DNA from: Sphaerisporangium sp. TRM90804
GTDB taxonomy: Bacteria; Actinomycetota; Actinomycetes; Streptosporangiales; Streptosporangiaceae
Assembly: GCF_029846175.1 (NCBI RefSeq)
Contig: NZ_JARWAC010000027.1
Span: forward strand, 124,001-188,000
Reading direction: 5' to 3'
DNA: 64,000 nt
A program made the translations under genes and the position numbers. Below, in pieces: positions 1 through 64,000 of the stretch (positions within the stretch are counted from its first letter, which is position 1; each line of letters begins with the position of its first letter). The notes below the pieces were generated by a model. It searched no databases. It was not told where the DNA came from and was given only the letters and a program-made list of their open reading frames with translations.

Positions 1-410
1 CTCTCGCCGACGTGCTGGCCGAGCGCCGGGCGGCCGGGGTGCCCGTCGTGTTCTCCAGCCACCAGCTCGACCTGGTCGAGCGGCTGTGCGACTCGGTCGG
101 CATCATCAAGGCGGGCCGCATGGTGGCGACCGGCACCGTCGCCGAGTTGCGCGCACGGGAGTCGCGCAAACTGCTGCGCATCGTCGTCGCGGGCGCCGAG
201 CCCGGCTGGACCGACCGGCTGTCCGGCACGATCCTCACCAAGGCCGAGGCGCCGGCCGGCGACCGCGCGGGGGAGCGCGTCGACGACGTGGTCCTCGCCC
301 CGGCCGACGACCAGCAGGCCCTGCACGTGGCCGTGGAGGCCGGCCGCGTCCAGCACTTCGCCTGGCAGGAGCCTTCGCTGGCCGAGATCTTCCGTGAGGT
401 GGTCGCGTGA
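1..410 (+). CDS. ABC transporter ATP-binding protein, C-terminal part (5' end outside window)
   Basis: This is the tail of an ABC ATPase; the reading frame is open to the left edge, so the start lies outside the window. What remains begins just before the H-loop: VVFSSHQLDLVERLCD carries the switch histidine after a hydrophobic strand, and IIKAGRMVATGTVAELR is the typical end of the nucleotide-binding domain. About 80 further residues form a variable C-terminal domain as in NatA/YhaQ-type exporters. It energises the permease encoded next, whose GTG start overlaps this stop codon (GTGA at 407-410). The substrate cannot be told from sequence. The Walker motifs are not in the window. Confidence 0.88.
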   Translation, partial: LADVLAERRAAGVPVVFSSHQLDLVERLCDSVGIIKAGRMVATGTVAELRARESRKLLRIVVAGAEPGWTDRLSGTILTKAEAPAGDRAGERVDDVVLAPADDQQALHVAVEAGRVQHFAWQEPSLAEIFREVVA

Positions 411-1579
411 ACGCCGTCCTGCTGGTCGCCCGCCGCGAGATCTCCGTCCGGGGGCGCACGAAGGGATACCGCTACGGCCTGCTGGTCACCGCCGTGCTGG
501 TGGCCCTGCTGGCGTCGCTGCCCGCCCTCATGGGCTCCGGCTCCGAGCACACGATCGGGGTGGCGGGCGCCCAGGCCGACCGGCTGCGCGCGGCGCTGAC
601 GGCGCAGGACACCGCGGACGCCGACCTCACCATCCAGGTCAAGCCGTACGCCGACGAGGCGGCGGCCCGCGCCGCCGTGGCGAGCGACGAGGTCGACGCG
701 GCCGTCGTCGACAACGCCACGGTGGTCTCCAAGAGCGTCGTCGGCACGGGGCTGTCGGCCATCCTCGACACCGTCCACCGCGCCGTCGCCGTCGAGGAGA
801 ACCTCCGTGCCGCCGGCCTCGACCCCGCGCGGGTCGGGCAGGCACAGCAGGTACGCCCTCTGACCGAGGTCACGCTCCACGGCAGCGGCGAGGACGCCAC
901 GATCCGCCGCGTGATCGCGATCACCATCGTCGTCATCCTGTTCATGCTGCTGATCCAGATCTGCACCTGGGTGGCCATGGGCGTGGTCGAGGAGAAGGGC
1001 AGCCGCATCGTCGAGATCCTGCTGACCGCCGTGCGGCCGTGGCAGCTCCTGGCGGGCAAGACGCTCGGCCTCGGCGTGCTGGGCCTGTCGCAGCTCCTGG
1101 TCATCGCCGGGGCGGGGCTCGCCGCGGCCCAGCTCACCGGTGCGGTGCCCCGGCTGCCCGACGGCACGTACGGCGTCGTGGCGGGCGCGGTGGGGTGGTT
1201 CCTGCTCGGCTACGCCTTCTACGCGGCCATGTTCGCCGCCATCGCTTCGCTGGTGTCCCGCCAGGAGGAGCTTAGCGGGGTGCTCACCCCGGCCACGATG
1301 CTGCTCATGGCGAGCTACCTGGTCGGTTTCGTCGCAGCCCAGGAGCCGGACGGCACGCTGACCCACGTGCTGTCGATCGTCCCGCCGTTCTCGGCGATGG
1401 TGATGCCGGTGCGGTCGGCGGTGACCGAGGTCCCGCTGTGGGAGTCCGCGCTCGCCGCCGGGGCGATGCTCGCGGCGGCCGCCGTCGTGCTGTTCATCGG
1501 CGGGCGTGTCTACCGCCGCGCGGTGATGCGCACGGGGGCCAAGGTGCGCCTGCGCGAGGCGTTCGGCATGGCGTCGTGA
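407..1579 (+). CDS. ABC-2 type transporter permease (NatB-like)
   Basis: A 390-residue membrane protein of the ABC-2/NatB exporter class. One hydrophobic segment lies near the N-terminus (about residues 24-42), followed by a long polar extracytoplasmic domain (to about 165) and then five to six clustered membrane spans. The stretch VEEKGSRIVEILLTAVRPWQLLAGK after the second span is the typical cytoplasmic coupling motif of NatB-like permeases. Start GTG 407 overlaps the ATPase stop, so the two are translationally coupled and should form one exporter. A strong hairpin follows the stop. Related transporters export Na+, drugs or peptides; the cargo here is unknown. Confidence 0.9.
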   Translation: MNAVLLVARREISVRGRTKGYRYGLLVTAVLVALLASLPALMGSGSEHTIGVAGAQADRLRAALTAQDTADADLTIQVKPYADEAAARAAVASDEVDAAVVDNATVVSKSVVGTGLSAILDTVHRAVAVEENLRAAGLDPARVGQAQQVRPLTEVTLHGSGEDATIRRVIAITIVVILFMLLIQICTWVAMGVVEEKGSRIVEILLTAVRPWQLLAGKTLGLGVLGLSQLLVIAGAGLAAAQLTGAVPRLPDGTYGVVAGAVGWFLLGYAFYAAMFAAIASLVSRQEELSGVLTPATMLLMASYLVGFVAAQEPDGTLTHVLSIVPPFSAMVMPVRSAVTEVPLWESALAAGAMLAAAAVVLFIGGRVYRRAVMRTGAKVRLREAFGMAS

Positions 1580-1613
1580 GCTGTCAGAAGTGAGGCACGA
1601 GCCCTGAGTGGCA

Positions 1614-1658
1614 CGGCCCTTGGCGGCAAGGCGCGGGTCGCCTGTCCGCCAAGGGCCG
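1614..1658 (+). terminator. Hairpin terminator after the ABC exporter operon
   Basis: Perfect 13-bp inverted repeat (1614-1626 with 1646-1658, arm CGGCCCTTGGCGG) and a 19-base loop, 35 bases after the permease stop. There is no long T run, as usual in high-GC actinomycetes. Confidence 0.65.
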
Positions 1659-1720
1659 GTCAAGTTGCGGACCACCCTCCAAGTGCGGTGAGCTGATATG
1701 TCCGCACGAGGGGGAAGAAG

Positions 1721-2808
<1,088 letters not shown>

Positions 2809-2830
<22 letters not shown>

Positions 2831-2856
2831 GCCCTCAAGGACGAGGTTCTCTGAGC
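2809..2856 (+). repeat. 24-bp perfect tandem duplication spanning the GNAT stop codon
   Basis: Two adjacent copies of a 24-bp unit (2809-2832 and 2833-2856; unit begins CCTCAAGGACGAGG and ends CTGAGC). The first copy contains the last codons and stop of the acetyltransferase; the second is a non-coding echo with the same stop. It looks like a recent slippage or unequal-crossover event. Confidence 0.9.
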
Positions 2857-2858
2857 CG

Positions 2859-2880
2859 CACCGGTTTCGGGGAACCGGTG
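2859..2880 (+). terminator. Short hairpin terminator after the GNAT gene
   Basis: Perfect 8-bp stem CACCGGTT / AACCGGTG with a 6-base loop, 28 bases after the stop at 2830 and just behind the 24-bp duplication. Confidence 0.5.
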
Positions 2881-3020
2881 GACGGGGTGGGCGAGTTGAC
2901 GGTGAATGAACCGTGTCGTCTTTCTCCAAGGGAGGGCAAAGCCATGTCCATGGGTTGACAGATTCGGATATCCTCGCGGCTCGACCAACGTAACTGCAGG
3001 TCAACGTATCGGAGATCCAC

Positions 3021-4562
3021 ATGAAGCCGCCGCTCGTACTCATAGGGCACGGCGCCCACGACGACACAGGAGCCGCTGAGTTCGGCCGTTTCGTCCACCG
3101 CCTGCGGTGCCGGCTCGACCAGGTTGTGGCTGATGTGTCCGGTGGGTTCGTGGCCAGAGGACGCCCGTCGCTGAGCGACTCCGTCGCGTCGCTGGTCACC
3201 CGTGGCCATCACCGCCTCGTGACCATCCCGCTCACCCTGTTCGAGAGCGACGAGGTGCCGGCCGCCGTCATGAGCGCGCGGGCCACCCACCCGAGCTTGA
3301 CCTGCGACAGCGGCCCCTGTCTCGGCGCCGCGCCCCGCGTGCTGGCGCTCATGGCCGAACGCCTGGCCGACGCGCTCGCCGAGATGCCGCGCCTGGCCGC
3401 CGTCACCCACGCCGACGAGTCCGGCGAGGCGCCGTGGGAGCCGGTGACGCCGGCCGAGACCGCCGTGGTGCTGGTCGGCCACGGCTCCGCCGACGCCGCC
3501 GCCAACGCCGAGGTGCACCGCGTGTCGCGCCTGTTCTGGGAGCGGCACGCCCCCGAGTTGCTGACCGTCGAGACCGCCTACGTCGCAGACGCCCCGCCCA
3601 GCGTCGCCCAGGGCATCGAGCGTTGCCGCCGCCTGGGCGCCAGGCGCGTCGTCGTCCTTCCCTACCTGCTGTTCGCCGGCGGCGTGCTGGAGCGCATCTG
3701 GGCCGAGGCCCTCGCCTACGCCGCCGGGCACACCACCCTGGACGTGCGCTGCGCCGAGGTCATCGGCGACTGCGAGGGCCTGGCCGACCTCATCATCGAG
3801 CGCTACGAGGAGATCCTCGCCGCCGCCGAGCCACCCATGCCCGACCACGTCCCCGACGACCCCCGCCTGCTTCCGGACGACGACGAGCCCCGCCTGCCGT
3901 CCGACCCCGAGGAGGAGCTCCTCGCCCCGTCCACCCCCTGGGCCGCCCTCAAGGCCCCGCCCCGGCAGGGCACCCCGCACCGCGACCGCCGCCTCCCGGC
4001 CGAGAGGCAGACACCGCGACCGGCCGCCTCGTGGGACACCGCCGAGGCGACGCAGGAAGGCACCCCCGACGACGACCCCCTCCCCCTGGACGAGAGCGTG
4101 CTCCTGCGAGCGGCCGGTCCACGGGGCGTTGCCGACGTCTCGGCGCGAGAGGGCGTGCCCGACGGCGACGCTCTCCCGCTGGAGGAGAGCGTGCTCCTGC
4201 GAGCGGCCGGTCCACGGGGCGTTGCCGACGTCTCGGCGCGAGAGGGCGTACCCGACGGCGACGCTCTCCCGCTGGAGGAGAGCGTGCTCCTTCGAGTGGC
4301 CGCTCCGTGGGACGCCGCCGAGGCTGCGGCCGGGGAAGGCGTGCCCGACGGCGGCGCTCTCCCGCAGGCCGGGAAGGAACCGCTGCGAGCGGTCGACGCG
4401 TGGGACGCCGCCGAGGCTCCGGTCCTCACGCTTCCCGGAGGTCAGGCCCTCGACCCGCCGGTACGCGACGGCGCCGCAAGCGGCAAGGGCAGGCGCCCCG
4501 GGGAGCCGGCGGTGCGCCGGCTGTCGCGCGAGGAGGCAGCCATGGCCGAGGGGCTGGTGTGA
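3021..4562 (+). CDS. CbiX/SirB-type sirohydrochlorin chelatase with repetitive C-terminal extension
   Basis: Residues 1-275 form a two-domain CbiX-like chelatase, the class that inserts cobalt or iron into sirohydrochlorin on the way to cobalamin or siroheme. Both halves carry the chelatase strand plus histidine (VLIGHGAHDD at the N-terminus, VVLVGHGSADAAAN near residue 150), and the second has the RVVVLPYLLFAGGVLERI helix. Residues from about 275 to 513 have no chelatase counterpart: an acidic, proline-rich tail built on a 31-residue repeat (93 bp), of which two central copies differ by one base. Start ATG 3021 follows a GGAG-like element. cobT begins two bases after the stop, and cysG lies 3.5 kb downstream, which supports a tetrapyrrole role. 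The metal (Co or Fe) cannot be decided. Confidence 0.85.
   Translation: MKPPLVLIGHGAHDDTGAAEFGRFVHRLRCRLDQVVADVSGGFVARGRPSLSDSVASLVTRGHHRLVTIPLTLFESDEVPAAVMSARATHPSLTCDSGPCLGAAPRVLALMAERLADALAEMPRLAAVTHADESGEAPWEPVTPAETAVVLVGHGSADAAANAEVHRVSRLFWERHAPELLTVETAYVADAPPSVAQGIERCRRLGARRVVVLPYLLFAGGVLERIWAEALAYAAGHTTLDVRCAEVIGDCEGLADLIIERYEEILAAAEPPMPDHVPDDPRLLPDDDEPRLPSDPEEELLAPSTPWAALKAPPRQGTPHRDRRLPAERQTPRPAASWDTAEATQEGTPDDDPLPLDESVLLRAAGPRGVADVSAREGVPDGDALPLEESVLLRAAGPRGVADVSAREGVPDGDALPLEESVLLRVAAPWDAAEAAAGEGVPDGGALPQAGKEPLRAVDAWDAAEAPVLTLPGGQALDPPVRDGAASGKGRRPGEPAVRRLSREEAAMAEGLV
4002..4430 (+). repeat. 93-bp in-frame tandem repeats in the cbiX-like gene
   Basis: A 93-bp unit (31 codons) repeats with the marker GAGAGCGTGCTCCT at 4092, 4185 and 4278 (the last slightly changed). 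The units at 4092-4184 and 4185-4277 differ at a single base. Degenerate units lie on both sides (about 4002 and 4371). Because 93 is a multiple of three, copy number changes keep the frame. Confidence 0.9.
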
Positions 4563-4563
4563 C

Positions 4564-5844
4564 ATGGGCACCCCCACGCTGAACCAGACGATCGCGGCCA
4601 TCGTGCCGGTCGACCACGAGGCGATGGCCCAGGCCCGCGCCCACAACGACCGCCTCACCAAGCCGCGCGGCTCCCTCGGGGCGATGGAGGACGTCGCCAC
4701 CCGGCTCGCCGGCATCGCCGGCGTCAGCCCGCCGCCGCTGCCCTCGCCCGCCGCGCTCGCCGTCTTCGCGGCCGACCACGGCGTGCACGCGCGGGGGGTC
4801 AGCCCCTGGCCGCAGGAGGTGACCGCCCAGATGGTGGCGAACATGGTCACGGGCGGTGCCGTGGCCAACGCGTTCGCCAACCAGGTCGGCGCGTCGGTCA
4901 CCGTGGTCGACGTCGGCGTGGCCGCCGACCTGTCCCCGGCGCCCGGCCTGGTCATCCGCAAGGTCGCCCACGGCACGGCCGACCTGTCCGCCGGGCCCGC
5001 CATGACCGTCGCCCAGGCGGTCGCGGCGCTGGAGGTGGGCATCGCCGTGGCGCGCGAGCTGGTGGAGGCGGGCGCCGCCTGCCTGATCACCGGTGACATG
5101 GGCATCGCCAACACCACGGCCTCCGCCGCGCTCGTCTGCGCCTTCACCGGCACCGACGCCGCCGGAGCCACCGGCCGCGGCACCGGCATCGACGCCGCGA
5201 CCCTGGAACACAAGATCGACGTCGTCCGCCGCGCGCTGGAGGCCAACGGCCTCAGCCGCACCCGCTCCATCCCCCCGCCCCCCGTGTGGGGCGCGGGCCG
5301 ATCGCCCGAGTCCGCACCGGCCCCCGGCGGCACGGCGCGAAGCTGGGGCGCCGGCCGGTCGCCGGACGCCGTACCGGGCGTCGGGGACGCGGCGCGAAGC
5401 TTGGGTGACGGCCGGTCGCCGGACGCGGCGCCGGGCGCCGGGGACGCGACGCGGAACGGGGCGGCCGATCCGCTGACCGTGCTCGCGGCCGTCGGCGGCC
5501 TGGAGCACGCGGCCATCGCCGGGTTCATCCTGGGCGCCGCCGAGGCCCGCGTCCCGGTCATCCTCGACGGTGTGATCGCCGGGTCGGCCGCGCTCGCCGC
5601 CGTCGCCCTGGCGCCGGCCGTCGTCGACTACTGCGTGGCCGGCCACCGCTCGGCCGAGCCCGGCCACACGGTGGCCCTGCGCCACCTGGGCCTCCGCCCC
5701 CTGGTCGACCTGGAGCTGCGGCTCGGCGAGGGCAGCGGCGCCCTGCTGGCGTACCCCCTGGTCGGCGCGGCCGTACGAGTCCTGCACGAGGTCGCCACCT
5801 TCGACTCCGCCGGCGTTACCGGCAAGGACGGCCAGGCGACCTGA
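4564..5844 (+). CDS. cobT: Nicotinate-nucleotide-dimethylbenzimidazole phosphoribosyltransferase with 57-residue repeat insertion
   Basis: CobT joins nicotinate mononucleotide and the lower ligand base to make alpha-ribazole phosphate for cobalamin. The family signature is clear: LTKPRGSLGAMEDVATRLA near residue 36, FAADHGVHARGVSPWPQEVTAQM, TGDMGIANTTASAAL, and the C-terminal RLGEGSGALLAYPLV, which holds the catalytic glutamate. The length (426 residues) exceeds the usual roughly 350. The excess is an insertion at about residues 245-301, made of exactly three 19-residue units of the GRSPDA..PG.GDAAR type, just before ADPLTVLAAVGG. It sits in a surface region between conserved blocks, so activity may be kept. 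ATG 4564 lies two bases after the upstream stop, in one operon. Confidence 0.92.
   Translation: MGTPTLNQTIAAIVPVDHEAMAQARAHNDRLTKPRGSLGAMEDVATRLAGIAGVSPPPLPSPAALAVFAADHGVHARGVSPWPQEVTAQMVANMVTGGAVANAFANQVGASVTVVDVGVAADLSPAPGLVIRKVAHGTADLSAGPAMTVAQAVAALEVGIAVARELVEAGAACLITGDMGIANTTASAALVCAFTGTDAAGATGRGTGIDAATLEHKIDVVRRALEANGLSRTRSIPPPPVWGAGRSPESAPAPGGTARSWGAGRSPDAVPGVGDAARSLGDGRSPDAAPGAGDATRNGAADPLTVLAAVGGLEHAAIAGFILGAAEARVPVILDGVIAGSAALAAVALAPAVVDYCVAGHRSAEPGHTVALRHLGLRPLVDLELRLGEGSGALLAYPLVGAAVRVLHEVATFDSAGVTGKDGQAT
5296..5466 (+). repeat. Three 57-bp in-frame tandem repeats inside cobT
   Basis: Units at 5296-5352, 5353-5409 and 5410-5466, each marked by GGCCGGTCGCC (GGCCGATCGCC in the first) with exact 57-bp spacing. 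They encode three 19-residue low-complexity blocks and account for nearly the whole extra length of this CobT. Confidence 0.85.
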
Positions 5845-5940
5845 GACGCTTCCCCCCCTTGGCCGGTGCGGCCAACGGCGGCCGTCCACCGAAACGGCGC
5901 CTTCGGCGCAGCCTTTCAAAGGTGGCTCTCACCGCGACGC

Positions 5941-6120
5941 CACCCCCAATCGCGACACCACCCCCAATCGCGACACCACCCCCAATCGCGCCACCACCCC
6001 CGATCGCGCCAGCACCCCCCACGGCGCCAGCACCCCCAATCGCGCCAGCACCCCCAATCGCGCCAGCACCCCCAATCGCGCCAGCACCCCCAATCGCGCC
6101 AGCACCCCCCATCGCGCGAG
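5941..6120. repeat. 18-bp minisatellite, ten copies
   Basis: Ten head-to-tail copies of an 18-bp unit, consensus CACCCCCAATCGCGCCAG, with a few substitutions (GACAC versus CCAG ends in the first copies, ACGG in copy five) and a decayed eleventh copy to about 6138. On the complementary strand every unit carries a G5 run, so the array could form G-rich structures. There are no spacers, so it is not a CRISPR array. Confidence 0.95.
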
Positions 6121-6312
6121 CACCCCCATCGCGCCGGCACCACCCTCGGACGCGGCAGGCGACTCATCACCGAGATCATGCAAGTCCGCCCGGCGGTGCG
6201 TGAGGGGAGCCGAACGGTGTCTAGCTGATACGGCAGCTCGCAACCGTCGTACGGCCCTCCACCCGTCATTGCGTGAAGCCCCCCACCGGCTCACCCCACC
6301 GGCTCACCCCAC

Positions 6313-6366
6313 CGGCCCACCCCACCCGCGCGTTGCCGTCGGCCCACCCCACCCGCGCGTTGCCGT
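6313..6366. repeat. 27-bp perfect direct repeat, two copies
   Basis: The unit starts CGGCCCACCCCACCC and ends GTTGCCGT; copies 6313-6339 and 6340-6366 are identical. It follows a run of 13-bp ACCGGCTCACCCC-like units and belongs to the same repeat-rich interval. Confidence 0.85.
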
Positions 6367-6827
6367 CGGCTCGTCACTGGCACGGCAACCAACCAAGGCG
6401 CCGTGACGGCGAGTACTGGTATGGCGAAATCGGCGCCGCCGTACGGTGCTCAGCCCGCCGACCCAACCGAGGATCCGCCGCTCAAGCACGACGGTGGGTG
6501 ATGGTCGGGTGATGGTCGCCCTTGGGGAGGCTGCGCCGAAGGCGCCATTTCAGGGGCGGCGGCCGGTTCGTCACAACCGGTGGCGAGTGGCGGGTGGGGC
6601 GCCGTAGGCGGCGCCGGGTTCGCCGTGCCGGTGCTCGTCTCGTCGGCGCCGTGGTGGGCGGAATGAGGTCGGCGGTCAGGGGTCGCCGTCGTTGATGCCG
6701 TCGTCGGTGGCTCCCGCTCAGGTCTCATCCCAGCCAGTACGGGTCTCGGCCTGTTGCCGGTACGGCGCTGACTTTGGTGGGGTTGTGTGGATTCATGGGG
6801 ACCGGTGGGGGCGAGCATGATGGGGGC

Positions 6828-7862
6828 ATGAGCCGTTACGGCCCCATGTTCGGGCCCGACATCACGTTTCTCGGCGTCGAGCGGTGCGATCTGGCCGCGC
6901 CTGAGAGCTTCGCGGGGGCGGACGTCGTCATCCTCGGCGCGCCGTTCGACGGCGGCACCAGCAACCGTCCCGGGGCGCGTTTCGGGCCGATGGCCCTGCG
7001 GCAGGCCTGTTACCTGCCGCACGACGGTTCGCGGCCGAGCCTGGCCCTGCGGGTCGATCCGCTGCGCGACCTGAGGGTCCTGGATGCCGGGGACGTCGAG
7101 TGCTACTCCGGCGACATCGAGACCTCGATCGCCGCCATCGAGGAGGCCGTTCACACGATCTCCGCCTCCGGGGCGATGCCGCTGGTCCTCGGCGGCGACC
7201 ACACCATCGCGCTGCCGGACGCCCGGGGCGTCGCCCGTCACCACGGGTTCGGCCGAACATCCATGATCCACTTCGACGCCCACGCGGACACCGGGGACAT
7301 CGAGTTCGGCCACCTGTACGGGCACGGCCAGCCGATGCGGCGGCTCATCGAGTCCGGCGCCATCAGGGGGGACCGGTTCCTGCAGATCGGGCTGCGCGGC
7401 TACTGGCCGGGCCCGGACACCCTGCGCTGGATGGCCCGGCAGAACATGCGCTCGTACGAGATGACCGAGATCGTGGAGCGCGGGCTCGGCGACTGCCTCA
7501 CCGAGGCGTTCACGATCGCCACCGACGGGTGCGACGGCGTCTTCCTGTCGGTGGACATCGACGTGTGCGACCCCGGCCACGCCCCCGGCACCGGCACCCC
7601 CGAGCCCGGCGGGCTGTCGGCCCGCGAGCTGCTCGACTCGGTGCGGCGCATCTGCTACGAGCTGCCGGTCGTCGGCATGGAGGTCGTCGAGGTGGCCCCG
7701 CCCTACGACCACGCCGACATCACCGCCTTCCTCGGCAACCGGGTGATCCTGGAGGCGCTGTCCGCCCTCGCGCGCCGCAGGCGGGACGCCGCGGGCGGCG
7801 AGCCCTGGGACCCGCGCCGCCCCCTGCTGGACGGCCGCGCGGACGAGCCGGACGGCGCCTGA
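6828..7862 (+). CDS. speB: Agmatinase / ureohydrolase family protein
   Basis: A manganese-dependent ureohydrolase, most like agmatinase, which splits agmatine to putrescine and urea; a guanidinobutyrase or related activity is possible. All metal-binding blocks are present: VLGGDHTIALP, MIHFDAHADTGD, and SVDIDVCDPGHAPGTGTPEPGG. The N-terminal APFDGGTSNRPGARFGP strand is also typical. The 344-residue length fits the family. ATG 6828 is chosen over an in-frame TTG at 6774 because it has a G-rich element (GATGGGGGC) directly upstream and starts near the conserved RYGPMFGPDITFLG block. It stands alone; no polyamine genes are adjacent. Confidence 0.87.
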   Translation: MSRYGPMFGPDITFLGVERCDLAAPESFAGADVVILGAPFDGGTSNRPGARFGPMALRQACYLPHDGSRPSLALRVDPLRDLRVLDAGDVECYSGDIETSIAAIEEAVHTISASGAMPLVLGGDHTIALPDARGVARHHGFGRTSMIHFDAHADTGDIEFGHLYGHGQPMRRLIESGAIRGDRFLQIGLRGYWPGPDTLRWMARQNMRSYEMTEIVERGLGDCLTEAFTIATDGCDGVFLSVDIDVCDPGHAPGTGTPEPGGLSARELLDSVRRICYELPVVGMEVVEVAPPYDHADITAFLGNRVILEALSALARRRRDAAGGEPWDPRRPLLDGRADEPDGA

Positions 7863-8052
7863 ACCGAGGACGAACCACCGAAAGCGGCCGTGCGGTGGCC
7901 AGGCCGGGCCGAGGGGGGAAGGGTGCCGTCCCCATGGCGAGCTGGGGTGATGGCGGGAGGATGGGTGAGCTGTGTCCCGCGCGGCGAGGGACCGGTAGGT
8001 TTACCCCACGGACCACCGGTCATGTCGAATTCCCGGAAAGGGAACACCGTCC

Positions 8053-9288
8053 ATGTCGTCGCCCTACTTGCTCGGCCTCCGTCTCAAGGGCCGGCGTGTG
8101 CTCGTCGTCGGCGGCGGGCGCGTGGCGCAGCGCAGGGTGCCCGCTCTCCTTGAGGCGGGAGCCTCGGTCGTCCTCGTCTCCCCGAGCGTGACGCCCGCCC
8201 TCGACGACCTCATCGCCGACGGCCAGTTCACCTGGGAGCGGCGGCCCTACCAGGTGGGAGACTGCGACGGCGCCTGGCTGGTCCAGGCCTGCACCAGCCA
8301 GCGCGCGGTCAACGCCGCCGTGGCCGCCGAGGCGGACGCCAAGCGCATCTGGTGCGTGCGCGCCGACGACCGCGACGCCTCGGCCGCGTGGACTCCGGCC
8401 AGCGGCCGCGTCGACGAGGTCAGCGTGGCCGTGACCGCCGGCGGAGACCCGCGCCGCGCGGCCGGCATCAGGGACGCCGTGGTCAACGCCCTGCGCGACG
8501 GCACCGTCGACGCCCGGCGCAACCGCACCAAGCCGGTCGGCGTCGCCCTGGTCGGCGGCGGCCCCGGCGACGCCGGGCTCATCACCGTGCGCGGGCGCCA
8601 GCTCCTTTCCCAGGCCGACGTCGTCATCGCCGACCGCCTGGCGCCGCGTGCCCTGCTCGACGAGCTCGCGCCCGACGTCGAGCTGATCGACGCCGCCAAG
8701 ATCCCTTACGGCCGCTTCCTCGCCCAGGAGAAGATCAACGAGCTGCTCATCGAGCACGCGCGGCAGGGGAAGTTCGTGGTCCGCCTGAAAGGCGGCGACT
8801 CGTTCGTGTTCGGCCGGGGCGGCGAGGAGATGCTCGCCTGCGCCCACGCCGGCATCCCCGTCACCGTGGTGCCCGGTGTCACCAGCGCGATCGCCGTGCC
8901 CGCCGCCGCGGGCGTCCCCGTCACCCACCGCGGGGTGAGCCAGGAGTTCCACGTGATCTCCGTTCACGTCCCGCCGGACGATCCGAAATCAACTGTTGAC
9001 TGGGCGGGACTGGCGAGATCACCGGGAACCCTGGTACTTCTGATGGCTGTCGAACGTATAGCCATGATCGCTGACGCACTGCAACGATACGGACGTTCGC
9101 CGGAAACCCCCGTGATGGTGGTACAGGACGGTACTCTTCCGACCCAGCGAGCTTTGTACGCCAACCTCTCCACGGTTGCGGAGCGCGTGACCGCCGCTGG
9201 GACGCGGCCCCCGGCGATCGTGGTCGTCGGTGACGTCGTCAGGGTCGGCCAGGAGATCGAGATGGTACGAGCGGAGCGGGTTCCGTGA
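8053..9288 (+). CDS. cysG: Siroheme synthase (precorrin-2 dehydrogenase + uroporphyrinogen-III methyltransferase)
   Basis: A two-part siroheme/corrinoid enzyme of 411 residues. Residues 1-150 are a precorrin-2 dehydrogenase-like Rossmann domain ([24 protein letters not shown]). Residues about 160-405 are an S-adenosylmethionine uroporphyrinogen-III methyltransferase with [43 protein letters not shown] and [13 protein letters not shown]. Together they make precorrin-2 and sirohydrochlorin, the substrate of the chelatase encoded 3.5 kb upstream. An AAAGGGA Shine-Dalgarno sits nine bases before ATG 8053. The stop overlaps the GTG of the next gene, so it heads a three-gene coupled operon with two dynamin-like GTPases. 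The third, chelatase activity of enterobacterial CysG is not evident. Confidence 0.9.
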
Positions 9289-12011
9289 AGTCGACGGCGA
9301 GCAAGGCGGGTCGCGCGGACGAGCACGCAGGTCAGCCGGATGACAAGGTGATCGAGGTCAAGGACTCTGAGGGCCGGAACGCTCCCGAGGCTCCCGAGGA
9401 GCAGACGGCGACGTTCTCGGCCGTCCCGTCCGGCGACGCCGATCCGGGTTCCGCCGAGGACGGCGCGACGCCGGGCGCCGAGGCGTCCGCCGAAGATGGC
9501 GTGAAGCCGGGCGAGGAGACGTCCGCCGAGCAGGACGCGAACGCGGCGACGGGATCCGGCCCGTTGGCGGCTCCCGTCATGACCACCGCCGAGCCTGAGG
9601 CGGACAGCCCCGAGACCCCTGCCCGCGCGAAGGACGCCGTCGTCACCGACCCGGAGGCCCAGGTCCCGTCCCCGGATCCGGCGGTCGTGTCCCCGGGGCC
9701 GGAGGCCGCGTCACCCGGAGCCGAGGTCACCGCCCCGGAAGCCCCGATCGCGCCCCCCGAGTCGGCAACGGCGCGCTCGGAAGCCTCGGCGACCGGCCCG
9801 GAGGACCCGTCTCCGGAACCCGAGGTCCACGGCCCGCGAGCCGCCCTCACGGGGCCGGAGGACGCCGCCGCGGGCCCGGTGAGCACGGTCACGGCCCCGG
9901 AGCCGGCCTCGCTGTTCGAGCCGAAGGTCCACCAGCCGTCGACCAACGAGCTGACGACCGACCAGGCCATGGACGAGCAGGCCACGGACGACGGGACCAC
10001 GGACGACCAGGCCACGGACGACCAGACCACGGACGACCAGGCCACGGACCCCCAGGCCACGGACGAGCAGACCACGGACGATCAGACCACGGACGATCAG
10101 ACCACGGCGGGCCAGGCCAGGGACGAAGATGGCGCGGCGGACCCGGCAACGGGCGACGGCTCCACGAACGACGGCTCCGCGGATGGCCCCACGGCTCCCG
10201 AGGCCGGGCCCGGTGAGGCCGGGCCGGCGGGGGACGGCGACGGGGCCTCCCCGGCCGGGGAGGGCGAGGGCAGCCTGTTCCGCGCGGTGCGGCCGGTGCG
10301 GCCGGCCGAGCCGGTGCGGGAAGTGCCGTTGCCCAAGCCCGTCTCACGCGCCCTGACCGCCGCCCTCACCGGGCTGAAGCACAGCGTCACCGGCCTCAGG
10401 CTGGGCCTTGACGTGCCCGGCGTCGAGGAGGCGCGCAAGGCGCAGGTCGAGATCCTCGCCCAGCTCGACGACTACGTCATCCCCCGCGTGCACATGAGCA
10501 CCGCCCCGGCGCTCGTCGTCATCGCCGGCTCCACCGGCGCGGGCAAGTCCACGCTGGTCAACACCCTCGCCGCCGCCAAGGTCAGCGCCACGGGCGTGCG
10601 CCGTCCCACCACGGGAACGCCCGTCCTGGCCTGCCACCCCGACGACCGCGAGTGGTTCGCCAAGAGCGACGTGCTGGGCGGCATGGTGCGCGTCGCCAGG
10701 CCGGGCCCCGACAGCTCGCTGGACACGCTGGTGCTGGCCGCCAGCGAGCGGCTCCCCCCGGGCCTGGCGCTGCTGGACACCCCCGACATCGACTCGGTGG
10801 TCGAGAGCCACCACGAGATCGCGCACCGCATGCTCGACGCCGCCGACCTGTGGGTCTTCGTCACCACCGCGACCCGCTACGCCGACGCGCCCGCCTGGAA
10901 CCTGTTACGCCTGGCGAAGGAGCGCGGCGCGCGCCTGGCCATCGTCCTGTCGCGCGTCCCGGTACGCTCGCGCGAGGTGGTCGAGAAGCACTTCGCCCGC
11001 ATGCTCCAGGAGTACGGCCTCGGCGAGGTCGAGCGGTTCGTCGTCAACGAGTCCAAGGTCACCGGCGGCCGTCTGCCCGACGAGGACGTCGCCGAGCTGC
11101 GCATGTGGCTGACCGAGCTGTCGGTGGACGACCAGCGCCGCGCGCAGGCCATCCAGGCGACGCTCGACGGCGTGCTCAACAGCTTCCGCAGCCGCCTGCC
11201 CGCGCTCGCCAGGCATCTGGAGGCGCAGGTCGCGTTCCGCGCCGAGCTGCGCACCGACGTCGACGCCGCCTACATGGGGGCGCTGGCCGAGATCGACCGG
11301 GCCACCAGCGACGGCTCCATCCTGCGCGGCGAGGTGCTCGCCCGCTGGCAGGACTTCGCCGGCTCCGGCGACATGATGCGCACCCTGCACCTGCGCCGCC
11401 CCGGCCGCGCGGCGTCCAAGACCGGCCAGCAGGCGCCCGCCCGGTTGCGCGCGTTCAAGGCCGCGCTGCGCGCCGGTCTCGAATCGGTGATCATCTCCGC
11501 GGGTCAGCGCGCGGCGGAGGAGGCCGTCGCGCGGTGGCGGCAGCGCGCGGGCGTGGGCGACGGCCTGGCCGCCGCTCCCGGCCTGGGCCGCTCCTCCGAG
11601 GAGCTGCCTCGCCGTGCCGCCCGCACCGTCGCCGCCTGGCAGGAGCACGTCGTGGCGCTCATCCGCTCCGGCGGCGTGGCCAAGCGCTCGGTCGCCAAGG
11701 TCGTCGCGTTCGACGAGGAGGCGCTGGCGCTGGTCTTCATGGTCGGGCTGCTGGGCTACGGCAACTCCGACATCGCGGCCTCCTCGGGCACCGGGACGCT
11801 TCCCGAGCGCCTGTTGCGGGGAGTTCTCGGCGCCGAGTCGCTGCGCGCCATCGGCACTCGTGCCCGCACCGACCTGCGGGCCCGCGTCAGCGTGCTCTTC
11901 GACGAGGAGACGCTGAGATACGTGCAGGTGCTCGACGAGGCCGGCATTCCCGACGAGGCCGCGTCCAAGCGGCTCTACCAGGCGACGTACAACCTAGAGG
12001 TCTCCCGATGA
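9285..12011 (+). CDS. Dynamin-like GTPase with long acidic repeat-containing N-terminal region (DynA-like)
   Basis: A 908-residue protein in two parts. Residues 1 to about 345 are low-complexity, acidic and rich in A, E, P, T and D, including ten 5-residue units of the TDDQA/TDDQT type (about 229-278). From about 400 on it is a large GTPase: P-loop VIAGSTGAGKSTLVNTLAAAKV at about residue 413, a switch threonine in GVRRPTTGTPVL, and a G3 motif in LALLDTPDIDSV. It has no obvious membrane span. It overlaps cysG (GTGA) and the next GTPase gene (ATGA). Streptomyces carry a similar pair, DynA and DynB, that stabilise FtsZ rings in sporulation septa; equivalence here is inferred from domain type and pairing only. 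Confidence 0.65.
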   Translation: MKSTASKAGRADEHAGQPDDKVIEVKDSEGRNAPEAPEEQTATFSAVPSGDADPGSAEDGATPGAEASAEDGVKPGEETSAEQDANAATGSGPLAAPVMTTAEPEADSPETPARAKDAVVTDPEAQVPSPDPAVVSPGPEAASPGAEVTAPEAPIAPPESATARSEASATGPEDPSPEPEVHGPRAALTGPEDAAAGPVSTVTAPEPASLFEPKVHQPSTNELTTDQAMDEQATDDGTTDDQATDDQTTDDQATDPQATDEQTTDDQTTDDQTTAGQARDEDGAADPATGDGSTNDGSADGPTAPEAGPGEAGPAGDGDGASPAGEGEGSLFRAVRPVRPAEPVREVPLPKPVSRALTAALTGLKHSVTGLRLGLDVPGVEEARKAQVEILAQLDDYVIPRVHMSTAPALVVIAGSTGAGKSTLVNTLAAAKVSATGVRRPTTGTPVLACHPDDREWFAKSDVLGGMVRVARPGPDSSLDTLVLAASERLPPGLALLDTPDIDSVVESHHEIAHRMLDAADLWVFVTTATRYADAPAWNLLRLAKERGARLAIVLSRVPVRSREVVEKHFARMLQEYGLGEVERFVVNESKVTGGRLPDEDVAELRMWLTELSVDDQRRAQAIQATLDGVLNSFRSRLPALARHLEAQVAFRAELRTDVDAAYMGALAEIDRATSDGSILRGEVLARWQDFAGSGDMMRTLHLRRPGRAASKTGQQAPARLRAFKAALRAGLESVIISAGQRAAEEAVARWRQRAGVGDGLAAAPGLGRSSEELPRRAARTVAAWQEHVVALIRSGGVAKRSVAKVVAFDEEALALVFMVGLLGYGNSDIAASSGTGTLPERLLRGVLGAESLRAIGTRARTDLRARVSVLFDEETLRYVQVLDEAGIPDEAASKRLYQATYNLEVSR
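9969..10118 (+). repeat. 15-bp (five-codon) repeat array in the GTPase N-terminal region
   Basis: Ten units of 15 bp, consensus ACGGACGACCAGRCC, encoding TDDQA/TDDQT with small changes (MDEQA first, TAGQA last). The array lies inside the disordered acidic N-terminal third of the protein. Confidence 0.85.
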
Positions 12012-13657
12012 CTGTCAGCGGCGCGCGTGCCGGAGCGGTGGACACACGAAGCGATCTGGGTGTCCGGCTCACCGCCCTCGCCCGCGTCGTGGAGCTCGGC
12101 CCCGGACGGGTCGACCCCGCGCTGATCACCGACGCGAGCCGGCTGCTCATGCGGGCCGGCGACCGCCTCAAGCTCTCCGGCGACCACACGGTGGTCGCCC
12201 TGGCGGGCGGCACCGGCAGCGGCAAGTCCTCGCTGTTCAACCGCATCTCGGGGCTGGAACTGTCGCCGACCGGTGTCCGCCGGCCGACGACCGCCCGCAC
12301 CCACGCCTGCGTGTGGGGCCTGGACGGCGCCGGGCCGCTGCTCGACTGGCTGCAGGTGCAGTGGCGGCACAGGTTCGCCCGCGCCAGCGCCCTCGACCGG
12401 GGCGAGAGCCAGCTCCACGGCCTCATCCTGCTCGACCTGCCCGACCACGACTCCATCCGGGCGATCACCGACCACGAGGCCGACCGCCTGATCGAGATCG
12501 CCGACGTGATCGTCTGGGTGCTCGACCCGCAGAAGTACGCCGACGCCGCCACCCACACGCGCTACGTCGCCGAGCTGGCCGGGCACGAGGCCGTCACAGT
12601 GTTCGCGCTCAACCAGGCCGACCGGCTCGCGCCGGAGGAACTGGCCGAGTGCGTGGTCGACCTGTCCGACCTGCTCAAGCGGGAAGGCGTGCAGCAACCG
12701 CGCATCGTCCCCACCTCGGCGACCACCGGCAGGGGCGTGAACAGCCTCAAGAGCGTGCTGGCCGAGTCGGTGGTCAACCGGCGCGCGGCGGTGCACCGGC
12801 TCCAGGCCGATCTCGACCGCGTCATGGGCCGGCTCACCAAGGTCATGCCCGCGCCCGAGGCCATGAGCGTGCAGCAGTCGGTCGACCTCGCCAGGCAGGA
12901 GGGCCTGACCGACGCCCTGTGCGACGCGGTGGGCGTGCCGGCGGTCGGCGAGGCCATGGAGAACGTCTACGGGGCCCGCTCCATCGCGTGGGTGGGCTGG
13001 CCGTTCGCCAGGTGGGCCGCCCGGCTGCGGCCCGACCCGCTGAACAGCCTGCGGCTGGGCGGCCTGCGCGACGAGATCAAGGCGGTGACGGCCGCGTCGG
13101 TGAGCGCGCAGCCCGCCGAGGTCGAGAACGCCGTGCAGGCGCTCGCCGACGGCCTGACCCCCGGCATGCCCGAGGCGTGGCGGGACGGCGTGCGCGACGC
13201 CGCGCGCTCCAACCTGGCGCGCCTGCCGCAGGTCATCTCCGAGGACGTCGGGGAGGTCGCGCCGCCGCTCGACCGGGTGCCCGGGTGGTGGCGCGCGCTG
13301 AAGATCTGGCAGTACCTGCTGGTCGCGCTGTTCGTCGCCGGGCTCGCGTGGGCGGTCGCGATCGTGGTCTACGGCGTCATGGGCGTGGGGCAGGAGCCGG
13401 CCGACCTGCTGGGCGACGTCTCGGCGCTGCCGTGGCTGGGGCTGATGACGGTGAGCGTGCTGGGGGTCGGGCTGCTTTCGGCGATCGCCAGCCGCAACTT
13501 CGTGGTGCTCGGCGCGAACCGGGAGCGTGAGCGGCTGGAACGCGACATGCGCCGTCGAATCGCCGCGATCGCCAAGGAGCAGGTGGTCCAGCCGGTCGAG
13601 CAGGAGCTGCGCCGCTACAACGAGTTCTTCGCCGCGCTCACCGCCGCCCGCCGCTGA
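12008..13657 (+). CDS. Membrane-anchored dynamin-like GTPase (DynB/YfjP-like)
   Basis: A 549-residue GTPase with a P-loop VVALAGGTGSGKSSLFNRISG at about residue 63, a switch region TGVRRPTTARTH, G3 motif LILLDLPDHDSIR and an NQAD in the N/TKxD position (FALNQADRL), which gives guanine specificity. Two membrane spans lie near the C-terminus, about residues 437-462 and 477-497 (YLLVALFVAGLAWAVAIVV; LGLMTVSVLGVGLLSAIA), followed by a basic cytoplasmic tail. ATG 12008 overlaps the upstream stop. With its soluble partner it is likely to act at the membrane, possibly in septation as Streptomyces DynB does. That role is by analogy. Confidence 0.65.
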   Translation: MTVSGARAGAVDTRSDLGVRLTALARVVELGPGRVDPALITDASRLLMRAGDRLKLSGDHTVVALAGGTGSGKSSLFNRISGLELSPTGVRRPTTARTHACVWGLDGAGPLLDWLQVQWRHRFARASALDRGESQLHGLILLDLPDHDSIRAITDHEADRLIEIADVIVWVLDPQKYADAATHTRYVAELAGHEAVTVFALNQADRLAPEELAECVVDLSDLLKREGVQQPRIVPTSATTGRGVNSLKSVLAESVVNRRAAVHRLQADLDRVMGRLTKVMPAPEAMSVQQSVDLARQEGLTDALCDAVGVPAVGEAMENVYGARSIAWVGWPFARWAARLRPDPLNSLRLGGLRDEIKAVTAASVSAQPAEVENAVQALADGLTPGMPEAWRDGVRDAARSNLARLPQVISEDVGEVAPPLDRVPGWWRALKIWQYLLVALFVAGLAWAVAIVVYGVMGVGQEPADLLGDVSALPWLGLMTVSVLGVGLLSAIASRNFVVLGANRERERLERDMRRRIAAIAKEQVVQPVEQELRRYNEFFAALTAARR

Positions 13658-13682
13658 CGCCTCCGGCGCAACGGCCCGCCGG

Positions 13683-13713
13683 CCGGGCGCCCCGGTGCCG
13701 CCGGGACGCCCGG
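13683..13713 (+). terminator. Hairpin terminator after the cysG-GTPase operon
   Basis: 13-base arms (13683-13695 and 13701-13713) with one mismatch and a 5-base loop, 26 bases after the last stop of the operon. Confidence 0.6.
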
Positions 13714-14113
13714 TGTCATCTGCCGCCCGTGGGACCCCCGTCGCCGTGCCCCCCGTCACGCACCGTGGCACACCTGTTGTGGAACGGCGTCGTCTGGCGG
13801 GTGCTTCCGGCTGGGCGTGTCGTCGGCCATTGTCGGGGGCGGGGTGGTGTCATTCGGCGGTGCCTTCAGATCCAGATGATGCCTCGCACCGAAGTGCTCC
13901 TTGTCGGCAAGGGTGGACGGTCGCGCCGGGGGGCGACCCTGGGCGCCGCCGGCCGCTGAGGGCGGGCATCGGTGACGCACGGACACGGCCGCAGTGCACA
14001 ACGTATCGGTTCTCGTGCTGTGGCGCACACTCTGCGACTATCGTGTTACACATCGTGAGACGTAGAGTCGGAAGTGCCACACCAATCCGGACGGATGTGA
14101 CGTTGGGGGCGTA
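13714..14113. other. 400-bp intergenic region upstream of the diguanylate cyclase gene
   Basis: I see no gene. The last 100 bases are less GC-rich (GTGTTACACATCG, CGTAGAGTCGG) and probably hold the promoter of the cyclase gene, but no pair of -35/-10 boxes with good spacing can be fixed. I looked for a BldD-type box and found none that fits well. Confidence 0.4.
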
Positions 14114-15415
14114 ATGACAACGTCCAGGGAGATTCCCATCAAGGAGCGCAGTCAGATGCCGTCGCTGGCCGACCGCTGGCCGTTGCTCTCCCAGCCTGCC
14201 GCCCTGGTCGTCTACCTGTGCGGCACCGTGGGCCTCGCGATCGGCGCGCTCGTGCACCTCGGGGCGTCGACCCCGTTCGTCTGGTCCGAGCTGCTGACCT
14301 TCGTGGCCCTGATCGCCTGCGGCACCGTGTGCATCGAGGCCACCCGCCGCCTCGGCATGCCCGCCGGCGTCTCGCGCGACCTGCTGTCCGCGTGGTGGCT
14401 GCCGGCCGCGCTGCTGCTCCCCCCGGTGTACGCGCTGCTGGCGCCGCTGCCCCTGCAGTTCCTGCTGCAGCTGCGGGTCCGCGCCACCGTCCTGCACCGC
14501 AGGCTCTTCAGCGCGGCGGCGATCGGCCTGGCGGCCGGAGCCGCGTCGGCGGTGTTCCACGCGGTGACGCACGAACCGCTCGACCGCTCGCTGAGCACGG
14601 GCACGCTGTTCCTGTCCGTGGGCTGCGCGGTGCTGTTCACCGTGCTCAACACGGCGCTGATCGCCGTGGCCCTGCACCTGGCCGACCCCGAGAACGGCTG
14701 GCGCGAGGTCCTGTGGGACCGCGAGCGGGTCACGCTCGACGTCGTCGAGCTGTGCCTCGGCGTGCTCGTCGCGCTCGTGTGCTGCCTGAGCCCCGCCCTG
14801 CTCGTGCTCACCCTGCCGCCCGTGGTCCTGCTGCAACGCAGCCTCCTGCACGCCCAGCTCACGGCCGCCGCGCGCACCGACGCCAAGACCGGGCTGCTCA
14901 ACGCCAGCGCCTGGCAGCGCGAGGCCGACACCGAGATCCTCCGCGCCCGCCGCACGGGCGACACCCTGGCCCTGCTGATCGTCGATATCGACCACTTCAA
15001 ACGGGTGAACGACACCCACGGCCACCTCGTCGGCGACCAGGTGCTCGCGGGCGTGGCCACCGCTCTGCGCAGCCAGCTCCGCGACTACGACATCGTCGGC
15101 AGGTTCGGCGGCGAGGAGTTCGTGGTGCTCCTGCCGCGCGCCGACGTCACCGAGGCCCGCAGGGTGGCCGAGCGCCTGCGGTCGCGCGTCGGCAGGATGG
15201 CCATCCCCGTCGACGAGGCGCTGATCACCGTGACGGTCTCGGCGGGCGTCGCCATCATGAGCGTCCACGGCGACGACCTGATCGAACTGCTCGCCGCCGC
15301 CGACCTCGCGCTCTACCGGGCCAAGGAGCTCGGCCGCGACCGCATCTGCATGCCGGTGGCCCCGGTACCCCCGCCTCGTGCCAGGGCGGACAACTCCGAA
15401 GGCGGGATCCCCTAG
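14114..15415 (+). CDS. Membrane diguanylate cyclase (GGDEF domain)
   Basis: A 433-residue protein that should make cyclic di-GMP from two GTP at the membrane. The N-terminal half holds several hydrophobic spans (about residues 27-45, 52-70, 90-115, 135-155, 165-195, 215-245) and acts as sensor or anchor. The C-terminal domain starts at TDAKTGLLNASAW and has the active-site loop GRFGGEEFVVLL around residue 333. The RxxD inhibitory site (RDYD) lies five residues before it, so product feedback is expected. The metal-binding LLIVDIDHFKRVND is intact. In Streptomyces c-di-GMP controls development through BldD. No EAL domain is present. ettA follows after ten bases. Confidence 0.92.
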   Translation: MTTSREIPIKERSQMPSLADRWPLLSQPAALVVYLCGTVGLAIGALVHLGASTPFVWSELLTFVALIACGTVCIEATRRLGMPAGVSRDLLSAWWLPAALLLPPVYALLAPLPLQFLLQLRVRATVLHRRLFSAAAIGLAAGAASAVFHAVTHEPLDRSLSTGTLFLSVGCAVLFTVLNTALIAVALHLADPENGWREVLWDRERVTLDVVELCLGVLVALVCCLSPALLVLTLPPVVLLQRSLLHAQLTAAARTDAKTGLLNASAWQREADTEILRARRTGDTLALLIVDIDHFKRVNDTHGHLVGDQVLAGVATALRSQLRDYDIVGRFGGEEFVVLLPRADVTEARRVAERLRSRVGRMAIPVDEALITVTVSAGVAIMSVHGDDLIELLAAADLALYRAKELGRDRICMPVAPVPPPRARADNSEGGIP

Positions 15416-15425
15416 TCTTAAGAGC
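15413..15425 (+). promoter_or_regulatory. Putative -10 box giving a leaderless ettA mRNA
   Basis: TAGTCT at 15413-15418 lies seven bases before ATG 15426, and there is no Shine-Dalgarno between them. This is the usual layout of actinobacterial leaderless transcripts. A weak -35 (GGACAA, about 15388) may lie 19 bases upstream, inside the end of the cyclase gene. Confidence 0.45.
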
Positions 15426-17090
<1,665 letters not shown>

Positions 17091-17105
17091 GCACCGCCTC
17101 CCGGG

Positions 17106-17133
17106 GCTGAGCACGGCGCCCGCCGTGCTCAGC
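17106..17133. terminator. Bidirectional hairpin between ettA and the alpha-glucosidase gene
   Basis: Perfect 13-bp inverted repeat (arm GCTGAGCACGGCG) with a 2-base spacer, 16 bases after the ettA stop and 20 bases from the convergent stop. It can serve both transcripts. Confidence 0.75.
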
Positions 17134-17152
17134 CTCACGGCTGCCTCGGGCT

Positions 17153-18694
17153 CTACGCCGAGCGGAGCCAGACGGCGGTGTCCGGGGCGAGCGTGGTCTC
17201 GTCCACCGGCCCGCTGGAGATCAGCACGCCGTCGTGCGGCGGCAGCGGCACCGGCCGGTCGCCGCAGTTGATCGCGCACACCAGTTCGCCGCGCGAGAAC
17301 GCCAGCGTGTCGGCGGGCGCGTCCAGCCAGGCGATGGCGTCCGGCAGGGAGTCCCGCAGCGACCTTCGCAGCGCCAGCGCGCGCCGGTAGAACGCCAGCG
17401 TCGACTCCGGGTCGCCGGCCTGCCGTTCGGCGGTGAGGGCGGCCCACTCGGGCGGCTGCGGCAGCCACGGGCGGCCGCCGTCGGGGGAGAACCCGAACGG
17501 CGCTTCGGTGCCCGACCACGGCAGCGGCACCCGGCATCCGTCCCGGCCGGGCAGCTCGCCCTTGGAGCGCTTGAAGATGGGGTCCTGGCGCGCCTCCGGG
17601 GGGAGTTCCCTGACCTCCGGAAGGCCCAGCTCCTCCCCCTGGTAGAGGTACGCCGACCCGGGCAGGGCGAGCATCGCGAGCAGGGCGGCGTTTGCGCGCG
17701 CGTTCCCGGCCCCGGGGTTCAGCGAGCCCTCGCCGTACCGCGTGACGTGCCGCACCACGTCGTGGTTGGACAGCACCCACGTGGGCGCGGTCACGGCCGC
17801 GAGCGTGTCGTCGATGATCTTCCGGAAGGAGGTCGCCGACCACGGCGCCTCCAGCCAGGCGAAGTTGAAGCTCTGGTGCAGTTCGTCGGGGCGCACGTAC
17901 AGGGCGAGGTCCTCGGGGGAGTCGGTCCACACCTCTCCGACGGCCGCCCGGTCGCCGGGGTAGGAGTCCAAAACCTTGCGCCACGCGCGGTAGACCTCGT
18001 GCACCTCCGGCTGGCTCCAGATGGGGGAGCGCGACTGGAACCCCTCCTCCGAGGGAGGCACGTCCGACAGGTCGGCGTCCTTGTACAGGCCCATCGCGAC
18101 GTCGATGCGGAACCCGTCGACGCCGCGGTCGAGCCAGAACCGCAGCACGTCGAGGAACTCCTCGTGCACGGCGGGGTTGCGCCAGTTGAAGTCGGGCTGC
18201 TCCGGCGCGAACAGGTGCAGGTACCACTGCCCGTCGGGGACGCGGCTCCACGCCGGGCCGCTGAACGTCGACGTCCAGTTGTTCGGCGGCCGGTCGCCGT
18301 CGCGGAACATGTAGCGGTCGCGCTCCGGGCTGCCCGGCGGGGAGGCCAGGGCGGCCTTGAACCACGGGTGCTCCGAGGAGCTGTGGTTGGGCACGACGTC
18401 GACGATCAGCCGCAGGCCGTGCGCGTGGGCCTCGGCCACCAGGGCGTCGAAGTCGTCCAGCGTGCCGAACAGGGGATCGACGCCCCGGTAGTCGGCCACG
18501 TCGTACCCGCCGTCGGCCATCGGCGAGGGCTGGAAGGGGGTGAGCCAGACCGCGTCCACACCCAGCTCCGCCAGATAGGGCAGGCGGGCGCGGATGCCCT
18601 CCAGGTCGCCGACGCCGTCTCCCGAGGCGTCGGCGAAGCTGCGAACGTAGATCTCGTAAACGACGGCGTCACGCCACCAAGGGGAATTCTTCAC
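17153..18694 (-). CDS. GH13 alpha-glucosidase (oligo-1,6-glucosidase type)
   Basis: A cytoplasmic glycoside hydrolase of 513 residues that releases glucose from alpha-glucosides. The GH13 blocks are all visible: [21 protein letters not shown] with the nucleophile D198, AVGEVW with the acid/base E254, and SNHDVV with D312. The start [26 protein letters not shown] is that of the alpha-glucosidase/trehalose synthase branch. No signal peptide is seen. ATG 18694 is supported by an AGG-rich stretch upstream. The gene is on the minus strand behind a truncated globin gene but with no overlap. The preferred linkage (1,4 or 1,6) is not determined by these motifs. Confidence 0.9.
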
Positions 18695-18724
18695 ACGTCC
18701 TTGGCTGCCCCGCCTCCGGGAGAC

Positions 18725-19114
18725 TTATGCGTTCAACAGGCTCTGGGCCGCGTACTGCAGGTAGGTCCACAGCCGGGCGCGCAGCTCCTCCGGCAGCTCC
18801 AGGGAGTCGACGGCCTCGCGCATGTGGTGCAGCCAGGCGTCCCGCTCGCGCTCGCCGATCACGAAGGGGGCGTGCCGCATGCGCAGCCGGGGGTGGCCGC
18901 GAGTCTGGCCGTAGGTGGTGGGGCCGCCCCAGTACTGGATGAGGAACAGCCGCAGCCGCTCCTCGGCCCCGGTGAGGTCTTCCTCGGGGTACAGCGGGCG
19001 CAGCACGGGATCGTCGGCGACGCCCTGGTAGAAGCGGTGGACGAGGCGCTCGAACGCCTCGGTGCCGCCTACGGCGTCGTAGAAGGACTCGGATTCCGGA
19101 GGAGTAGCGGACAC
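18725..19114 (-). CDS. glbO: Group II truncated hemoglobin (trHbO-like)
   Basis: A 129-residue haem protein of the truncated globin class [35 protein letters not shown] is the A-B-E region with the B10 tyrosine in [33 protein letters not shown] matches the group II signature including the proximal histidine region. Such globins bind O2 and help detoxify reactive nitrogen or oxygen species in the cytoplasm. GTG 19114 is chosen because the conserved globin begins a few residues later and the in-frame region above it overlaps the next gene. It lies 14 bases from the MscS channel stop and is probably co-transcribed with it. Confidence 0.92.
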
Positions 19115-19128
19115 AGGTCTCAGCCTAC

Positions 19129-20112
19129 TCAGACCCCGGCGAGCGGAATGCCCGCCTGGTCGAGCGCCCACTTGACCCGCATGCGCAGCTCCCGCGCCAC
19201 CTCGGCCCGCTGCGAAGGGACGGTCTTGACCGTCAGCCGGAAGATCATGGCCTTGTCGGAGATCTGCTCCAGGCCGTAGACCTCGGGCTCCTCGACGATG
19301 GCGGTCTCGCGGAAGGCGGGATCGGCCCAGAAGTCCTCGGCGACCTTCTTGAGAAGCTCGCGCATGCCGACGATGTCGGCCTCGTAGGCCACCGGCACGT
19401 CCACCAGGGCCCGGGCCCAGCCCTGCGACTCGTTGCCGATCCGGGTGATCGTGCCGTTGCGCACGTACCACACGCGGCCGTCGGCGTCGCGCAGGCGGGT
19501 GATGCGCAGCGTCACGGCCTCGACGGTGCCGACGGCCGCGCCGGTGTCGATCAGGTCGCCCACGCCGTACTGGTCCTCCAGGAGCATGAACATGCCCGCG
19601 ATGAAGTCCTTGACGAGCTCCTGGGCGCCGAAGCCGATGGCGACGCCGAGGATGCCGACGCTGGTCAGGACCGGCGCCAGGTCGAGGCCGAAGCGGCCGA
19701 TGATCATCAGTGCGGCGGTGCCGAGGACGACGATGGAGATGAGGCTGCTGAGCACCGACCCCAGGGTCTCGGCTCGCTGCCGTCGTCTCTCGGTCAGCAC
19801 GGCCAGGGTGCCTTCGTTGCCCGAGGCGGCCCTGACGCGCAGGCGTTCGGGCATCACGCCGTCGGCTGCGCGGCGGATCACGCGCTCGATGAGGCGCTGC
19901 AGAAGGGCGCGGATGATGAGCGCGCCGATCACGATGAGCACGAGGCTGATCAACCAGGCGACCGGTGAGGCCCAGGTCGCGGGAAGCACGTTCAGCAGCG
20001 TGGCACAAAGCACGTCGTCGTTTCCAGCACCGGTGGTGCATGTCGCGAACAGCGCGTTCGCCGCCTGCGACAGATCGTGCGTGATGGATGGGTCCGGGGC
20101 GGGCGCCAACAC
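19129..20112 (-). CDS. Small-conductance mechanosensitive channel (MscS family)
   Basis: A 327-residue inner-membrane channel that opens on membrane tension. Three hydrophobic spans are seen (about residues 43-65, 107-130 and 135-160). The last is the pore helix, [34 protein letters not shown], with the Gly/Ala pattern of MscS pores. A cytoplasmic beta domain with [21 protein letters not shown] follows. GTG 20112 has an AAAGGGGAA Shine-Dalgarno about nine bases upstream and is preferred to more distal in-frame starts whose sequence is low-complexity. It is the first gene of a probable channel-globin transcript. Confidence 0.9.
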
Positions 20113-20573
20113 GCGGTCGGTTCCCCTTTCGGTCGGATCGGGTCGGCCGGCGGAACGGTCTCGGTACTTGACCTGAAGCAAACGGTACTTGACCTCATCG
20201 CGTCCGCCGACCGGCCCGGCCGCCGTCACATCACGCCGGGGAAGACGGGAGTGCCCTTCGCCCGGGGCCGCGGAGGGCGGGCTCGGGGCACCCCGGTGAC
20301 GGGCGGCCCGGCGCGGGACACACACCCGGAAGTGAGTCCCGCACCGCTTCCGGCCGGGGTTTCCCCGGCCGCCACCGATGCCGGGGACGAGACCCCGGAC
20401 GCCGGTGGCCGTTCATGGTTGTTCCGGGGCCGGCGGCGCGCTCAGCGCCCGGGCGACCGCTTCGCAACGGCCCAGGCGCTCCGCACCGAGCGCTCCGCCG
20501 GCCCGTAGGCCGTGGTGGGGATCAGGTGACGCGTGGACGCGGCGACTGCGCTGTACCGCCTCCGGCGCGCCTC
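20113..20573. other. 460-bp intergenic region upstream of the MscS gene
   Basis: No gene is apparent. A 13-bp direct repeat CGGTACTTGACCT occurs at 20162-20174 and 20183-20195 (21-bp period, two helical turns), 50-80 bases upstream of the channel start. It could be a regulator site or promoter element. The rest is GC-rich filler with open frames of non-coding character. Confidence 0.45.
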
Positions 20574-20843
20574 CTACTCGCCCACCGCGGCCAGCACTCG
20601 GGCGACCTTGGTGGCCGCTCCGGCCGGGTCGTCGACCTGGTGCATGCGCTCACCCCAGGACCACCAGTAGTACGCGGGGACCGCCTGGGGGCGGCACGTG
20701 ACGTTCTCCGCGAGGCTCGTCGCGTTCGGGTTGATCACCCGGACGAACGCCCGCCCGGACTGTGTGTGCACCAGCCGGGCGTGCAGCCCGCGGGCGTCGA
20801 GTTCGTCGACCAGTCGTTCAAGGTGTCGGAAGCCGTCCTCCAC
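20574..20843 (-). CDS. Hypothetical protein, 89 residues
   Basis: I do not recognise a family. The frame reads MEDGFRHLERLVDELDARGLHARLVHTQ at the start, a helix then a strand, with a central FVRVINPNATSLAENVTC strand and a YYWWSWGERM aromatic cluster near residue 60, ending in a helix. The start ATG 20843 has purine-rich sequence (AGGAAG) upstream, and GC is high at third codon positions. It is divergent from the XRE regulator across a 321-bp region with two dyads, an arrangement common in streptomycete-type regulator/small-protein pairs. It may be part of that regulatory island. Cytoplasmic; no signal or membrane segment. Confidence 0.6.
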   Translation of the reverse strand: MEDGFRHLERLVDELDARGLHARLVHTQSGRAFVRVINPNATSLAENVTCRPQAVPAYYWWSWGERMHQVDDPAGAATKVARVLAAVGE

Positions 20844-21164
20844 TTCGTGCCTTCCTGATCTTTTCCGTTCGCCGCTTGAGGCGACGTATCTGGATGCTCG
20901 GCCAAATCTGACTCAACTTGCCCTGACCGGTCAACGAAGGATCGTGGCTTCCGGGGTGAGGTGATATCTGAAGTAGGTTGAAAGAACGTCCCCAGCGGGG
21001 GACGATTCTAAGCCAGCAGCTTCTACGGTCCATTCACTCCCGCCCATAGCTGGTCCATCATTTTGTCAGGACGCGGCATACCCGGGAGTGAAGTCACGTC
21101 AGCCTAGTGAAGGACCGGTCGGGACGGTGACCAGACGCGAATCTGGTCACAGGGAGGGGCCGGT
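20844..21164. promoter_or_regulatory. Divergent promoter region with two dyad elements
   Basis: This AT-richer interval separates divergent genes. It contains a hairpin or palindrome CGTCCCC/GGGGACG (20987-20993 with 20998-21004) and a perfect 10-bp inverted repeat TTCACTCCCG/CGGGAGTGAA split by 40 bases (21033-21042 and 21083-21092). The XRE gene has a good GGGAGGGG Shine-Dalgarno (about 21150). The dyads are candidate operators for the XRE regulator. Confidence 0.45.
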
Positions 21165-22733
21165 ATGTCCGGCAGACAGCACAAGGAAACGGAGTTAGCG
21201 CGGCGAACCCGGGCGCGCGGCTTGGCGGTAGGGCGCGGTATGGCTCGAATCGCCGAGGAGATTTACGAGGCGTGTGGCCCTCATTTTGGGACATCACGCA
21301 TTAAATCTCACCGTCTGGCTCATGGCATCGCCCTCGCCGACGTCGTCGAGCAGGTGCGTGCGCTGTTCGAACGCGACGGCAAACCGGCTCCCGGCATCGG
21401 TGAAACGCTTGTGAGCGCTTACGAGAGCGGGTTGAAGAGGCCTGGGCCGGAGTACCTCCACTACTTGTGTTCCGTCTACCGAGTCGAACCGGCCGCCCTC
21501 GGTTATGACGGCCCGTGCATCTGTGGCCACGGTCACCGCATTCCGGGCGTCGTCCGGGGCGGCATCCAGGAGACCAAACCCGACACTTCCCCCGACTCAC
21601 GCGAGCTGTGGATCAAACCGCTCGACGTCACGTCAGTGGACGGGGGTGAGGAGGACGAGAACGTGCTACGTAGGACCCTGCTGGCGGTGATCGCGGGTGG
21701 TGCCGCGGTGCCGCTGACCCCGCCCGTCATGGGAGCCGCCGAGCACTTTCGGCGGCGCATGGACGAAACGCTCGTGTCGACCACGGTCTCCCCGGCCATG
21801 CTCGACCACTGGGAAGAGGCCGCGGCCGCCTTCGGCCGCCAGTACATGAACACGCCTCCGATGCGCCAACTGTGCGACGTGCTTCTGGAGTTCAGCACGG
21901 TCCGCCAGGCGATGGAGAACCATCAGCCCATCGATCTCCAGGAACGGCTCTGCGCCCTGGCGGCGCGGCTGTCCGGCCTGGCCGGCATCATCATGATCGA
22001 CCTCGGCGACCAGCGGCTCGCCCGGTCCTTCTTCCGCACCTCGCGCACCGCCGCCGACGAGACGGGCGATCGCGCCCTGCGCGCCTGGGTCACGGCCCGC
22101 GAGTCCCTGGTGCCGCTCTTCTACGGCGACCCCCGCGAGGCGCTCACCCTGGCCAAGAAGAGCCGCGACCTCGCCGGCCAGACCCCCTGCGCGGCGAAGG
22201 CCATGGCCCCGGTGGTGGAGGCCCGAGCGCTGTCCATGCTCGCCAACTCCGGGGGCAAGAAGGACGTCGTCGACCAGGCGAAGCGGGCGCTGTCCCGGGC
22301 GCGGGCCGCGTTCGCGCAGATGGCCCCGGCCCAGCAGGAGGACACGGTGTTCGGCTACACCGAGCGCCAGCTCTACTTCCACCAGGGCGACGCGCTGGCC
22401 AGGCTGGGGCAGACCATCGAGGCCGACCTGATCCTGGAACAGGCCCTGGAGAAGTACGAGGGTGATCTGCTCGACCAGACCCTCATCCGCTTCGACCGGG
22501 CGCACTGCCGGTTGCTGGAGGGCGACGGCGACGAGGCGCTGAGGCTCGGCGTGGACGCGGTGACCCGCGTCGGCGAGGGCTTCCGCACCGACATCATCCT
22601 GCGCCGTGCCCACGACCTGGTGAAGGCCATCGAGGACAGATGCGGCGACCTTCCCGGCCTCGGTCCCCTCAAAGACCTGCTCACCGCGCCGCCGCCCGCG
22701 GCCACGATGACACCCTCGGAGGCGGATGTATGA
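21165..22733 (+). CDS. XRE-family transcriptional regulator with TPR-like C-terminal region
   Basis: A 522-residue regulator. Residues about 40-110 form a helix-turn-helix of the XRE type (IKSHRLAHGIALADVVEQVR ... ETLVSAYESGLKRPGPEYLHYLCSVY). A linker with CICGHGH and a small hydrophobic patch (TLLAVIAGGAAVPLTPPVMGA, about residues 168-190) follows. Residues about 230-500 are alpha-helical repeats of TPR character (ARSFFRTSRTAADETGDRALRAWV, LYFHQGDALARLGQTIEADLIL). Such proteins in actinomycetes often sense a peptide or small ligand through the TPR part. ATG 21165 follows GGGAGGGG. Its stop overlaps the start of a GNAT gene (ATGA), so the two are made together. Confidence 0.85.
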   Translation: MSGRQHKETELARRTRARGLAVGRGMARIAEEIYEACGPHFGTSRIKSHRLAHGIALADVVEQVRALFERDGKPAPGIGETLVSAYESGLKRPGPEYLHYLCSVYRVEPAALGYDGPCICGHGHRIPGVVRGGIQETKPDTSPDSRELWIKPLDVTSVDGGEEDENVLRRTLLAVIAGGAAVPLTPPVMGAAEHFRRRMDETLVSTTVSPAMLDHWEEAAAAFGRQYMNTPPMRQLCDVLLEFSTVRQAMENHQPIDLQERLCALAARLSGLAGIIMIDLGDQRLARSFFRTSRTAADETGDRALRAWVTARESLVPLFYGDPREALTLAKKSRDLAGQTPCAAKAMAPVVEARALSMLANSGGKKDVVDQAKRALSRARAAFAQMAPAQQEDTVFGYTERQLYFHQGDALARLGQTIEADLILEQALEKYEGDLLDQTLIRFDRAHCRLLEGDGDEALRLGVDAVTRVGEGFRTDIILRRAHDLVKAIEDRCGDLPGLGPLKDLLTAPPPAATMTPSEADV

Positions 22734-23242
22734 CACTGCTGCTCAGGCGGTATCGCTGGTCGGATATGGACGCCGTCTGGGCCCTCCACCGCACGTGTCT
22801 CGCCCAGGTCGGCATCGTCGACGGCGACGGCGTCTACTACGAGGACGACATCCCGCGCATCAACGAGGTCTACCTGGCCGACGGCGGCGAGTTCCTCGTC
22901 GGCGAGGTGGACGGCCCGGAGCTCGTGGCCATGGGCGGGCTGCGGCGCATCGACGACGAGACGGCCGAGATGTGCCGCCTGAGGGTCCATCCCGACCATC
23001 AGCGGCGCGGGTACGGCAAGCTCGTGCTCGACGCGCTGGAGGAGTCGGCGAGACGGCTGGGCTACGCCCTGCTCCGCGGGGACACCACCCTGCGGCAGGG
23101 GGCGGCCATGGAGTTGTATCGCAAGGCGGGGTGGCGTGAAGTCCGCCGGGAGGAGCGGGGTGGACTTGTCGTTCTTTACGGTGAGAAGGAGCTGATCTCA
23201 CACCCCGCACCGCATGCCGCTCGTTCCACTAATATCGGCTGA
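22730..23242 (+). CDS. GNAT family N-acetyltransferase coupled to the XRE regulator
   Basis: A single-domain GNAT enzyme of 170 residues. The N-terminal strand LLLRRYRWSDMDAVWALHRTCL, the central MCRLRVHPDHQRRGYGKLVLDALEESARRLGY (acetyl-CoA loop QRRGYG) and ELYRKAGWREV near the end are diagnostic. ATG 22730 overlaps the regulator stop (ATGA), which fixes the start and implies translational coupling. The acetyl acceptor is unknown; the coupling suggests it may act on, or be controlled with, the regulator's ligand. The last 15 residues are less conserved-looking. Confidence 0.88.
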   Translation: MTLLLRRYRWSDMDAVWALHRTCLAQVGIVDGDGVYYEDDIPRINEVYLADGGEFLVGEVDGPELVAMGGLRRIDDETAEMCRLRVHPDHQRRGYGKLVLDALEESARRLGYALLRGDTTLRQGAAMELYRKAGWREVRREERGGLVVLYGEKELISHPAPHAARSTNIG

Positions 23243-23334
23243 AAAACCTACAATCTCGGAATCAAAGCTTGCGGATGATGATATCTCGCGAATAATTAGG
23301 TCTTTGTAGCTGAAGACCTAGGGGAGATGACACG
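23243..23334 (+). promoter_or_regulatory. AT-rich leader with hairpin directly before the micro-ORF Shine-Dalgarno
   Basis: This stretch is distinctly AT-rich for the window (GAAAAACCTACAATC, GAATAATTAGG) and must hold the promoter of the micro-ORF/TPR operon. A perfect 8-bp stem TAGGTCTT/AAGACCTA (23297-23304 and 23313-23320, 8-base loop) ends exactly where the Shine-Dalgarno GGGGAGA (23321-23327) begins. It could be an operator or an RNA hairpin acting on translation. Confidence 0.55.
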
Positions 23335-23409
23335 ATGAAGAAGATCGTCGTCCGCAAGCCCGGAGTCGCCCACCTCACAGGCGCGGCCAGCGCGATCCAC
23401 AAGGGGTGA
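23335..23409 (+). CDS. 24-residue basic micro-ORF coupled to the TPR protein
   Basis: ATG 23335 to TGA 23409 encodes 24 residues, starting MKKIVVRKPG and ending SAIHKG. It has five Lys/Arg, two His, no Cys and no acidic residue. An excellent Shine-Dalgarno (GGGGAGA) sits seven bases upstream, and the stop overlaps the GTG of the large gene (GTGA), so ribosomes reading the peptide can pass straight on. The first half is strand-like and basic, the second small and polar (HLTGAAS). It may be a signalling or precursor peptide, a leader peptide controlling the downstream gene, or only a coupling device. I cannot assign it to a named RiPP family. Confidence 0.65.
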   Translation: MKKIVVRKPGVAHLTGAASAIHKG

Positions 23410-25424
23410 CCGCCCGCGCCGGGCATCTCTGGATCCACGGAGGGCTGGCGCGGGACCGCCAGAGCATGCTCACCCGGATGGACCTCCCTTCGCCGGTGCT
23501 CGCCTTCGGCGCCCACCGGCGCCTGCGAGGGCCCTACACCTTCGGCGGATCCCTGCTCGGCGCGCTCGTCCCGGCCACGCTGGAGCATCGCTCCGGCGTG
23601 GCCGCCGAGCACGACATCGAGATCAGGGCGGTGGCGCCCGGTCTGCGCGACCGGGTCGGGGTCCGCCGTCCCCCGCTGGAGACGAGCCTCCCGCCCGAGG
23701 AGCGCATCCTCGTGCCCGCCCCGCGCCGGACGTTGCGGATCGCCAATGGAATCGCCGAATTCGTGCGCGACTGCGGCGTGCCCCTCGGCACCCTCGTCGT
23801 TCACGACGTGCACGAGGCCGACGCGACCGACCTGGAACTCCTGGCGACGCTTCTGCGTCGTTTTCCCACGGAGAGTTTGACAATTGTGGTGTGCTCCCGT
23901 AACGCGCCGCTTGATGGTTTTGAGGGGCGAAATATTGCGGCCGAATTAACCGCTTCGGAGGAACCGGAAAACCTCGCGCACCGTTATGTCGCCTCCGACG
24001 GCACGTCGGACGACCCCCGGGTCGTCGCCGCGTACGAGGCGCTGCCCGCGGCCGGGCGCGCGTCCCTGCACGACCGCCGCGGTGACGAGCTGGCCGCCAC
24101 CGGCGACCCCTCCTGGGCGCTCGGCGCCATCCCCTTCCACCGCGAGCACGGCACCGATCCCTCGGGCGCCGGCGTCGAGTCGCTCTGGGCCGCGCTCGAC
24201 CACTGCGTGAGCGAGGGCTTCCTGGCCGCGGCGGCCGACCTCGGCCTGCGCGCTCTGCGGCTGGCGGCCCCGGGGGCCGGACGGTGGTGGAACCTCACGC
24301 AGGCGACGGCGACCGCCCTCGCCGGCATCGGGCGCCGGGAGGAGGCACGCGAGCTGTACGAGCGGGCACGCCGCGCGAGCGTCGACCCCGAGGTGCACTC
24401 GGCGTCCGCCTACGGCGCGGCCATGCTCGACGCCCGGCACCCCGACCCCGCACGGCGTGACCTCGGGCGCGCCGAGGGCTGGATCAACGAGGCCGTCGCG
24501 ATCTCCACCCTGCTGCCCGACCCGCCGGTCCGCGCGTTCAAGCTGGGCTTCGACCTCAACGGCAAGGCGCTCATCGAGATGCGCCGCGGTCGCGCCGACC
24601 GTGCCCTGTCGCTGGTGGAGTCCGCCATCGACCTGGCCGAGACCGACCTGCCCTCGGGTCGCCACCCGATCCACCGCATGGTGCTGCGTGCCAACCGCGC
24701 GCAGCTCCTGGGCAGGCTGGGACGGCACGACGAGGCGCTGGGCGAGATGGACGCCGCGGTCGCCGTGGACCCCGCCTACCCCGACTACCGTCTCGACCGG
24801 GGCAACCTGCTGTTCCGCATGGGGCGGCTGGACGAGGCGCTCGCCGAGTACGACGCGGCGATCGGGCTCAGCCCGCCCCTGCCCGAGGGCTACTACAACC
24901 GCGCCCAGCTCAGGCTGGCCACGGGGGACCTGACGGGGGCCAGGGCCGACCTCGACCACGTCCTGGAGCTGGACCCCGGCTATCTGGACGCCTACATCAA
25001 CCGGGCGGGCCTGCTGCTGGAGCTGGGACTGGACGGGCAGGCGCGCCAGGACGTCGCCGCGGGCCTCGCCATCGCCCCCGGCGACCCCCACCTGTCGTGC
25101 GTGCTGGGCCAGTTGGAGAGCGCCGCGGGCGGCGTCGAGCAGGCGCGGGCCGCGTTCGACGCCGCGGTGGCCGGCGCCCCCGGCCTGGCCGCGGCCTGGG
25201 CGAGCCGGGGAGTCCTGTGCTACGAGACGGGAGACCTGCAGGGCGCCGTGGCCGATCTCACCCGCGCCGTGGAGCTCCAGGAGGACGCCGCGCACTACTA
25301 CAACCGCGCCGTCGTGCTGAAGGAGCTCGGCAGGGTCGCAGAGGCCGTGGACGATCTGCGCCGCGCGCGCGCCCTCGCCCCCGAGGACGCCGACATCGCC
25401 CGGGCCCTCGACGCGGTGAGCTGA
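23406..25424 (+). CDS. TPR-repeat protein with degenerate STAND-like ATPase region
   Basis: A 672-residue cytoplasmic protein. Residues about 20-190 look like a worn AAA/STAND region: no Walker A lysine motif is visible, but GTLVVHDVHEADATDLELLATLLRRFPTESLTIVVCS resembles the Walker B and following strand of LuxR/AfsR-type ATPases. Residues about 265-670 are tetratricopeptide repeats, clearest from residue 420 on (RAQLLGRLGRHDEALGEMDAAVAVDPAYPD; GNLLFRMGRLDEALAEYDAAIGLSP; NRAVVLKELGRVAEAVDDLRRARALAPED). No DNA-binding domain is present. GTG 23406 overlaps the micro-ORF stop, so its synthesis depends on the peptide. A peptide-binding or scaffold role is plausible but unproven. Confidence 0.8.
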   Translation: MTARAGHLWIHGGLARDRQSMLTRMDLPSPVLAFGAHRRLRGPYTFGGSLLGALVPATLEHRSGVAAEHDIEIRAVAPGLRDRVGVRRPPLETSLPPEERILVPAPRRTLRIANGIAEFVRDCGVPLGTLVVHDVHEADATDLELLATLLRRFPTESLTIVVCSRNAPLDGFEGRNIAAELTASEEPENLAHRYVASDGTSDDPRVVAAYEALPAAGRASLHDRRGDELAATGDPSWALGAIPFHREHGTDPSGAGVESLWAALDHCVSEGFLAAAADLGLRALRLAAPGAGRWWNLTQATATALAGIGRREEARELYERARRASVDPEVHSASAYGAAMLDARHPDPARRDLGRAEGWINEAVAISTLLPDPPVRAFKLGFDLNGKALIEMRRGRADRALSLVESAIDLAETDLPSGRHPIHRMVLRANRAQLLGRLGRHDEALGEMDAAVAVDPAYPDYRLDRGNLLFRMGRLDEALAEYDAAIGLSPPLPEGYYNRAQLRLATGDLTGARADLDHVLELDPGYLDAYINRAGLLLELGLDGQARQDVAAGLAIAPGDPHLSCVLGQLESAAGGVEQARAAFDAAVAGAPGLAAAWASRGVLCYETGDLQGAVADLTRAVELQEDAAHYYNRAVVLKELGRVAEAVDDLRRARALAPEDADIARALDAVS

Positions 25425-25429
25425 CGGCC

Positions 25430-25882
25430 TCAGCCGGCGCGGTTGGTGAGCAGGGCGACGATCCGCGGCAGGCCGGGCGGCTCGACCGGCTCGGGCAGGG
25501 CGGCGATCTGCGCGGGCGTGAACCAGCCGTGGCCCTGGTAGGCGTCCAGCTCCTCGCCGGTGAACCGGGCCGGGGCCACCTCCGGGGGCTCGGCGAAGCG
25601 CGCGAGGTAGAAGGGCTCGACCTTGACGTAGTGCACGCCCAGCCAGTGGAAGTCACGCGGCACGGGGACCCACACGTCGTCCACCGCCTCGCCCGGCAGG
25701 CCGGTCTCCTCGGTCAGCTCGCGGCGGGCGGCGTCCAGCGGCGCCTCGCCGGGGTCGGTGCCCCCGCCCGGCGGCTCCCAGAAGACGACGCCGCTCACGG
25801 AGTCGCGCCACCGCAGCAGCAGCACCCGCCCCAGCCCGTCCACGCACACCACGCGCGCCGCGGGCCGGTCGCTGATCGTCAC
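25430..25882 (-). CDS. NUDIX hydrolase
   Basis: A 150-residue pyrophosphohydrolase of the NUDIX type. The full Nudix box is present at about residues 38-60: GGTDPGEAPLDAARRELTEETGL fits G-x5-E-x7-R-E-U-x-E-E-x-G-U. The N-terminal AARVVCVDGLGRVLLLRWRD and FWEPPGGG strand are typical. The substrate (an NDP-X compound) is not predictable. GTG 25882 has GGTGAGG upstream and starts the conserved domain; the in-frame extension above it overlaps the neighbour and looks non-coding. It follows the 149-residue hypothetical gene by 28 bases, and its stop faces that of the TPR gene five bases away. Confidence 0.9.
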   Translation of the reverse strand: MTISDRPAARVVCVDGLGRVLLLRWRDSVSGVVFWEPPGGGTDPGEAPLDAARRELTEETGLPGEAVDDVWVPVPRDFHWLGVHYVKVEPFYLARFAEPPEVAPARFTGEELDAYQGHGWFTPAQIAALPEPVEPPGLPRIVALLTNRAG

Positions 25883-25910
25883 CGGCGCCTCACCACGGCC
25901 GCGGCGTCCC

Positions 25911-26360
25911 TCACGTCTCCGGCCGGCCGGGCTCCCTGGACGGGTCGTCGGGCCCGGAGTCGTCGGGGATGGGGAGGTCGGGCCAGGTGTTGGCGTTGAT
26001 GATCTGCCAGAAGTCGTCCGGACGGCGCGCGGACTGGCGCATGCCCTCCTGCTGCAGCTCGGCGGCGATGGCACGCTGCTCGGGGTAGGCGCCCTTCATC
26101 GCGTCGAGCCACTCGACCGGGCTGACCCCCGCCCGACGCGCCGCCGTGATCGCCATCTCGGCGTACTCCTCGGGTGTCGCGTTGAGGACCCACCCGGTGC
26201 GCTCCATGAGCTGATCGTCGGTCAGCTCGCCACGCTGCCAGGCGATGGCCTCGGGCAGGTGCTCGGCGACGAAGACCGCGTTCACGTATCCGGGGAGCAT
26301 CGCCGCCAGCGCGACGGCCGCCCGCTTCTCTCCCGGTGACAACCTGTCCCACTTCAGCAC
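25911..26360 (-). CDS. Hypothetical protein, 149 residues
   Basis: Not recognised. The sequence is mostly alpha-helical: KWDRLSPGEKRAAVALAAMLPGYVNAVFVAEHLPEAIAWQRGELTDDQL then EEYAEMAITAARRAGVSPVEWLDAMKGAYPEQRAIAAEL. It ends in a disordered acidic and proline-rich tail (about residues 122-149). There is no signal peptide or membrane span. GTG 26360 is preceded by GAGAGGAG eight bases upstream, a good Shine-Dalgarno. It is upstream of the Nudix gene by 28 bases on the same strand, so an operon is likely, but this does not reveal a function. Confidence 0.7.
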   Translation of the reverse strand: MLKWDRLSPGEKRAAVALAAMLPGYVNAVFVAEHLPEAIAWQRGELTDDQLMERTGWVLNATPEEYAEMAITAARRAGVSPVEWLDAMKGAYPEQRAIAAELQQEGMRQSARRPDDFWQIINANTWPDLPIPDDSGPDDPSREPGRPET

Positions 26361-26442
26361 CCGCCGGCTCCTCTCCGCTCATACGGGCGCCACTGTACTT
26401 CGCGTATGTGACGGGCCGCGCGCGAGCCGCTCGGCGGAGAGG

Positions 26443-26604
26443 TCAGTCGGCGGCCACCAGGTCCGTCAGGTCCAGGTGACGGGACAGCTCGGTGACGTCG
26501 GCGTAGTCCGCGACGTACTCCCGCCCCCTGCGCACGCGCAGGCAGGGCTGGTTGCCGAGGACGAGCGCCTCGACCTCGAATCCTCTGCTGTCGACCCATT
26601 TCAC
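26443..26604 (-). CDS. Small hypothetical protein, 53 residues
   Basis: GTG 26604 to TGA 26443 encodes 53 residues beginning MKWVDSRGFEVEALVLGN (GTG read as Met) with CLRVRRGREYVADYADVTELSRHLDL after it. Strand-like residues alternate and the end is acidic. Third codon positions are almost all G or C and the composition is protein-like, unlike the competing frame on the same strand (26354-26599), which is mainly Arg, Gly and Pro. No family is recognised. It is an isolated gene upstream of the hypothetical-Nudix pair, with a stop codon in frame directly above the start. Confidence 0.55.
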   Translation of the reverse strand: MKWVDSRGFEVEALVLGNQPCLRVRRGREYVADYADVTELSRHLDLTDLVAAD

Positions 26605-26845
26605 GTCATCGAGGCTACGAACCCCCTAGTCAAACAGTGGCAATACGGACTCTTCCCTTGGGTCTTCGTCTTGTCCGCTAATCATCATGAATGCCATGAA
26701 CGGCTCGGATACCTCTGTAATCCCCTCATATCACGGCGATTCAGGCGTACGAGCCGGTGAGTGGCGGACCAACCTGTGGAACGCCGGACGCGGTCCCGCG
26801 GCGGAGCGGTACCCTGCCTCAACGTGATGAAGGGGTGAGTCGTCG

Positions 26846-27694
26846 GTGAGCTCCGAATATGTGCTGACCCTGTCCTGTCCGGACAGGCCCGGCGTGGTCG
26901 CGGCCGTCTCGGGCCTGCTCGCGGAGCAGGGGTGCAACATCACCGAGAGCCAGCAGTTCGGCGACCGCGACGCCGGCCGGTTCTTCATGCGGGTGCAGTT
27001 CACCTCCGGCATGGCCGAGCGCGACCTGCGCGCCCTGCTCGCCGCCCTGGCGCCCGAGTTCGCCATGGAGATGCGGCTGCACGACCTCACGGTCAAGCCG
27101 CGTGTGCTGGTGATGGTCAGCAAGCTCGGCCACTGCCTGAACGACCTGCTCTACCGCACCCGCTCGGGCCTGCTCGACATCGAGATCGCCGCCGTGGTGT
27201 CCAACCACCCCGACCTGCGGCCGCTCACCCAGTCGTACGGCATCGACTACCACCACCTGCCGGTCGGCCCCGAGACCAAGCCCCGCCAGGAGGCCGAGGT
27301 GCTGACCCTGGTGGAGCACTACCGGATCGACCTCGTGGTGCTCGCCCGCTACATGCAGGTGCTCTCGGAAGACCTGTGCGGCAAGCTGGCCGGCAAGGTG
27401 ATCAACATCCACCACTCGTTCCTGCCGTCCTTCAAGGGCGCCCGGCCGTACCACCAGGCCTACGCGCGCGGCGTCAAGCTGATCGGCGCGACCGCCCACT
27501 ACGTCACGGCCGCCCTCGACGAAGGCCCGATCATCGAGCAGGAGGTCGCGCGGGTCAACCACACGCACTCCCCGGAGGACCTCGCGGCCATGGGGCGCGA
27601 CGTCGAGCGCCTGGCGCTCTCGCGGGCGGTGCGCTGGCACGCCGAGCAGCGGGTGCTGCTCGACGGCCACAAGACCATCGTCTTCCCCCGGTAG
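26846..27694 (+). CDS. purU: Formyltetrahydrofolate deformylase
   Basis: PurU hydrolyses 10-formyltetrahydrofolate to formate and tetrahydrofolate and so feeds formate to purine synthesis and balances one-carbon units. Residues 1-80 are an ACT domain (VLTLSCPDRPGVVAAVSGLLAEQGCNITESQQF). Residues about 90-282 are the formyltransferase-like domain with VVSNHPDLRPLTQSYGI, INIHHSFLPSFKGARPYHQAYARGVKLIGATAHYV and LDEGPIIEQEVARVNH, which include the catalytic Asn/His/Asp positions. The length of 282 residues is normal. GTG 26846 follows AAGGGG at a good distance. A TACCCT -10-like box is at 26809-26814. It is monocistronic. Confidence 0.95.
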   Translation: MSSEYVLTLSCPDRPGVVAAVSGLLAEQGCNITESQQFGDRDAGRFFMRVQFTSGMAERDLRALLAALAPEFAMEMRLHDLTVKPRVLVMVSKLGHCLNDLLYRTRSGLLDIEIAAVVSNHPDLRPLTQSYGIDYHHLPVGPETKPRQEAEVLTLVEHYRIDLVVLARYMQVLSEDLCGKLAGKVINIHHSFLPSFKGARPYHQAYARGVKLIGATAHYVTAALDEGPIIEQEVARVNHTHSPEDLAAMGRDVERLALSRAVRWHAEQRVLLDGHKTIVFPR

Positions 27695-27715
27695 CCGGCG
27701 CGTCCGCGCCGGGGG

Positions 27716-28699
27716 TCAGGGCAGCAGCAGGGTCTTGCCGACGACGTCGCGGGACTCGATGGCGGCGTGGGCGGCGGCGGCCTCGGCCAGCGGGAACGTC
27801 TGGCCGATCACCGGGCGGATCCGCCCCTCCGCAGCCTCCGTGAGCGCGCGCCGGAGCAGCCGTACGGCCTCGTCGGGCGCGAACCGCAGGTCGGCGATCC
27901 CGCGCAGGGCGATGCCGCGCCGTCGCGCCTCCTCGGCGTCGACCGGGGCGAACCCGCCGCTGGGCGCGCCGTGCGCGGAGAACAGGCCGCCCGGCGCCAC
28001 CAGGCCGAACGCGGCCACCCCGAGCGTCCCGCCGGCGCCGTCGAAGACGACGTCCACGCCCTTGCCTCCGGTGGCCTCCCGCACGGCCTCCACCCAGCCG
28101 TCGCGCGAGTAGTCCACGCTCACCTCGGCGCCGAGGCCGTCGACCAGATCGAGCTTGCGCCGGCCCCGCGCCGCGGCGACCACCCGCGCCCCCGCGGCGC
28201 GGGCGAGCTGCACGAGCAGCACCCCCATGCCGCCGGCGGCCCCCAGCACCAGCACCCACTGGCCCGGCTGGAGCCGGGCGTTCTCGACGAGCCCGAGCCC
28301 GGTGACCGCGTCGGCGGTGAGCGACGCGGCCTCCCGCAGGCCCAGCCCGTCGGGCACCGGGAGCACCTCCCCGAGGTCGGCCGGCACCCGCTCGGCGTAC
28401 CCGCCGCCCCGGTTGCCGGTGCGGACGAGCACCCGCCGGCCGGCCCACGCGGGATCCACGCCCGGCCCGGTGGAGACGACCCTCCCGGACGCCCCACCGC
28501 CGGGCACGTACGGCGGCACGAATCCGAAGTAGGCGCCCTGGCCACCCCGGCGGATCTGCGTCTCGACGAACAGGACGTCCGCCGCCGCGACCTCGGCCAC
28601 GACCTGCCCCGGGCCGGCCTCAGGATCGGGCGCCTCGGCGCTGACCAGCACCTCGGGCTCCCCGAACCGCGTCACCTGTGCCACCCGCACGTCCACCAC
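27716..28699 (-). CDS. Zinc-independent quinone oxidoreductase-like MDR protein
   Basis: A medium-chain reductase of 327 residues without the zinc ligands of alcohol dehydrogenases. The N-terminal GroES-like domain (VAQVTRFGEPEVLVSAEAPDPEAGPGQVVAEVAAADV) is followed by the NADPH fold VLVLGAAGGMGVLLVQLARAAGARVVAAARG. The motif VVFDGAGG and a C-terminal GKTLLLP complete a quinone reductase/NADPH:2-alkenal reductase pattern. It reduces quinones or activated double bonds in the cytoplasm; the substrate is unknown. ATG 28699 lies next to GTGGACGTGCGGGTGGC, with a GGGAGT-type site about eight bases upstream. It is convergent with purU, 21 bases apart. Confidence 0.88.
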   Translation of the reverse strand: MVDVRVAQVTRFGEPEVLVSAEAPDPEAGPGQVVAEVAAADVLFVETQIRRGGQGAYFGFVPPYVPGGGASGRVVSTGPGVDPAWAGRRVLVRTGNRGGGYAERVPADLGEVLPVPDGLGLREAASLTADAVTGLGLVENARLQPGQWVLVLGAAGGMGVLLVQLARAAGARVVAAARGRRKLDLVDGLGAEVSVDYSRDGWVEAVREATGGKGVDVVFDGAGGTLGVAAFGLVAPGGLFSAHGAPSGGFAPVDAEEARRRGIALRGIADLRFAPDEAVRLLRRALTEAAEGRIRPVIGQTFPLAEAAAAHAAIESRDVVGKTLLLP

Positions 28700-28801
28700 T
28701 CCCTGTCGTCCTGGTCCGGACGCCCGGACTCCTGGGAGCAGTCTGGAACCTCTACTTCGGTTGAGGTCAACTCCCGGCGAGGGGTGACGCCGGGCCGGGC
28801 T

Positions 28802-30874
28802 CTAGGACGACAGCCCGGTGTGCCGGGCGAGGAAGGCGAGCTGGTCGGCCATGAGCTGCACCGAGCGGCTGACCGCGCGCGCGCCGTGGCCGACCTCGTT
28901 CTCGTTGCGCAGGACGATGGGCCGGTCGTCCGCCGCCTGGGCGTGCTGGAGCGCCGCGCACATCTTCCAGGCGTGCAGCGGGTGTACCCGGGTGTCGGAG
29001 CCGAAGACCACCAGCAGCGTCGCCGGATACCGCACGCCCTCGCGAACGCGGTGGTAGGGGGAGTAGTCCCACAGCCAGGCGAACTCCTCGGGGACGTCGG
29101 CCGAGCCGTACTCGACGTTCCAGGTGGCGCCGAGACCGAACTTCTCGTACCGCACCATGTCGAGCAGCGGCGCCGAGCAGGCCACCGCCGCGTACAGGTC
29201 GGGCCGCTGGGTCAGCGCGGCGCCCACCAGCAGGCCGCCGTTGGACCCGCCGGAGATCGCGAGCTGCCCGGGTGTGGTGACCCCGGTGGCGATCAGGTGC
29301 TCGGCCGCGGCGTGCAGGTCGTCGAAGACGTTCTGCTTCTTGCCCAGCATGCCGGCGCGGTGCCACTCCTCGCCCTGCTCGGCGCCGCCGCGCAGCTGCG
29401 CCACGGCGTACACCCCGCCCGCCTCGACCCAGGCCAGGGTGGTGGCCGAGAAGCCGGGCGCCATCGAGACGCTGAAGCCGCCGTAGCCGTACAGGATCGT
29501 CGGGCGCGGGCCGGCGCCGGGCTTGGACACCACGATCATGTGCACCTCGGTGCCGTCCGCCGAGCGGTAGACCACCCGCTCGGTGGTCACCTGGGGCACC
29601 TCGACCGCGCCGGGGGAGGCCGCCCACAGGGTGGTCTCGCCGGTGCGGGCGTCGTAGCGCTGGATGCTCGACGGCGTGGTGTTGTCGGTGTAGCCGAACC
29701 AGGCCTCGTACCCGCCCTCGGGCCGCTCGGTGATGCCGCCGATCGTGCCCAGGCCGGGGGTCGGGACCCTGCCGACCTTCTCGCCGGTGGCGAGGTCGTG
29801 CACGCTGATCTCGCTGATGGCGTGCCGCGTCCAGCCGATCAGCATGACCGGACGGTCGAGGTCGTCCAGGATGGCGAAGTCGCTCAGCACGGCCTCCTCG
29901 TCCTCGGGGACGAGGTCACGCCAGTTCTCGGGGTCCAGGCGGTCGGGCGAGGTCACGCAGACGCGGCCGCGCCGCGCCTCGCGGTCGGTGTAGACGTACA
30001 CCCGGCCGTCGCGGCCGAACGACAGCATCGTCTGGGCGTCCACGCCCTCCTGGACGACGGTCAGGGCGGGCGCGTCGGGGGACGAGGCCGACAGGTCGGC
30101 GACCCACAGGTCGTTGCGGGGGGCCGTGCCCCGCGAGGCGGAGATCGAGAGCCACCGGCCGTCCCTGGACACCCCGACGCCGTAGTAGTTGGTCTTCTCC
30201 CGCCCCTCGCCGAAGACCAGCACGTCCTGCTCGACGGGGGTGCCGAGGCGGTGCAGGTAGACGCGGCGGTGATACTGCTCCTCGCCCGCGGGCACGTCGG
30301 CGGGCGCGAGCCTGCGCACGTAGTAGAACGCCTCGCCGCCCGGCAGCCAGGCGATGGGGGAGTAGCGGCACCGGTCGATCGGCCCGTCCACCCGCTCGCC
30401 GCCGGCCACGTCGAGGACGTACAGCAACGACTCCTCGTCACCCCCGACGGAGATCTGGTAGGCGAGCCTGCGGCCCTCCTTGTCGGGCTGCCACGAGTCG
30501 ACCGTGGTGAGCCCCGAGGCGTCCATCGCGATCGGGTCGAGCAGGGTGGTCTCGTTGCCCTCGGCGTCGACGGTGTAGAGCACGGCGTGCTCCTGGTCGG
30601 GGGTGCGGCGCATGAAGAAGTGGCGGTCCCCCCGCCAGACCGGGGCGCCGATCGTGCCCGACCTCACCAGCTCGGCGATGCGGTCGCGAAACGCCTCACG
30701 GTTGGGGGACGCGGCCATCTCCTTGGCGAAGAGCTCGCCTTGGGCCTCGAGCCATTCCTTGACCTCGGGCTGCTCGGGCTCCTCCAGCCAGCGGTAAGGA
30801 TCGGGCACGGGAGTTCCGTGGTAGTCGTCGACTACGTTGTCACGGCGTGCGTATGGGTACGGCTCTCGCGTCAT
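28802..30874 (-). CDS. Prolyl oligopeptidase (S9A family)
   Basis: A 690-residue cytosolic serine peptidase that cuts short peptides after proline. The N-terminal seven-bladed propeller includes [21 protein letters not shown], the family opening. The C-terminal alpha/beta hydrolase has the catalytic serine in [15 protein letters not shown] (about residue 542), the aspartate in [15 protein letters not shown] (about 627) and the histidine in [11 protein letters not shown] (about 661). ATG 30874 is chosen because the conserved N-terminus ([15 protein letters not shown]) begins right after it; an extra 29 residues upstream are unlike the family. The Shine-Dalgarno is weak. No signal peptide is present. 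Confidence 0.93.
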
Positions 30875-31240
30875 AGAGGCGAGCTTATGACACCGCCGTG
30901 ACCTGGCGTGGGACATCATTTGGGCTGAATGCGACGGTCTTAGGGGTACCCCGATCTTCATGGGATCGGAGTGATCTTTCGCTGTCAGGTTTGCTTAGCA
31001 GGGTGAAACGGACATAACACGAAAGGCGGGGTCTGGAAGACACGACCGTTAATTGGGGTGGCGGGAGAGTCGACCGAAAGGCCACACTTGCTGAGGGCGG
31101 TGCCGTGGAACCCATCCACTGGGCCGTCCGGCGGAGGTCCACGTGACGGAAGCATCCGAGGCCCAATCGGACGGGCCGCAACCCGGGGTGTGCCGCGGCG
31201 CATCCCCTACGACGACCTGCGCGGCGGGAAAGGCCCGCTG
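30875..31240. other. 366-bp intergenic region between the oligopeptidase and HNH genes
   Basis: Divergent genes flank this stretch, so it must carry two promoters. AT-richer pieces (CATTTGGGCTGAATGC, GACATAACACGAAAG, CGTTAATTGG) are likely promoter DNA, but no box pair with canonical spacing is certain. The HNH frame stays open up to 31058, yet the extension is Gly/Pro/Arg-rich and I take it as untranslated. Confidence 0.4.
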
Positions 31241-31750
31241 ATGCGTCAGGTGCTGCTGCTGAACGCCACCTTCGAGCCGCTCACCACTCTCAACCTGCAC
31301 CGCGCCGTGGTGCTGATCATTCGGGAGAAGGCGGACGTCGTCCACCGGGACGGCCGGGGCGCGGTGCTGCGCTCGGCGACCCGGACGATGGACGTGCCGT
31401 CGGTGATACGGCTCCGGCGATATGTACGAATCCCTTACCGCTCGCGAATCCCGTTGACCCGTGCCGCGTTGATGCGCAGGGACGACTACCGCTGCGCCTA
31501 CTGCGGGCTGCGCGCCGAGACCATCGACCACGTGCTCCCCCGCTCCCGCGGCGGGCTGCACACGTGGGAGAACTGCGTCGCCTCCTGCATGACGTGCAAC
31601 CACCGCAAGGCCGACCGTCTGCTGGAGGAACTGGGGTGGTCGCTCCGCGTCGCCCCGGTGGTGCCGCGAGGGGCCCACTGGAGGCTCATCGGCGCCCAGT
31701 TCGACGGCGACCCCCAGTGGGCGCCCTACCTGACCGAGACGGCGGCCTGA
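31241..31750 (+). CDS. HNH endonuclease family protein
   Basis: A 169-residue stand-alone HNH nuclease of the kind widespread in actinomycete chromosomes. The core is at about residues 85-125: CAYCGLRAETIDHVLPRSRGGLHTWENCVASCMTCNHRKAD, with CxxC...CxxC zinc knuckles and the H, N, H residues in DHV, WENC and NHRK. The N-terminal LLLNATFEPLTTLNLHRAVVLIIREKADVV is also conserved in this group. ATG 31241 follows GGGAAAGG by seven bases and is preferred to an in-frame start at 31058. Its cellular target is unknown. No methylase or phage gene is near, so a restriction role is not suggested. A hairpin ends the gene. Confidence 0.9.
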   Translation: MRQVLLLNATFEPLTTLNLHRAVVLIIREKADVVHRDGRGAVLRSATRTMDVPSVIRLRRYVRIPYRSRIPLTRAALMRRDDYRCAYCGLRAETIDHVLPRSRGGLHTWENCVASCMTCNHRKADRLLEELGWSLRVAPVVPRGAHWRLIGAQFDGDPQWAPYLTETAA

Positions 31751-31763
31751 CTGCCACGACGAG

Positions 31764-31786
31764 CGGCCGTCGCGGGACGGCCGTTT
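31764..31786 (+). terminator. Hairpin with TTT after the HNH gene
   Basis: Perfect 8-bp stem CGGCCGTC/GACGGCCG (31764-31771 and 31776-31783), 4-base loop, followed by TTT. It starts 14 bases after the HNH stop and closes the transcript before the next promoter. Confidence 0.7.
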
Positions 31787-31791
31787 CGTCG

Positions 31792-31803
31792 TACCCTGAG
31801 GGC
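31792..31803 (+). promoter_or_regulatory. Putative -10 box giving a leaderless mRNA for the FmdB-like gene
   Basis: TACCCT at 31792-31797 lies six bases before ATG 31804, leaving no room for a Shine-Dalgarno; no -35 is evident. Confidence 0.4.
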
Positions 31804-32025
31804 ATGCCGCGTTACGACTACCGCTGCCGCGCCTGCGGATCGACCTTCGAGGTCTCACGACCGATGTCCGCCTCCGCCGACACGGCCCCGTGCCCCCAGG
31901 GGCACGACGACACCGTCAAGCTGCTCTCCACGATCGCCGTCACCGGCGGCGCGTCCGCGCCCCGCCCGGCCGGCGGCGCGGGCGGGGGCGGGGGCGGCTG
32001 CTGTGGAGGCGGCTGCTGCGGCTAG
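31804..32025 (+). CDS. FmdB-type zinc ribbon protein
   Basis: A 73-residue protein with the FmdB/regulatory zinc ribbon: PRYDYRCRACGSTFEVSRPM at the N-terminus gives the first CxxC, and CPQGHDDTVKLLS gives the second knuckle in the C-x-x-G-H form usual for actinobacterial members. The tail is an unusual run of Gly and Cys (GGGGGGCCGGGCCG), possibly an extra metal-binding end. The true role is unknown. ATG 31804 is fixed by the conserved MPxYxYRC start and by a -10 box six bases upstream. Its stop overlaps that of the convergent WYL gene by four bases. Confidence 0.88.
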   Translation: MPRYDYRCRACGSTFEVSRPMSASADTAPCPQGHDDTVKLLSTIAVTGGASAPRPAGGAGGGGGGCCGGGCCG

Positions 32026-32504
32026 GCCGCGGCGGCGCGCCTGCGCTGGAAGGGCAGGTAGCGCTCGGCGCGGTGCGGGCGGGCGGGAACCATCGTGGGC
32101 TCGACGGCGACGATGCGGTCGAACCTGAACGCGCGGATGCCGACCTTCGTGCGGCACCACCCGACCAGATACCAGTGGTCGCGGTGGACCAGACAGGTCA
32201 CCGGTTCGACGTCGCGCGAGGTGACGCGCCCGCCGGCGTCGCGGTAGTGGAGGCGGACGACCTGCCGGCCGGTGACGGCGCCCGCGATCGTGCGCGCGCG
32301 CCGGGCCACCTCGGGCGCCAGCGGCCGGGTGAGGGTGTCGAGGGTGGCGGCCACGACGTCGTCGTCGACGCCGAGATTGTCGAACACGTTACGCAGGCCG
32401 CGGCGGGCGGTGATGGCCTGCGGCCCCTCGCCCAGATGGGCGAGGGACAGGGCGAGAGCAGCGATTTCGGCGGTCGTCAGAAGGGGCGTGGTGACGTTGG
32501 CCAT
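32022..32504 (-). CDS. Stand-alone WYL domain protein
   Basis: A 160-residue protein whose C-terminal half is a WYL ligand-binding domain: GRQVVRLHYRDAGGRVTSRDVEPVTCLVHRDHWYLVGWCRTKVGIRAFRFDRI contains the WYL triplet and the basic pocket residues. The N-terminal 55 residues are helical (TTAEIAALALSLAHLGEGPQAITARRGLRNVFDNL) but are not a normal winged helix. Full WYL regulators are about 320 residues, so this is a shortened form that may act without DNA binding or together with another protein. ATG 32504 is followed directly by the conserved part. The gene is convergent with and touches the zinc ribbon gene. Confidence 0.85.
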   Translation of the reverse strand: MANVTTPLLTTAEIAALALSLAHLGEGPQAITARRGLRNVFDNLGVDDDVVAATLDTLTRPLAPEVARRARTIAGAVTGRQVVRLHYRDAGGRVTSRDVEPVTCLVHRDHWYLVGWCRTKVGIRAFRFDRIVAVEPTMVPARPHRAERYLPFQRRRAAAA

Positions 32505-32633
32505 GCCTCTAGACTAGCCGCCGGCACCGACGTTTTTCGAACACCAGATCGCCGGAAGGCCCGCTTGAAGGCCATTGTTCGTCACCTTCAGGTGAGGCTC
32601 CTCTGCCCTGCCGGATGGCCCCGCGCGGACACG

Positions 32634-32655
32634 CCGCGGCCCGGGCGGGCCGCGG
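32634..32655 (-). terminator. Hairpin terminator after ilvD
   Basis: Perfect 9-bp stem CCGCGGCCC/GGGCCGCGG with a 4-base loop, 9 bases after the ilvD stop on the minus strand. Confidence 0.6.
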
Positions 32656-32664
32656 CGGCGGAGG

Positions 32665-34503
32665 TCAGCGGGCGAGCTGCGACAGGTCGCGGGACGCGCC
32701 GGTGGAGGCCGAGGTGGTGAGCGCGGCGTAGGCCTGCAGGGCCGCGCTGACCTGGCGCACGCGGTCGCGCGGGCGGTAGCCGCCGAGGTCGGCCAGCAGG
32801 CGCTCGCGGCGCGCGGCGAGGTCGGCCTCGCCGACCTTCAGCTCGACGCCGCGGCCCGGGATGTCGATCTCGATCAGGTCGCCGTTCTCGACGAGGGCGA
32901 TGAGGCCGCCCTCGGCGGCCTCGGGGGAGGCGTGCCCGATCGACAGGCCCGAGGTGCCGCCGGAGAAGCGGCCGTCGGTGATCAGCGCGCAGGCCTTGCC
33001 CAGGCCCTTGCCCTTGAGGAAGCTCGTCGGGTAGAGCATCTCCTGCATGCCGGGGCCGCCCTTGGGGCCCTCGTAGCGGATGACCACCACGTCGCCGGCC
33101 GCGACCTTGCCGCCCAGGATGCCCTCGACGGCGTCCTCCTGCGACTCGAACACCACGGCCGGGCCGCTGAACCGCCACACCGACTCGTCCACGCCCGCGG
33201 TCTTGACGATGCACCCCTCGGGCGCCAGGTTGCCGTAGAGCACGGCCAGACCGCCGTCGCGGGTGTAGGCGTGCTCCAGGTCGCGCACGCAGCCCTCGGC
33301 GCGGTCGAGGTCGAGATCCTCCCACCGGGCGCTCTGGGAGTAGGGCTTGACCGTGCGGACGTTGCCGGGGGCCGCGTGCCACAGCTCGATGGCCTCGGGC
33401 GTGACGCCGGGGGAGACGGGGTCCCACTTGGCGAGGAACTCGGTGAGCGAGGCGGAGTGGATGCTGTGCGCGTCGCGGTGCAGCAGCCCCGCACGGTCGA
33501 GCTCGCCGAGGATGGCCGGGATGCCGCCCGCGCGGTGGACGTCCTCCACGTGGTACTTGGAGGTCGCCGGCGCCACCTTGCACAGGCACGGCACGCGCAG
33601 GGAGAGCTCGTTGATCTCCTTCAGGCCGAAGTCGACGCCCGCCTCGCGGGCCGCCGCCAGCAGGTGGAGGATGGTGTTGGTGGAGCCGCCCATGGCGACG
33701 TCGAGCGCCATGGCGTTCTCGAAGGCGTCGCGGGTGGCGATGGCGCGCGGCAGCACCGACGCGTCGTCGTGGTCGTAGTACCGCCGGGTGATCTCGACGA
33801 TCTGCCGCCCGGCCTCCTCGAACAGCCCCTTGCGCGCCGCGTGGGTCGCGAGCGTGGTGCCGTTGCCCGGCAGCGCCAGGCCGATGGCCTCGGCCAGGCA
33901 GTTCATCGAGTTGGCGGTGAACATGCCGCTGCACGACCCGCAGGTCGGGCAGGCGGCCTCCTCCATCTCGAGCAGCTCGGCGTCGGAGACGCCGGCGTCG
34001 GCGGCGGCGACCATGGGGTCGATCAGGTCGATCTTGCCGTTCGGCGTCTTGCCGGCCTCCATGGGCCCGCCGGAGACGAAGACGGTGGGGATGTTGAGCC
34101 GGAAGGCCGCGAGCAGCATGCCCGGCGTGATCTTGTCGCAGTTGGAGACGCACACCAGCGCGTCGGCGCAGTGGGCGTTGACCATGTACTCGACCGCGTC
34201 GGCGATCAGCTCGCGGGAGGGCAGCGAGTAGAGCATGCCGCCGTGGCCCATGGCGATGCCGTCGTCGACGGCGATGGTGTTGAACTCGCGCGCGATGGCC
34301 CCGGCTTCCTGGATCGAGCCCGCCACCACCTGGGCCACCTCGCGGAGGTGGACGTGGCCGGGGACGAACTGGGTGAAGCTGTTGGCGACCGCGATGATGG
34401 GCTTGCCGAAGTCGCCGCCCGCCACACCGGTGGCGCGGAGCAGGGCGCGGGCTCCGACCATGTTCCTGCCGTGAGTCACCGTGCGAGACCTGAGGGCCGG
34501 CAT
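32665..34503 (-). CDS. ilvD: Dihydroxy-acid dehydratase
   Basis: IlvD dehydrates 2,3-dihydroxy-acids in valine, leucine and isoleucine synthesis, using an iron-sulfur cluster. The long-form signature is complete: [21 protein letters not shown] at the start, [16 protein letters not shown] with a cluster cysteine, [19 protein letters not shown] with further cluster cysteines, and [24 protein letters not shown] near the C-terminus. The 612-residue length is as expected. ATG 34503 is chosen because GGGAG lies seven bases upstream and the family start (PALRSRT) follows; an in-frame ATG at 34557 would add a non-conserved 18 residues. It is monocistronic, with hairpins on both sides. Confidence 0.96.
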
Positions 34504-34621
34504 GATCGTCTCCCATCCGAGGATCGCCGCGTCTTCACAACGACGCCGAGTCTTCAAATGGTACGGCCACCGCCCGGCTGGCGAGACCGGCGGTCCACAG
34601 GATGGACGCGCGAAAGCGAGA

Positions 34622-34669
34622 TCCTTCGGGATTCCCGGGGGCAGTGGTGGAGACGGGAACCCCGAAGGA
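34622..34669 (-). terminator. Hairpin terminator after the NERD-domain gene
   Basis: 16-base arms (34622-34637 and 34654-34669, TCCTTCGGG...) with a 16-base loop. The only non-Watson-Crick position is a U-G wobble when read as minus-strand RNA and an A-C mismatch on the other strand, which supports the minus-strand direction. It starts 13 bases after the upstream gene's stop. Confidence 0.65.
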
Positions 34670-34681
34670 CCCTTACGACGG

Positions 34682-35509
34682 TCAGCTCTCGGGATACCGC
34701 GGTGGGAGGACCTGCTCCGCGGCGGCGTAGATGTCCTCGACTTCCTCGCTGGTCAAAGACCGCTCCCGGTTGGTGATCCACTTTCGTACGCGGCTGCCGT
34801 CGAAGACGTCGACCTCTCGGATGTTGAGGATCTTCCAGGGGATCGCCGGGCCGTAGATCGCCAGGGAGGGCACCACCGTGACCTCCCGTTCGAGCGCCTT
34901 GGAGATCAGCTCGCCCGCCCGGGACGCCTCCCACCGGGCCTCGTCGAGGCGCGGCTTCTGGTTGAACGGCCCGTGGAAGAGCTTGCGGTGCGACTGGACG
35001 CGCACGGGCAGGCGTTTGTCCCACTTCTCGGAGTCGACGGCGTACACGCCGGTCGGCCCGACGACCAGATGGTCGATCTGCGCGTCGCTGTCGGGGATGG
35101 CCCGCGCGTGCAGCGTGAGGTAGCCGCTGCGCTCCAGTTTCCTGAGCTGCCCCTCGGTGCGGCGCTCGGCGGCCGAGGCGCGGCGCCACGGGGCCACCGA
35201 GGAGACCGTGCGGGCGCGGTAGACGGTGTCGGCGACGGCGGCGAGGATCGCCGCGACCAGCCCGAGCCGCCAGCTCCACGTGGGGATGCCGACGATCAGG
35301 CCCGCGCCGACGGCGATCAGCACCCGTAGGCGCAGATGCCGGTACTTCGGCTGCTGGAGAACCCCGAGCAGGGACGCGCGCTCCACAGGAGCGTAGGTCG
35401 CCTCGGGGGCCGCGGGCCGAGATCTCGGCTCCGTGGAGCGGTCACTCACCCAGATGGGTGACGTATTGTGACCGTCGTCGGGTTCTAGACCGGAATCCAC
35501 ATAACTCAC
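34682..35509 (-). CDS. NERD domain protein with membrane segments
   Basis: A 275-residue protein. After a polar N-terminus (1-55), two hydrophobic spans follow (about residues 62-80 and 82-95: [37 protein letters not shown]). The NERD nuclease-related domain follows at about 115-225: [45 protein letters not shown], with the catalytic-like [14 protein letters not shown] pattern. ATG 35509 opens next to a divergent promoter region shared with the amidase gene. NERD proteins are thought to act on nucleic acids, but no function is known for this group. A hairpin terminates it before ilvD. Confidence 0.85.
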
Positions 35510-35655
35510 GGTAGTTGACGCCCCAAGGGCGTGCCTAGTGTTGGCTGGTTCACATTTTTGTGGCCCACAGTTCCCGCTTTGTAAGGCGAAAAGCCGGGTA
35601 TCTTACTCATTTCTCTCTAGATAACTCGTCGCCGAACGCCCTACTGTGCGGAAGC
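35510..35655. promoter_or_regulatory. Divergent promoter region between the NERD and amidase genes
   Basis: TTGACG (35515-35520) and TAGTGT (35536-35541) form a -35/-10-like pair with a short 15-base spacer reading rightwards. A second -10-like TACTGT at 35642-35647 lies eight bases before the GTG of the amidase gene and could give a nearly leaderless mRNA. Confidence 0.35.
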
Positions 35656-37074
35656 GTGGCGCACATACACGATCTTACAGCGCTGGAGCAGGCGGCGGCC
35701 GTCCGCGCCCGCGAGCTGTCTCCGGTGGAGATCACCCAGCACTACCTGGAACGCATGGAACGGCTCGACCCGCAGGTGGGGGCGTTCGTCACGCCGACCC
35801 CCGACCTGGCACTCGACCAGGCGCGCGCGGCCGAGGCCAGGGTGCTCGCCGGCGGCGACCTGCCGCCCCTGCTGGGCGTGCCGGTCCCCGTCAAGGACCT
35901 GAACCTCGTGAAGGGCGTGCCGATCCACTTCGGCTCCGCCACCTACGAGGGCTTCGTGGCGCCGGTGGACGACAGCGTCGTCGAGCGGCTGCGGGACGCC
36001 GGCACGATCATGACGGGCAAGACGGCCACCCCCGAGTTCGGCCTCCCCTGCTACACCGAGACCTACCTCTCCCCGCCCTCGCGCAGCCCCTGGGACCTCA
36101 CGCGGTCGGCGGGAGGCTCCAGCGGGGGAGCCGCCGCCGCGGTCGCCGCGGGGCTCGCCCCGGCCGCCCAGGGCAGCGACGGAGCGGGCTCGATCCGCAT
36201 CCCGGCGTCGGTGTGCGGCCTGTACGGCATCAAGCCCACGCGCGGCCGCATCTCCTTCGCCCCGGTCGTCCCCGACCTGGCCGGCCTGTCGACCAACGGG
36301 CCCATCAGCCGCACCGTCGCCGACGCCGCGGCCCTGCTGGAGGTGATGGCCCACAACCACCCGGGCGACCTGTACGTCGCGCCGCCGACCGAGATCGGCT
36401 TCGCCGAGGCGGCCACGCGCGAGCCCGGGCGGCTGCGCGTCGGCAGGTACGCCACGCCCGCCGTCCCCGGCGCGCGGGTGCATCCCGACGTGCTGGAGGC
36501 CTACGAGAAGGCGTCGGCACTGCTGGCCTCGCTGGGCCACGAGGTGATCGACATGCCGGCGCCGTTCGGCTCCGCGATAGTGCCGCAGTTCGAGAAGCTG
36601 TGGTTCTGCTTCGCCTGCATGCACCCCGTCGACCCGTCGATGGAGCCCAAGCTGCGCCCGCTGACCAGGTGGCTGCGCGAGCGCGGCTACGCGACCACGG
36701 CGCCGCAGTTCCTGCAGGCGCAGGCCGACCTGCAGACGGCGACGCGCTTCGGCTACCTGGTGATGAACGAGTACGACGCCGTCCTGTCGCCGACCGTCAC
36801 CCTGCCGCCCGTCCCCGTGGGCTGGTTCGAGGACGTCGAGGATCCGGAGGAGACGTTCCTGCGCATGGAGCGCTTCGCCCCGTTCGCCGCCACCTACAAC
36901 GTCAGCGGCCAGCCCGCCGTCAACCTGCCTTTGCACTGGACGCCGGAGGGCCTGCCGATCGGGGTCATGCTCGCCGGGCGGTTCGGCGGCGAGTCGACGC
37001 TGATCTCGCTCTCGGCCCAGGTCGAGGCGGCCGTCGGCGGGTTCTGGGGCGACCGCCGCCCGGCAGTGTGGTGA
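35656..37074 (+). CDS. Amidase (amidase signature family)
   Basis: A 472-residue Ser-cisSer-Lys amidohydrolase. The catalytic lysine is in GVPVPVKDLNLVKG (about residue 80). The signature SAGGSSGGAAAAVAAGLAPAAQGSDGAGSIRIPASVCGLYGIKPTRGRIS holds the cis-serine and the nucleophilic serine (about residues 150-180). It hydrolyses a carboxamide or related bond in the cytoplasm. GatA is unlikely, since no GatB or GatC gene is near and the sequence context is that of general amidases. GTG 35656 starts the conserved HIHDLTALEQAAAVRARELSPVEIT. The in-frame upstream 32 residues are less GC-rich and unlike the family. Confidence 0.9.
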   Translation: MAHIHDLTALEQAAAVRARELSPVEITQHYLERMERLDPQVGAFVTPTPDLALDQARAAEARVLAGGDLPPLLGVPVPVKDLNLVKGVPIHFGSATYEGFVAPVDDSVVERLRDAGTIMTGKTATPEFGLPCYTETYLSPPSRSPWDLTRSAGGSSGGAAAAVAAGLAPAAQGSDGAGSIRIPASVCGLYGIKPTRGRISFAPVVPDLAGLSTNGPISRTVADAAALLEVMAHNHPGDLYVAPPTEIGFAEAATREPGRLRVGRYATPAVPGARVHPDVLEAYEKASALLASLGHEVIDMPAPFGSAIVPQFEKLWFCFACMHPVDPSMEPKLRPLTRWLRERGYATTAPQFLQAQADLQTATRFGYLVMNEYDAVLSPTVTLPPVPVGWFEDVEDPEETFLRMERFAPFAATYNVSGQPAVNLPLHWTPEGLPIGVMLAGRFGGESTLISLSAQVEAAVGGFWGDRRPAVW

Positions 37075-37086
37075 CCCCCGGCCCAC

Positions 37087-38079
37087 TCAGGCGCGCACGC
37101 CGGGCGTGAGCGGGCGCTCGATCAGCGCCACCAGGTGCTCGGCGACGTCGCCGAGCAGCGTGGACGGCTCCAGGGGCGCGGCGGCCACGGCCGAGAACAG
37201 GCTGGGCAGCCCCGGCAGCGGGAACCCGTCGTCCTGGGACGCCTGCTTGCCGACGTCGTTGCGGTCGAGCTGCGCCCGGGTGCGCGTCCAGGCGTCCAGC
37301 ACCTCCTCCGGGGAGGGCACGCCGAACCCGTGGCCCACCGGCGTGGCGTGACGCAGCCGCACCAGCGGGGTCTCGGCGAACGCCAGCGCGACCTTGCACC
37401 GCACCGCCAGGCTCTCGCGGTCGGCGGCCCGCACCCAGTCCATCGCCGTGCACGGCTTGCGGCACCGGGCCACGCAGGTCGCCAGAGCCCCGGCGAGCTG
37501 GCTGTGCTGGCGGTCGAAGTAGGCCCGCCAGCCGGTGGGCGGCTCCTGCGCCACCCGCAGCGTGCGCTCGGCGGCCGACTGCTCGGGCTTGGTGTGGTCG
37601 CACTCGCGGTCGCCGATCACGCCGAACCGGCTGCCCTCGGCGCGCAGCCCCTGCGGCCACAGGGCGGGGTCGCCCGCGTGCCCCAGCACCGGCTCGAACG
37701 CCAGCAGCGGCAGGTACTCGCCCGCGATGTGGACGGCGGCCATCATCGAGCTGAGCTCGCGCCGCTCCCACCGCACCCGGATCACCTCCAGCAGCAGCCC
37801 GTAGGCCGGCCGGAGCGAGGCCAGGGCGCCGCGCGGCTGCTCGCGGGCCGTCTGGGGCATGTGGCAGTCGCGCGCGCGGCGTCGCAGGTCGCCGGGGACG
37901 AACCTGGCGTCCCCCTCGGTGGCGAAGTCCTCCGCGTCCAGTGTGAGCAGGCGCTGGCCGAACTCGCACAGCGCCGGCACCACGACGGCCTCGGGCAGCA
38001 CCCGCGGGGCGAGCGCGCCGAGATCGGCGAAGGCGTGGCGCCGGGCCAGGTCGGTGAGCATTTCGAGGGGCGAATACAC
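37087..38079 (-). CDS. Hypothetical protein, 330 residues
   Basis: Not recognised. The sequence is helical and rich in Arg, Ala and Leu, with motifs such as LRPAYGLLLEVIRVRWERRELSSMMAAVHIAGEYLPLLAFEPVLGHAGDP and, near residue 205, a Cys cluster CVARCRKPC. GDRECDHTKPEQ sits at about residue 158. No signal peptide or membrane span is seen. The GC-rich third positions and typical length make it a real gene. Its start, ATG 38079, lies downstream of two strong hairpins that separate it from pepN. Its stop faces the amidase stop 12 bases away. Function unknown; the cysteines may bind a metal. Confidence 0.75.
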   Translation of the reverse strand: MYSPLEMLTDLARRHAFADLGALAPRVLPEAVVVPALCEFGQRLLTLDAEDFATEGDARFVPGDLRRRARDCHMPQTAREQPRGALASLRPAYGLLLEVIRVRWERRELSSMMAAVHIAGEYLPLLAFEPVLGHAGDPALWPQGLRAEGSRFGVIGDRECDHTKPEQSAAERTLRVAQEPPTGWRAYFDRQHSQLAGALATCVARCRKPCTAMDWVRAADRESLAVRCKVALAFAETPLVRLRHATPVGHGFGVPSPEEVLDAWTRTRAQLDRNDVGKQASQDDGFPLPGLPSLFSAVAAAPLEPSTLLGDVAEHLVALIERPLTPGVRA

Positions 38080-38173
38080 CTGGACAGCCTCCCACGAGCC
38101 ATCCCAAGGACGCGCGCCGCCGCCGAGGCCGGCCCGTGCGTCCCTGACGGCGGCGGCGCGCCCCCGGACGCGG

Positions 38174-38218
38174 ACGGCCCCGCCCGGCCGCCCACGCGGA
38201 CGGTTCGGGCGGGGCCGT
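38174..38218 (-). terminator. Second hairpin between pepN and the hypothetical gene
   Basis: Perfect 13-bp inverted repeat ACGGCCCCGCCCG/CGGGCGGGGCCGT (38174-38186 and 38206-38218) with a 19-base loop, downstream of the pepN palindrome. Confidence 0.6.
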
Positions 38219-38220
38219 GC

Positions 38221-38246
38221 GCGGGCGGCGGGCGCCCGCCGCCCGC
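38221..38246 (-). terminator. 26-bp perfect palindrome directly after the pepN stop
   Basis: Arms GCGGGCGGCGGGC and GCCCGCCGCCCGC abut without a spacer and begin one base after the pepN stop codon. With the next hairpin it forms a tandem terminator. Confidence 0.7.
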
Positions 38247-38247
38247 G

Positions 38248-40815
<2,568 letters not shown>

Positions 40816-41100
40816 ATCCACTCCTCATCACAGCTCTTCTCCGCCCTCGGCGCGGAAGGGATGCATGAATCCTGCCACGTCGGGCGACGCAATGCCGCAC
40901 CGTCTCCGGGGATGCCGGCCCCCGGCCACCCGCGGGCCCGGGCGTGCGGCGATCCCCCGCGCCGCGCGCGTGGCGCGAGGCCGCCGGACTCCCCGCGGGC
41001 GCCGCGCGACCCGGCCATTTCCCCTCAGTGGAGGTAGGGAATAGCGGGGGGACGGGTAGGGGTTGCAGCGAGGTGACACCCGCTCGAAACAGGAGCTGTG

Positions 41101-41745
41101 ATGAGCGAACGTACCCCGGTCGACTTCTGGTTCGACCCGTGGTGCCCCTGGGCCTGGATGACCTCCCGCTGGTTGCTGCAGGTGGAGAAGGTGAGGCCCG
41201 TCGCGCCCCGCTGGCACGTCATGAGCCTGGTCGTGCTCAACGAGGACAAGGACGTGAGCGACGACTACCGCGCCGGGCTGAACGGCTCGCTGGAGACGCT
41301 GCGCGTGCTCCAGGCCGTCGCGCAGAAGTACGGCGGCGCCGCCCTCGGCGAGCTCTACACCCAGATCGGCACCCGTATCCATGATCAAGGGCGTCGCGAG
41401 CCGGCTCCCGGCAGCGACGTCGACCCCGGCACGCTGCTGCGCGACCTGATCGCCGAGGCCCTGGAAGCCGCGGGGCTCGACCGGGCGCTGCTGGCCGCGT
41501 TCGACTCCGCCGAATACGACGAGGAGATACGCCGGTCGCACGCCGCGGCCATCGACCTGGTCGGCCACGACGTGGGCACCCCGGTGATCGCCGTCGACGG
41601 CGTCGCGTTCTTCGGCCCCGTCGTGTCCCCGGCGCCGAAGGGCGAGGACGCCGGCAAGCTCTGGGACGGCGTGCTCCTGGTCGCCCAGACCGACGGGTTC
41701 TTCGAGCTGAAGCGCTCCCGCACCCGCGAGCCCGTCTTCGACTGA
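41101..41745 (+). CDS. DsbA-fold mycothiol-dependent nitroreductase-like protein (Rv2466c family) with CPWA active site
   Basis: A 214-residue thioredoxin/DsbA-fold protein. It opens with VDFWFDPWCPWAWMTSRWLL and has VMSLVVLNEDKDVSDDYRAG and VGTPVIAVDGVAFFGPVVSPAPKGEDAGKLWDG. As I recall it, this matches the Rv2466c family, which uses mycothiol and a CPWC motif. Here the second cysteine is alanine (CPWA), so it has only the nucleophilic Cys and would have to work by a monothiol mechanism through mycothiol. ATG 41101 has AGGAG upstream; a start one codon earlier is possible. It is divergent from pepN (285 bases). A hairpin follows. The fold is certain, the activity inferred. Confidence 0.87.
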   Translation: MSERTPVDFWFDPWCPWAWMTSRWLLQVEKVRPVAPRWHVMSLVVLNEDKDVSDDYRAGLNGSLETLRVLQAVAQKYGGAALGELYTQIGTRIHDQGRREPAPGSDVDPGTLLRDLIAEALEAAGLDRALLAAFDSAEYDEEIRRSHAAAIDLVGHDVGTPVIAVDGVAFFGPVVSPAPKGEDAGKLWDGVLLVAQTDGFFELKRSRTREPVFD

Positions 41746-41752
41746 GCCGCCA

Positions 41753-41808
41753 CGCCCGGGGCGGTCCGCCGGCCCGGACGGGCCGGGGCGGGCGGAACGC
41801 CCCGGGCG
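41753..41808 (+). terminator. Hairpin terminator after the DsbA-like gene
   Basis: Perfect 11-bp outer stem CGCCCGGGGCG/CGCCCCGGGCG (41753-41763 and 41798-41808) around a further GC-rich stem, 8 bases after the stop. Confidence 0.6.
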
Positions 41809-42000
41809 GGACCGCGCGGCAGCAATCGGGGCCGAGCGCAATCCAGAGGGCCCCGCGCGACGTACTGTCATCGGGAAGGCGACAGGATGCCGGCGATCGC
41901 GCGCGGGCCGCGTCCGATCGAGAGCCGTCCCGGGGGTGGGACGGCCGCTCCCGGCGGGGCTCCCGGCCGCCCCGGCGGACCGCGCGCAGGGGATGTGGAT

Positions 42001-43407
42001 ATGCGCCATCTTTACGTGCACGGGGGCTGGGTCGCGTCCTCCTCGGGCGAGGCGGTGGACGTGGTCGATCCGGCCACCGAGGAGGTCGTCGACCGCGTGC
42101 CCGCCGGCTCGGCCGCCGACGTCGACCGCGCCGTGGCCGCGGCGCGCGCGGCCTTCCCGGCCTGGGCCGCCACGCCCGCCGCCGAGCGCGGCGCCCTGCT
42201 GATGGCGGCGGCTGCGCTGCTCAAGGAGCAGGCCGAGCAGGTCGCGCGCACCATCGCGGTCGACATGGGCGCCCCGTACGGCCTGGCGCTGAAGGTGCAC
42301 ACGCTCATGCCCGCCGGGGTGCTCGCCGACCACGCCCGCATGGCCGAAGAGCTCGACGACGCCGGCGAGCGCGCCGGCCGCTCGCTGATCCTGCGCGAGC
42401 CGGTCGGCGTCGTCGCGGCCGTCACGCCCTGGAACTACCCCCTGCACCAGGTCGTGTGCAAGGTCGCGCCCGCCCTGGCCGCGGGCTGCACGGTCGTGCT
42501 GAAGCCCAGCGAGGTGGCGCCCCTGGCCGCGTACGCGCTGGCCGAGATCCTCCACGAGGTGGGGCTGCCGCCGGGCGTCTTCAACATGGTGAGCGGGTAC
42601 GGGCCGGTGGTGGGCGAGGCGCTGGCCGCGCATCCCGACGTCGACATGGTGTCCTTCACCGGTTCCACCCGGGCGGGCAGGCGCGTGTCGGCGCTGGCCT
42701 CCCACACGATCAAACGCGTCACGCTGGAGCTGGGCGGCAAGTCGGCCAGCGTCGTCCTGCCCGAGGCCGACCTCGACGTCGCGGTGAAGGCCGGGGTGGC
42801 CAACGCCTTCGTCAACTCCGGGCAGACCTGCTCGGCCTGGAGCCGCATGCTCGTCCACCGCGACCAGTACGACGACGTGGTCGGCCGGGCCGTGGCCGCC
42901 GCGTCGGGCTACACCCTGGGCGGTCCCTTCGACGAAGCCACCCGCCTGGGGCCGCTGGTGTCGGCCGCGCAGCGCGACCGGGTCGTCCGCTACGTCAACC
43001 GGGGCCAGGAGGAGGGCGCCCGCCTGGTGGCGGGCGGAGGCGACCGGCCGCTGGAGCGCGGCTACTTCGTGGAGGCCACGGTCTTCGCCGGGGTCGACCC
43101 CGGCATGGCCATCGAGCAGGAGGAGATCTTCGGGCCCGTGCTGGCGATCATCCCCTACACCTCGGTCGACCAGGCCGTGGAGATCGCCAACGGCACGCCG
43201 TACGGCCTGGCGGGCGCGGTGTGGGCCGGCACCGAGGAGGAGGCCGTCGCCGTGGCGCGGCGGCTGCGCACCGGGCAGGTGGCGGTCAACGGCGGCCGGT
43301 TCAACCCCTCGGCGCCCTTCGGCGGCTACAAGCAGTCGGGCAACGGCCGCGAGCTCGGGCGTTTCGGGCTGCAGGAGTATCTGGAGATCAAGTCCCTGCA
43401 GTTCTAG
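42001..43407 (+). CDS. Aldehyde dehydrogenase family protein
   Basis: An NAD(P)-dependent aldehyde dehydrogenase of 468 residues. Cofactor and catalytic motifs are present: EPVGVVAAVTPWNYPLHQVVCKVAPALAAGC, FTGSTRAGRRVSA, the general base glutamate in LELGGKSASVV, and the nucleophilic cysteine in NAFVNSGQTCSAWSRM. EEIFGPVLAIIPY and PFGGYKQSGNGRELG follow. The substrate aldehyde is unknown; the sequence fits the broad semialdehyde/betaine-type group. ATG 42001 is preceded by AGGGGA eight bases away and by the family start (LYVHGGWV). An in-frame start at 41887 would add a Gly/Pro/Arg-rich stretch. The gene is convergent with def. Confidence 0.92.
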   Translation: MRHLYVHGGWVASSSGEAVDVVDPATEEVVDRVPAGSAADVDRAVAAARAAFPAWAATPAAERGALLMAAAALLKEQAEQVARTIAVDMGAPYGLALKVHTLMPAGVLADHARMAEELDDAGERAGRSLILREPVGVVAAVTPWNYPLHQVVCKVAPALAAGCTVVLKPSEVAPLAAYALAEILHEVGLPPGVFNMVSGYGPVVGEALAAHPDVDMVSFTGSTRAGRRVSALASHTIKRVTLELGGKSASVVLPEADLDVAVKAGVANAFVNSGQTCSAWSRMLVHRDQYDDVVGRAVAAASGYTLGGPFDEATRLGPLVSAAQRDRVVRYVNRGQEEGARLVAGGGDRPLERGYFVEATVFAGVDPGMAIEQEEIFGPVLAIIPYTSVDQAVEIANGTPYGLAGAVWAGTEEEAVAVARRLRTGQVAVNGGRFNPSAPFGGYKQSGNGRELGRFGLQEYLEIKSLQF

Positions 43408-43488
43408 GGGCGGCCGGGGACGGCGGGGGCCGGGCGCGGCCGGCCCGCGGCGCGCCGTGGACCGGGCGGGCGGGTGCCCGCGCGCCGG

Positions 43489-43977
43489 TCAGGGGGCCTG
43501 GAGCAGGATCTTGCGCGCGGCGTCCTTGGCGAGGCGGTCGACGTACAGCACCCCGTCGAGGTGGTCGAACTCGTGCTGGAAGCACCGGGCGAGCAGCCCG
43601 CGCGCCCGGGTGCGCGTCGGCCGGCCGAGCCGGTCGAAGCCCTCGACGGTGACCCCGGCGGCGCGTGGGGTCTTGGCGAACAGCGGCTTGCCGGTGTCGC
43701 GGCCGGGGATCGACAGGCAGCCCTCCTCGTCGAGCACCTCGTCGGCGTCGTCGATGGTGAGCTCGGGGTTGACCACATGCCCCTTGCGCCCGCCCGCGTC
43801 GTACACGAACACCCGCTTGGGGACGCCGATCTGCGGTGCGGCCAGGCCGACGCCGTCGGCGGCGCGCATCGAGTCGACCATCTCGTCGATCAGCCGCCGC
43901 AGGTCGCGGTCGAACACCGTGACCGGCTCGGCCGGGCTTCGCAGAACCGGGTCGCCGATGACGCGGATCTCGCGCAT
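43489..43977 (-). CDS. def: Peptide deformylase
   Basis: Def removes the formyl group from the N-terminal methionine of new proteins. The three motifs are intact: GVGLAAPQ (about residue 42), EGCLSIPG (about 86) with the metal-binding cysteine, and QHEFDHLDG (about 134) with the HExxH ligands. At 162 residues it is a compact bacterial enzyme, and the RDTGKP loop after EGCLSIPG is unremarkable. ATG 43977 has CAGGAG six bases upstream and a TACAGT -10-like box further up. The stop lies in a GC-rich hairpin shared with the convergent aldehyde dehydrogenase. Genomes of this type often hold more than one def; the copy number is unknown. Confidence 0.96.
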   Translation of the reverse strand: MREIRVIGDPVLRSPAEPVTVFDRDLRRLIDEMVDSMRAADGVGLAAPQIGVPKRVFVYDAGGRKGHVVNPELTIDDADEVLDEEGCLSIPGRDTGKPLFAKTPRAAGVTVEGFDRLGRPTRTRARGLLARCFQHEFDHLDGVLYVDRLAKDAARKILLQAP

Positions 43978-44131
43978 GAGGCACTCCTGTAAGGGTCGAG
44001 ATGGCCAACCGCCCGTTACTGTATCGGAATCGCCGCCGGTGGGGACCCCGCTCCGGCGGCCGTCCCGGCGATCGGGCGCACGCGGCGCGGCCGGTTGGAC
44101 CGCCGTGGCCGCGGGCTGCGAGAATGACCGC

Positions 44132-44605
44132 GTGCGCGTCTACATCGCCGCCGACCACGCCGGCTACGAACTCAAGAACCACCTGGTGTCCTGGCTCAAG
44201 GACCACGGCCACGAGGTCGTCGACGAAGGCCCCTTCGTCCACGACCCCGAGGACGACTACCCGGCCTTCATCCTGCGCGCGGCCGAGGGCGTCGCGAACG
44301 ACCCCGGCGGCTTCGGCGTGGTGATCGGCGGGTCGGGCAACGGCGAGCAGATCGCCGCCAACAAGGTGCGCGGCGTCCGCGCGGCCCTGGCCTGGAGCGA
44401 GGAGACCGCCACGCTGGCCCGCAAGCACAACGACGCCAACGTCATCAGCCTCGGCGCGCGCATGCACTCGGCGCAGGAGGCGACGCGCTTCGTGGAGGCC
44501 TTCCTGGGCACCCCGTTCTCCGGCGACGACCGGCACCGGCGCCGCATCGCGCAGATCGGCGCCTACGAGGAGTCCGGCGCGATCCCGCCCCTCCCCGAGG
44601 GCTGA
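44132..44605 (+). CDS. rpiB: Ribose-5-phosphate isomerase B
   Basis: RpiB interconverts ribulose and ribose 5-phosphate. The sequence RVYIAADHAGYELKNHLVSWLKDHGHEVVDEG and GVVIGGSGNGEQIAANKVRGVRAALAWSEETA is diagnostic. Actinobacterial enzymes lack the E. coli catalytic cysteine and use a glutamate in the GSGNGE motif, as here. At 157 residues the length is normal, with a typical C-terminal extension. GTG 44132 follows a GAGAAT -10-like box by six bases, so the mRNA may be leaderless. It is separated from def by a short promoter region and ends in a hairpin. It lies two genes from the Rv2466c-like reductase, as in mycobacteria. Confidence 0.95.
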   Translation: MRVYIAADHAGYELKNHLVSWLKDHGHEVVDEGPFVHDPEDDYPAFILRAAEGVANDPGGFGVVIGGSGNGEQIAANKVRGVRAALAWSEETATLARKHNDANVISLGARMHSAQEATRFVEAFLGTPFSGDDRHRRRIAQIGAYEESGAIPPLPEG

Positions 44606-44614
44606 CCACATGGG

Positions 44615-44632
44615 CGGCCCCGTCCGGGGCCG
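44615..44632 (+). terminator. Hairpin terminator after rpiB
   Basis: Perfect 8-bp stem CGGCCCCG/CGGGGCCG with a 2-base loop, 9 bases after the stop. Confidence 0.6.
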
Positions 44633-44666
44633 TCCGCCGTCTGGCGTGCGGCCGGGTCCCGCGATC

Positions 44667-44678
44667 TAGACTCCAGGC
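44667..44678 (+). promoter_or_regulatory. Putative -10 box giving a leaderless mRNA for the 69-residue ORF
   Basis: TAGACT at 44667-44672 lies six bases before ATG 44679, the same layout as at ettA. The -35 region is not recognisable. Confidence 0.4.
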
Positions 44679-44888
44679 ATGGCACTGCAGAGCTTGCAGA
44701 TCACGGCGATCACCGCGATGCGGGCGCGCGACGTGTCGCGCCCCACGTCCGACCAGCAGGAGGCCGCCGACCGGCGGCCGCTGCGCGACGAGGCCCCGCG
44801 CAAACCCGAGCCGCCCCGCAGGCCCGAGCCCCAGCGCAGGCCCGAGACGCACCGCAAGCCCGAGCCGCGACGCCGCGCGGACGGCTAG
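44679..44888 (+). CDS. Small proline/arginine-rich repeat protein, 69 residues
   Basis: Residues 1-25 (MALQSLQITAITAMRARDVSRP) look like an ordinary helical start. The rest is a charged, proline-rich tail built from a six-residue motif of the R(K/R)PEPxR type repeated four to five times. It would be disordered and strongly basic. The main support is the promoter: a TAGACT -10 box six bases before the ATG suits a leaderless gene, and a terminator stands between it and rpiB. The opposite strand is also open here because of the repeat. No family is recognised; it could still be non-coding. Confidence 0.45.
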   Translation: MALQSLQITAITAMRARDVSRPTSDQQEAADRRPLRDEAPRKPEPPRRPEPQRRPETHRKPEPRRRADG

Positions 44889-44982
44889 CGCCCCGAGAGG
44901 GCCGGCGGCGGGCGCCTCCGGGAAGCCGAGCGAAGCGACTCCAAGCCGGTACGCACGACCGGCCGCGCGAGCGCGCGAGCAT

Positions 44983-46236
44983 TCAGAAGATGCGGCCGCC
45001 CCACGGCTCGTGCTCCCACCGCATCGCGGCCGACAGCGCCCGCAGCGAGCCGGGGCGGATCTCGCGGACGACGCCCGCGGCCTCGTACGCGCCCAGCGAG
45101 CGCCCGCCGAAGTACGCGGCGCCCAGCACACTCACCGGCAGGGCGACGTCGGCCGGGTCGGTCGTGCGGGCGCAGACGGCCCCGGAGGCGTCGGCCGACA
45201 GCCGCCAGCGGCCGGTGTTCCACGGGCAGAAGTCGTCCTTGACGTCGATGACGACGTCCACGGGCGCCGAGTACGCGCGCAGCGGCATCGCCCTGTCGAC
45301 GTCCACCACGCGCCCCCACAGCTCGTCGAACCACGATGAGGTCAGAAGGCGCGACTCGGCCAGCAGATGGACGATCGGGTCGTCCACCGGCCTGCTGTGC
45401 GTCACCACCCGCGAGCACAGGTCGCGGTCGAGCAGGTGGCGCCACACCAGCGCGTAGGCGGCGGGGTCGAGGCCGAAGAGTTCGAAGACGCGCAGCTCGC
45501 CGTCCGGCAGGTCGTGCTCGGTGAACGACGAGGTGATGCGGAACAGGGCGTACGCCCGCGCGCCGGCGTCGTCCTCGGCGATGACGCAGCGCAGCGAGCT
45601 GCCGCCGAAGCGCACGGCCTCCTCGTCGGCGAGCACGGAGTCCCAGCGCTCGGGGGTCCTGGCGTACAGGCCCGGGCGGGTGGGCAGGACGGCGTCGAAG
45701 ACCTTCTGCAGGTCGGCCCGCGCCGCGCTCGGGCGCACGATGCGCAACCTCAGCGACGGGTCGGCCGGGGCGTCCTTGACGAACCGCGCGCCCCGCGTGG
45801 CGATCTTGAACGCCAGCGTGTCGGCGGCCCTGCCGTACCCGAACCGCCCGTAGATCGACGACTCCGAGGCGTACAGCGCCGCCACGGCCTCGCCGCCCTC
45901 GTGCAGGTCGGTGAGCTGGCGGCGCATGAGGGAGGACAGGATGCCCCTGCGGGTGTGCGACGGCATGACCCCGACGGCCGACACGCCGCAGACCGGCCTC
46001 GGCCCGCCCGGGACGGTCATGGAGAAGCTCAGCCCCGCGACACTGCCGACCAGCAGGTCGCCGTCGAAGGCGCCGATGGCTCTGTCGAACTCCGTCATCG
46101 CCTTTATGCGCTCGCCGCGGATCTCGGAGGTGTCGTCTCCGAACGCCTCGTCGTCGAGCGCCAGCCATTGCGGCCACTGCGACTCGTCGATGGGGCGGAG
46201 GACGAAGCCGGCTGGGGAGGCGGATTCAGCGTTCAC
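44983..46236 (-). CDS. Eis-family GNAT acetyltransferase
   Basis: A 417-residue three-domain acetyltransferase of the Eis type (two GNAT-like domains plus a sterol-carrier-like C-terminal domain). Key parts are FVLRPIDESQWPQWLALDDEAFGDD, VGVMPSHTRRGILSSLMRRQLTDLHEGGEAVAALYASESSIYGRFGYGRA, and the C-terminal DVVIDVKDDFCPWNTGRWRLSAD. Eis enzymes acetylate amines, for example aminoglycosides or lysines; the mycobacterial protein gives kanamycin resistance when overproduced. The substrate here is unknown. GTG 46236 is preferred to a TTG 24 bases upstream. It is divergent from the PP2C gene, and its C-terminal -GRIF carboxylate end, a known active-site feature of Eis, is present. Confidence 0.88.
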   Translation of the reverse strand: MNAESASPAGFVLRPIDESQWPQWLALDDEAFGDDTSEIRGERIKAMTEFDRAIGAFDGDLLVGSVAGLSFSMTVPGGPRPVCGVSAVGVMPSHTRRGILSSLMRRQLTDLHEGGEAVAALYASESSIYGRFGYGRAADTLAFKIATRGARFVKDAPADPSLRLRIVRPSAARADLQKVFDAVLPTRPGLYARTPERWDSVLADEEAVRFGGSSLRCVIAEDDAGARAYALFRITSSFTEHDLPDGELRVFELFGLDPAAYALVWRHLLDRDLCSRVVTHSRPVDDPIVHLLAESRLLTSSWFDELWGRVVDVDRAMPLRAYSAPVDVVIDVKDDFCPWNTGRWRLSADASGAVCARTTDPADVALPVSVLGAAYFGGRSLGAYEAAGVVREIRPGSLRALSAAMRWEHEPWGGRIF

Positions 46237-46355
46237 CCTGCCTAAGGTAGGTCCGGGCAAACCGGATCGGCCACCTAATATCCGCGTTTAATGATCAAGG
46301 TCTTGGTCAAGTCGGCTGCCCAAAGGGCAGAGGGGCAGATAGAGTCGGGTGCATC

Positions 46356-47471
46356 ATGAGTTCCCGTCCGGCGCCGCTGATCCCCCCGCGGCTCCGCGCG
46401 ATCCTGGTACGCATTCCGTTCCTGGTGCCGATCGTGCGATTTCTGCGCAGGGGGCCGTTGGCGCGTGACCGGAACCTCCTCATCACGCTGAGCGTGCTCA
46501 CCCTGCTCCTCGGCGTGCTCGCCGCCCGGGTCTCCACCGAGTGGTTCTCGCCCAGCCTGTTCATCCTGGTGACGCTGGTGGGCGGCCTGCAGCTGCGGCT
46601 GCGCAGCCTGGCGGTGCTGCTCGGGGCCGTCTGCGTGGCCCTGGGGTACGTCGCGGTGGTGCTGGGCGTCCGCGACGTCGGGCCGGGCATGCTGGTGACC
46701 CTCGGGTTCACGATGGTGCTCGCGCTCCTGATGGCCCGCACCCGCGGCAAGCTCGGCGTGCAGGGGCTGCGCGGCGACGTCATGCTGCTGGAGTTGCGCG
46801 ACCGGCTCAAGCGCCAGGGCGACCTCCCCGCCCTGCCCAAAGACTGGGGTCACCGGGTCGTGCTCAAGCAGGCCGGCGGCTCCTCCTTCGGCGGCGACTT
46901 CCTGGTCTCCACGCGCAACGGCCCGATCCTGGAGGTCGCGCTGGTCGACGTCTCAGGCAAGGGGGTCGACGCCGGCACCAGGGCGCTCATGCTCTCGGGC
47001 ACCTTCGGCGGGCTGCTCGGCTCGGTCGAGTCGTTCCTGCCCGCGTGCAACGCCTACCTGCACCGCCAGCCCGAGGGGGAGGGGTTCGTCACCGCCGTCC
47101 ACCTGCGCCTCGACCTGTCCACCGGGGCTTACGTGATCACCTCCGCCGGCCACCCGCCGGTGGTGAAGTTCGACGCCGGACGGGGCACCTGGCAGGTGTC
47201 CGCCGCCAAGGGCGTGGTGCTGGGCGTCGTTCCCGACCTGCACTGCGAGCCCGACAGCGGCGTGCTGCGCAGGGGCGACGCCCTCATGCTCTACACCGAC
47301 GGGCTCATCGAGCAGCCCGGCAGAGACATCGACTCCGGGCTCGACCGGCTGCTGGGCGAGGCCGAGCGGCTCGTGCCGTCGGGATTCCACGACGGCGCCC
47401 GCCCGCTGGTGAACTCCATGTCGGCCGGCCACAACGACGACTGCGCGCTCATCCTCATCTGGCGGCCGTAG
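46356..47471 (+). CDS. Membrane-anchored PP2C/SpoIIE-type serine phosphatase
   Basis: A 371-residue protein. Residues 40-130 hold three to four membrane spans (LLITLSVLTLLLGVLAA, LFILVTLVGGL, AVLLGAVCVALGYVAVVLGV, MLVTLGFTMVLALLMA). Residues about 165-371 are the phosphatase: GSSFGGDFLVSTRNGPILEVALVDVSGKGVDAGTRALMLSGTFGGLL contains the metal-binding aspartates (GGD and DVSGKG). ALMLYTDGLIEQPGRD and NDDCALILI complete the site. Such enzymes dephosphorylate anti-anti-sigma factors in sigma-factor partner switching. No kinase or anti-sigma gene is adjacent, so the partner is elsewhere. ATG 46356 sits ten bases after a TAGAGT box; it is divergent from the Eis gene. Confidence 0.9.
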   Translation: MSSRPAPLIPPRLRAILVRIPFLVPIVRFLRRGPLARDRNLLITLSVLTLLLGVLAARVSTEWFSPSLFILVTLVGGLQLRLRSLAVLLGAVCVALGYVAVVLGVRDVGPGMLVTLGFTMVLALLMARTRGKLGVQGLRGDVMLLELRDRLKRQGDLPALPKDWGHRVVLKQAGGSSFGGDFLVSTRNGPILEVALVDVSGKGVDAGTRALMLSGTFGGLLGSVESFLPACNAYLHRQPEGEGFVTAVHLRLDLSTGAYVITSAGHPPVVKFDAGRGTWQVSAAKGVVLGVVPDLHCEPDSGVLRRGDALMLYTDGLIEQPGRDIDSGLDRLLGEAERLVPSGFHDGARPLVNSMSAGHNDDCALILIWRP

Positions 47472-47489
47472 GCCCCCACCGACGCGTCG

Positions 47490-48095
47490 TCAGAGCCAGC
47501 CGGCTTCGGCGGCGATGCGCACGGCGTCCACCCGGTTGCGCGCCCCGGTCTTGTAGATGATGCGCGAAAGGTGATTTCGGACCGTTCCCACGGACAGATA
47601 GAGCTTCGCGGCTATCTCCTTCGAGGAGGCGCCCTGGGCGGCGATGCGAAGCACGTCCAGCTCCCTGGGGGTGAGGGGATTGTCCGCCGACGCGAGCGCG
47701 GCGATGGCGAGGTCGGAGTCGACCGCCTTGCGGCCGGCGGCCACCCTGCGTATGCCGTCCGCGAGGTGCTCCGGCGCCACGTCGATGCTGAGGAACCCCA
47801 GCGCGTGGGCGGCGAACGCCCGGCGGACCTGGCCGGGGCTGGGCTGCGCCGAAAGCAGCAGCACCTTGCACAGCGGAGCCTGCTCGTGTAGGCGCGCGGC
47901 GGCGGTCAGGCCGTCGAGGTCGGGAAGGTCGACGTCGATGACGGCCGCGTCCGGTTCGAGCTCCAGTGCCGCCGGTACGACGTACTCGCCGCAGGCGACG
48001 TCGGCGATCACCATGAGATCCTTCTCCCCGTTCAGGGACGCCACCAAGCCTCGCCGTACGAGGGGCAGATGTTCGGCGACCAGGATGCGTATCAA
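47490..48095 (-). CDS. LuxR/NarL-family response regulator (DesR-like) with atypical receiver
   Basis: A 201-residue regulator. Residues 1-120 are a receiver with the phosphoacceptor Asp in AVIDVDLPDLDG. However, the usual acidic pair is Glu-His (ILVAEHLPLVRRGL) and the conserved Lys after the fifth strand is Ile (GFLSIDV), so phosphorylation is doubtful. Residues about 135-200 form a LuxR helix-turn-helix: LTPRELDVLRIAAQGASSKEIAAKLYLSVGTVRNHLSRIIYKTGARNRVDAVRIAAEAGWL. TTG 48095 is chosen because AAGGGAG lies four bases upstream; ATG 48116 or 48134 are alternatives. No sensor kinase gene is next to it, which fits an orphan regulator. Its stop is close to that of the PP2C gene. Confidence 0.88.
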   Translation of the reverse strand: MIRILVAEHLPLVRRGLVASLNGEKDLMVIADVACGEYVVPAALELEPDAAVIDVDLPDLDGLTAAARLHEQAPLCKVLLLSAQPSPGQVRRAFAAHALGFLSIDVAPEHLADGIRRVAAGRKAVDSDLAIAALASADNPLTPRELDVLRIAAQGASSKEIAAKLYLSVGTVRNHLSRIIYKTGARNRVDAVRIAAEAGWL

Positions 48096-48344
48096 GGTGC
48101 TCCCTTGGCTGGGCATTGGGAACAGATCCGACAAATCTTGCTACGCCGACTCATATCCCACGGTGTCTAGATGATTGCTTACCGTCAATGCAGTCTCCCG
48201 ATTCGGTCCACTGCGCGCAAGTCACTCCTACGACTGGTCGTTGAGACGATTCCGGGGACGGACGGAGCCCGGGCGGAGTTCGGTTAGGCTCGGAGCCGGG
48301 CAAAGTAAACGCGTCGCGTCTCTCCGCAGGTGGGGGTAGCACCT

Positions 48345-49649
48345 ATGAGCTGGTTGGTCGTGGCCGGGTTTGTCATCTTCTTCGTCGGGTTGTTGGCCTC
48401 GATTGCCTTGCACGAGATCGGCCACTTGGTTCCCGCCAAGTTCTTCGGCGTCAAGGTCACCCAGTACATGGTGGGTTTCGGGCCCACCATGTGGTCCCGG
48501 CGCCGCGGCGAAACCGAATACGGTGTGAAATGGATTCCGCTCGGCGGCTACATCCGCATGATCGGCCCGCTGCCCCCCAGGCCTAACGACGACGGCAAGC
48601 TGCGCAGCATGTCGACCGGCCCCTGGCAGGGGCTCATCGAGAGCGCGCGGCAGGCCTCGCTGGAGGAGGTCCGCCCCGGCGACGACGACCGCGTCCTGTA
48701 CCGCAAGCCGTGGTGGCAGCGCGTCGTCATCTTCGTCGGCGGGCCCGCCATGAACTTCCTGCTCGCCTTCGCGCTGTTCGCCGGCGTGCTCATGGGCTTC
48801 GGCATCGCGGTGACCAAGCCCGTCGTGGCCTCCGTGAGCCAGTGCGTCATGACCGTGGCCGAGCAGACGAAGGGTCAGAAGTGCACGCCCAGCCACCCGG
48901 CCACCCCCGCGGCGCAGGCCAAGCTCCGGGTCAACGACAAGATCGTGTCCTTCGGGGGCAAGCCGGTCGGCTCGTGGGAGGACGCCACGACGCTGATCCG
49001 CTCCCACGGCGCCGGCCCGGTCGCCATCGGCATCGTGCGCGACGGCCGCCCGATGACCCTGCACACCACCCTGATCGCCCAAGACCGCCCGTCGGTCGAC
49101 GACCCCACGAAGCTCGACAAGAACGTCGGCTTCCTCGGCGTGCTCCCCACCAGCGTCGTCGAGAAGCAGAGCCCCGGCTTCGTCGTCGTCTACATGTGGG
49201 ATCTCACCAAGCGGGCCGCGCAGTCGATCGCGATGTTCCCGCAGCGGCTCGTCGGCGTGTGGCAGGCCTCCTTCGGGGGCGCCGAGCGCGACCTGAACAG
49301 CCCGATGAGCGTCGTCGGGGCCGGCCGCATCGGCGGCGAGATCGCCGCGTCGGCCGTGCCGGTGGAGAACAAGATCGTCGGACTGCTCATGCTGCTCGCG
49401 GGCGTGAACCTCGCCATCGGCATGTTCAACCTCGTCCCGCTGCTGCCCCTGGACGGCGGCCACATCGCCGGCGCCCTGTGGGAGGGCCTCAAGCGCGGCT
49501 TCGCCCGCGTGCGGCGCCGCCCGATGCCCGGCCACGTCGACATCGCCAAGGCGCTGCCGCTCACCTACGCGATGGCGGTCATCCTGCTGGTGATGGGCAC
49601 GCTGCTGATCTACGCCGACATCGTCAACCCCATCCGCCTGTCGGGCTGA
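48345..49649 (+). CDS. rseP: Site-2 intramembrane zinc metalloprotease
   Basis: RseP/Rip1-type protease that cuts anti-sigma factors and other single-pass membrane proteins within the bilayer. HEIGH lies in the first span (about residues 23-27), with the third ligand in the C-terminal NLVPLLPLDGGHI. A central PDZ domain (about 180-260: PAAQAKLRVNDKIVSFGGKPVGSWEDATTLI) is present. Four spans are seen (1-22, about 128-150, 340-365 and 405-430). ATG 48345 has a GGTGGGGG Shine-Dalgarno. In most actinobacteria rseP lies between dxr and ispG; neither is here, as the gene ends in a strong terminator and the next gene is convergent. Confidence 0.95.
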   Translation: MSWLVVAGFVIFFVGLLASIALHEIGHLVPAKFFGVKVTQYMVGFGPTMWSRRRGETEYGVKWIPLGGYIRMIGPLPPRPNDDGKLRSMSTGPWQGLIESARQASLEEVRPGDDDRVLYRKPWWQRVVIFVGGPAMNFLLAFALFAGVLMGFGIAVTKPVVASVSQCVMTVAEQTKGQKCTPSHPATPAAQAKLRVNDKIVSFGGKPVGSWEDATTLIRSHGAGPVAIGIVRDGRPMTLHTTLIAQDRPSVDDPTKLDKNVGFLGVLPTSVVEKQSPGFVVVYMWDLTKRAAQSIAMFPQRLVGVWQASFGGAERDLNSPMSVVGAGRIGGEIAASAVPVENKIVGLLMLLAGVNLAIGMFNLVPLLPLDGGHIAGALWEGLKRGFARVRRRPMPGHVDIAKALPLTYAMAVILLVMGTLLIYADIVNPIRLSG

Positions 49650-49683
49650 GCCCGCGCGGGCGGCGGCCGTGCACCGTGACACA

Positions 49684-49721
49684 CGGCGAAGGCCGGGCCC
49701 GCCCGGGCCCGGCCTTCGCCG
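49684..49721. terminator. Very strong hairpin after rseP
   Basis: Perfect 18-bp arms (49684-49701 and 49704-49721, CGGCGAAGGCCGGGCCCG) with a 2-base loop, 34 bases after the rseP stop. It can also serve the convergent gene at 49853. Confidence 0.8.
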
Positions 49722-49852
49722 CGTCGTGCTCACCTGAGGCTTCCGTCACGCCAGCGCGGGGCGCCGCGCCACCCCCCCCCGGCTCCCTCGCCCGGCGGCA
49801 GGCTCTTCCCGCCACGCCCGCGCTGGGTGCCGAGCGCACGCTGGGCGCCGCG

Positions 49853-50839
49853 CTACATCATCGAGATGTGCACGTGGTCGAAGTGGTTGGCGGTGACGCC
49901 GCCGCGGTTCGCCATGGCGCGCCAGCCGGGAAAGCCCATGTTGTAGATGCGCTGGCGGTAGATCACGTACTTCACGCCCAGCTTGCGGCCGTTCTTGATC
50001 GTCCAGGCGGCGATCTCGTCGCCGAGCGCCGCCTGCGCGGCCGAGGGCATCGCGCCGCCGGAGCTCAGCATGAAGTCGCAGGCGCGGCCGAGCGGATGCT
50101 CTCCGCCGTTCTCGGCCCGATAGCAGCCGACGGGGAAGCGCAGGGAGAAAGCCGCCTTGACCTGCGCCATCATCAACCGCGTACGGGGGGTGATGTTGTC
50201 GCTCCCGGTCGGCAGCTCCGGAGCCCAGGCCCCGTTCGCCCTCTTTCCGGGGGCGGTGGGGACCAGATCGTTCAGCCTCTCCTTGATCTCCTCGATCAGC
50301 TTCTCGGCGTCGGCCCGGCGGTCGGTGACCTCGACGACGTCGTCACGCAGCCGCGCGGTCACCTCGGCGGCGTCGGCCGCCGCCTTGCTCTTGGCGTCGC
50401 GCACCGCCGCGAACCCGGCCACCCGGGCGTTCTGCTCGGCTTGCAGCTGCTGCAGCATGGCGGCGTTGCCGTACCCGGGGGACATGAGCTCGCCGACCAT
50501 GCCCAGCCCGCCGGCCTGGTAGCGGAGCTGGGCGATGTCGCCGACCTGGGCCTCGGCCGTCGTGTACGCCGATTCGGCGTCGGTCAGGCGCTCTCGCGCC
50601 GCCTTCTCGGCCTTCTTGGCCTCGGCGACGGCGACGCGCTTGGTGTTGTACTCGCCGATCAGCTTGTCGATCTTCTTGTTCAGCGACGTGAGCTGAGCCT
50701 TGAGCTGCTTCTGGGTGGGTTTGGGGGCGGCGGTCGCCGCCGTCCCGTGGCCGAGCACCAGGCCGGTCGCGGTCAGGACACCGGCGGCCACGAAGGCGCA
50801 GCGGGTGGACGTGGGGCGCAGAGCCCTTCTCCTCTCCAT
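49853..50839 (-). CDS. Secreted coiled-coil protein with peptidase-like C-terminal domain
   Basis: A 328-residue exported protein. A signal peptide covers about residues 1-38 (basic start, then CAFVAAGVLTATGLVLGHGTAATAAP). Residues about 42-190 form a coiled coil (QKQLKAQLTSLNKKIDKLIGEYNTKRVAVAEAKKAEKAARERL). Residues about 225-328 are a globular domain with PVGCYRAENGGEHPLGRACDFML and NHFDHVHISM. These supply His and Asp residues in the manner of VanY/M15-like cell-wall carboxypeptidases, a domain often found with NlpC-type coiled coils. It probably acts on peptidoglycan outside the membrane. Start 50839 is supported by a GGAG-like stretch and the signal peptide. The exact catalytic activity is unproven. 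Confidence 0.85.
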   Translation of the reverse strand: MERRRALRPTSTRCAFVAAGVLTATGLVLGHGTAATAAPKPTQKQLKAQLTSLNKKIDKLIGEYNTKRVAVAEAKKAEKAARERLTDAESAYTTAEAQVGDIAQLRYQAGGLGMVGELMSPGYGNAAMLQQLQAEQNARVAGFAAVRDAKSKAAADAAEVTARLRDDVVEVTDRRADAEKLIEEIKERLNDLVPTAPGKRANGAWAPELPTGSDNITPRTRLMMAQVKAAFSLRFPVGCYRAENGGEHPLGRACDFMLSSGGAMPSAAQAALGDEIAAWTIKNGRKLGVKYVIYRQRIYNMGFPGWRAMANRGGVTANHFDHVHISMM

Positions 50840-51025
50840 CTGCCGACCGGGTTAGCTGACGGGTTCGGGCCGGAGTCGCCCTACCACGATGTGGATTCAC
50901 CCCAGAACTGATGGGTCCCCGGCTCCCAGGCGGGGCACCTGGGATTTGGCGTACCGTTGGCTACGAACGGTGCTGTGGATAGTAGTGCGAAGGACCGCTT
51001 TGTGGCGACTTGTCCTGCGAAAGAC

Positions 51026-52105
51026 CTAAAAATTACCTTCTGAGCGAAGCAGCCGGGCCGCCTCCTCGGGCAGCACGTCGTTGACGAAGGCCCCCATCGC
51101 CGACTCCGACCCCGCCAGGAACTTCAGCTTCTCGCGCGCCCGGCGGATGCTGAAGAGCTGCAGATGCAGGTAGGCCAGCTCCCGCCCCTCGCGCACCGGA
51201 GCCTGGTGCCAGGCGGCGACGTACGGCATGGGAACGCCGAACAGCCCGTCCAGGCGCCGCAGCACGTCGGTGTAGAGCGGCCCGAAGGCGGCGCGCTCCT
51301 CGTCGTCCAGCGCCGCCAGGTCGGGGACCTGACGGTTCAGGTAGACATGCACCTCGAACGGCCACCGGGCCGCCGCCGGGACGAACGCCGTCCAGTGCGC
51401 GTTGGAGGCGACCACGCGGGTGCCCGCCTCGCGCTCGGCCGCCAGCACGTCGGCGAACAGGTTGCCCCCGGTGCGCTCGCGGTACCGGCTCGCCGAGGCC
51501 AGCATCTGCTTCGTGCGGGGCGTCACGTAGGGGTAGGCGTAGATCTGCCCGTGGGGGTGGGCCAGCGTGATGCCGATCTCGGCGCCCCGGTTCTCGAAGC
51601 AGAAGACCTGCTCCACACCCGGCAGCGCCGACAGCTCCGACGTCCGGTCGGCCCAGGCCAGCAGCACCAGGTCGACCTGCTCGGGGGAGAGCGCGGCGAA
51701 GGAGGAGTCGTGCCGGGAGGTGAAGCACACCACCTCGCACCGGCCCACCCCCGGCCGCACCTCGCTGAGACCGCCCACGTCGGCGTACTCGCCCGTGTTG
51801 AAGCTGAAGGACGGGAAGCGGTTCTCGAAGACCGCGACGTCGTAGTCGCCGGACGGGATCTCGCTCGCCTTGCCCGGGGCCGAGGGGCACAGCGGGCACT
51901 GGTCGGCGGGCGGCAGGAACGTGCGGCTCTGCCGGTGCCCGGCCACCGCGACCCACTCGTCCATGAGCGGGTCGTGACGCAGCTCCGAGGCCAGGGGACG
52001 CGGCGGCAGGTCACGGGTGTCGGCCGCGCCGCGGTCGGCGTCGTCGCGGCGGTCGAAGTAGATCAGCTCCCGGCCGTCCGCCAGATGGGTGACCGTGCGC
52101 TTCAC
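51026..52105 (-). CDS. galT: Galactose-1-phosphate uridylyltransferase
   Basis: GalT exchanges UMP between UDP-glucose and galactose 1-phosphate in the Leloir pathway. The zinc-binding CPLCPSAPGK (about residues 61-70), FENRFPSFSFN and the active-site ITLAHPHGQIYAYPYVTPRT, with the HPH nucleophile, are clear. FEVHVYLNRQVPDLAALDDEE follows. The 359-residue length is usual. GTG 52105 overlaps the stop of the deoR-type regulator (GTGA), which settles the start and gives a coupled regulator-galT operon. galE and galK are not next to it in this window, so the operon is partial compared with typical galTEK clusters. Confidence 0.94.
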   Translation of the reverse strand: MKRTVTHLADGRELIYFDRRDDADRGAADTRDLPPRPLASELRHDPLMDEWVAVAGHRQSRTFLPPADQCPLCPSAPGKASEIPSGDYDVAVFENRFPSFSFNTGEYADVGGLSEVRPGVGRCEVVCFTSRHDSSFAALSPEQVDLVLLAWADRTSELSALPGVEQVFCFENRGAEIGITLAHPHGQIYAYPYVTPRTKQMLASASRYRERTGGNLFADVLAAEREAGTRVVASNAHWTAFVPAAARWPFEVHVYLNRQVPDLAALDDEERAAFGPLYTDVLRRLDGLFGVPMPYVAAWHQAPVREGRELAYLHLQLFSIRRAREKLKFLAGSESAMGAFVNDVLPEEAARLLRSEGNF

Positions 52106-52902
52106 CGGGCCACCGCCGTCGAGGCGCCGGCCGGCTCGGCGAGCAGCAGGGTGCCGACCTGCCCCGACAGCTCGGTCCTGGCCTCCTGGGGCAGGCCGGT
52201 GTCGCTGATCAGCACCTGCGCCTCCCCGAGTTCGGCGATCGTGCTGATGCCCACGGTGCCCCACTTGGTGTGGTCGGCGAGCACCACGAGCCGCTGGGCC
52301 GCCGCGACCAGCTCGCGGTCGGTCTCCGCCTCCAGGAGGTTGGGCGTGGTGAACCCGGCGCGGGCGTTCATGCCGTGCACGCCCAGCATGAGGGTGTCGA
52401 CGTTCAGCGACCGCACGGCGGCGGCGGCGATCGGGCCGACCAGCGCGTCCGACGGCGTGCGCACCCCCCCGGTCAGCACGACGGTCTGGTCGGGCCGGCC
52501 CGCGCGGTGGAAGACGTCGGCGACCCGCAGGGAGTTGGTGATGACGGTCAGCTCGGGCACGTCCACGAGGTGGTGGGCGAGCGTCCACGTCGTGGTCCCC
52601 GCCGAGAGGGCGACGGCGCTGCCCGGCCGTACGAGTTCGGCGGCCCGCCGGGCGATGGCCTCCTTCTCGGCCTGCTGGCGCACGGACTTGGCGGCGAACC
52701 CCGGCTCCTCGGTGGACCCCGAGCCGGCGGTCGTCGCGCCGCCGTGCACCTTCTCCACCAGCCCGCGTTCGGCCAGCACCTCCAGGTCGCGGCGTATCGT
52801 CATGTCCGAAACCCCGAGCTCGCGCACCAGGTCGGCGACCCGCGCCGCGCCGTTCCTGCGAACGCGCTCCAGGATCGCCTGCCGGCGTTGCTGGGCTAGC
52901 AT
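52102..52902 (-). CDS. DeoR/GlpR-family transcriptional regulator of galT
   Basis: A 266-residue sugar-responsive repressor. The N-terminal winged helix is RRQAILERVRRNGAARVADLVRELGVSDMTIRRDLEVLAERGLVEKVHGGA, the family's diagnostic block. The C-terminal sugar-phosphate sensor fold has SAGTTTWTLAHHL, TVITNSLRVADVF, VLTGGVRTPSDALVGP and VLADHTKWG. It is the first gene of the operon with galT and probably responds to a galactose-pathway sugar phosphate. ATG 52902 starts the family's MLAQQRRQAIL. An inverted repeat CACCAA/TTGGTG lies about 20-50 bases upstream and may be its operator. Confidence 0.93.
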   Translation of the reverse strand: MLAQQRRQAILERVRRNGAARVADLVRELGVSDMTIRRDLEVLAERGLVEKVHGGATTAGSGSTEEPGFAAKSVRQQAEKEAIARRAAELVRPGSAVALSAGTTTWTLAHHLVDVPELTVITNSLRVADVFHRAGRPDQTVVLTGGVRTPSDALVGPIAAAAVRSLNVDTLMLGVHGMNARAGFTTPNLLEAETDRELVAAAQRLVVLADHTKWGTVGISTIAELGEAQVLISDTGLPQEARTELSGQVGTLLLAEPAGASTAVAR

Positions 52903-52922
52903 CGTCTCTCCTTCACAGATTC

Positions 52923-52955
52923 CACCAAATTATGCCATATTCGGACACATTGGTG
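52923..52955 (-). promoter_or_regulatory. Candidate operator upstream of the deoR-galT operon
   Basis: Inverted hexamers CACCAA (52923-52928) and TTGGTG (52950-52955) bracket AT-rich DNA (ATTATGCCATATTC) that probably contains the promoter, 21 bases before the regulator's start. Confidence 0.4.
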
Positions 52956-53120
52956 TTTGAAGGTGGTGGATCGGTGCGCACACCAGTGAGGAGAGCGGCC
53001 GGGACACGCGCCCGGGAAGCCGGTCCGTCCAACGAGGCCTTTGGGCCTTGCGGGGGAGGTGCCGCCGGACCACTCTGATGGCTACGGCCTCACCGAAACC
53101 TTCACGGGAGGAACGACATC

Positions 53121-53198
53121 ATGGGACGACGCGCACGCAAGGGCAGGGCCCGCAAGAAGAAGTCCGCCAACCACGGCAAGCGCCCCGCCTCCCGCTGA
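53121..53198 (+). CDS. 50S ribosomal protein bL37 (actinobacterial micro-protein)
   Basis: A 25-residue, extremely basic protein starting MGRRARKGRARKKK and ending SANHGKRPASR. The ANHGKRP end and the length match the tiny bL37 seen in mycobacterial ribosomes. ATG 53121 has a strong GGGAGGAA Shine-Dalgarno eight bases upstream. It stands alone between the divergent deoR operon and the convergent flavoprotein gene, with GC-rich dyads behind it. Genes of this size are usually missed by gene finders. The main doubt is confusion with other short basic tails, but the motif, start and Shine-Dalgarno agree. Confidence 0.8.
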   Translation: MGRRARKGRARKKKSANHGKRPASR

Positions 53199-53396
53199 GC
53201 CACCCCGCGGCGCGGCCGGCACGACGACCGGCCGGGCCGCGGCCCGAGGCAGGCGCCCATCTCTCGCTGGGCCAGCCCGCGGCGCGAACGGCCGGCCCGG
53301 CCTCGGCCCCGAGCGTGACGGCGCGGGCGCCCGGCGGGGCGAGCGGGCCCCACCGGGCACTCACAGGCGCTTTGAGCGCCGTGTGCGGTCAGGTGG

Positions 53397-54746
53397 TCAC
53401 TTGAGGCCCTTCAGGGCGTCCTCGACGGCCCTGTGGAACGTCGGGTAGGCGTACAGCATGGTCCTGAGCCGCTCGACGGGCACCCGGGCGTGCACGGCCA
53501 GGGTCAGCACGCCGAGCACCTCGCCGGCGTAGGGCCCGACACAGGTGGCGCCCACCAGGGCATGCTCGTCGGCGACCAGCTTGACGAGCCCCTCCGCCCC
53601 GTGGATCCAGCCGCGCCCCGACAGGGCTGGAGTCATGGCGGTGCGCACGGTCATGCCCTCCTCGCGCGCCTGCCGCTCGGTCAGGCCGACCGCGCCGACC
53701 TCCGGATCGGTGAAGGTGACCCGCGGGATCGCGTGGTACTCGGCGGCCGGACCGTCCTCGCCGAGGATGTCGGCGACCGCCACGGTCGCCTGGTGGATGG
53801 CCACGTGGGTGAACGGCCCCTTGCCGGTTACGTCGCCCACCGCCCACACGCCCTCGGCGGCGCGCATGCGCTCGTCCACCTCGACGGCGTTCGCCGACTC
53901 GTCCAGGCCGGCCGCGGCCGCGCCGATCGCCGCCAGGTCGCAGCGGCGCCCGGTGGCCACGAGCAGTCTCTCGCCGCGGTGGCTGCCCTCCTCGGTCATG
54001 ACCGTGAAGGCGGACCCGTGGTGGTCCACCCGGGTGACCTCCGTCCCGGTGGCGACGGTGATCCCGTCGCCGGCGAACAGCTTGGCGAGCAGCTCGCCCG
54101 CCTCCGGCTCCTCCTGCGGGAGCAGCGTGCCGGCCGACTCGATCAGGGTGACCCGCGCCCCGAAGCGGGCGTACACCTGCGCCAGCTCGGCGCCGATGGC
54201 GCCGCCGCCGAGCACGACCAGCGACTCCGGCACCCGCTCGGTCTCCATCGCGTCGCGGTTGGTCCAGTACGGCGTGCCGGCCAGCCCCGCCACCGGGGGG
54301 ACGGCGGGCGAGGAGCCCGTGGCGATCACGATGCCGCGGCGGGCCCGCAGCACCCGCGTCCCGACGGTGACCTCCCGCTCCCCGGTGATCCGCCCGCGTC
54401 CGCGAACGAGGATCATGCCTTTGCCGACCAGACGGTCGGCCGCGACCTTGTCGTTCCAGAAGTCGGTGGCCTCTTCCCGGATCCGCCTCGCCACGGGCGC
54501 CCAGTCGGGCGTCACCGTGGAGTCCCCGGCCATGCCGGGGATGCGCCGCCCCTCCGCGAGCACGTCGGCCGCCCGGATCATCATCTTGGACGGCACGCAC
54601 CCCCAGTAGGCGCACTCTCCGCCGATCAGCTCGCCCTCGACGCCCGCGACCACCAGCCCGGCTCCCGCGAGCCGCCCGGCGGCCTTCTCACCCCCGGGTC
54701 CGAGCCCCAGAACGACGACGTCGACCTCTTCCACATCCGCAGCCAT
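53397..54746 (-). CDS. Pyridine nucleotide-disulfide oxidoreductase with altered C-terminal dyad
   Basis: A 449-residue FAD/NAD(P) enzyme of the dihydrolipoamide dehydrogenase/mercuric reductase fold. FAD site VVVLGLGPGGEKAAGRLAGAG, redox-active GGECAYWGCVPSK (C-x4-C, about residues 42-47), NAD(P) site VVLGGGAIGAELAQVYARFGA and second FAD motif GVWAVGDVTGKGPFTHVAIHQ are intact. The C-terminal block that is HxHPTxxE in true dihydrolipoamide dehydrogenases reads YAYPTFHRAV, so the catalytic His and Glu are lost. The disulfide substrate, if any, is unknown. ATG 54746 begins next to the fold; GTG 54773 is an alternative. The Shine-Dalgarno is weak. Confidence 0.88.
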   Translation of the reverse strand: MAADVEEVDVVVLGLGPGGEKAAGRLAGAGLVVAGVEGELIGGECAYWGCVPSKMMIRAADVLAEGRRIPGMAGDSTVTPDWAPVARRIREEATDFWNDKVAADRLVGKGMILVRGRGRITGEREVTVGTRVLRARRGIVIATGSSPAVPPVAGLAGTPYWTNRDAMETERVPESLVVLGGGAIGAELAQVYARFGARVTLIESAGTLLPQEEPEAGELLAKLFAGDGITVATGTEVTRVDHHGSAFTVMTEEGSHRGERLLVATGRRCDLAAIGAAAAGLDESANAVEVDERMRAAEGVWAVGDVTGKGPFTHVAIHQATVAVADILGEDGPAAEYHAIPRVTFTDPEVGAVGLTERQAREEGMTVRTAMTPALSGRGWIHGAEGLVKLVADEHALVGATCVGPYAGEVLGVLTLAVHARVPVERLRTMLYAYPTFHRAVEDALKGLK

Positions 54747-54794
54747 AGGGTGCCACTGCCCCGAGGACCCCACTTCGACACGACGCGAGCATGA

Positions 54795-55088
54795 TCAGTC
54801 GCCGCGATCAGGGCGCTCCGCCCGCCAGGTCTCGAACCGGAGCGGGGGAGCATCCATCGCCTCCTTGAACTCCTTCGCCCTGTCGACGCAGTCGGCGCAG
54901 ACGGGTTCCTCGACCGATCGGGCGACGGCCTCCGGCGTGGGCTCGCGGAAGGTGCCCGCCACCGTCATGCCCAGCGGGAGATTCGTCACGGGGTCCATCG
55001 TGACCTTCATGACCCTCGCGGGCGTGAAACCGAACGTGCGCTTGCACACGTGACATCTGCCGATCGTCGTGATCTGCTCGTCTGCCAT
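54795..55088 (-). CDS. Small zinc-knuckle hypothetical protein, 97 residues
   Basis: A 97-residue protein beginning ADEQITTIGRCHVCKRTFGFTPARVMKVTMDPVTNLPLG, with CHVC near residue 12 and CADC near residue 74. The two CxxC pairs suggest one zinc ribbon joined by a beta-hairpin-like middle. No name can be given. ATG 55088 has a strong GGAGGAGG Shine-Dalgarno about nine bases upstream. It is the last chromosomal gene before the tRNA-derived attachment scar at 55288. It may form a unit with the flavoprotein gene downstream (49 bases), but the spacing does not prove this. Confidence 0.75.
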   Translation of the reverse strand: MADEQITTIGRCHVCKRTFGFTPARVMKVTMDPVTNLPLGMTVAGTFREPTPEAVARSVEEPVCADCVDRAKEFKEAMDAPPLRFETWRAERPDRGD

Positions 55089-55287
55089 AAGCGTCCGCCT
55101 CCTCCATCGCACCGTACAACTCGCGGCGGGGAAGGGGACCCCCTCGTATGCCGGCGGCTCCGGCGCCCGCGCCCCGGCAGGCCGAAAAGGGGAGCGGCGC
55201 ACAATGGGCACGACACCAGAAACAGGTCGGGAAAAAAGTGGGGCCCGGGCCGGGGAGCGCATCCCCCACCTGGGCTTTGATGATGAG

Positions 55288-55328
55288 AGCGGACGACGGG
55301 AATCGAACCCGCGTAGCCAGTTTGGAAG
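55288..55328 (-). other. Attachment-site scar: 3' fragment of tRNA-Gly(TCC)
   Basis: Read on the minus strand, 55328 to 55288 holds an anticodon loop CTTCCAA (anticodon TCC), the 3' half of the anticodon stem, a 4-base variable region, a perfect T-arm GCGGG-TTCGATT-CCCGT, a 3' acceptor strand CGTCCGC and a discriminator T, as in bacterial tRNA-Gly. The sequence further upstream on that strand does not supply a matching 5' half: the expected 5' acceptor GCGGACG is absent. So it is a partial copy that begins at the anticodon loop, as in attL/attR of tRNA-integrating elements. Confidence 0.85.
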
Positions 55329-56357
55329 ATTTCGGCTCACTACCGCCCAACCTGCTGCGTCCCTGGTTACGGGCAAGGTGGGTTGTCCGGGGGTACCCGG
55401 GAGTCCCCCTGGATCACCGGCACATCGGGCACGCATCGGGCACGCGGGTGGATCTTCCGGCGCTTCGCGCGCACTCCACCCAGCTGATCATCCCGTCTGC
55501 CGTCGACCCGCCCGCAGGGGGAGCGGGACAGGGCCAGCGGGTCAAGGTGGAGCGCCCTACTGGACGAACGACCTTGACCCGCTGGCCCTGGTCCGCTCGG
55601 CTTGTCCCGGGTCGATGGCGGACGGGATGATCAGCCCTCAACCTCAGCCCCCATGGGCAGGTGGCTGTGAGCGGTCATGCCGATCATCCCGGAGCCGGAG
55701 CGCCCCCGCCAGAGGCGGAGGCGCATCGGCGGTCAGGGCCGGGGCCTCGACCGACTAGCGGCCAAATCGGAGCTGGACCCCGCACCAGCTCCCGTTCCAA
55801 GAGAGCTGGCCCTTGGGTCTGAGGCGCCGGATGAACCTGCGGAGCTGCTTCGCGAGCACCTGGAGAGCGTGGAGCACTCCCAGGAGGAACGCCAGGCTGA
55901 GGCTGGCTTGGAGTAGGGCGTCGGATAACGGCATGCTGATCCTCCACGAGCTCTCATGTCGCGGGAGCCAGCCGTACTCCTACACGTCGCCACCTGCCAT
56001 CTCTAGCCGCTAGGCGCTAAGTACTGGTAACGTGTGTAGTAGTGCTTAAGCAGGCTGTCTCTCGCAGTGGCCTTCAGGCGCTGCCATGTTCAAGTCCGAC
56101 CTTGAACGCGGTGGCGCCTCTTTGTGTTGGTATCGTACCGCACCTGCAGTCGACGTACTCGGGAGCTGAAAGCGAGCGGTCTAAGCCGCCGCCGGCTGGG
56201 ACCGGCCGCCAGGCCGCATGCCCAGTCGGCGAGCGGGCGCAAGGCCGCGAGGCGGCGCGGAGCGTCGCCCTTGATACCTAAGAGCGAAATTCGGCAATGC
56301 AACGGTTGGCACTGTCGTGGCGATGAACGGGGATCGTTCGGCGTCTTGTTCGCGGTG
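55329..56357. other. Left end of the element: 1 kb without a defensible gene
   Basis: It contains an exact 11-bp tandem direct repeat CATCGGGCACG (55423-55433 and 55434-55444), a GGGGG...CCCCC dyad (about 55390-55410), a long inverted repeat (55521-55598) and a 7-bp dyad GTTCAAG/CTTGAAC (56088-56094 and 56101-56107). The direct repeats could be integrase or excisionase arm sites. Frames such as 55677-55916 are open but lack a ribosome site and coding-like composition. Confidence 0.5.
55521..55598. repeat. 28-bp imperfect inverted repeat near the element end
   Basis: Arms 55521-55548 and 55571-55598; the inner 19 bp (AGGGCCAGCGGGTCAAGGT and its complement) pair perfectly, the outer part has two mismatches, and the loop is 22 bases. 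It may be a terminator insulating the cargo from the chromosome or a recombination-related structure. Confidence 0.75.
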
Positions 56358-57284
56358 TCAGCGTTCTGCGGGGTCTTGCGTACTTGGGGAAGTCTTTTGG
56401 GCAGGTGGGACGCGTGTTGCGGCTCGGCGTGTGAGGGCGACGCCGGCGAGCACGATGACCATGCCTGCGAGGACAGGTACGGTCAATGGCTCTGAGAGGA
56501 CGGTCGCGCCAAGGGCGACGGCTACCACTGGCAAGAGGTAGGTGACGACAGAGGCGGTCGTGCCTTCGTCGGCGATGAGGCGGTAGTTCAGCACGTAGGC
56601 GACTCCGGTACCGAGAACGCCTAGGACTGCGGCGGCTAAGAATGCGTCCCAGCGGGGGTGTAGGGCGTCTAGACCGCCGATGAACGGGGCCGCGACGGCA
56701 ACTAGGCCGGTGGCGGCCAGCAATTGGCTGGCTGAGAGTACGAGTGGTTCGATGCCGCGCCCGATGAGGTAGTGGTTCATGTAGACGTAGCTGATGCCGT
56801 AGCTCGCGGCGGCGCCGAGGGCTGCGAGGCCGCCCCAGCTCGTGATCTGTGAGCCCGACTCCCAGGGGGAGAAGATCATGAGCGTTCCGGCGAAACCGAT
56901 GATCAGTCCTGCGAGTTGCAGGCGGGAGAGTCGGCGGTCAGTGCCCACGGCGAACGCGACGGCGACTGTCCATATCGGTGTCGTGGCGTTGAGTACGCCG
57001 GCAACGCTCGAACTTACGTGTTGTTCGGCGACTGCGAAGAGCAGGTAAGGAATTACGTTCGCGAACAGTGCCGCTACTGTGAGGTGAAACCACACGCCCC
57101 GATCTTTCGGCAGTTTGAGGTGCCGAATCCTCGTGACTGCGAGGAGTACGAGGGCGCCTAGGGCAAGCCGTACCAGGACGATTTGCGCGGGAGACATCGC
57201 CCAGAGGGCTATCGCGATCCAGAGGAAGCTAGATCCCCATAGGAGAGCCAGAGCCGTCAAACGCAGAGTGCTGCCCTTGCGCAT
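56358..57284 (-). CDS. EamA-family drug/metabolite exporter
   Basis: A 308-residue inner-membrane transporter with about ten hydrophobic helices, made of two EamA halves (RLTALALLWGSSFLWIAIALWAM in the first; WGGLAALGAAASYGISYVYMNHYLIG in the second). The VSSSVAGVLNATTPIWTVAVAF and TTASVVTYLLPVVAVALGATVLSEPLT segments are the conserved ends of the halves. It exports a metabolite or drug by proton exchange; the substrate is unknown. The basic C-terminal tail is cytoplasmic. It lies 17 bases behind a GntR regulator on the same strand, so it is the regulated cargo gene. Its codon use is less GC-rich than the host genes, which fits transfer. Confidence 0.9.
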   Translation of the reverse strand: MRKGSTLRLTALALLWGSSFLWIAIALWAMSPAQIVLVRLALGALVLLAVTRIRHLKLPKDRGVWFHLTVAALFANVIPYLLFAVAEQHVSSSVAGVLNATTPIWTVAVAFAVGTDRRLSRLQLAGLIIGFAGTLMIFSPWESGSQITSWGGLAALGAAASYGISYVYMNHYLIGRGIEPLVLSASQLLAATGLVAVAAPFIGGLDALHPRWDAFLAAAVLGVLGTGVAYVLNYRLIADEGTTASVVTYLLPVVAVALGATVLSEPLTVPVLAGMVIVLAGVALTRRAATRVPPAQKTSPSTQDPAER

Positions 57285-57301
57285 GTGGATTCGGTTCCCG
57301 C

Positions 57302-58078
57302 TTATTCGATGGGTGTGTCGTAGAGGAGTCCGGTGAGGTCGGCGCGCATCACGAACCTGGTCAGCTCGTATGGCTCGCCGTGCTGGTCGATGCTGATGTG
57401 CATGACATCCAGCACGGGGACCCCCGGCGGAAGCTGGAGGTAGCGGGCTTCGTCAGCTTTGGGCATTCGCGCGCTGACACTCTCTCGAAGCCTGGTCATC
57501 ACATGCCCACGCTCTTCGAAGATGCCGTGTATGCCGTAGGGATGCCCTACCTCCGGGTTGACGAGTCCGGTGTCCTCGGCGATTTCCCACGGGATGTAGG
57601 TGGTGACGCGATGAACGGGGTCTGCGTCGGCGAAGAACACGTTTTCGCGTACGAGGACGGATCGCTCGCTCATCGAGAGACGTAGGTGACGGGCTACCTC
57701 TGCGGGCGGCTCGATCTGCTCGATGCTCAAGACTTCGAATCGGCCGGTCTTGCCCTGCTTGGCGCATTCGAGCAAGAAGGGGGACAGGCCAGACTCACGG
57801 TACTTGTGTGAGTAACGATCGTTGCCGAGTCGTATGAGAGGCGACTCACGACGTACGAATACGCCGCGGCCATGCTCGGCGATGACGAGCCCCCCGTCTG
57901 CCAGGAGGCGAATCGCCTCCCGCGCGGTGTTGCGTGCGGTGCCATAGCGGCCTGCAAGGTCGCGCTCAGAGGGGAGTCGCGCACCGGGGGCCAGCTCGCC
58001 CGTTTCGATCGCCCGGCGTAGGTCATCTGCGATGCGGCGGCTTGGAAGCTGTCGTTCCGCCGGCTGTTGCGTGCCCAT
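57302..58078 (-). CDS. GntR/UTRA-family regulator of the cargo transporter
   Basis: A 258-residue GntR regulator of the HutC/UTRA type. The N-terminal winged helix is RRIADDLRRAIETGELAPGARLPSERDLAGRYGTARNTAREAIRLLADGGLVIAEHGRGVFVRR. Residues about 90-250 are the UTRA effector domain (VLSIEQIEPPAEVARHLRLSMSERSVLVRENVFFADADPVHRVTTYIPWEIAEDTGL; VLDVMHISIDQHGEPYELTRFVMRAD). It probably controls itself and the EamA gene 17 bases downstream. Two copies of a GGCTTGAGCCAGT palindrome 60-130 bases upstream are candidate operators. ATG 58078 begins with the usual short polar leader. Confidence 0.9.
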   Translation of the reverse strand: MGTQQPAERQLPSRRIADDLRRAIETGELAPGARLPSERDLAGRYGTARNTAREAIRLLADGGLVIAEHGRGVFVRRESPLIRLGNDRYSHKYRESGLSPFLLECAKQGKTGRFEVLSIEQIEPPAEVARHLRLSMSERSVLVRENVFFADADPVHRVTTYIPWEIAEDTGLVNPEVGHPYGIHGIFEERGHVMTRLRESVSARMPKADEARYLQLPPGVPVLDVMHISIDQHGEPYELTRFVMRADLTGLLYDTPIE

Positions 58079-58138
58079 AAGCCTTCCCTCGCTCTCAGTC
58101 GTGCACCGTTAGCGTACCTGTGGCCTAGGCCAATCCTC

Positions 58139-58208
58139 CAACAGGCTTGAGCCAGTAGCCGATCGTGTGCTCTACTGGCACCAGACAGCAACTGGCTTGA
58201 GCCAGTTG
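58139..58208. promoter_or_regulatory. Paired GntR-type palindromes upstream of the cargo operon
   Basis: 58189-58208 is a palindrome with perfect 9-bp arms CAACTGGCT/AGCCAGTTG around a TG centre. 58139-58158 is a weaker copy (CAACAGGCT/AGCCAGTAG). The copies start exactly 50 bp apart, and a further TACTGGCACCAG lies between them. They sit between divergent genes and could control both. Confidence 0.65.
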
Positions 58209-58270
58209 CCTAGGTGGCTCAAGATGCTGGATGCGTCTTGGGCGCTCGATTCCGTGAGGGTGGTGAGGGC

Positions 58271-58453
58271 GTGTTGGACGACGACCCTTCGTGTCCGTCA
58301 TGTGAGGGGAGAGGGTGGAAGTACGTCAGCTCTCGACGGCGATTGCTCGTCGTGCCCGGTGAGGTCGTCTGTCATTCTCGCGCTCGTGAGCGATGCTCAA
58401 CATGCTGGGGTTCCTGCACGCCCGCAGTTGCCGGCGATGAGCTGGTGTCGTGA
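58271..58453 (+). CDS. Small zinc-ribbon-like protein, 60 residues
   Basis: GTG 58271 to TGA 58453 encodes 60 residues beginning LDDDPSCPSCEGRGWKYVSSRRR, with a CPSCEGRGW knuckle and a second CSTCWGSC knuckle 25 residues later, resembling a DnaJ-type zinc ribbon (CxxCxGxG). A GAGGG Shine-Dalgarno is seven bases upstream. An in-frame GTG at 58214 would add residues of less protein-like character. The stop overlaps the GTG of the next gene (GTGA). Small proteins of this type are common in AICEs and have no known role. Confidence 0.65.
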   Translation: MLDDDPSCPSCEGRGWKYVSSRRRLLVVPGEVVCHSRARERCSTCWGSCTPAVAGDELVS

Positions 58454-58797
58454 ACGGCCATCCTCGAGCAGCCCGAGATGGCGTGCTTGCCCTGAGGACG
58501 GCAGAGGCGTTGCAGGTCGAACTAGCTGCGCACGGTATCCCCTCTGACGTGCATGACGGCTATGACTTGGCGCTCGTGTCGGTCTGGGTGGGGCTGGTCG
58601 TGTGGTGCGACGGTCATCGCTTCTGGTGGCGCGCTGGCTGGAATCGGCGGGATCGCCGTGTCGTCTACGCGTGGCATCCGGCGCTTGAGCCTGCTCGTGC
58701 GGCGAATCGGATCGCGTTTCGGTATGCGCAGGTCCGGCGTCTTCACCGGGCGCCCTGGCTGGAACCGAACGCGGGGGGTGACCATGGGCCGCAGTGA
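58450..58797 (+). CDS. Hypothetical AICE protein, 115 residues
   Basis: Not recognised by name. The frame reads GVLALRTAEALQVELAAHGIPSDVHDGYDLALVSVWVGLVVWCDGHRFWWRAGWN and then RVVYAWHPALEPARAANRIAFRYAQVRRL. It is a mixed alpha/beta protein with a Trp/Tyr-rich core that could bind a nucleotide or peptide. GTG 58450 overlaps the upstream stop, and its end overlaps the next start by 14 bases, so the four small genes from 58271 to 59306 form a compact operon. The composition is like other actinomycete mobile-element proteins. No signal or membrane segment is seen. Confidence 0.7.
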   Translation: MNGHPRAARDGVLALRTAEALQVELAAHGIPSDVHDGYDLALVSVWVGLVVWCDGHRFWWRAGWNRRDRRVVYAWHPALEPARAANRIAFRYAQVRRLHRAPWLEPNAGGDHGPQ

Positions 58798-59032
58798 GCC
58801 GCCGGCTACCTCGGCGGCGGTGACTGTGTCGGAGTTGCATCGCCGGTACGGGGTGCGGTGGGACATCTTCGATGGTGTGGCGGGTGGGTGGATCGCCGTC
58901 CGTCGAGACCGCCTGTCGGGTGCGGCGCTGGCTCGCGGCATGTCCAACGTTCGATGCGCGGCGACCTTGGATGAACTGGCTTCCTTCCTCGCCACCGAAA
59001 CGGAGATCGAGAACCGGCCCTGGTCTTGGTAA
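58784..59032 (+). CDS. Hypothetical AICE protein, 82 residues
   Basis: Not recognised. Sequence features: TVSELHRRYGVRWDIFDGVAGGWIAVRRDRLSGAALARGMSNVRCAATLDELASFLATETEIENRPW, a compact alpha/beta pattern with a likely helix at the end. ATG 58784 overlaps the previous gene and has GGGGGG upstream; it is preferred to longer in-frame alternatives because it leaves the coupling intact. It belongs to the small-gene operon of the element. The neighbouring context gives no function. Confidence 0.65.
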   Translation: MGRSEPPATSAAVTVSELHRRYGVRWDIFDGVAGGWIAVRRDRLSGAALARGMSNVRCAATLDELASFLATETEIENRPWSW

Positions 59033-59066
59033 GGCCCACATCCCCCGATTTCGTGGAGGCGTTGTT

Positions 59067-59306
59067 ATGCGTTTCAGGCTTTTGTGTCGTTCCCTTAGCC
59101 TGCGGGTGTTCGTGTTGGGTGGCCTAGCGGGGGTGATCCTCATCGCCGTTGCTGGCTCCTCTGGTGACGTGCTGGTCGCTGTGCTCGCTGTGGCGGGCGT
59201 CGCGGCCCTGGGCTGGCTTGACCGGTGGCTCTTGGAGCGAGCCGCGCATCGGCAGGAAGCCGGTCGGCTGCCTCGGCACTTCGGGCCCGACGACTGGCAC
59301 ATCTGA
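59067..59306 (+). CDS. Small membrane protein, 79 residues
   Basis: A 79-residue protein with two hydrophobic segments (about residues 10-30, SLRVFVLGGLAGVILIAVAG, and 33-50, DVLVAVLAVAGVAALGWL) and a charged C-terminus ending RHFGPDDWHI. It should sit in the membrane as a hairpin. ATG 59067 has GGAGG six to ten bases upstream. Streptomycete conjugative elements encode small spread (Spd) membrane proteins that move DNA between hyphal compartments; this gene could be one, but size and topology are the only support. Confidence 0.6.
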   Translation: MRFRLLCRSLSLRVFVLGGLAGVILIAVAGSSGDVLVAVLAVAGVAALGWLDRWLLERAAHRQEAGRLPRHFGPDDWHI

Positions 59307-59373
59307 GCGCCGGTGTACAAGCTGAGCGCGCTCCGTCTATCCTGACGATAAGTCGAGTAGTTGGGTAGTCGTT

Positions 59374-60108
59374 ATGTCGGTAGAGGACCAGTACGCACCG
59401 CCGAAGTACGCGCAGATCGTCACGGCGATTCGGCGCAAGATCGAGGATGGCACCTATCCGCCTGGCTCCCAACTGCCCTCAGAGACCCAATTGGTTCGCG
59501 AGTTCGCGGTGAGCCGGCCCACGGTGGTGCGGGCGCTTCAGGTGTTGCAGCTTCGCGGGATCATCGACCGGGAGCACGGCAAGGGCTCGTATGTGAAGTC
59601 CACGCCGCCTTCGGGGGACGGGGAGGGTTCCCGGCCTGGGCGCGCGGTGCTGGATCGGGCCGAGACCGGCGGCGACGCTGCGGTGATCCAAGCCGGGACG
59701 CAACCGGCCCCGGCCAATGTGGCGGGGATGTTGTCGCTGCCGGACGGGACGCCGGTGGTGATGCGCCGGGTGCTGCTGAGTGAGGCCGATGAGCCGGTCG
59801 AGTTGGTCACCTTCTGGTGTCCGATGCAGATCGCCGAAGGGACCGACCTTGGTCGCGCTCAAGCGTTGTCGGTGAGCGTTCGCCAGCATGTGCAGGCGGT
59901 CAAGGGTCTGCGTCTGGATCATGTGACCGAACGGTTGTCTGCTCGTCATCCGTTGCCGCATGAGGTCAAGGTGTTCAAGCTGAGTAAGTCCGCGGCTGTG
60001 CTCGGCGTCCTGGGTCAGGTCTTCGACTCCTCGGGGCGGGCGGTTCTGGTGGTGGACATCGCCATGCCGGGGACGTTGCACGAGCTGGAAGATTCATACT
60101 CGCTGTGA
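59374..60108 (+). CDS. GntR/UTRA-family regulator of the transfer genes (KorSA-like position)
   Basis: A 244-residue GntR protein. The winged helix is YAQIVTAIRRKIEDGTYPPGSQLPSETQLVREFAVSRPTVVRALQVLQLRGIIDREHGKGSYV. The rest is a UTRA-like domain (PDGTPVVMRRVLLSEADEPVELVTFWCPMQIAEGTDLG). In pSAM2-type elements a GntR repressor (KorSA) represses the activator pra that lies next to it; here a Pra-like gene follows after 110 bases with two ACTCG-n6-CGAGT palindromes between. That order supports the same role. The -35/-10 region of this gene also holds a GTCGAGT half-site (about 59353), so autoregulation is likely. ATG 59374 starts the conserved domain. Confidence 0.88.
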   Translation: MSVEDQYAPPKYAQIVTAIRRKIEDGTYPPGSQLPSETQLVREFAVSRPTVVRALQVLQLRGIIDREHGKGSYVKSTPPSGDGEGSRPGRAVLDRAETGGDAAVIQAGTQPAPANVAGMLSLPDGTPVVMRRVLLSEADEPVELVTFWCPMQIAEGTDLGRAQALSVSVRQHVQAVKGLRLDHVTERLSARHPLPHEVKVFKLSKSAAVLGVLGQVFDSSGRAVLVVDIAMPGTLHELEDSYSL

Positions 60109-60136
60109 TGTGACTCAAGTCACAGCCGTCTAGGAA

Positions 60137-60192
60137 ACTCGTCTTGTCGAGTGAGCGTTGGACCGGTTAGAGTCAACTCGACAGTACGAGTT
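60137..60192 (+). promoter_or_regulatory. Paired ACTCG-n6-CGAGT palindromes upstream of the Pra-like gene
   Basis: 60137-60152 (ACTCG-TCTTGT-CGAGT) and 60175-60192 (AACTCG-ACAGTA-CGAGTT) lie in the short gap before the Pra-like gene. A half-site GTCGAGT also occurs upstream of the GntR gene. They are candidate operators of that regulator and overlap the likely pra promoter. Confidence 0.6.
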
Positions 60193-60217
60193 AGCGACAG
60201 TACGACAGGAGGACAGT

Positions 60218-60643
60218 GTGGCACTTCAGGGGCCTATCCCAGTCAAGTTCGAGCACGTGTTCCCGCACGGCTGCTACATGGTCGGGGAGGTGGAACAGGT
60301 CAGGGATTTTGCGGCGTCGTCGGCCGGTAAGCCGGTGTTCGCGCGGGACAAGGCGACGGGGGAGTTCGTGTGGCAGGTCACGGTGATCGACTGTGACCCT
60401 GAGGCGCGGGAGAAGACGGTCAAGGTCAAGGTGAGTGCGCCGGTTCAGCCGGTGCCGCCGGCTCCCCTTCAGGGGTTGCCGTTCATCCCGGTGGAGTTCG
60501 ACGGCATGACCGTCACCCCGTGGGTCAACAACGAGCGGCAGGCGTTCTCCTTCCGGGCCAGGGAGATGCGCGCTCCCCGCGCCGGTGCCAGTGCCGGTCC
60601 GGCCAAGGTCGCGGTGAGCGTGAGCGGGAAGGACGCTGCCTGA
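60218..60643 (+). CDS. Pra-like replication, integration and excision activator
   Basis: A 141-residue protein starting ALQGPIPVKFEHVFPHGCYMVGEVEQVRDF, with FVWQVTVIDCDPEAREKTVKVKVSAP and PLQGLPFIPVEFDGMTVTPWV. This arrangement (GPIPVxFxxVFPHG and LPFxPVEFxGxTVTPW) is how I remember the family annotated as plasmid replication, integration and excision activator, the Pra protein of pSAM2 elements. GTG 60218 has AGGAGG five bases upstream. It is first in a tight operon (60643 and 60921 overlap it in turn). Its regulation by the upstream GntR protein is expected. The assignment is from memory and family position. Confidence 0.68.
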   Translation: MALQGPIPVKFEHVFPHGCYMVGEVEQVRDFAASSAGKPVFARDKATGEFVWQVTVIDCDPEAREKTVKVKVSAPVQPVPPAPLQGLPFIPVEFDGMTVTPWVNNERQAFSFRAREMRAPRAGASAGPAKVAVSVSGKDAA

Positions 60644-60924
60644 TGGGCCGCCGGGTCAACGGCTCGTGGCAGACCACGGCGTTACACGTGGACGGGCGGG
60701 GCCGGGTGGCGTGCCTGGCCTACCCGCACCGCACGCCGATCCTGGAGATCGCGGCGGGCAACGCGGTCATCAAGGTCACGTTGCACGCCAACCGGGTGGA
60801 CTACGCCTCGGTGATGTTCGCCCGGGAGATGGCCGATCAAGCAGCGGCGTTCGCCGCTGAGGTCGAGCGGCTGTATCTGGTTCAGGTCCGGCGGGAGTCC
60901 AAGCGGAAGGAAAGCGTGGCATGA
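60643..60924 (+). CDS. Hypothetical AICE protein, 93 residues
   Basis: A 93-residue protein that begins GRRVNGSWQTTALHVDGRGRVACLAYPHRTPILEIAAGNAVIKVTLHANRVDYASVMFAREMADQAAAFAAEVERLYLVQVRRE. It has a beta-rich first half and a helical end (about residues 58-85). ATG 60643 overlaps the stop of the Pra-like gene (TGATG) and its stop overlaps the next start (ATGA), so it is the second gene of a tightly coupled operon. The layout of strands followed by a long helix is shared with the next gene (SVDHGDARVSIG ... ARFLADCERL), and the two may be distant relatives. Function unknown. Confidence 0.68.
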   Translation: MGRRVNGSWQTTALHVDGRGRVACLAYPHRTPILEIAAGNAVIKVTLHANRVDYASVMFAREMADQAAAFAAEVERLYLVQVRRESKRKESVA

Positions 60925-61268
60925 GCAGCGGCTACAGCTACACCTCGATCAGCATGCGGCCGGGGCAGTCACCTGTGATCGCCATGTCCTTCTACCCCGA
61001 CGAGTACGCGCGGGCTCAGTACTACCCCGCCACCGACGACGCGCACGCCTTCGTGTCGGTGGATCACGGCGACGCCCGGGTGAGCATCGGCACGACCAGC
61101 AAGACCAAGGTCACCGACGCGCACGTGCGCTTCGCCCGGGACCTGTTCGACGCGGCGGCCCGGTTCCTGGCCGATTGTGAGCGACTGCGCGACGAACACG
61201 CCGGCGACTCCGGCGACACCGGTACCGGTACCGGTACCGGCAAGGCGACGCCCGGCAAGGCGGCCTGA
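60921..61268 (+). CDS. Hypothetical AICE protein with Gly-Thr repeat tail, 115 residues
   Basis: A 115-residue protein: SSGYSYTSISMRPGQSPVIAMSFYPDEYARAQYYPATDDAHAFVSVDHGDARVSIGTTSKTKV and then a helix (FARDLFDAAARFLADCERLRDEH). The last 20 residues are low-complexity (DTGTGTGTGKATPGK), from a tandem ACCGGT hexamer at about 61217-61240. ATG 60921 overlaps the previous stop. The core has the same beta-then-helix layout as the preceding gene. It precedes the transfer gene by 90 bases. No function is known; small proteins upstream of tra are typical of AICEs. Confidence 0.65.
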   Translation: MSSGYSYTSISMRPGQSPVIAMSFYPDEYARAQYYPATDDAHAFVSVDHGDARVSIGTTSKTKVTDAHVRFARDLFDAAARFLADCERLRDEHAGDSGDTGTGTGTGKATPGKAA

Positions 61269-61358
61269 TCGTTTAGCGGGGCCGCTGGAAGCGGCAACTT
61301 CCGGCGGCCCCCGGGTTCTCTCCCTGCGACTCAATTCACGAGAAGAGGCGTTCAGTTT

Positions 61359-62783
61359 ATGCTGCGCAAACTCCCCGGCGACTACACCCGCGACATCGTC
61401 TCCACCGTCCCGGACTCGATCGTCTTTCGCCCGGTGGTAGTCACGACCCCGGCCATCATCACCCTGGGCGTGATGCTGTTCCGGGCCGTCGTGGGCCTGG
61501 CCGGCATGCTGTGGCGCCATCCGGTCGCCTGCCTGGCCGTGGCCACTGCGGCGGCGCTGTGGTGGCTGCATGACTGGCATACCGCCCTGATCCTCGTCGT
61601 CTCGGTCGTCACGGCGTTGGCCGGGTGGCGGCTGGCTCATCCGGCCTCCTTCACGCCGTGGGTGGGGCTGGGGTTGTTCGCCTGGTGGCGGTGGATGAGC
61701 AACTACCGCCGGCACTGGCAACCCGTCATGGTCGTCTCCGGCCTGGCCAAGCACGTCGGCGGACGGGAGTACCTGCCACGGCTGCTCAAGGTCACCTGCA
61801 CCCCCACCGCCGACGTGGTGCACCTCAAGATGCTTTCGGGTCAATCGGCCGACCAGTGGCAGGAGCGGGCCGACAACCTCGCCCACGGGTTCGCCGCTCC
61901 CGAATGCCGGGTCAAGGTCGACAAACCCGGCCGGATCACGCTGATTCTGCCGCGCCGTGACCTGCTGGCCACCCCGATACCCGCCCTACCAATCCCCACC
62001 GACGTACAGGTCTCGGCCGTCCCGATCGGGCTGCACGAGGACGGGAGCGTCTACCGGCTGAAGCTGCATGGCACACACGTCCTGGTGGCTGGGGCGACCG
62101 GGGCGGGCAAGGGGTCGTGGCTGTGGTCGGCAATCCGCGGCCTGTTGCCGGCCGTGCTCGCCGGGCTGGCTCAGATTTGGGCGTTGGACCCCAAGCTCAT
62201 GGAGCTGTCCTACGGCCGCGCCCTGTTCGGCGACCACTACGCCGCCGACCCCGCCGCCTGCGCCGAGCTGCTGGAGGAAGCGGTCAAGGTCATGCAAGAG
62301 CGCGCCGGGCGGTTCGCCGGTGTGCAGCGCAACCACGTCGCCACCGTGGAAGATCCGTTCGTGCTGGTCATCGTGGATGAGGTGGCGTTCCTGACCGCCT
62401 ACCAGACCGACCGCAAACTCAAAGACCGCATCACTGCGGCCCTGGCCACCCTCACCACGCAGGGGCGCGCGGTCGGCGTCGGGGTGATGGCCGCGTTACA
62501 AGACCCCCGCAAAGAGATCCTGTCCATCCGGAACCTGTTCCCCGACAAGATCGCCCTACGGCTCGATGAGCCCTCACAGGTGGATCTCGTCCTCGGCGAC
62601 GGGGCCCGCGACCGGGGCGCATTGGCGGATCACATCTCCTCCACCCCAACCCTGGGGGCCGGCGTCGGATACGTCCGCCTGGAAGCCTGCCCCGAACCGT
62701 TACGCGTCCGCGCGGCGTTCGTCTCCGACACCGACATCCGCGCGATGGTCGCGGAGTTCGCCGGGGCCGGTGAGGGGCGATGA
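61359..62783 (+). CDS. FtsK/SpoIIIE-type DNA translocase for conjugation (TraSA/TraB-like)
   Basis: A 474-residue pump that moves double-stranded DNA between mycelia during actinomycete conjugation. Two to three membrane spans lie near the N-terminus (about residues 29-55, 58-72, 75-90). The RecA-like motor has Walker A VAGATGAGKGSWLWSAIRG (about residue 243) and Walker B PFVLVIVDEVAFL (about 332). SPoIIIE-like features follow: GRAVGVGVMAALQDPRKEILS and LDEPSQVDLVLGDGARDRGALADHI. Unlike FtsK it has no gamma domain in a long C-terminus; specificity may come from a short helix. ATG 61359 is 90 bases after the small-gene operon. The stop overlaps the next start (ATGA). Confidence 0.93.
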   Translation: MLRKLPGDYTRDIVSTVPDSIVFRPVVVTTPAIITLGVMLFRAVVGLAGMLWRHPVACLAVATAAALWWLHDWHTALILVVSVVTALAGWRLAHPASFTPWVGLGLFAWWRWMSNYRRHWQPVMVVSGLAKHVGGREYLPRLLKVTCTPTADVVHLKMLSGQSADQWQERADNLAHGFAAPECRVKVDKPGRITLILPRRDLLATPIPALPIPTDVQVSAVPIGLHEDGSVYRLKLHGTHVLVAGATGAGKGSWLWSAIRGLLPAVLAGLAQIWALDPKLMELSYGRALFGDHYAADPAACAELLEEAVKVMQERAGRFAGVQRNHVATVEDPFVLVIVDEVAFLTAYQTDRKLKDRITAALATLTTQGRAVGVGVMAALQDPRKEILSIRNLFPDKIALRLDEPSQVDLVLGDGARDRGALADHISSTPTLGAGVGYVRLEACPEPLRVRAAFVSDTDIRAMVAEFAGAGEGR

Positions 62784-62935
62784 CGCTGGCGCACTTCCTG
62801 GACGGGCTGCGCTGCGCCTGCTGCGGGGCCCTCAACGTGCTGTGGCTGGATGCCGTCCGAGGGCTGGTGGAGTGCCGCCAGTGCGGGGAGCGGGCCAGCT
62901 GCCTGGTCGAGGTGGACGGCGGTGAGGCCGCGTGA
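62780..62935 (+). CDS. Small double-zinc-knuckle protein, 51 residues
   Basis: ATG 62780 to TGA 62935 encodes 51 residues starting MTLAHFLDGLRCACCGALN, with a second knuckle VECRQCGERASCLVE. Two CxxC pairs make a zinc ribbon. The start overlaps the translocase stop (ATGA) and the stop overlaps the GTG of the Rep gene (GTGA), so it is translated between the transfer and replication proteins. It could tether or regulate either. Small zinc ribbons at this position occur in several AICEs, as far as I recall. Function unproven. Confidence 0.75.
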   Translation: MTLAHFLDGLRCACCGALNVLWLDAVRGLVECRQCGERASCLVEVDGGEAA

Positions 62936-64000
62936 CCAACCCCCATGACCGGTCTGTTCCCCGGGCGGTGCGCGCGGCGATGCCGCTGGCCCTGGACGTC
63001 ATCGAGGAGGCATGCAAAGCCAACGGGGTGTGCCTGCGGCCGCTGGTGCTCAAGAAGGTCGACACCCACACCGGGCAGGTAGAACACCTCAACATCCCCT
63101 GCGGCGCCACCCTGGACACCAAATGCGAACCCTGCGCCAAACGAGCCGTCCAGCTCCGCAAGGCGCAATGCCGCGAAGGCTGGCACCTGGAGGCCGAACC
63201 CCTGGCCGAACGCGACACCCCGACAGAGCGTCAGGTCTGGCTGATCGAGGAACGCGCCGACGCCCAAGCCCTACGGGAGCTGGCCGAACAGGCCGGCGGG
63301 GACCTGGAGGTCTGGGATGAGGTCATCACCGACCTGGACGACCAGCTCACCGAATCAGGTGTGCGGGGCAGCGTCCTGCCCGGTGATGACGGCAAGCCGC
63401 GCCGGTCCCGCTCGACGCGTCGCCGGCAGGACGCCCCCGACCTTCCTAAGCGGCAGCGGGAGAACCGCACCGTGGGACGCACCTTCACCGCACCCGACGG
63501 CAACGTCTACCGGCCCTCGCTGTTCATCACCCTCACCTGTGACAGCTACGGCAGGGTCAGACACGACGGCACCCCGGTCGACCCCTCGACCTATGACTAC
63601 GTGCGCGCGGCTCGCGATGCCATCCACTTCCCCAAGGTGGTCGACCGGTTCGTGCAGAACCTTCGCCGGGTCGCCGGCTACGACGTCCAATACTTCGCCA
63701 CCGTCGAACCCCAACGGCGTCTCGCACCGCATCTGCACATGGCTGTGCGGGGGACCATGCCACGCGCTGAGGTCAAAGCGGTGGCCGCGGCCACGTATCA
63801 CCAGGTGTGGTGGCCTTCGTGCGACGTGGTCCGCTTCGAAGGGGATCACCTGCCGGTCTGGGTCGCTGATGAGCATGCGCATTACCGCCAGGACGGGCAG
63901 GCCGGCGACTACCTCGACCCCGCAACGGGCGAACTTCTCCCCACCTGGGAACAGGCACTCGACCAGCTCGACGCCGACGAAGACGCCGAACCGCTTCATG
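62932..64000 (+). CDS. Rolling-circle replication initiator RepSA-like (3' end outside window)
   Basis: The first 356 residues of a replication initiator; the frame remains open to the edge. A cysteine-rich N-terminal part (CGATLDTKCEPCAKRAVQLRKAQCREGW) is followed by the catalytic HUH domain: motif 1 SLFITLTCDSYGRV (about residue 196) and the metal-binding motif 2 APHLHMAVRG (about 266), with the catalytic Tyr motif expected beyond. This fits the RepSA/Rep_pSAM2 family of AICEs, which nicks the origin to start rolling-circle replication. GTG 62932 overlaps the previous stop. The origin and integrase genes should lie further right. Confidence 0.9.
   Translation, partial: MTNPHDRSVPRAVRAAMPLALDVIEEACKANGVCLRPLVLKKVDTHTGQVEHLNIPCGATLDTKCEPCAKRAVQLRKAQCREGWHLEAEPLAERDTPTERQVWLIEERADAQALRELAEQAGGDLEVWDEVITDLDDQLTESGVRGSVLPGDDGKPRRSRSTRRRQDAPDLPKRQRENRTVGRTFTAPDGNVYRPSLFITLTCDSYGRVRHDGTPVDPSTYDYVRAARDAIHFPKVVDRFVQNLRRVAGYDVQYFATVEPQRRLAPHLHMAVRGTMPRAEVKAVAAATYHQVWWPSCDVVRFEGDHLPVWVADEHAHYRQDGQAGDYLDPATGELLPTWEQALDQLDADEDAEPLH

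Follow-up and report, generated by a model that had tools for sequence, protein, structure and literature searches.

Does a very short open reading frame (ORF) that ends on the start codon of a tetratricopeptide-repeat (TPR) protein gene encode a peptide with a role of its own, and, if so, what links this peptide to the protein encoded next to it? The question is raised by a locus in Sphaerisporangium sp. TRM90804, which was analysed within a stretch of 64,000 nucleotides (hereafter the window, whose positions are used throughout). An earlier sequence-only reading had drawn attention to a basic 24-residue ORF with a strong Shine-Dalgarno sequence, whose stop codon overlaps the GTG of a gene for a 672-residue TPR protein with a dead-looking ATPase domain, and had proposed that the peptide could be a ligand, a precursor or a leader.

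The micro-ORF encodes a peptide selected at the protein level

All elements of the described pair are present in the window, including the TGA stop that overlaps GTG and the TPRs, which are recognised by Pfam.

23320-23326, + strand: Shine-Dalgarno sequence AGGGGAG of the micro-ORF, 8 nt before the ATG (from the sequence)
23335-23409, + strand: micro-ORF for the 24-residue peptide MKKIVVRKPGVAHLTGAASAIHKG (from dN/dS, conservation upstream of TPR homologues, and co-occurrence)
23406-23409, + strand: GTGA stop/start overlap between the peptide gene and the TPR gene (kept, in the reading frame of the TPR profile, at 50 of 53 loci of type A1, the window's type)
23406-25424, + strand: gene for the 672-residue protein, with an AAA_16-like N-terminal domain lacking a P-loop, followed by a TPR superhelix

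At the 53 type A1 loci, the micro-ORF exists as 44 different alleles, which encode 33 different peptides. When Nei-Gojobori counts were taken over all pairs of the 44 alleles for codons 1-20, dN/dS was 0.30 in frame but 1.29 and 1.37 when the frame was shifted. Because of this difference, we conclude that the micro-ORF is a real gene and that its peptide is selected at the protein level. The sequence-only reading had stated that its idea would fail if TPR homologues had no conserved small ORF beside them, or if the micro-ORF lacked conservation at synonymous sites, and the peptide withstood this check.

Type A1 peptides are conserved over their full length. The C-terminal sequence IHKG is unvarying in all 33 distinct A1 peptides, although this ending itself defined A1 among loci without a protease gene; the same rows nevertheless form one group in the TPR tree. 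Cysteine occurs in only one of the 33. These peptides carry no long hydrophobic stretch, with hydropathy values over 10 residues that have a median of 0.88 and a maximum of 1.52. Neither NCBIfam nor Pfam holds a family that matches the window peptide, and NCBIfam holds none for four of its relatives.

Two additional elements are situated upstream of the Shine-Dalgarno sequence.

23269-23296, + strand: promoter-like element TTGCGG-N16-AATAAT (from conservation only)
23298-23319, + strand: inverted repeat AGGTCTT-N8-AAGACCT, between the promoter-like element and the Shine-Dalgarno sequence

The pattern TTGnnn-N14..20-AATAnT was found in 40 of 50 distinct 80-mers upstream of A1 peptide genes versus 13 of 2500 mononucleotide shuffles, and the spacers in the A1 elements are 15-17 nucleotides long. 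A scan of the region upstream of the micro-ORF with the sigma-70 consensus found no promoter. The arms of the inverted repeat, searched as a loose pattern, fit 10 of 12 rows from the genus, and by eye the repeat was not seen in other genera. It is a candidate operator or 5' hairpin; Rfam matched no RNA in 22900-23700.

The peptide gene accompanies one TPR gene family across genomes

A profile built from the N-terminal part of the TPR protein (17-row alignment) matches 141 of 297 sampled genomes of the host family. In a sample of 394 genomes from the class it matches 19, of which 16 belong to the host family. A stringent nucleotide pattern covering codons 1-10 of the micro-ORF was found in 126 of the 297 host-family genomes. 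In the per-genome tally, every one of these 126 is among the 141 TPR-positive genomes, and none of the 156 TPR-negative genomes is positive, although one of the 126 (G002) scores through a chance site, its own peptide starting with GTG. Among the matches listed, the reversed pattern had none in host-family genomes.

The sequence-only reading had suggested searching for the small ORF beside homologues of the TPR gene elsewhere, and aligned, conserved peptides were indeed found there. We collected 97 TPR loci, two of which (L011, from G007, and L032, from Sphaerisporangium corydalis) have the same sequence and identical TPR proteins. An upstream ORF on the same strand scores at least 35 against the leader at 91 loci, whereas unrelated ORFs reach 27 at most. 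With a score of exactly 35, L079 is the weakest of the 91 and a doubtful case. Four further loci (L068, L075, L076 and L169) have a divergent or N-terminally extended peptide that was recognised by eye, and in another (L179) the peptide is encoded on the opposite strand, about 2.5 kb from the TPR gene. L084 is the sole locus at which no peptide was found. With the pair conserved and co-occurrence nearly perfect, the suggestion of a peptide with a dedicated TPR partner is well founded.

One natural exception was observed. At the A1 place in genome G095 (L220, G095:C4:342000-352000), the start of the peptide is kept and its stop is altered (IHTGWRAASD), and the 10-kb stretch contains no TPR gene. 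This genome carries an A2 pair (see below) elsewhere, and hence was counted as TPR-positive. The locus appears to be a natural loss of the partner gene with most of the A1 peptide retained, and it counts against the paired reading.

The TPR protein carries a degenerate NTPase domain

Pfam assigns multiple TPRs to residues 385-661 of the window protein. Its N-terminal domain is characterized by two segments.

23517-23540, + strand: family-specific motif RRLRGPYT (residues 38-45) of the degenerate NTPase domain (R39, R41, G42 and Y44 invariant in 17 rows)
23790-23837, + strand: Walker-B-like strand and start of the following helix, LVVHDVHEADATDLEL (residues 129-144; strand at 129-133 in the model)

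The AAA_16 match in the window protein is weak (E 0.069) and limited to the Walker-B end (residues 110-160), but 15 of 17 family members match AAA_16 at E values up to 1, the best being 5e-6. The kinship of the N-terminal domain (about residues 1-247) with AAA_16 rests on these matches, the fold search with the TPR protein model having been filled by its TPR part. By eye, Walker A (GxxxxGK[ST]) is absent from the loop after the first strand in all 17 aligned rows. The ATPase part is degenerate, in agreement with the sequence-only reading.

LAL/STAND-type regulators have an AAA_16-TPR architecture. The window protein resembles them in that an AAA_16-like segment with a Walker-B-like strand precedes the TPRs. 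However, it differs in the missing P-loop and in its motif RRLRGPYT, and Pfam found no helix-turn-helix (HTH) or other DNA-binding domain in it. Assignment to the P-loop AAA/STAND NTPases was rejected on the Walker A sequence. PADLOC gave no match for the TPR protein.

The neighbours of the window pair belong to its position

Three genes flank the pair in the window.

21165-22733, + strand: NsdA-family TPR-like regulator (NF053720, 150.8 bits, cut-off 75; in 39 of 40 A1 stretches)
22640-23242, + strand: GNAT acetyltransferase (PF00583; in 37 of 40 A1 stretches), whose true start is probably near 22730
25430-26074, - strand: NUDIX hydrolase, a convergent flanking gene (PF00293; in 17 of 40 A1 stretches)

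The sequence-only reading had described the upstream neighbours as an XRE/TPR regulator plus an acetyltransferase and had considered a small regulatory island possible. The acetyltransferase is a GNAT protein and the regulator belongs to the NsdA family with weak TPR matches, but Pfam finds no HTH and the XRE label is not confirmed. As for the island, A1 loci do occupy a fixed chromosomal place beside these two genes, yet the association is positional only: neither gene was matched in any of the 43 stretches of the other two layouts, A2 and B. Moreover, of 11 TPR-negative genomes that were searched, three (G011, G036 and G278) have an NsdA homologue with an adjoining GNAT gene and no pair. The pair therefore probably joined an older NsdA-GNAT neighbourhood. 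An intrinsic link between the pair and NsdA was rejected on both grounds, the A2 and B loci being located elsewhere.

Three layouts and a cassette with a predicted protease

Loci were labelled B when they matched the protease profile, A1 when they did not and the peptide ends in IHKG, and A2 otherwise. The 83 classified loci comprise 40 A1, 14 A2 and 29 B. In A1, a 24-mer ending in IHKG is coupled directly to the TPR gene. A2 peptides, likewise without a protease gene, are mostly 24 residues long with endings such as SPKHVG or SPRHGI, and their genes end some 10-200 nt before the start of the TPR profile match (1.6 kb in L083); two of the 14 A2 loci have no peptide on the same strand. In B, the order is a peptide of 25-33 residues, a protein of 396-437 residues (14 mapped loci) and the TPR gene. 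The host genome (8.3 Mb) carries both the A1 copy in the window and a B copy (G000:C35).

The middle protein of type B is predicted to combine an RRE with a site-2 protease. No NCBIfam or Pfam family matches it above cut-off. Its profile has no match in A1 or A2 stretches, and five TPR-positive genomes (G095, G190, G025, G296 and G312) have no match to it at all. Type B peptides share a conserved basic N-terminal half, MKKIxVRKxGxVRLT. Among 21 distinct B peptides (four that score below 35 were left out), 12 of the first 15 positions have entropies under 1 bit, residues 5, 9 and 11 being more variable, and the last ten positions have 1.9-3.0 bits. Cysteine is present in 28 of 29, the exception being the Streptomyces peptide of L068. 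Type B loci resemble those of RiPP precursors in having a conserved leader with a variable core and an adjoining protein with a predicted RRE. It is this RRE and site-2-protease branch that shifts the reading from a pheromone and its receptor to a RiPP-derived cassette.

Other genes recur near the pairs. Flavin_Reduct-like genes are found in 10 B stretches and FMN-oxidoreductase genes in 10 others (20 of 29), where 5 and 2, respectively, match by construction as members from which the profiles were built. These are two unrelated families of flavin enzymes, neither is universal, and neither occurs in the 54 A stretches. In 15 of the 29 B stretches (2 by construction), which form one group of the tree, an AfsR/SARP-like gene is oriented divergently from the cassette. 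A gene for an MFS transporter is present in 8 of 14 A2 stretches (3 by construction), and in 5 of the 14 it immediately follows the TPR gene; it is also present in 1 of 40 A1 and 0 of 29 B stretches.

Several individual loci deserve mention. In L150 (G522), two tandem B peptides, ending in QPLYFCYE and QPLYVCYQ, are encoded 1.4-1.5 kb upstream of the point where the TPR profile match begins; tandem precursors with differing ends are common among peptide natural products. A B peptide in L088 (G049), encoded upstream of the protease gene, has the poly-cysteine end CYCYGCCCCGGRAAI. On a Streptomyces plasmid (NZ_CP109482.1; L068, 6505-6678), the 57-residue hypothetical protein WP_329538487.1 has a B-like peptide at its C-terminus, and its real start may be internal. 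Distantly related RRE and M50-like proteins occur at L206-L212 beside an upstream ThiF/E1-like gene (two were scanned, one of which exceeds the TIGR03882 cut-off), and these loci are possibly another undescribed RiPP-like group.

The window pair as a possible offshoot of the cassette

A tree of the TPR family was made by a quick method from 94 rows, not including L079, L173 and L179. One branch (support 99) has all A1 rows on one side, and another (96) does the same for the B rows. When the tree is rooted at its midpoint, A1 and A2 emerge from within B, although the forks at the root have low support (64). In the class sample, layout B extends over four families, and it occurs on the Streptomyces plasmid, whereas A is limited to the host family in the samples taken. 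This rooting and the wider spread of B make it more likely that the A line lost the protease than that it was gained, although the root is not proven. The window pair looks like a pared-down offshoot of a type B-like cluster for peptide maturation.

Comparison with known peptide systems

Peptidase MpaP of the daptide pathway has an RRE fused N-terminally to an intramembrane site-2 protease (PMC10036551), and a protein with these two domains is likewise predicted next to the short precursor of type B loci. A distant relative (L204) matches NF041824, daptide_HExxH, at E 1.6e-5, far below cut-off, and the type B protein itself has no match to this family. Unlike daptide loci, type B loci include the TPR/pseudo-AAA protein, and the window pair lacks a protease. 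Membership in the daptides was rejected on the C-terminus, since all type B and A1 peptides end in residues other than threonine. M50 proteases that serve RiPP pathways also include EpeP of the epipeptides and TglG/TmoG of the pearlins (PMC10885120). Like these pathways, type B would combine short ribosomal peptides with a membrane protease of the M50 family, but the words 'TPR' and 'tetratricopeptide' are absent from the main text of that review. We recognised no description of the peptide-TPR pair in the open-licence PMC literature, and the type B loci look like an undescribed RiPP-like cluster.

A proposed function and its alternatives

We tentatively propose, with confidence somewhat short of even, that the pair descends, as a unit of two genes, from an undescribed RiPP-like cassette, and that the A1 peptide serves the TPR protein as a dedicated ligand or small subunit, docking through its basic half. 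In type B, the TPR protein would hold a precursor with a conserved basic N-terminal half and a variable, almost always cysteine-bearing C-terminus. The RRE of the RRE/site-2-protease protein would recognise this precursor, which would be trimmed or exported through the membrane protease and, in many clusters, modified by a flavin enzyme. In A1, the protease would have been lost and the C-terminus fixed as IHKG. Stop/start coupling would then tie synthesis of the peptide to that of the TPR protein, on which the peptide would dock via the same basic half as a built-in ligand or small subunit. Most simply, the TPR protein would bind the N-terminal half of the peptide, because this protein is the only partner, and the basic half the only part of the peptide, common to all layouts. 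We infer each step of the type B pathway, and likewise that the A1 peptide is a ligand rather than an exported product.

A bolder version of this proposal, which we regard as doubtful, holds that a RiPP pathway has been domesticated. The A1 precursor, having lost its protease and variable core and become invariant, would now be an intracellular ligand of its own maturation scaffold at a fixed place beside NsdA, and type B would be a new RiPP class built from a TPR/pseudo-NTPase holder, an RRE and a site-2 protease, often with flavin chemistry.

The main alternative is that the A1 peptide is still a precursor of a RiPP or another peptide natural product, modified by GNAT or by enzymes encoded elsewhere and then exported, with the TPR protein as its carrier. 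The kinship of A1 with type B, the GNAT gene that adjoins most A1 loci and the MFS genes of A2 stretches all speak for such a precursor. We nevertheless find this unlikely, given that the protease profile has no match near A1 or A2 pairs or in the five genomes named above, and that the invariant C-terminus of A1 departs from a conserved leader with a variable core. In addition, the GNAT gene occurs with NsdA in three genomes that have no pair and is probably part of the older neighbourhood.

The strict pairing, the GTGA coupling and the conservation over the full length of the peptide would also be expected if the TPR protein strictly required it as a small structural subunit or chaperone, one devoid of any signalling or product role. 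This is distinctly unlikely in our judgement, since it leaves the variable ends, the RRE and the protease of type B unexplained, and since in A2 and B the peptide gene is uncoupled from the TPR gene and lies up to 2.5 kb away.

A small peptide beside a TPR gene, with an NsdA-family TPR-like regulator near almost every A1 locus, also recalls RRNPP-like quorum sensing, wherein a secreted pheromone would be taken up again and detected by either the TPR protein or the NsdA-family regulator. The criteria set out in one account (PMC10075063) are a propeptide of 10-100 residues, an adjacent gene for a TPR receptor and a receptor of 250-500 residues, and secretion via SEC or PptAB is described there as relying on a basic N-terminus followed by a long hydrophobic region. 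The window pair agrees in its 24-residue peptide, the overlap of the two genes and a partner with TPRs. However, the partner has 672 residues and an AAA_16-like domain; membership in the RRNPP group was rejected on this length, and the analogy drawn by the sequence-only reading, taken as membership, is not supported. An RRNPP-like function is very unlikely for further reasons: Pfam finds no HTH in the partner, A1 peptides show no long hydrophobic stretch, NsdA is absent from A2 and B stretches, and the last residues are invariant across species, unlike a communication code.

Finally, the GTGA overlap in nearly all A1 loci would suit a micro-ORF that is purely a cis-acting leader for coupling or attenuating TPR translation, but this idea was rejected and is scarcely credible given the in-frame dN/dS and the presence of the same N-terminal sequence in layout B, where the protease gene lies between the peptide and TPR genes. 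Of the three roles first suggested for the peptide, the leader is thus discarded and the ligand is the one that we prefer.

Implications

The peptide gene is very short for routine annotation, yet it recurs across a large actinobacterial family in company with a single partner protein. Should its derivation from a RiPP cassette hold, type B would represent a concrete new type of RiPP-like cluster, and the A1 pair would be a case in which a biosynthetic peptide has been turned into a conserved cellular ligand. The system would also test whether TPR proteins replace or assist RREs in holding precursors, and the existence of sister clades with and without the protease makes the steps separable.
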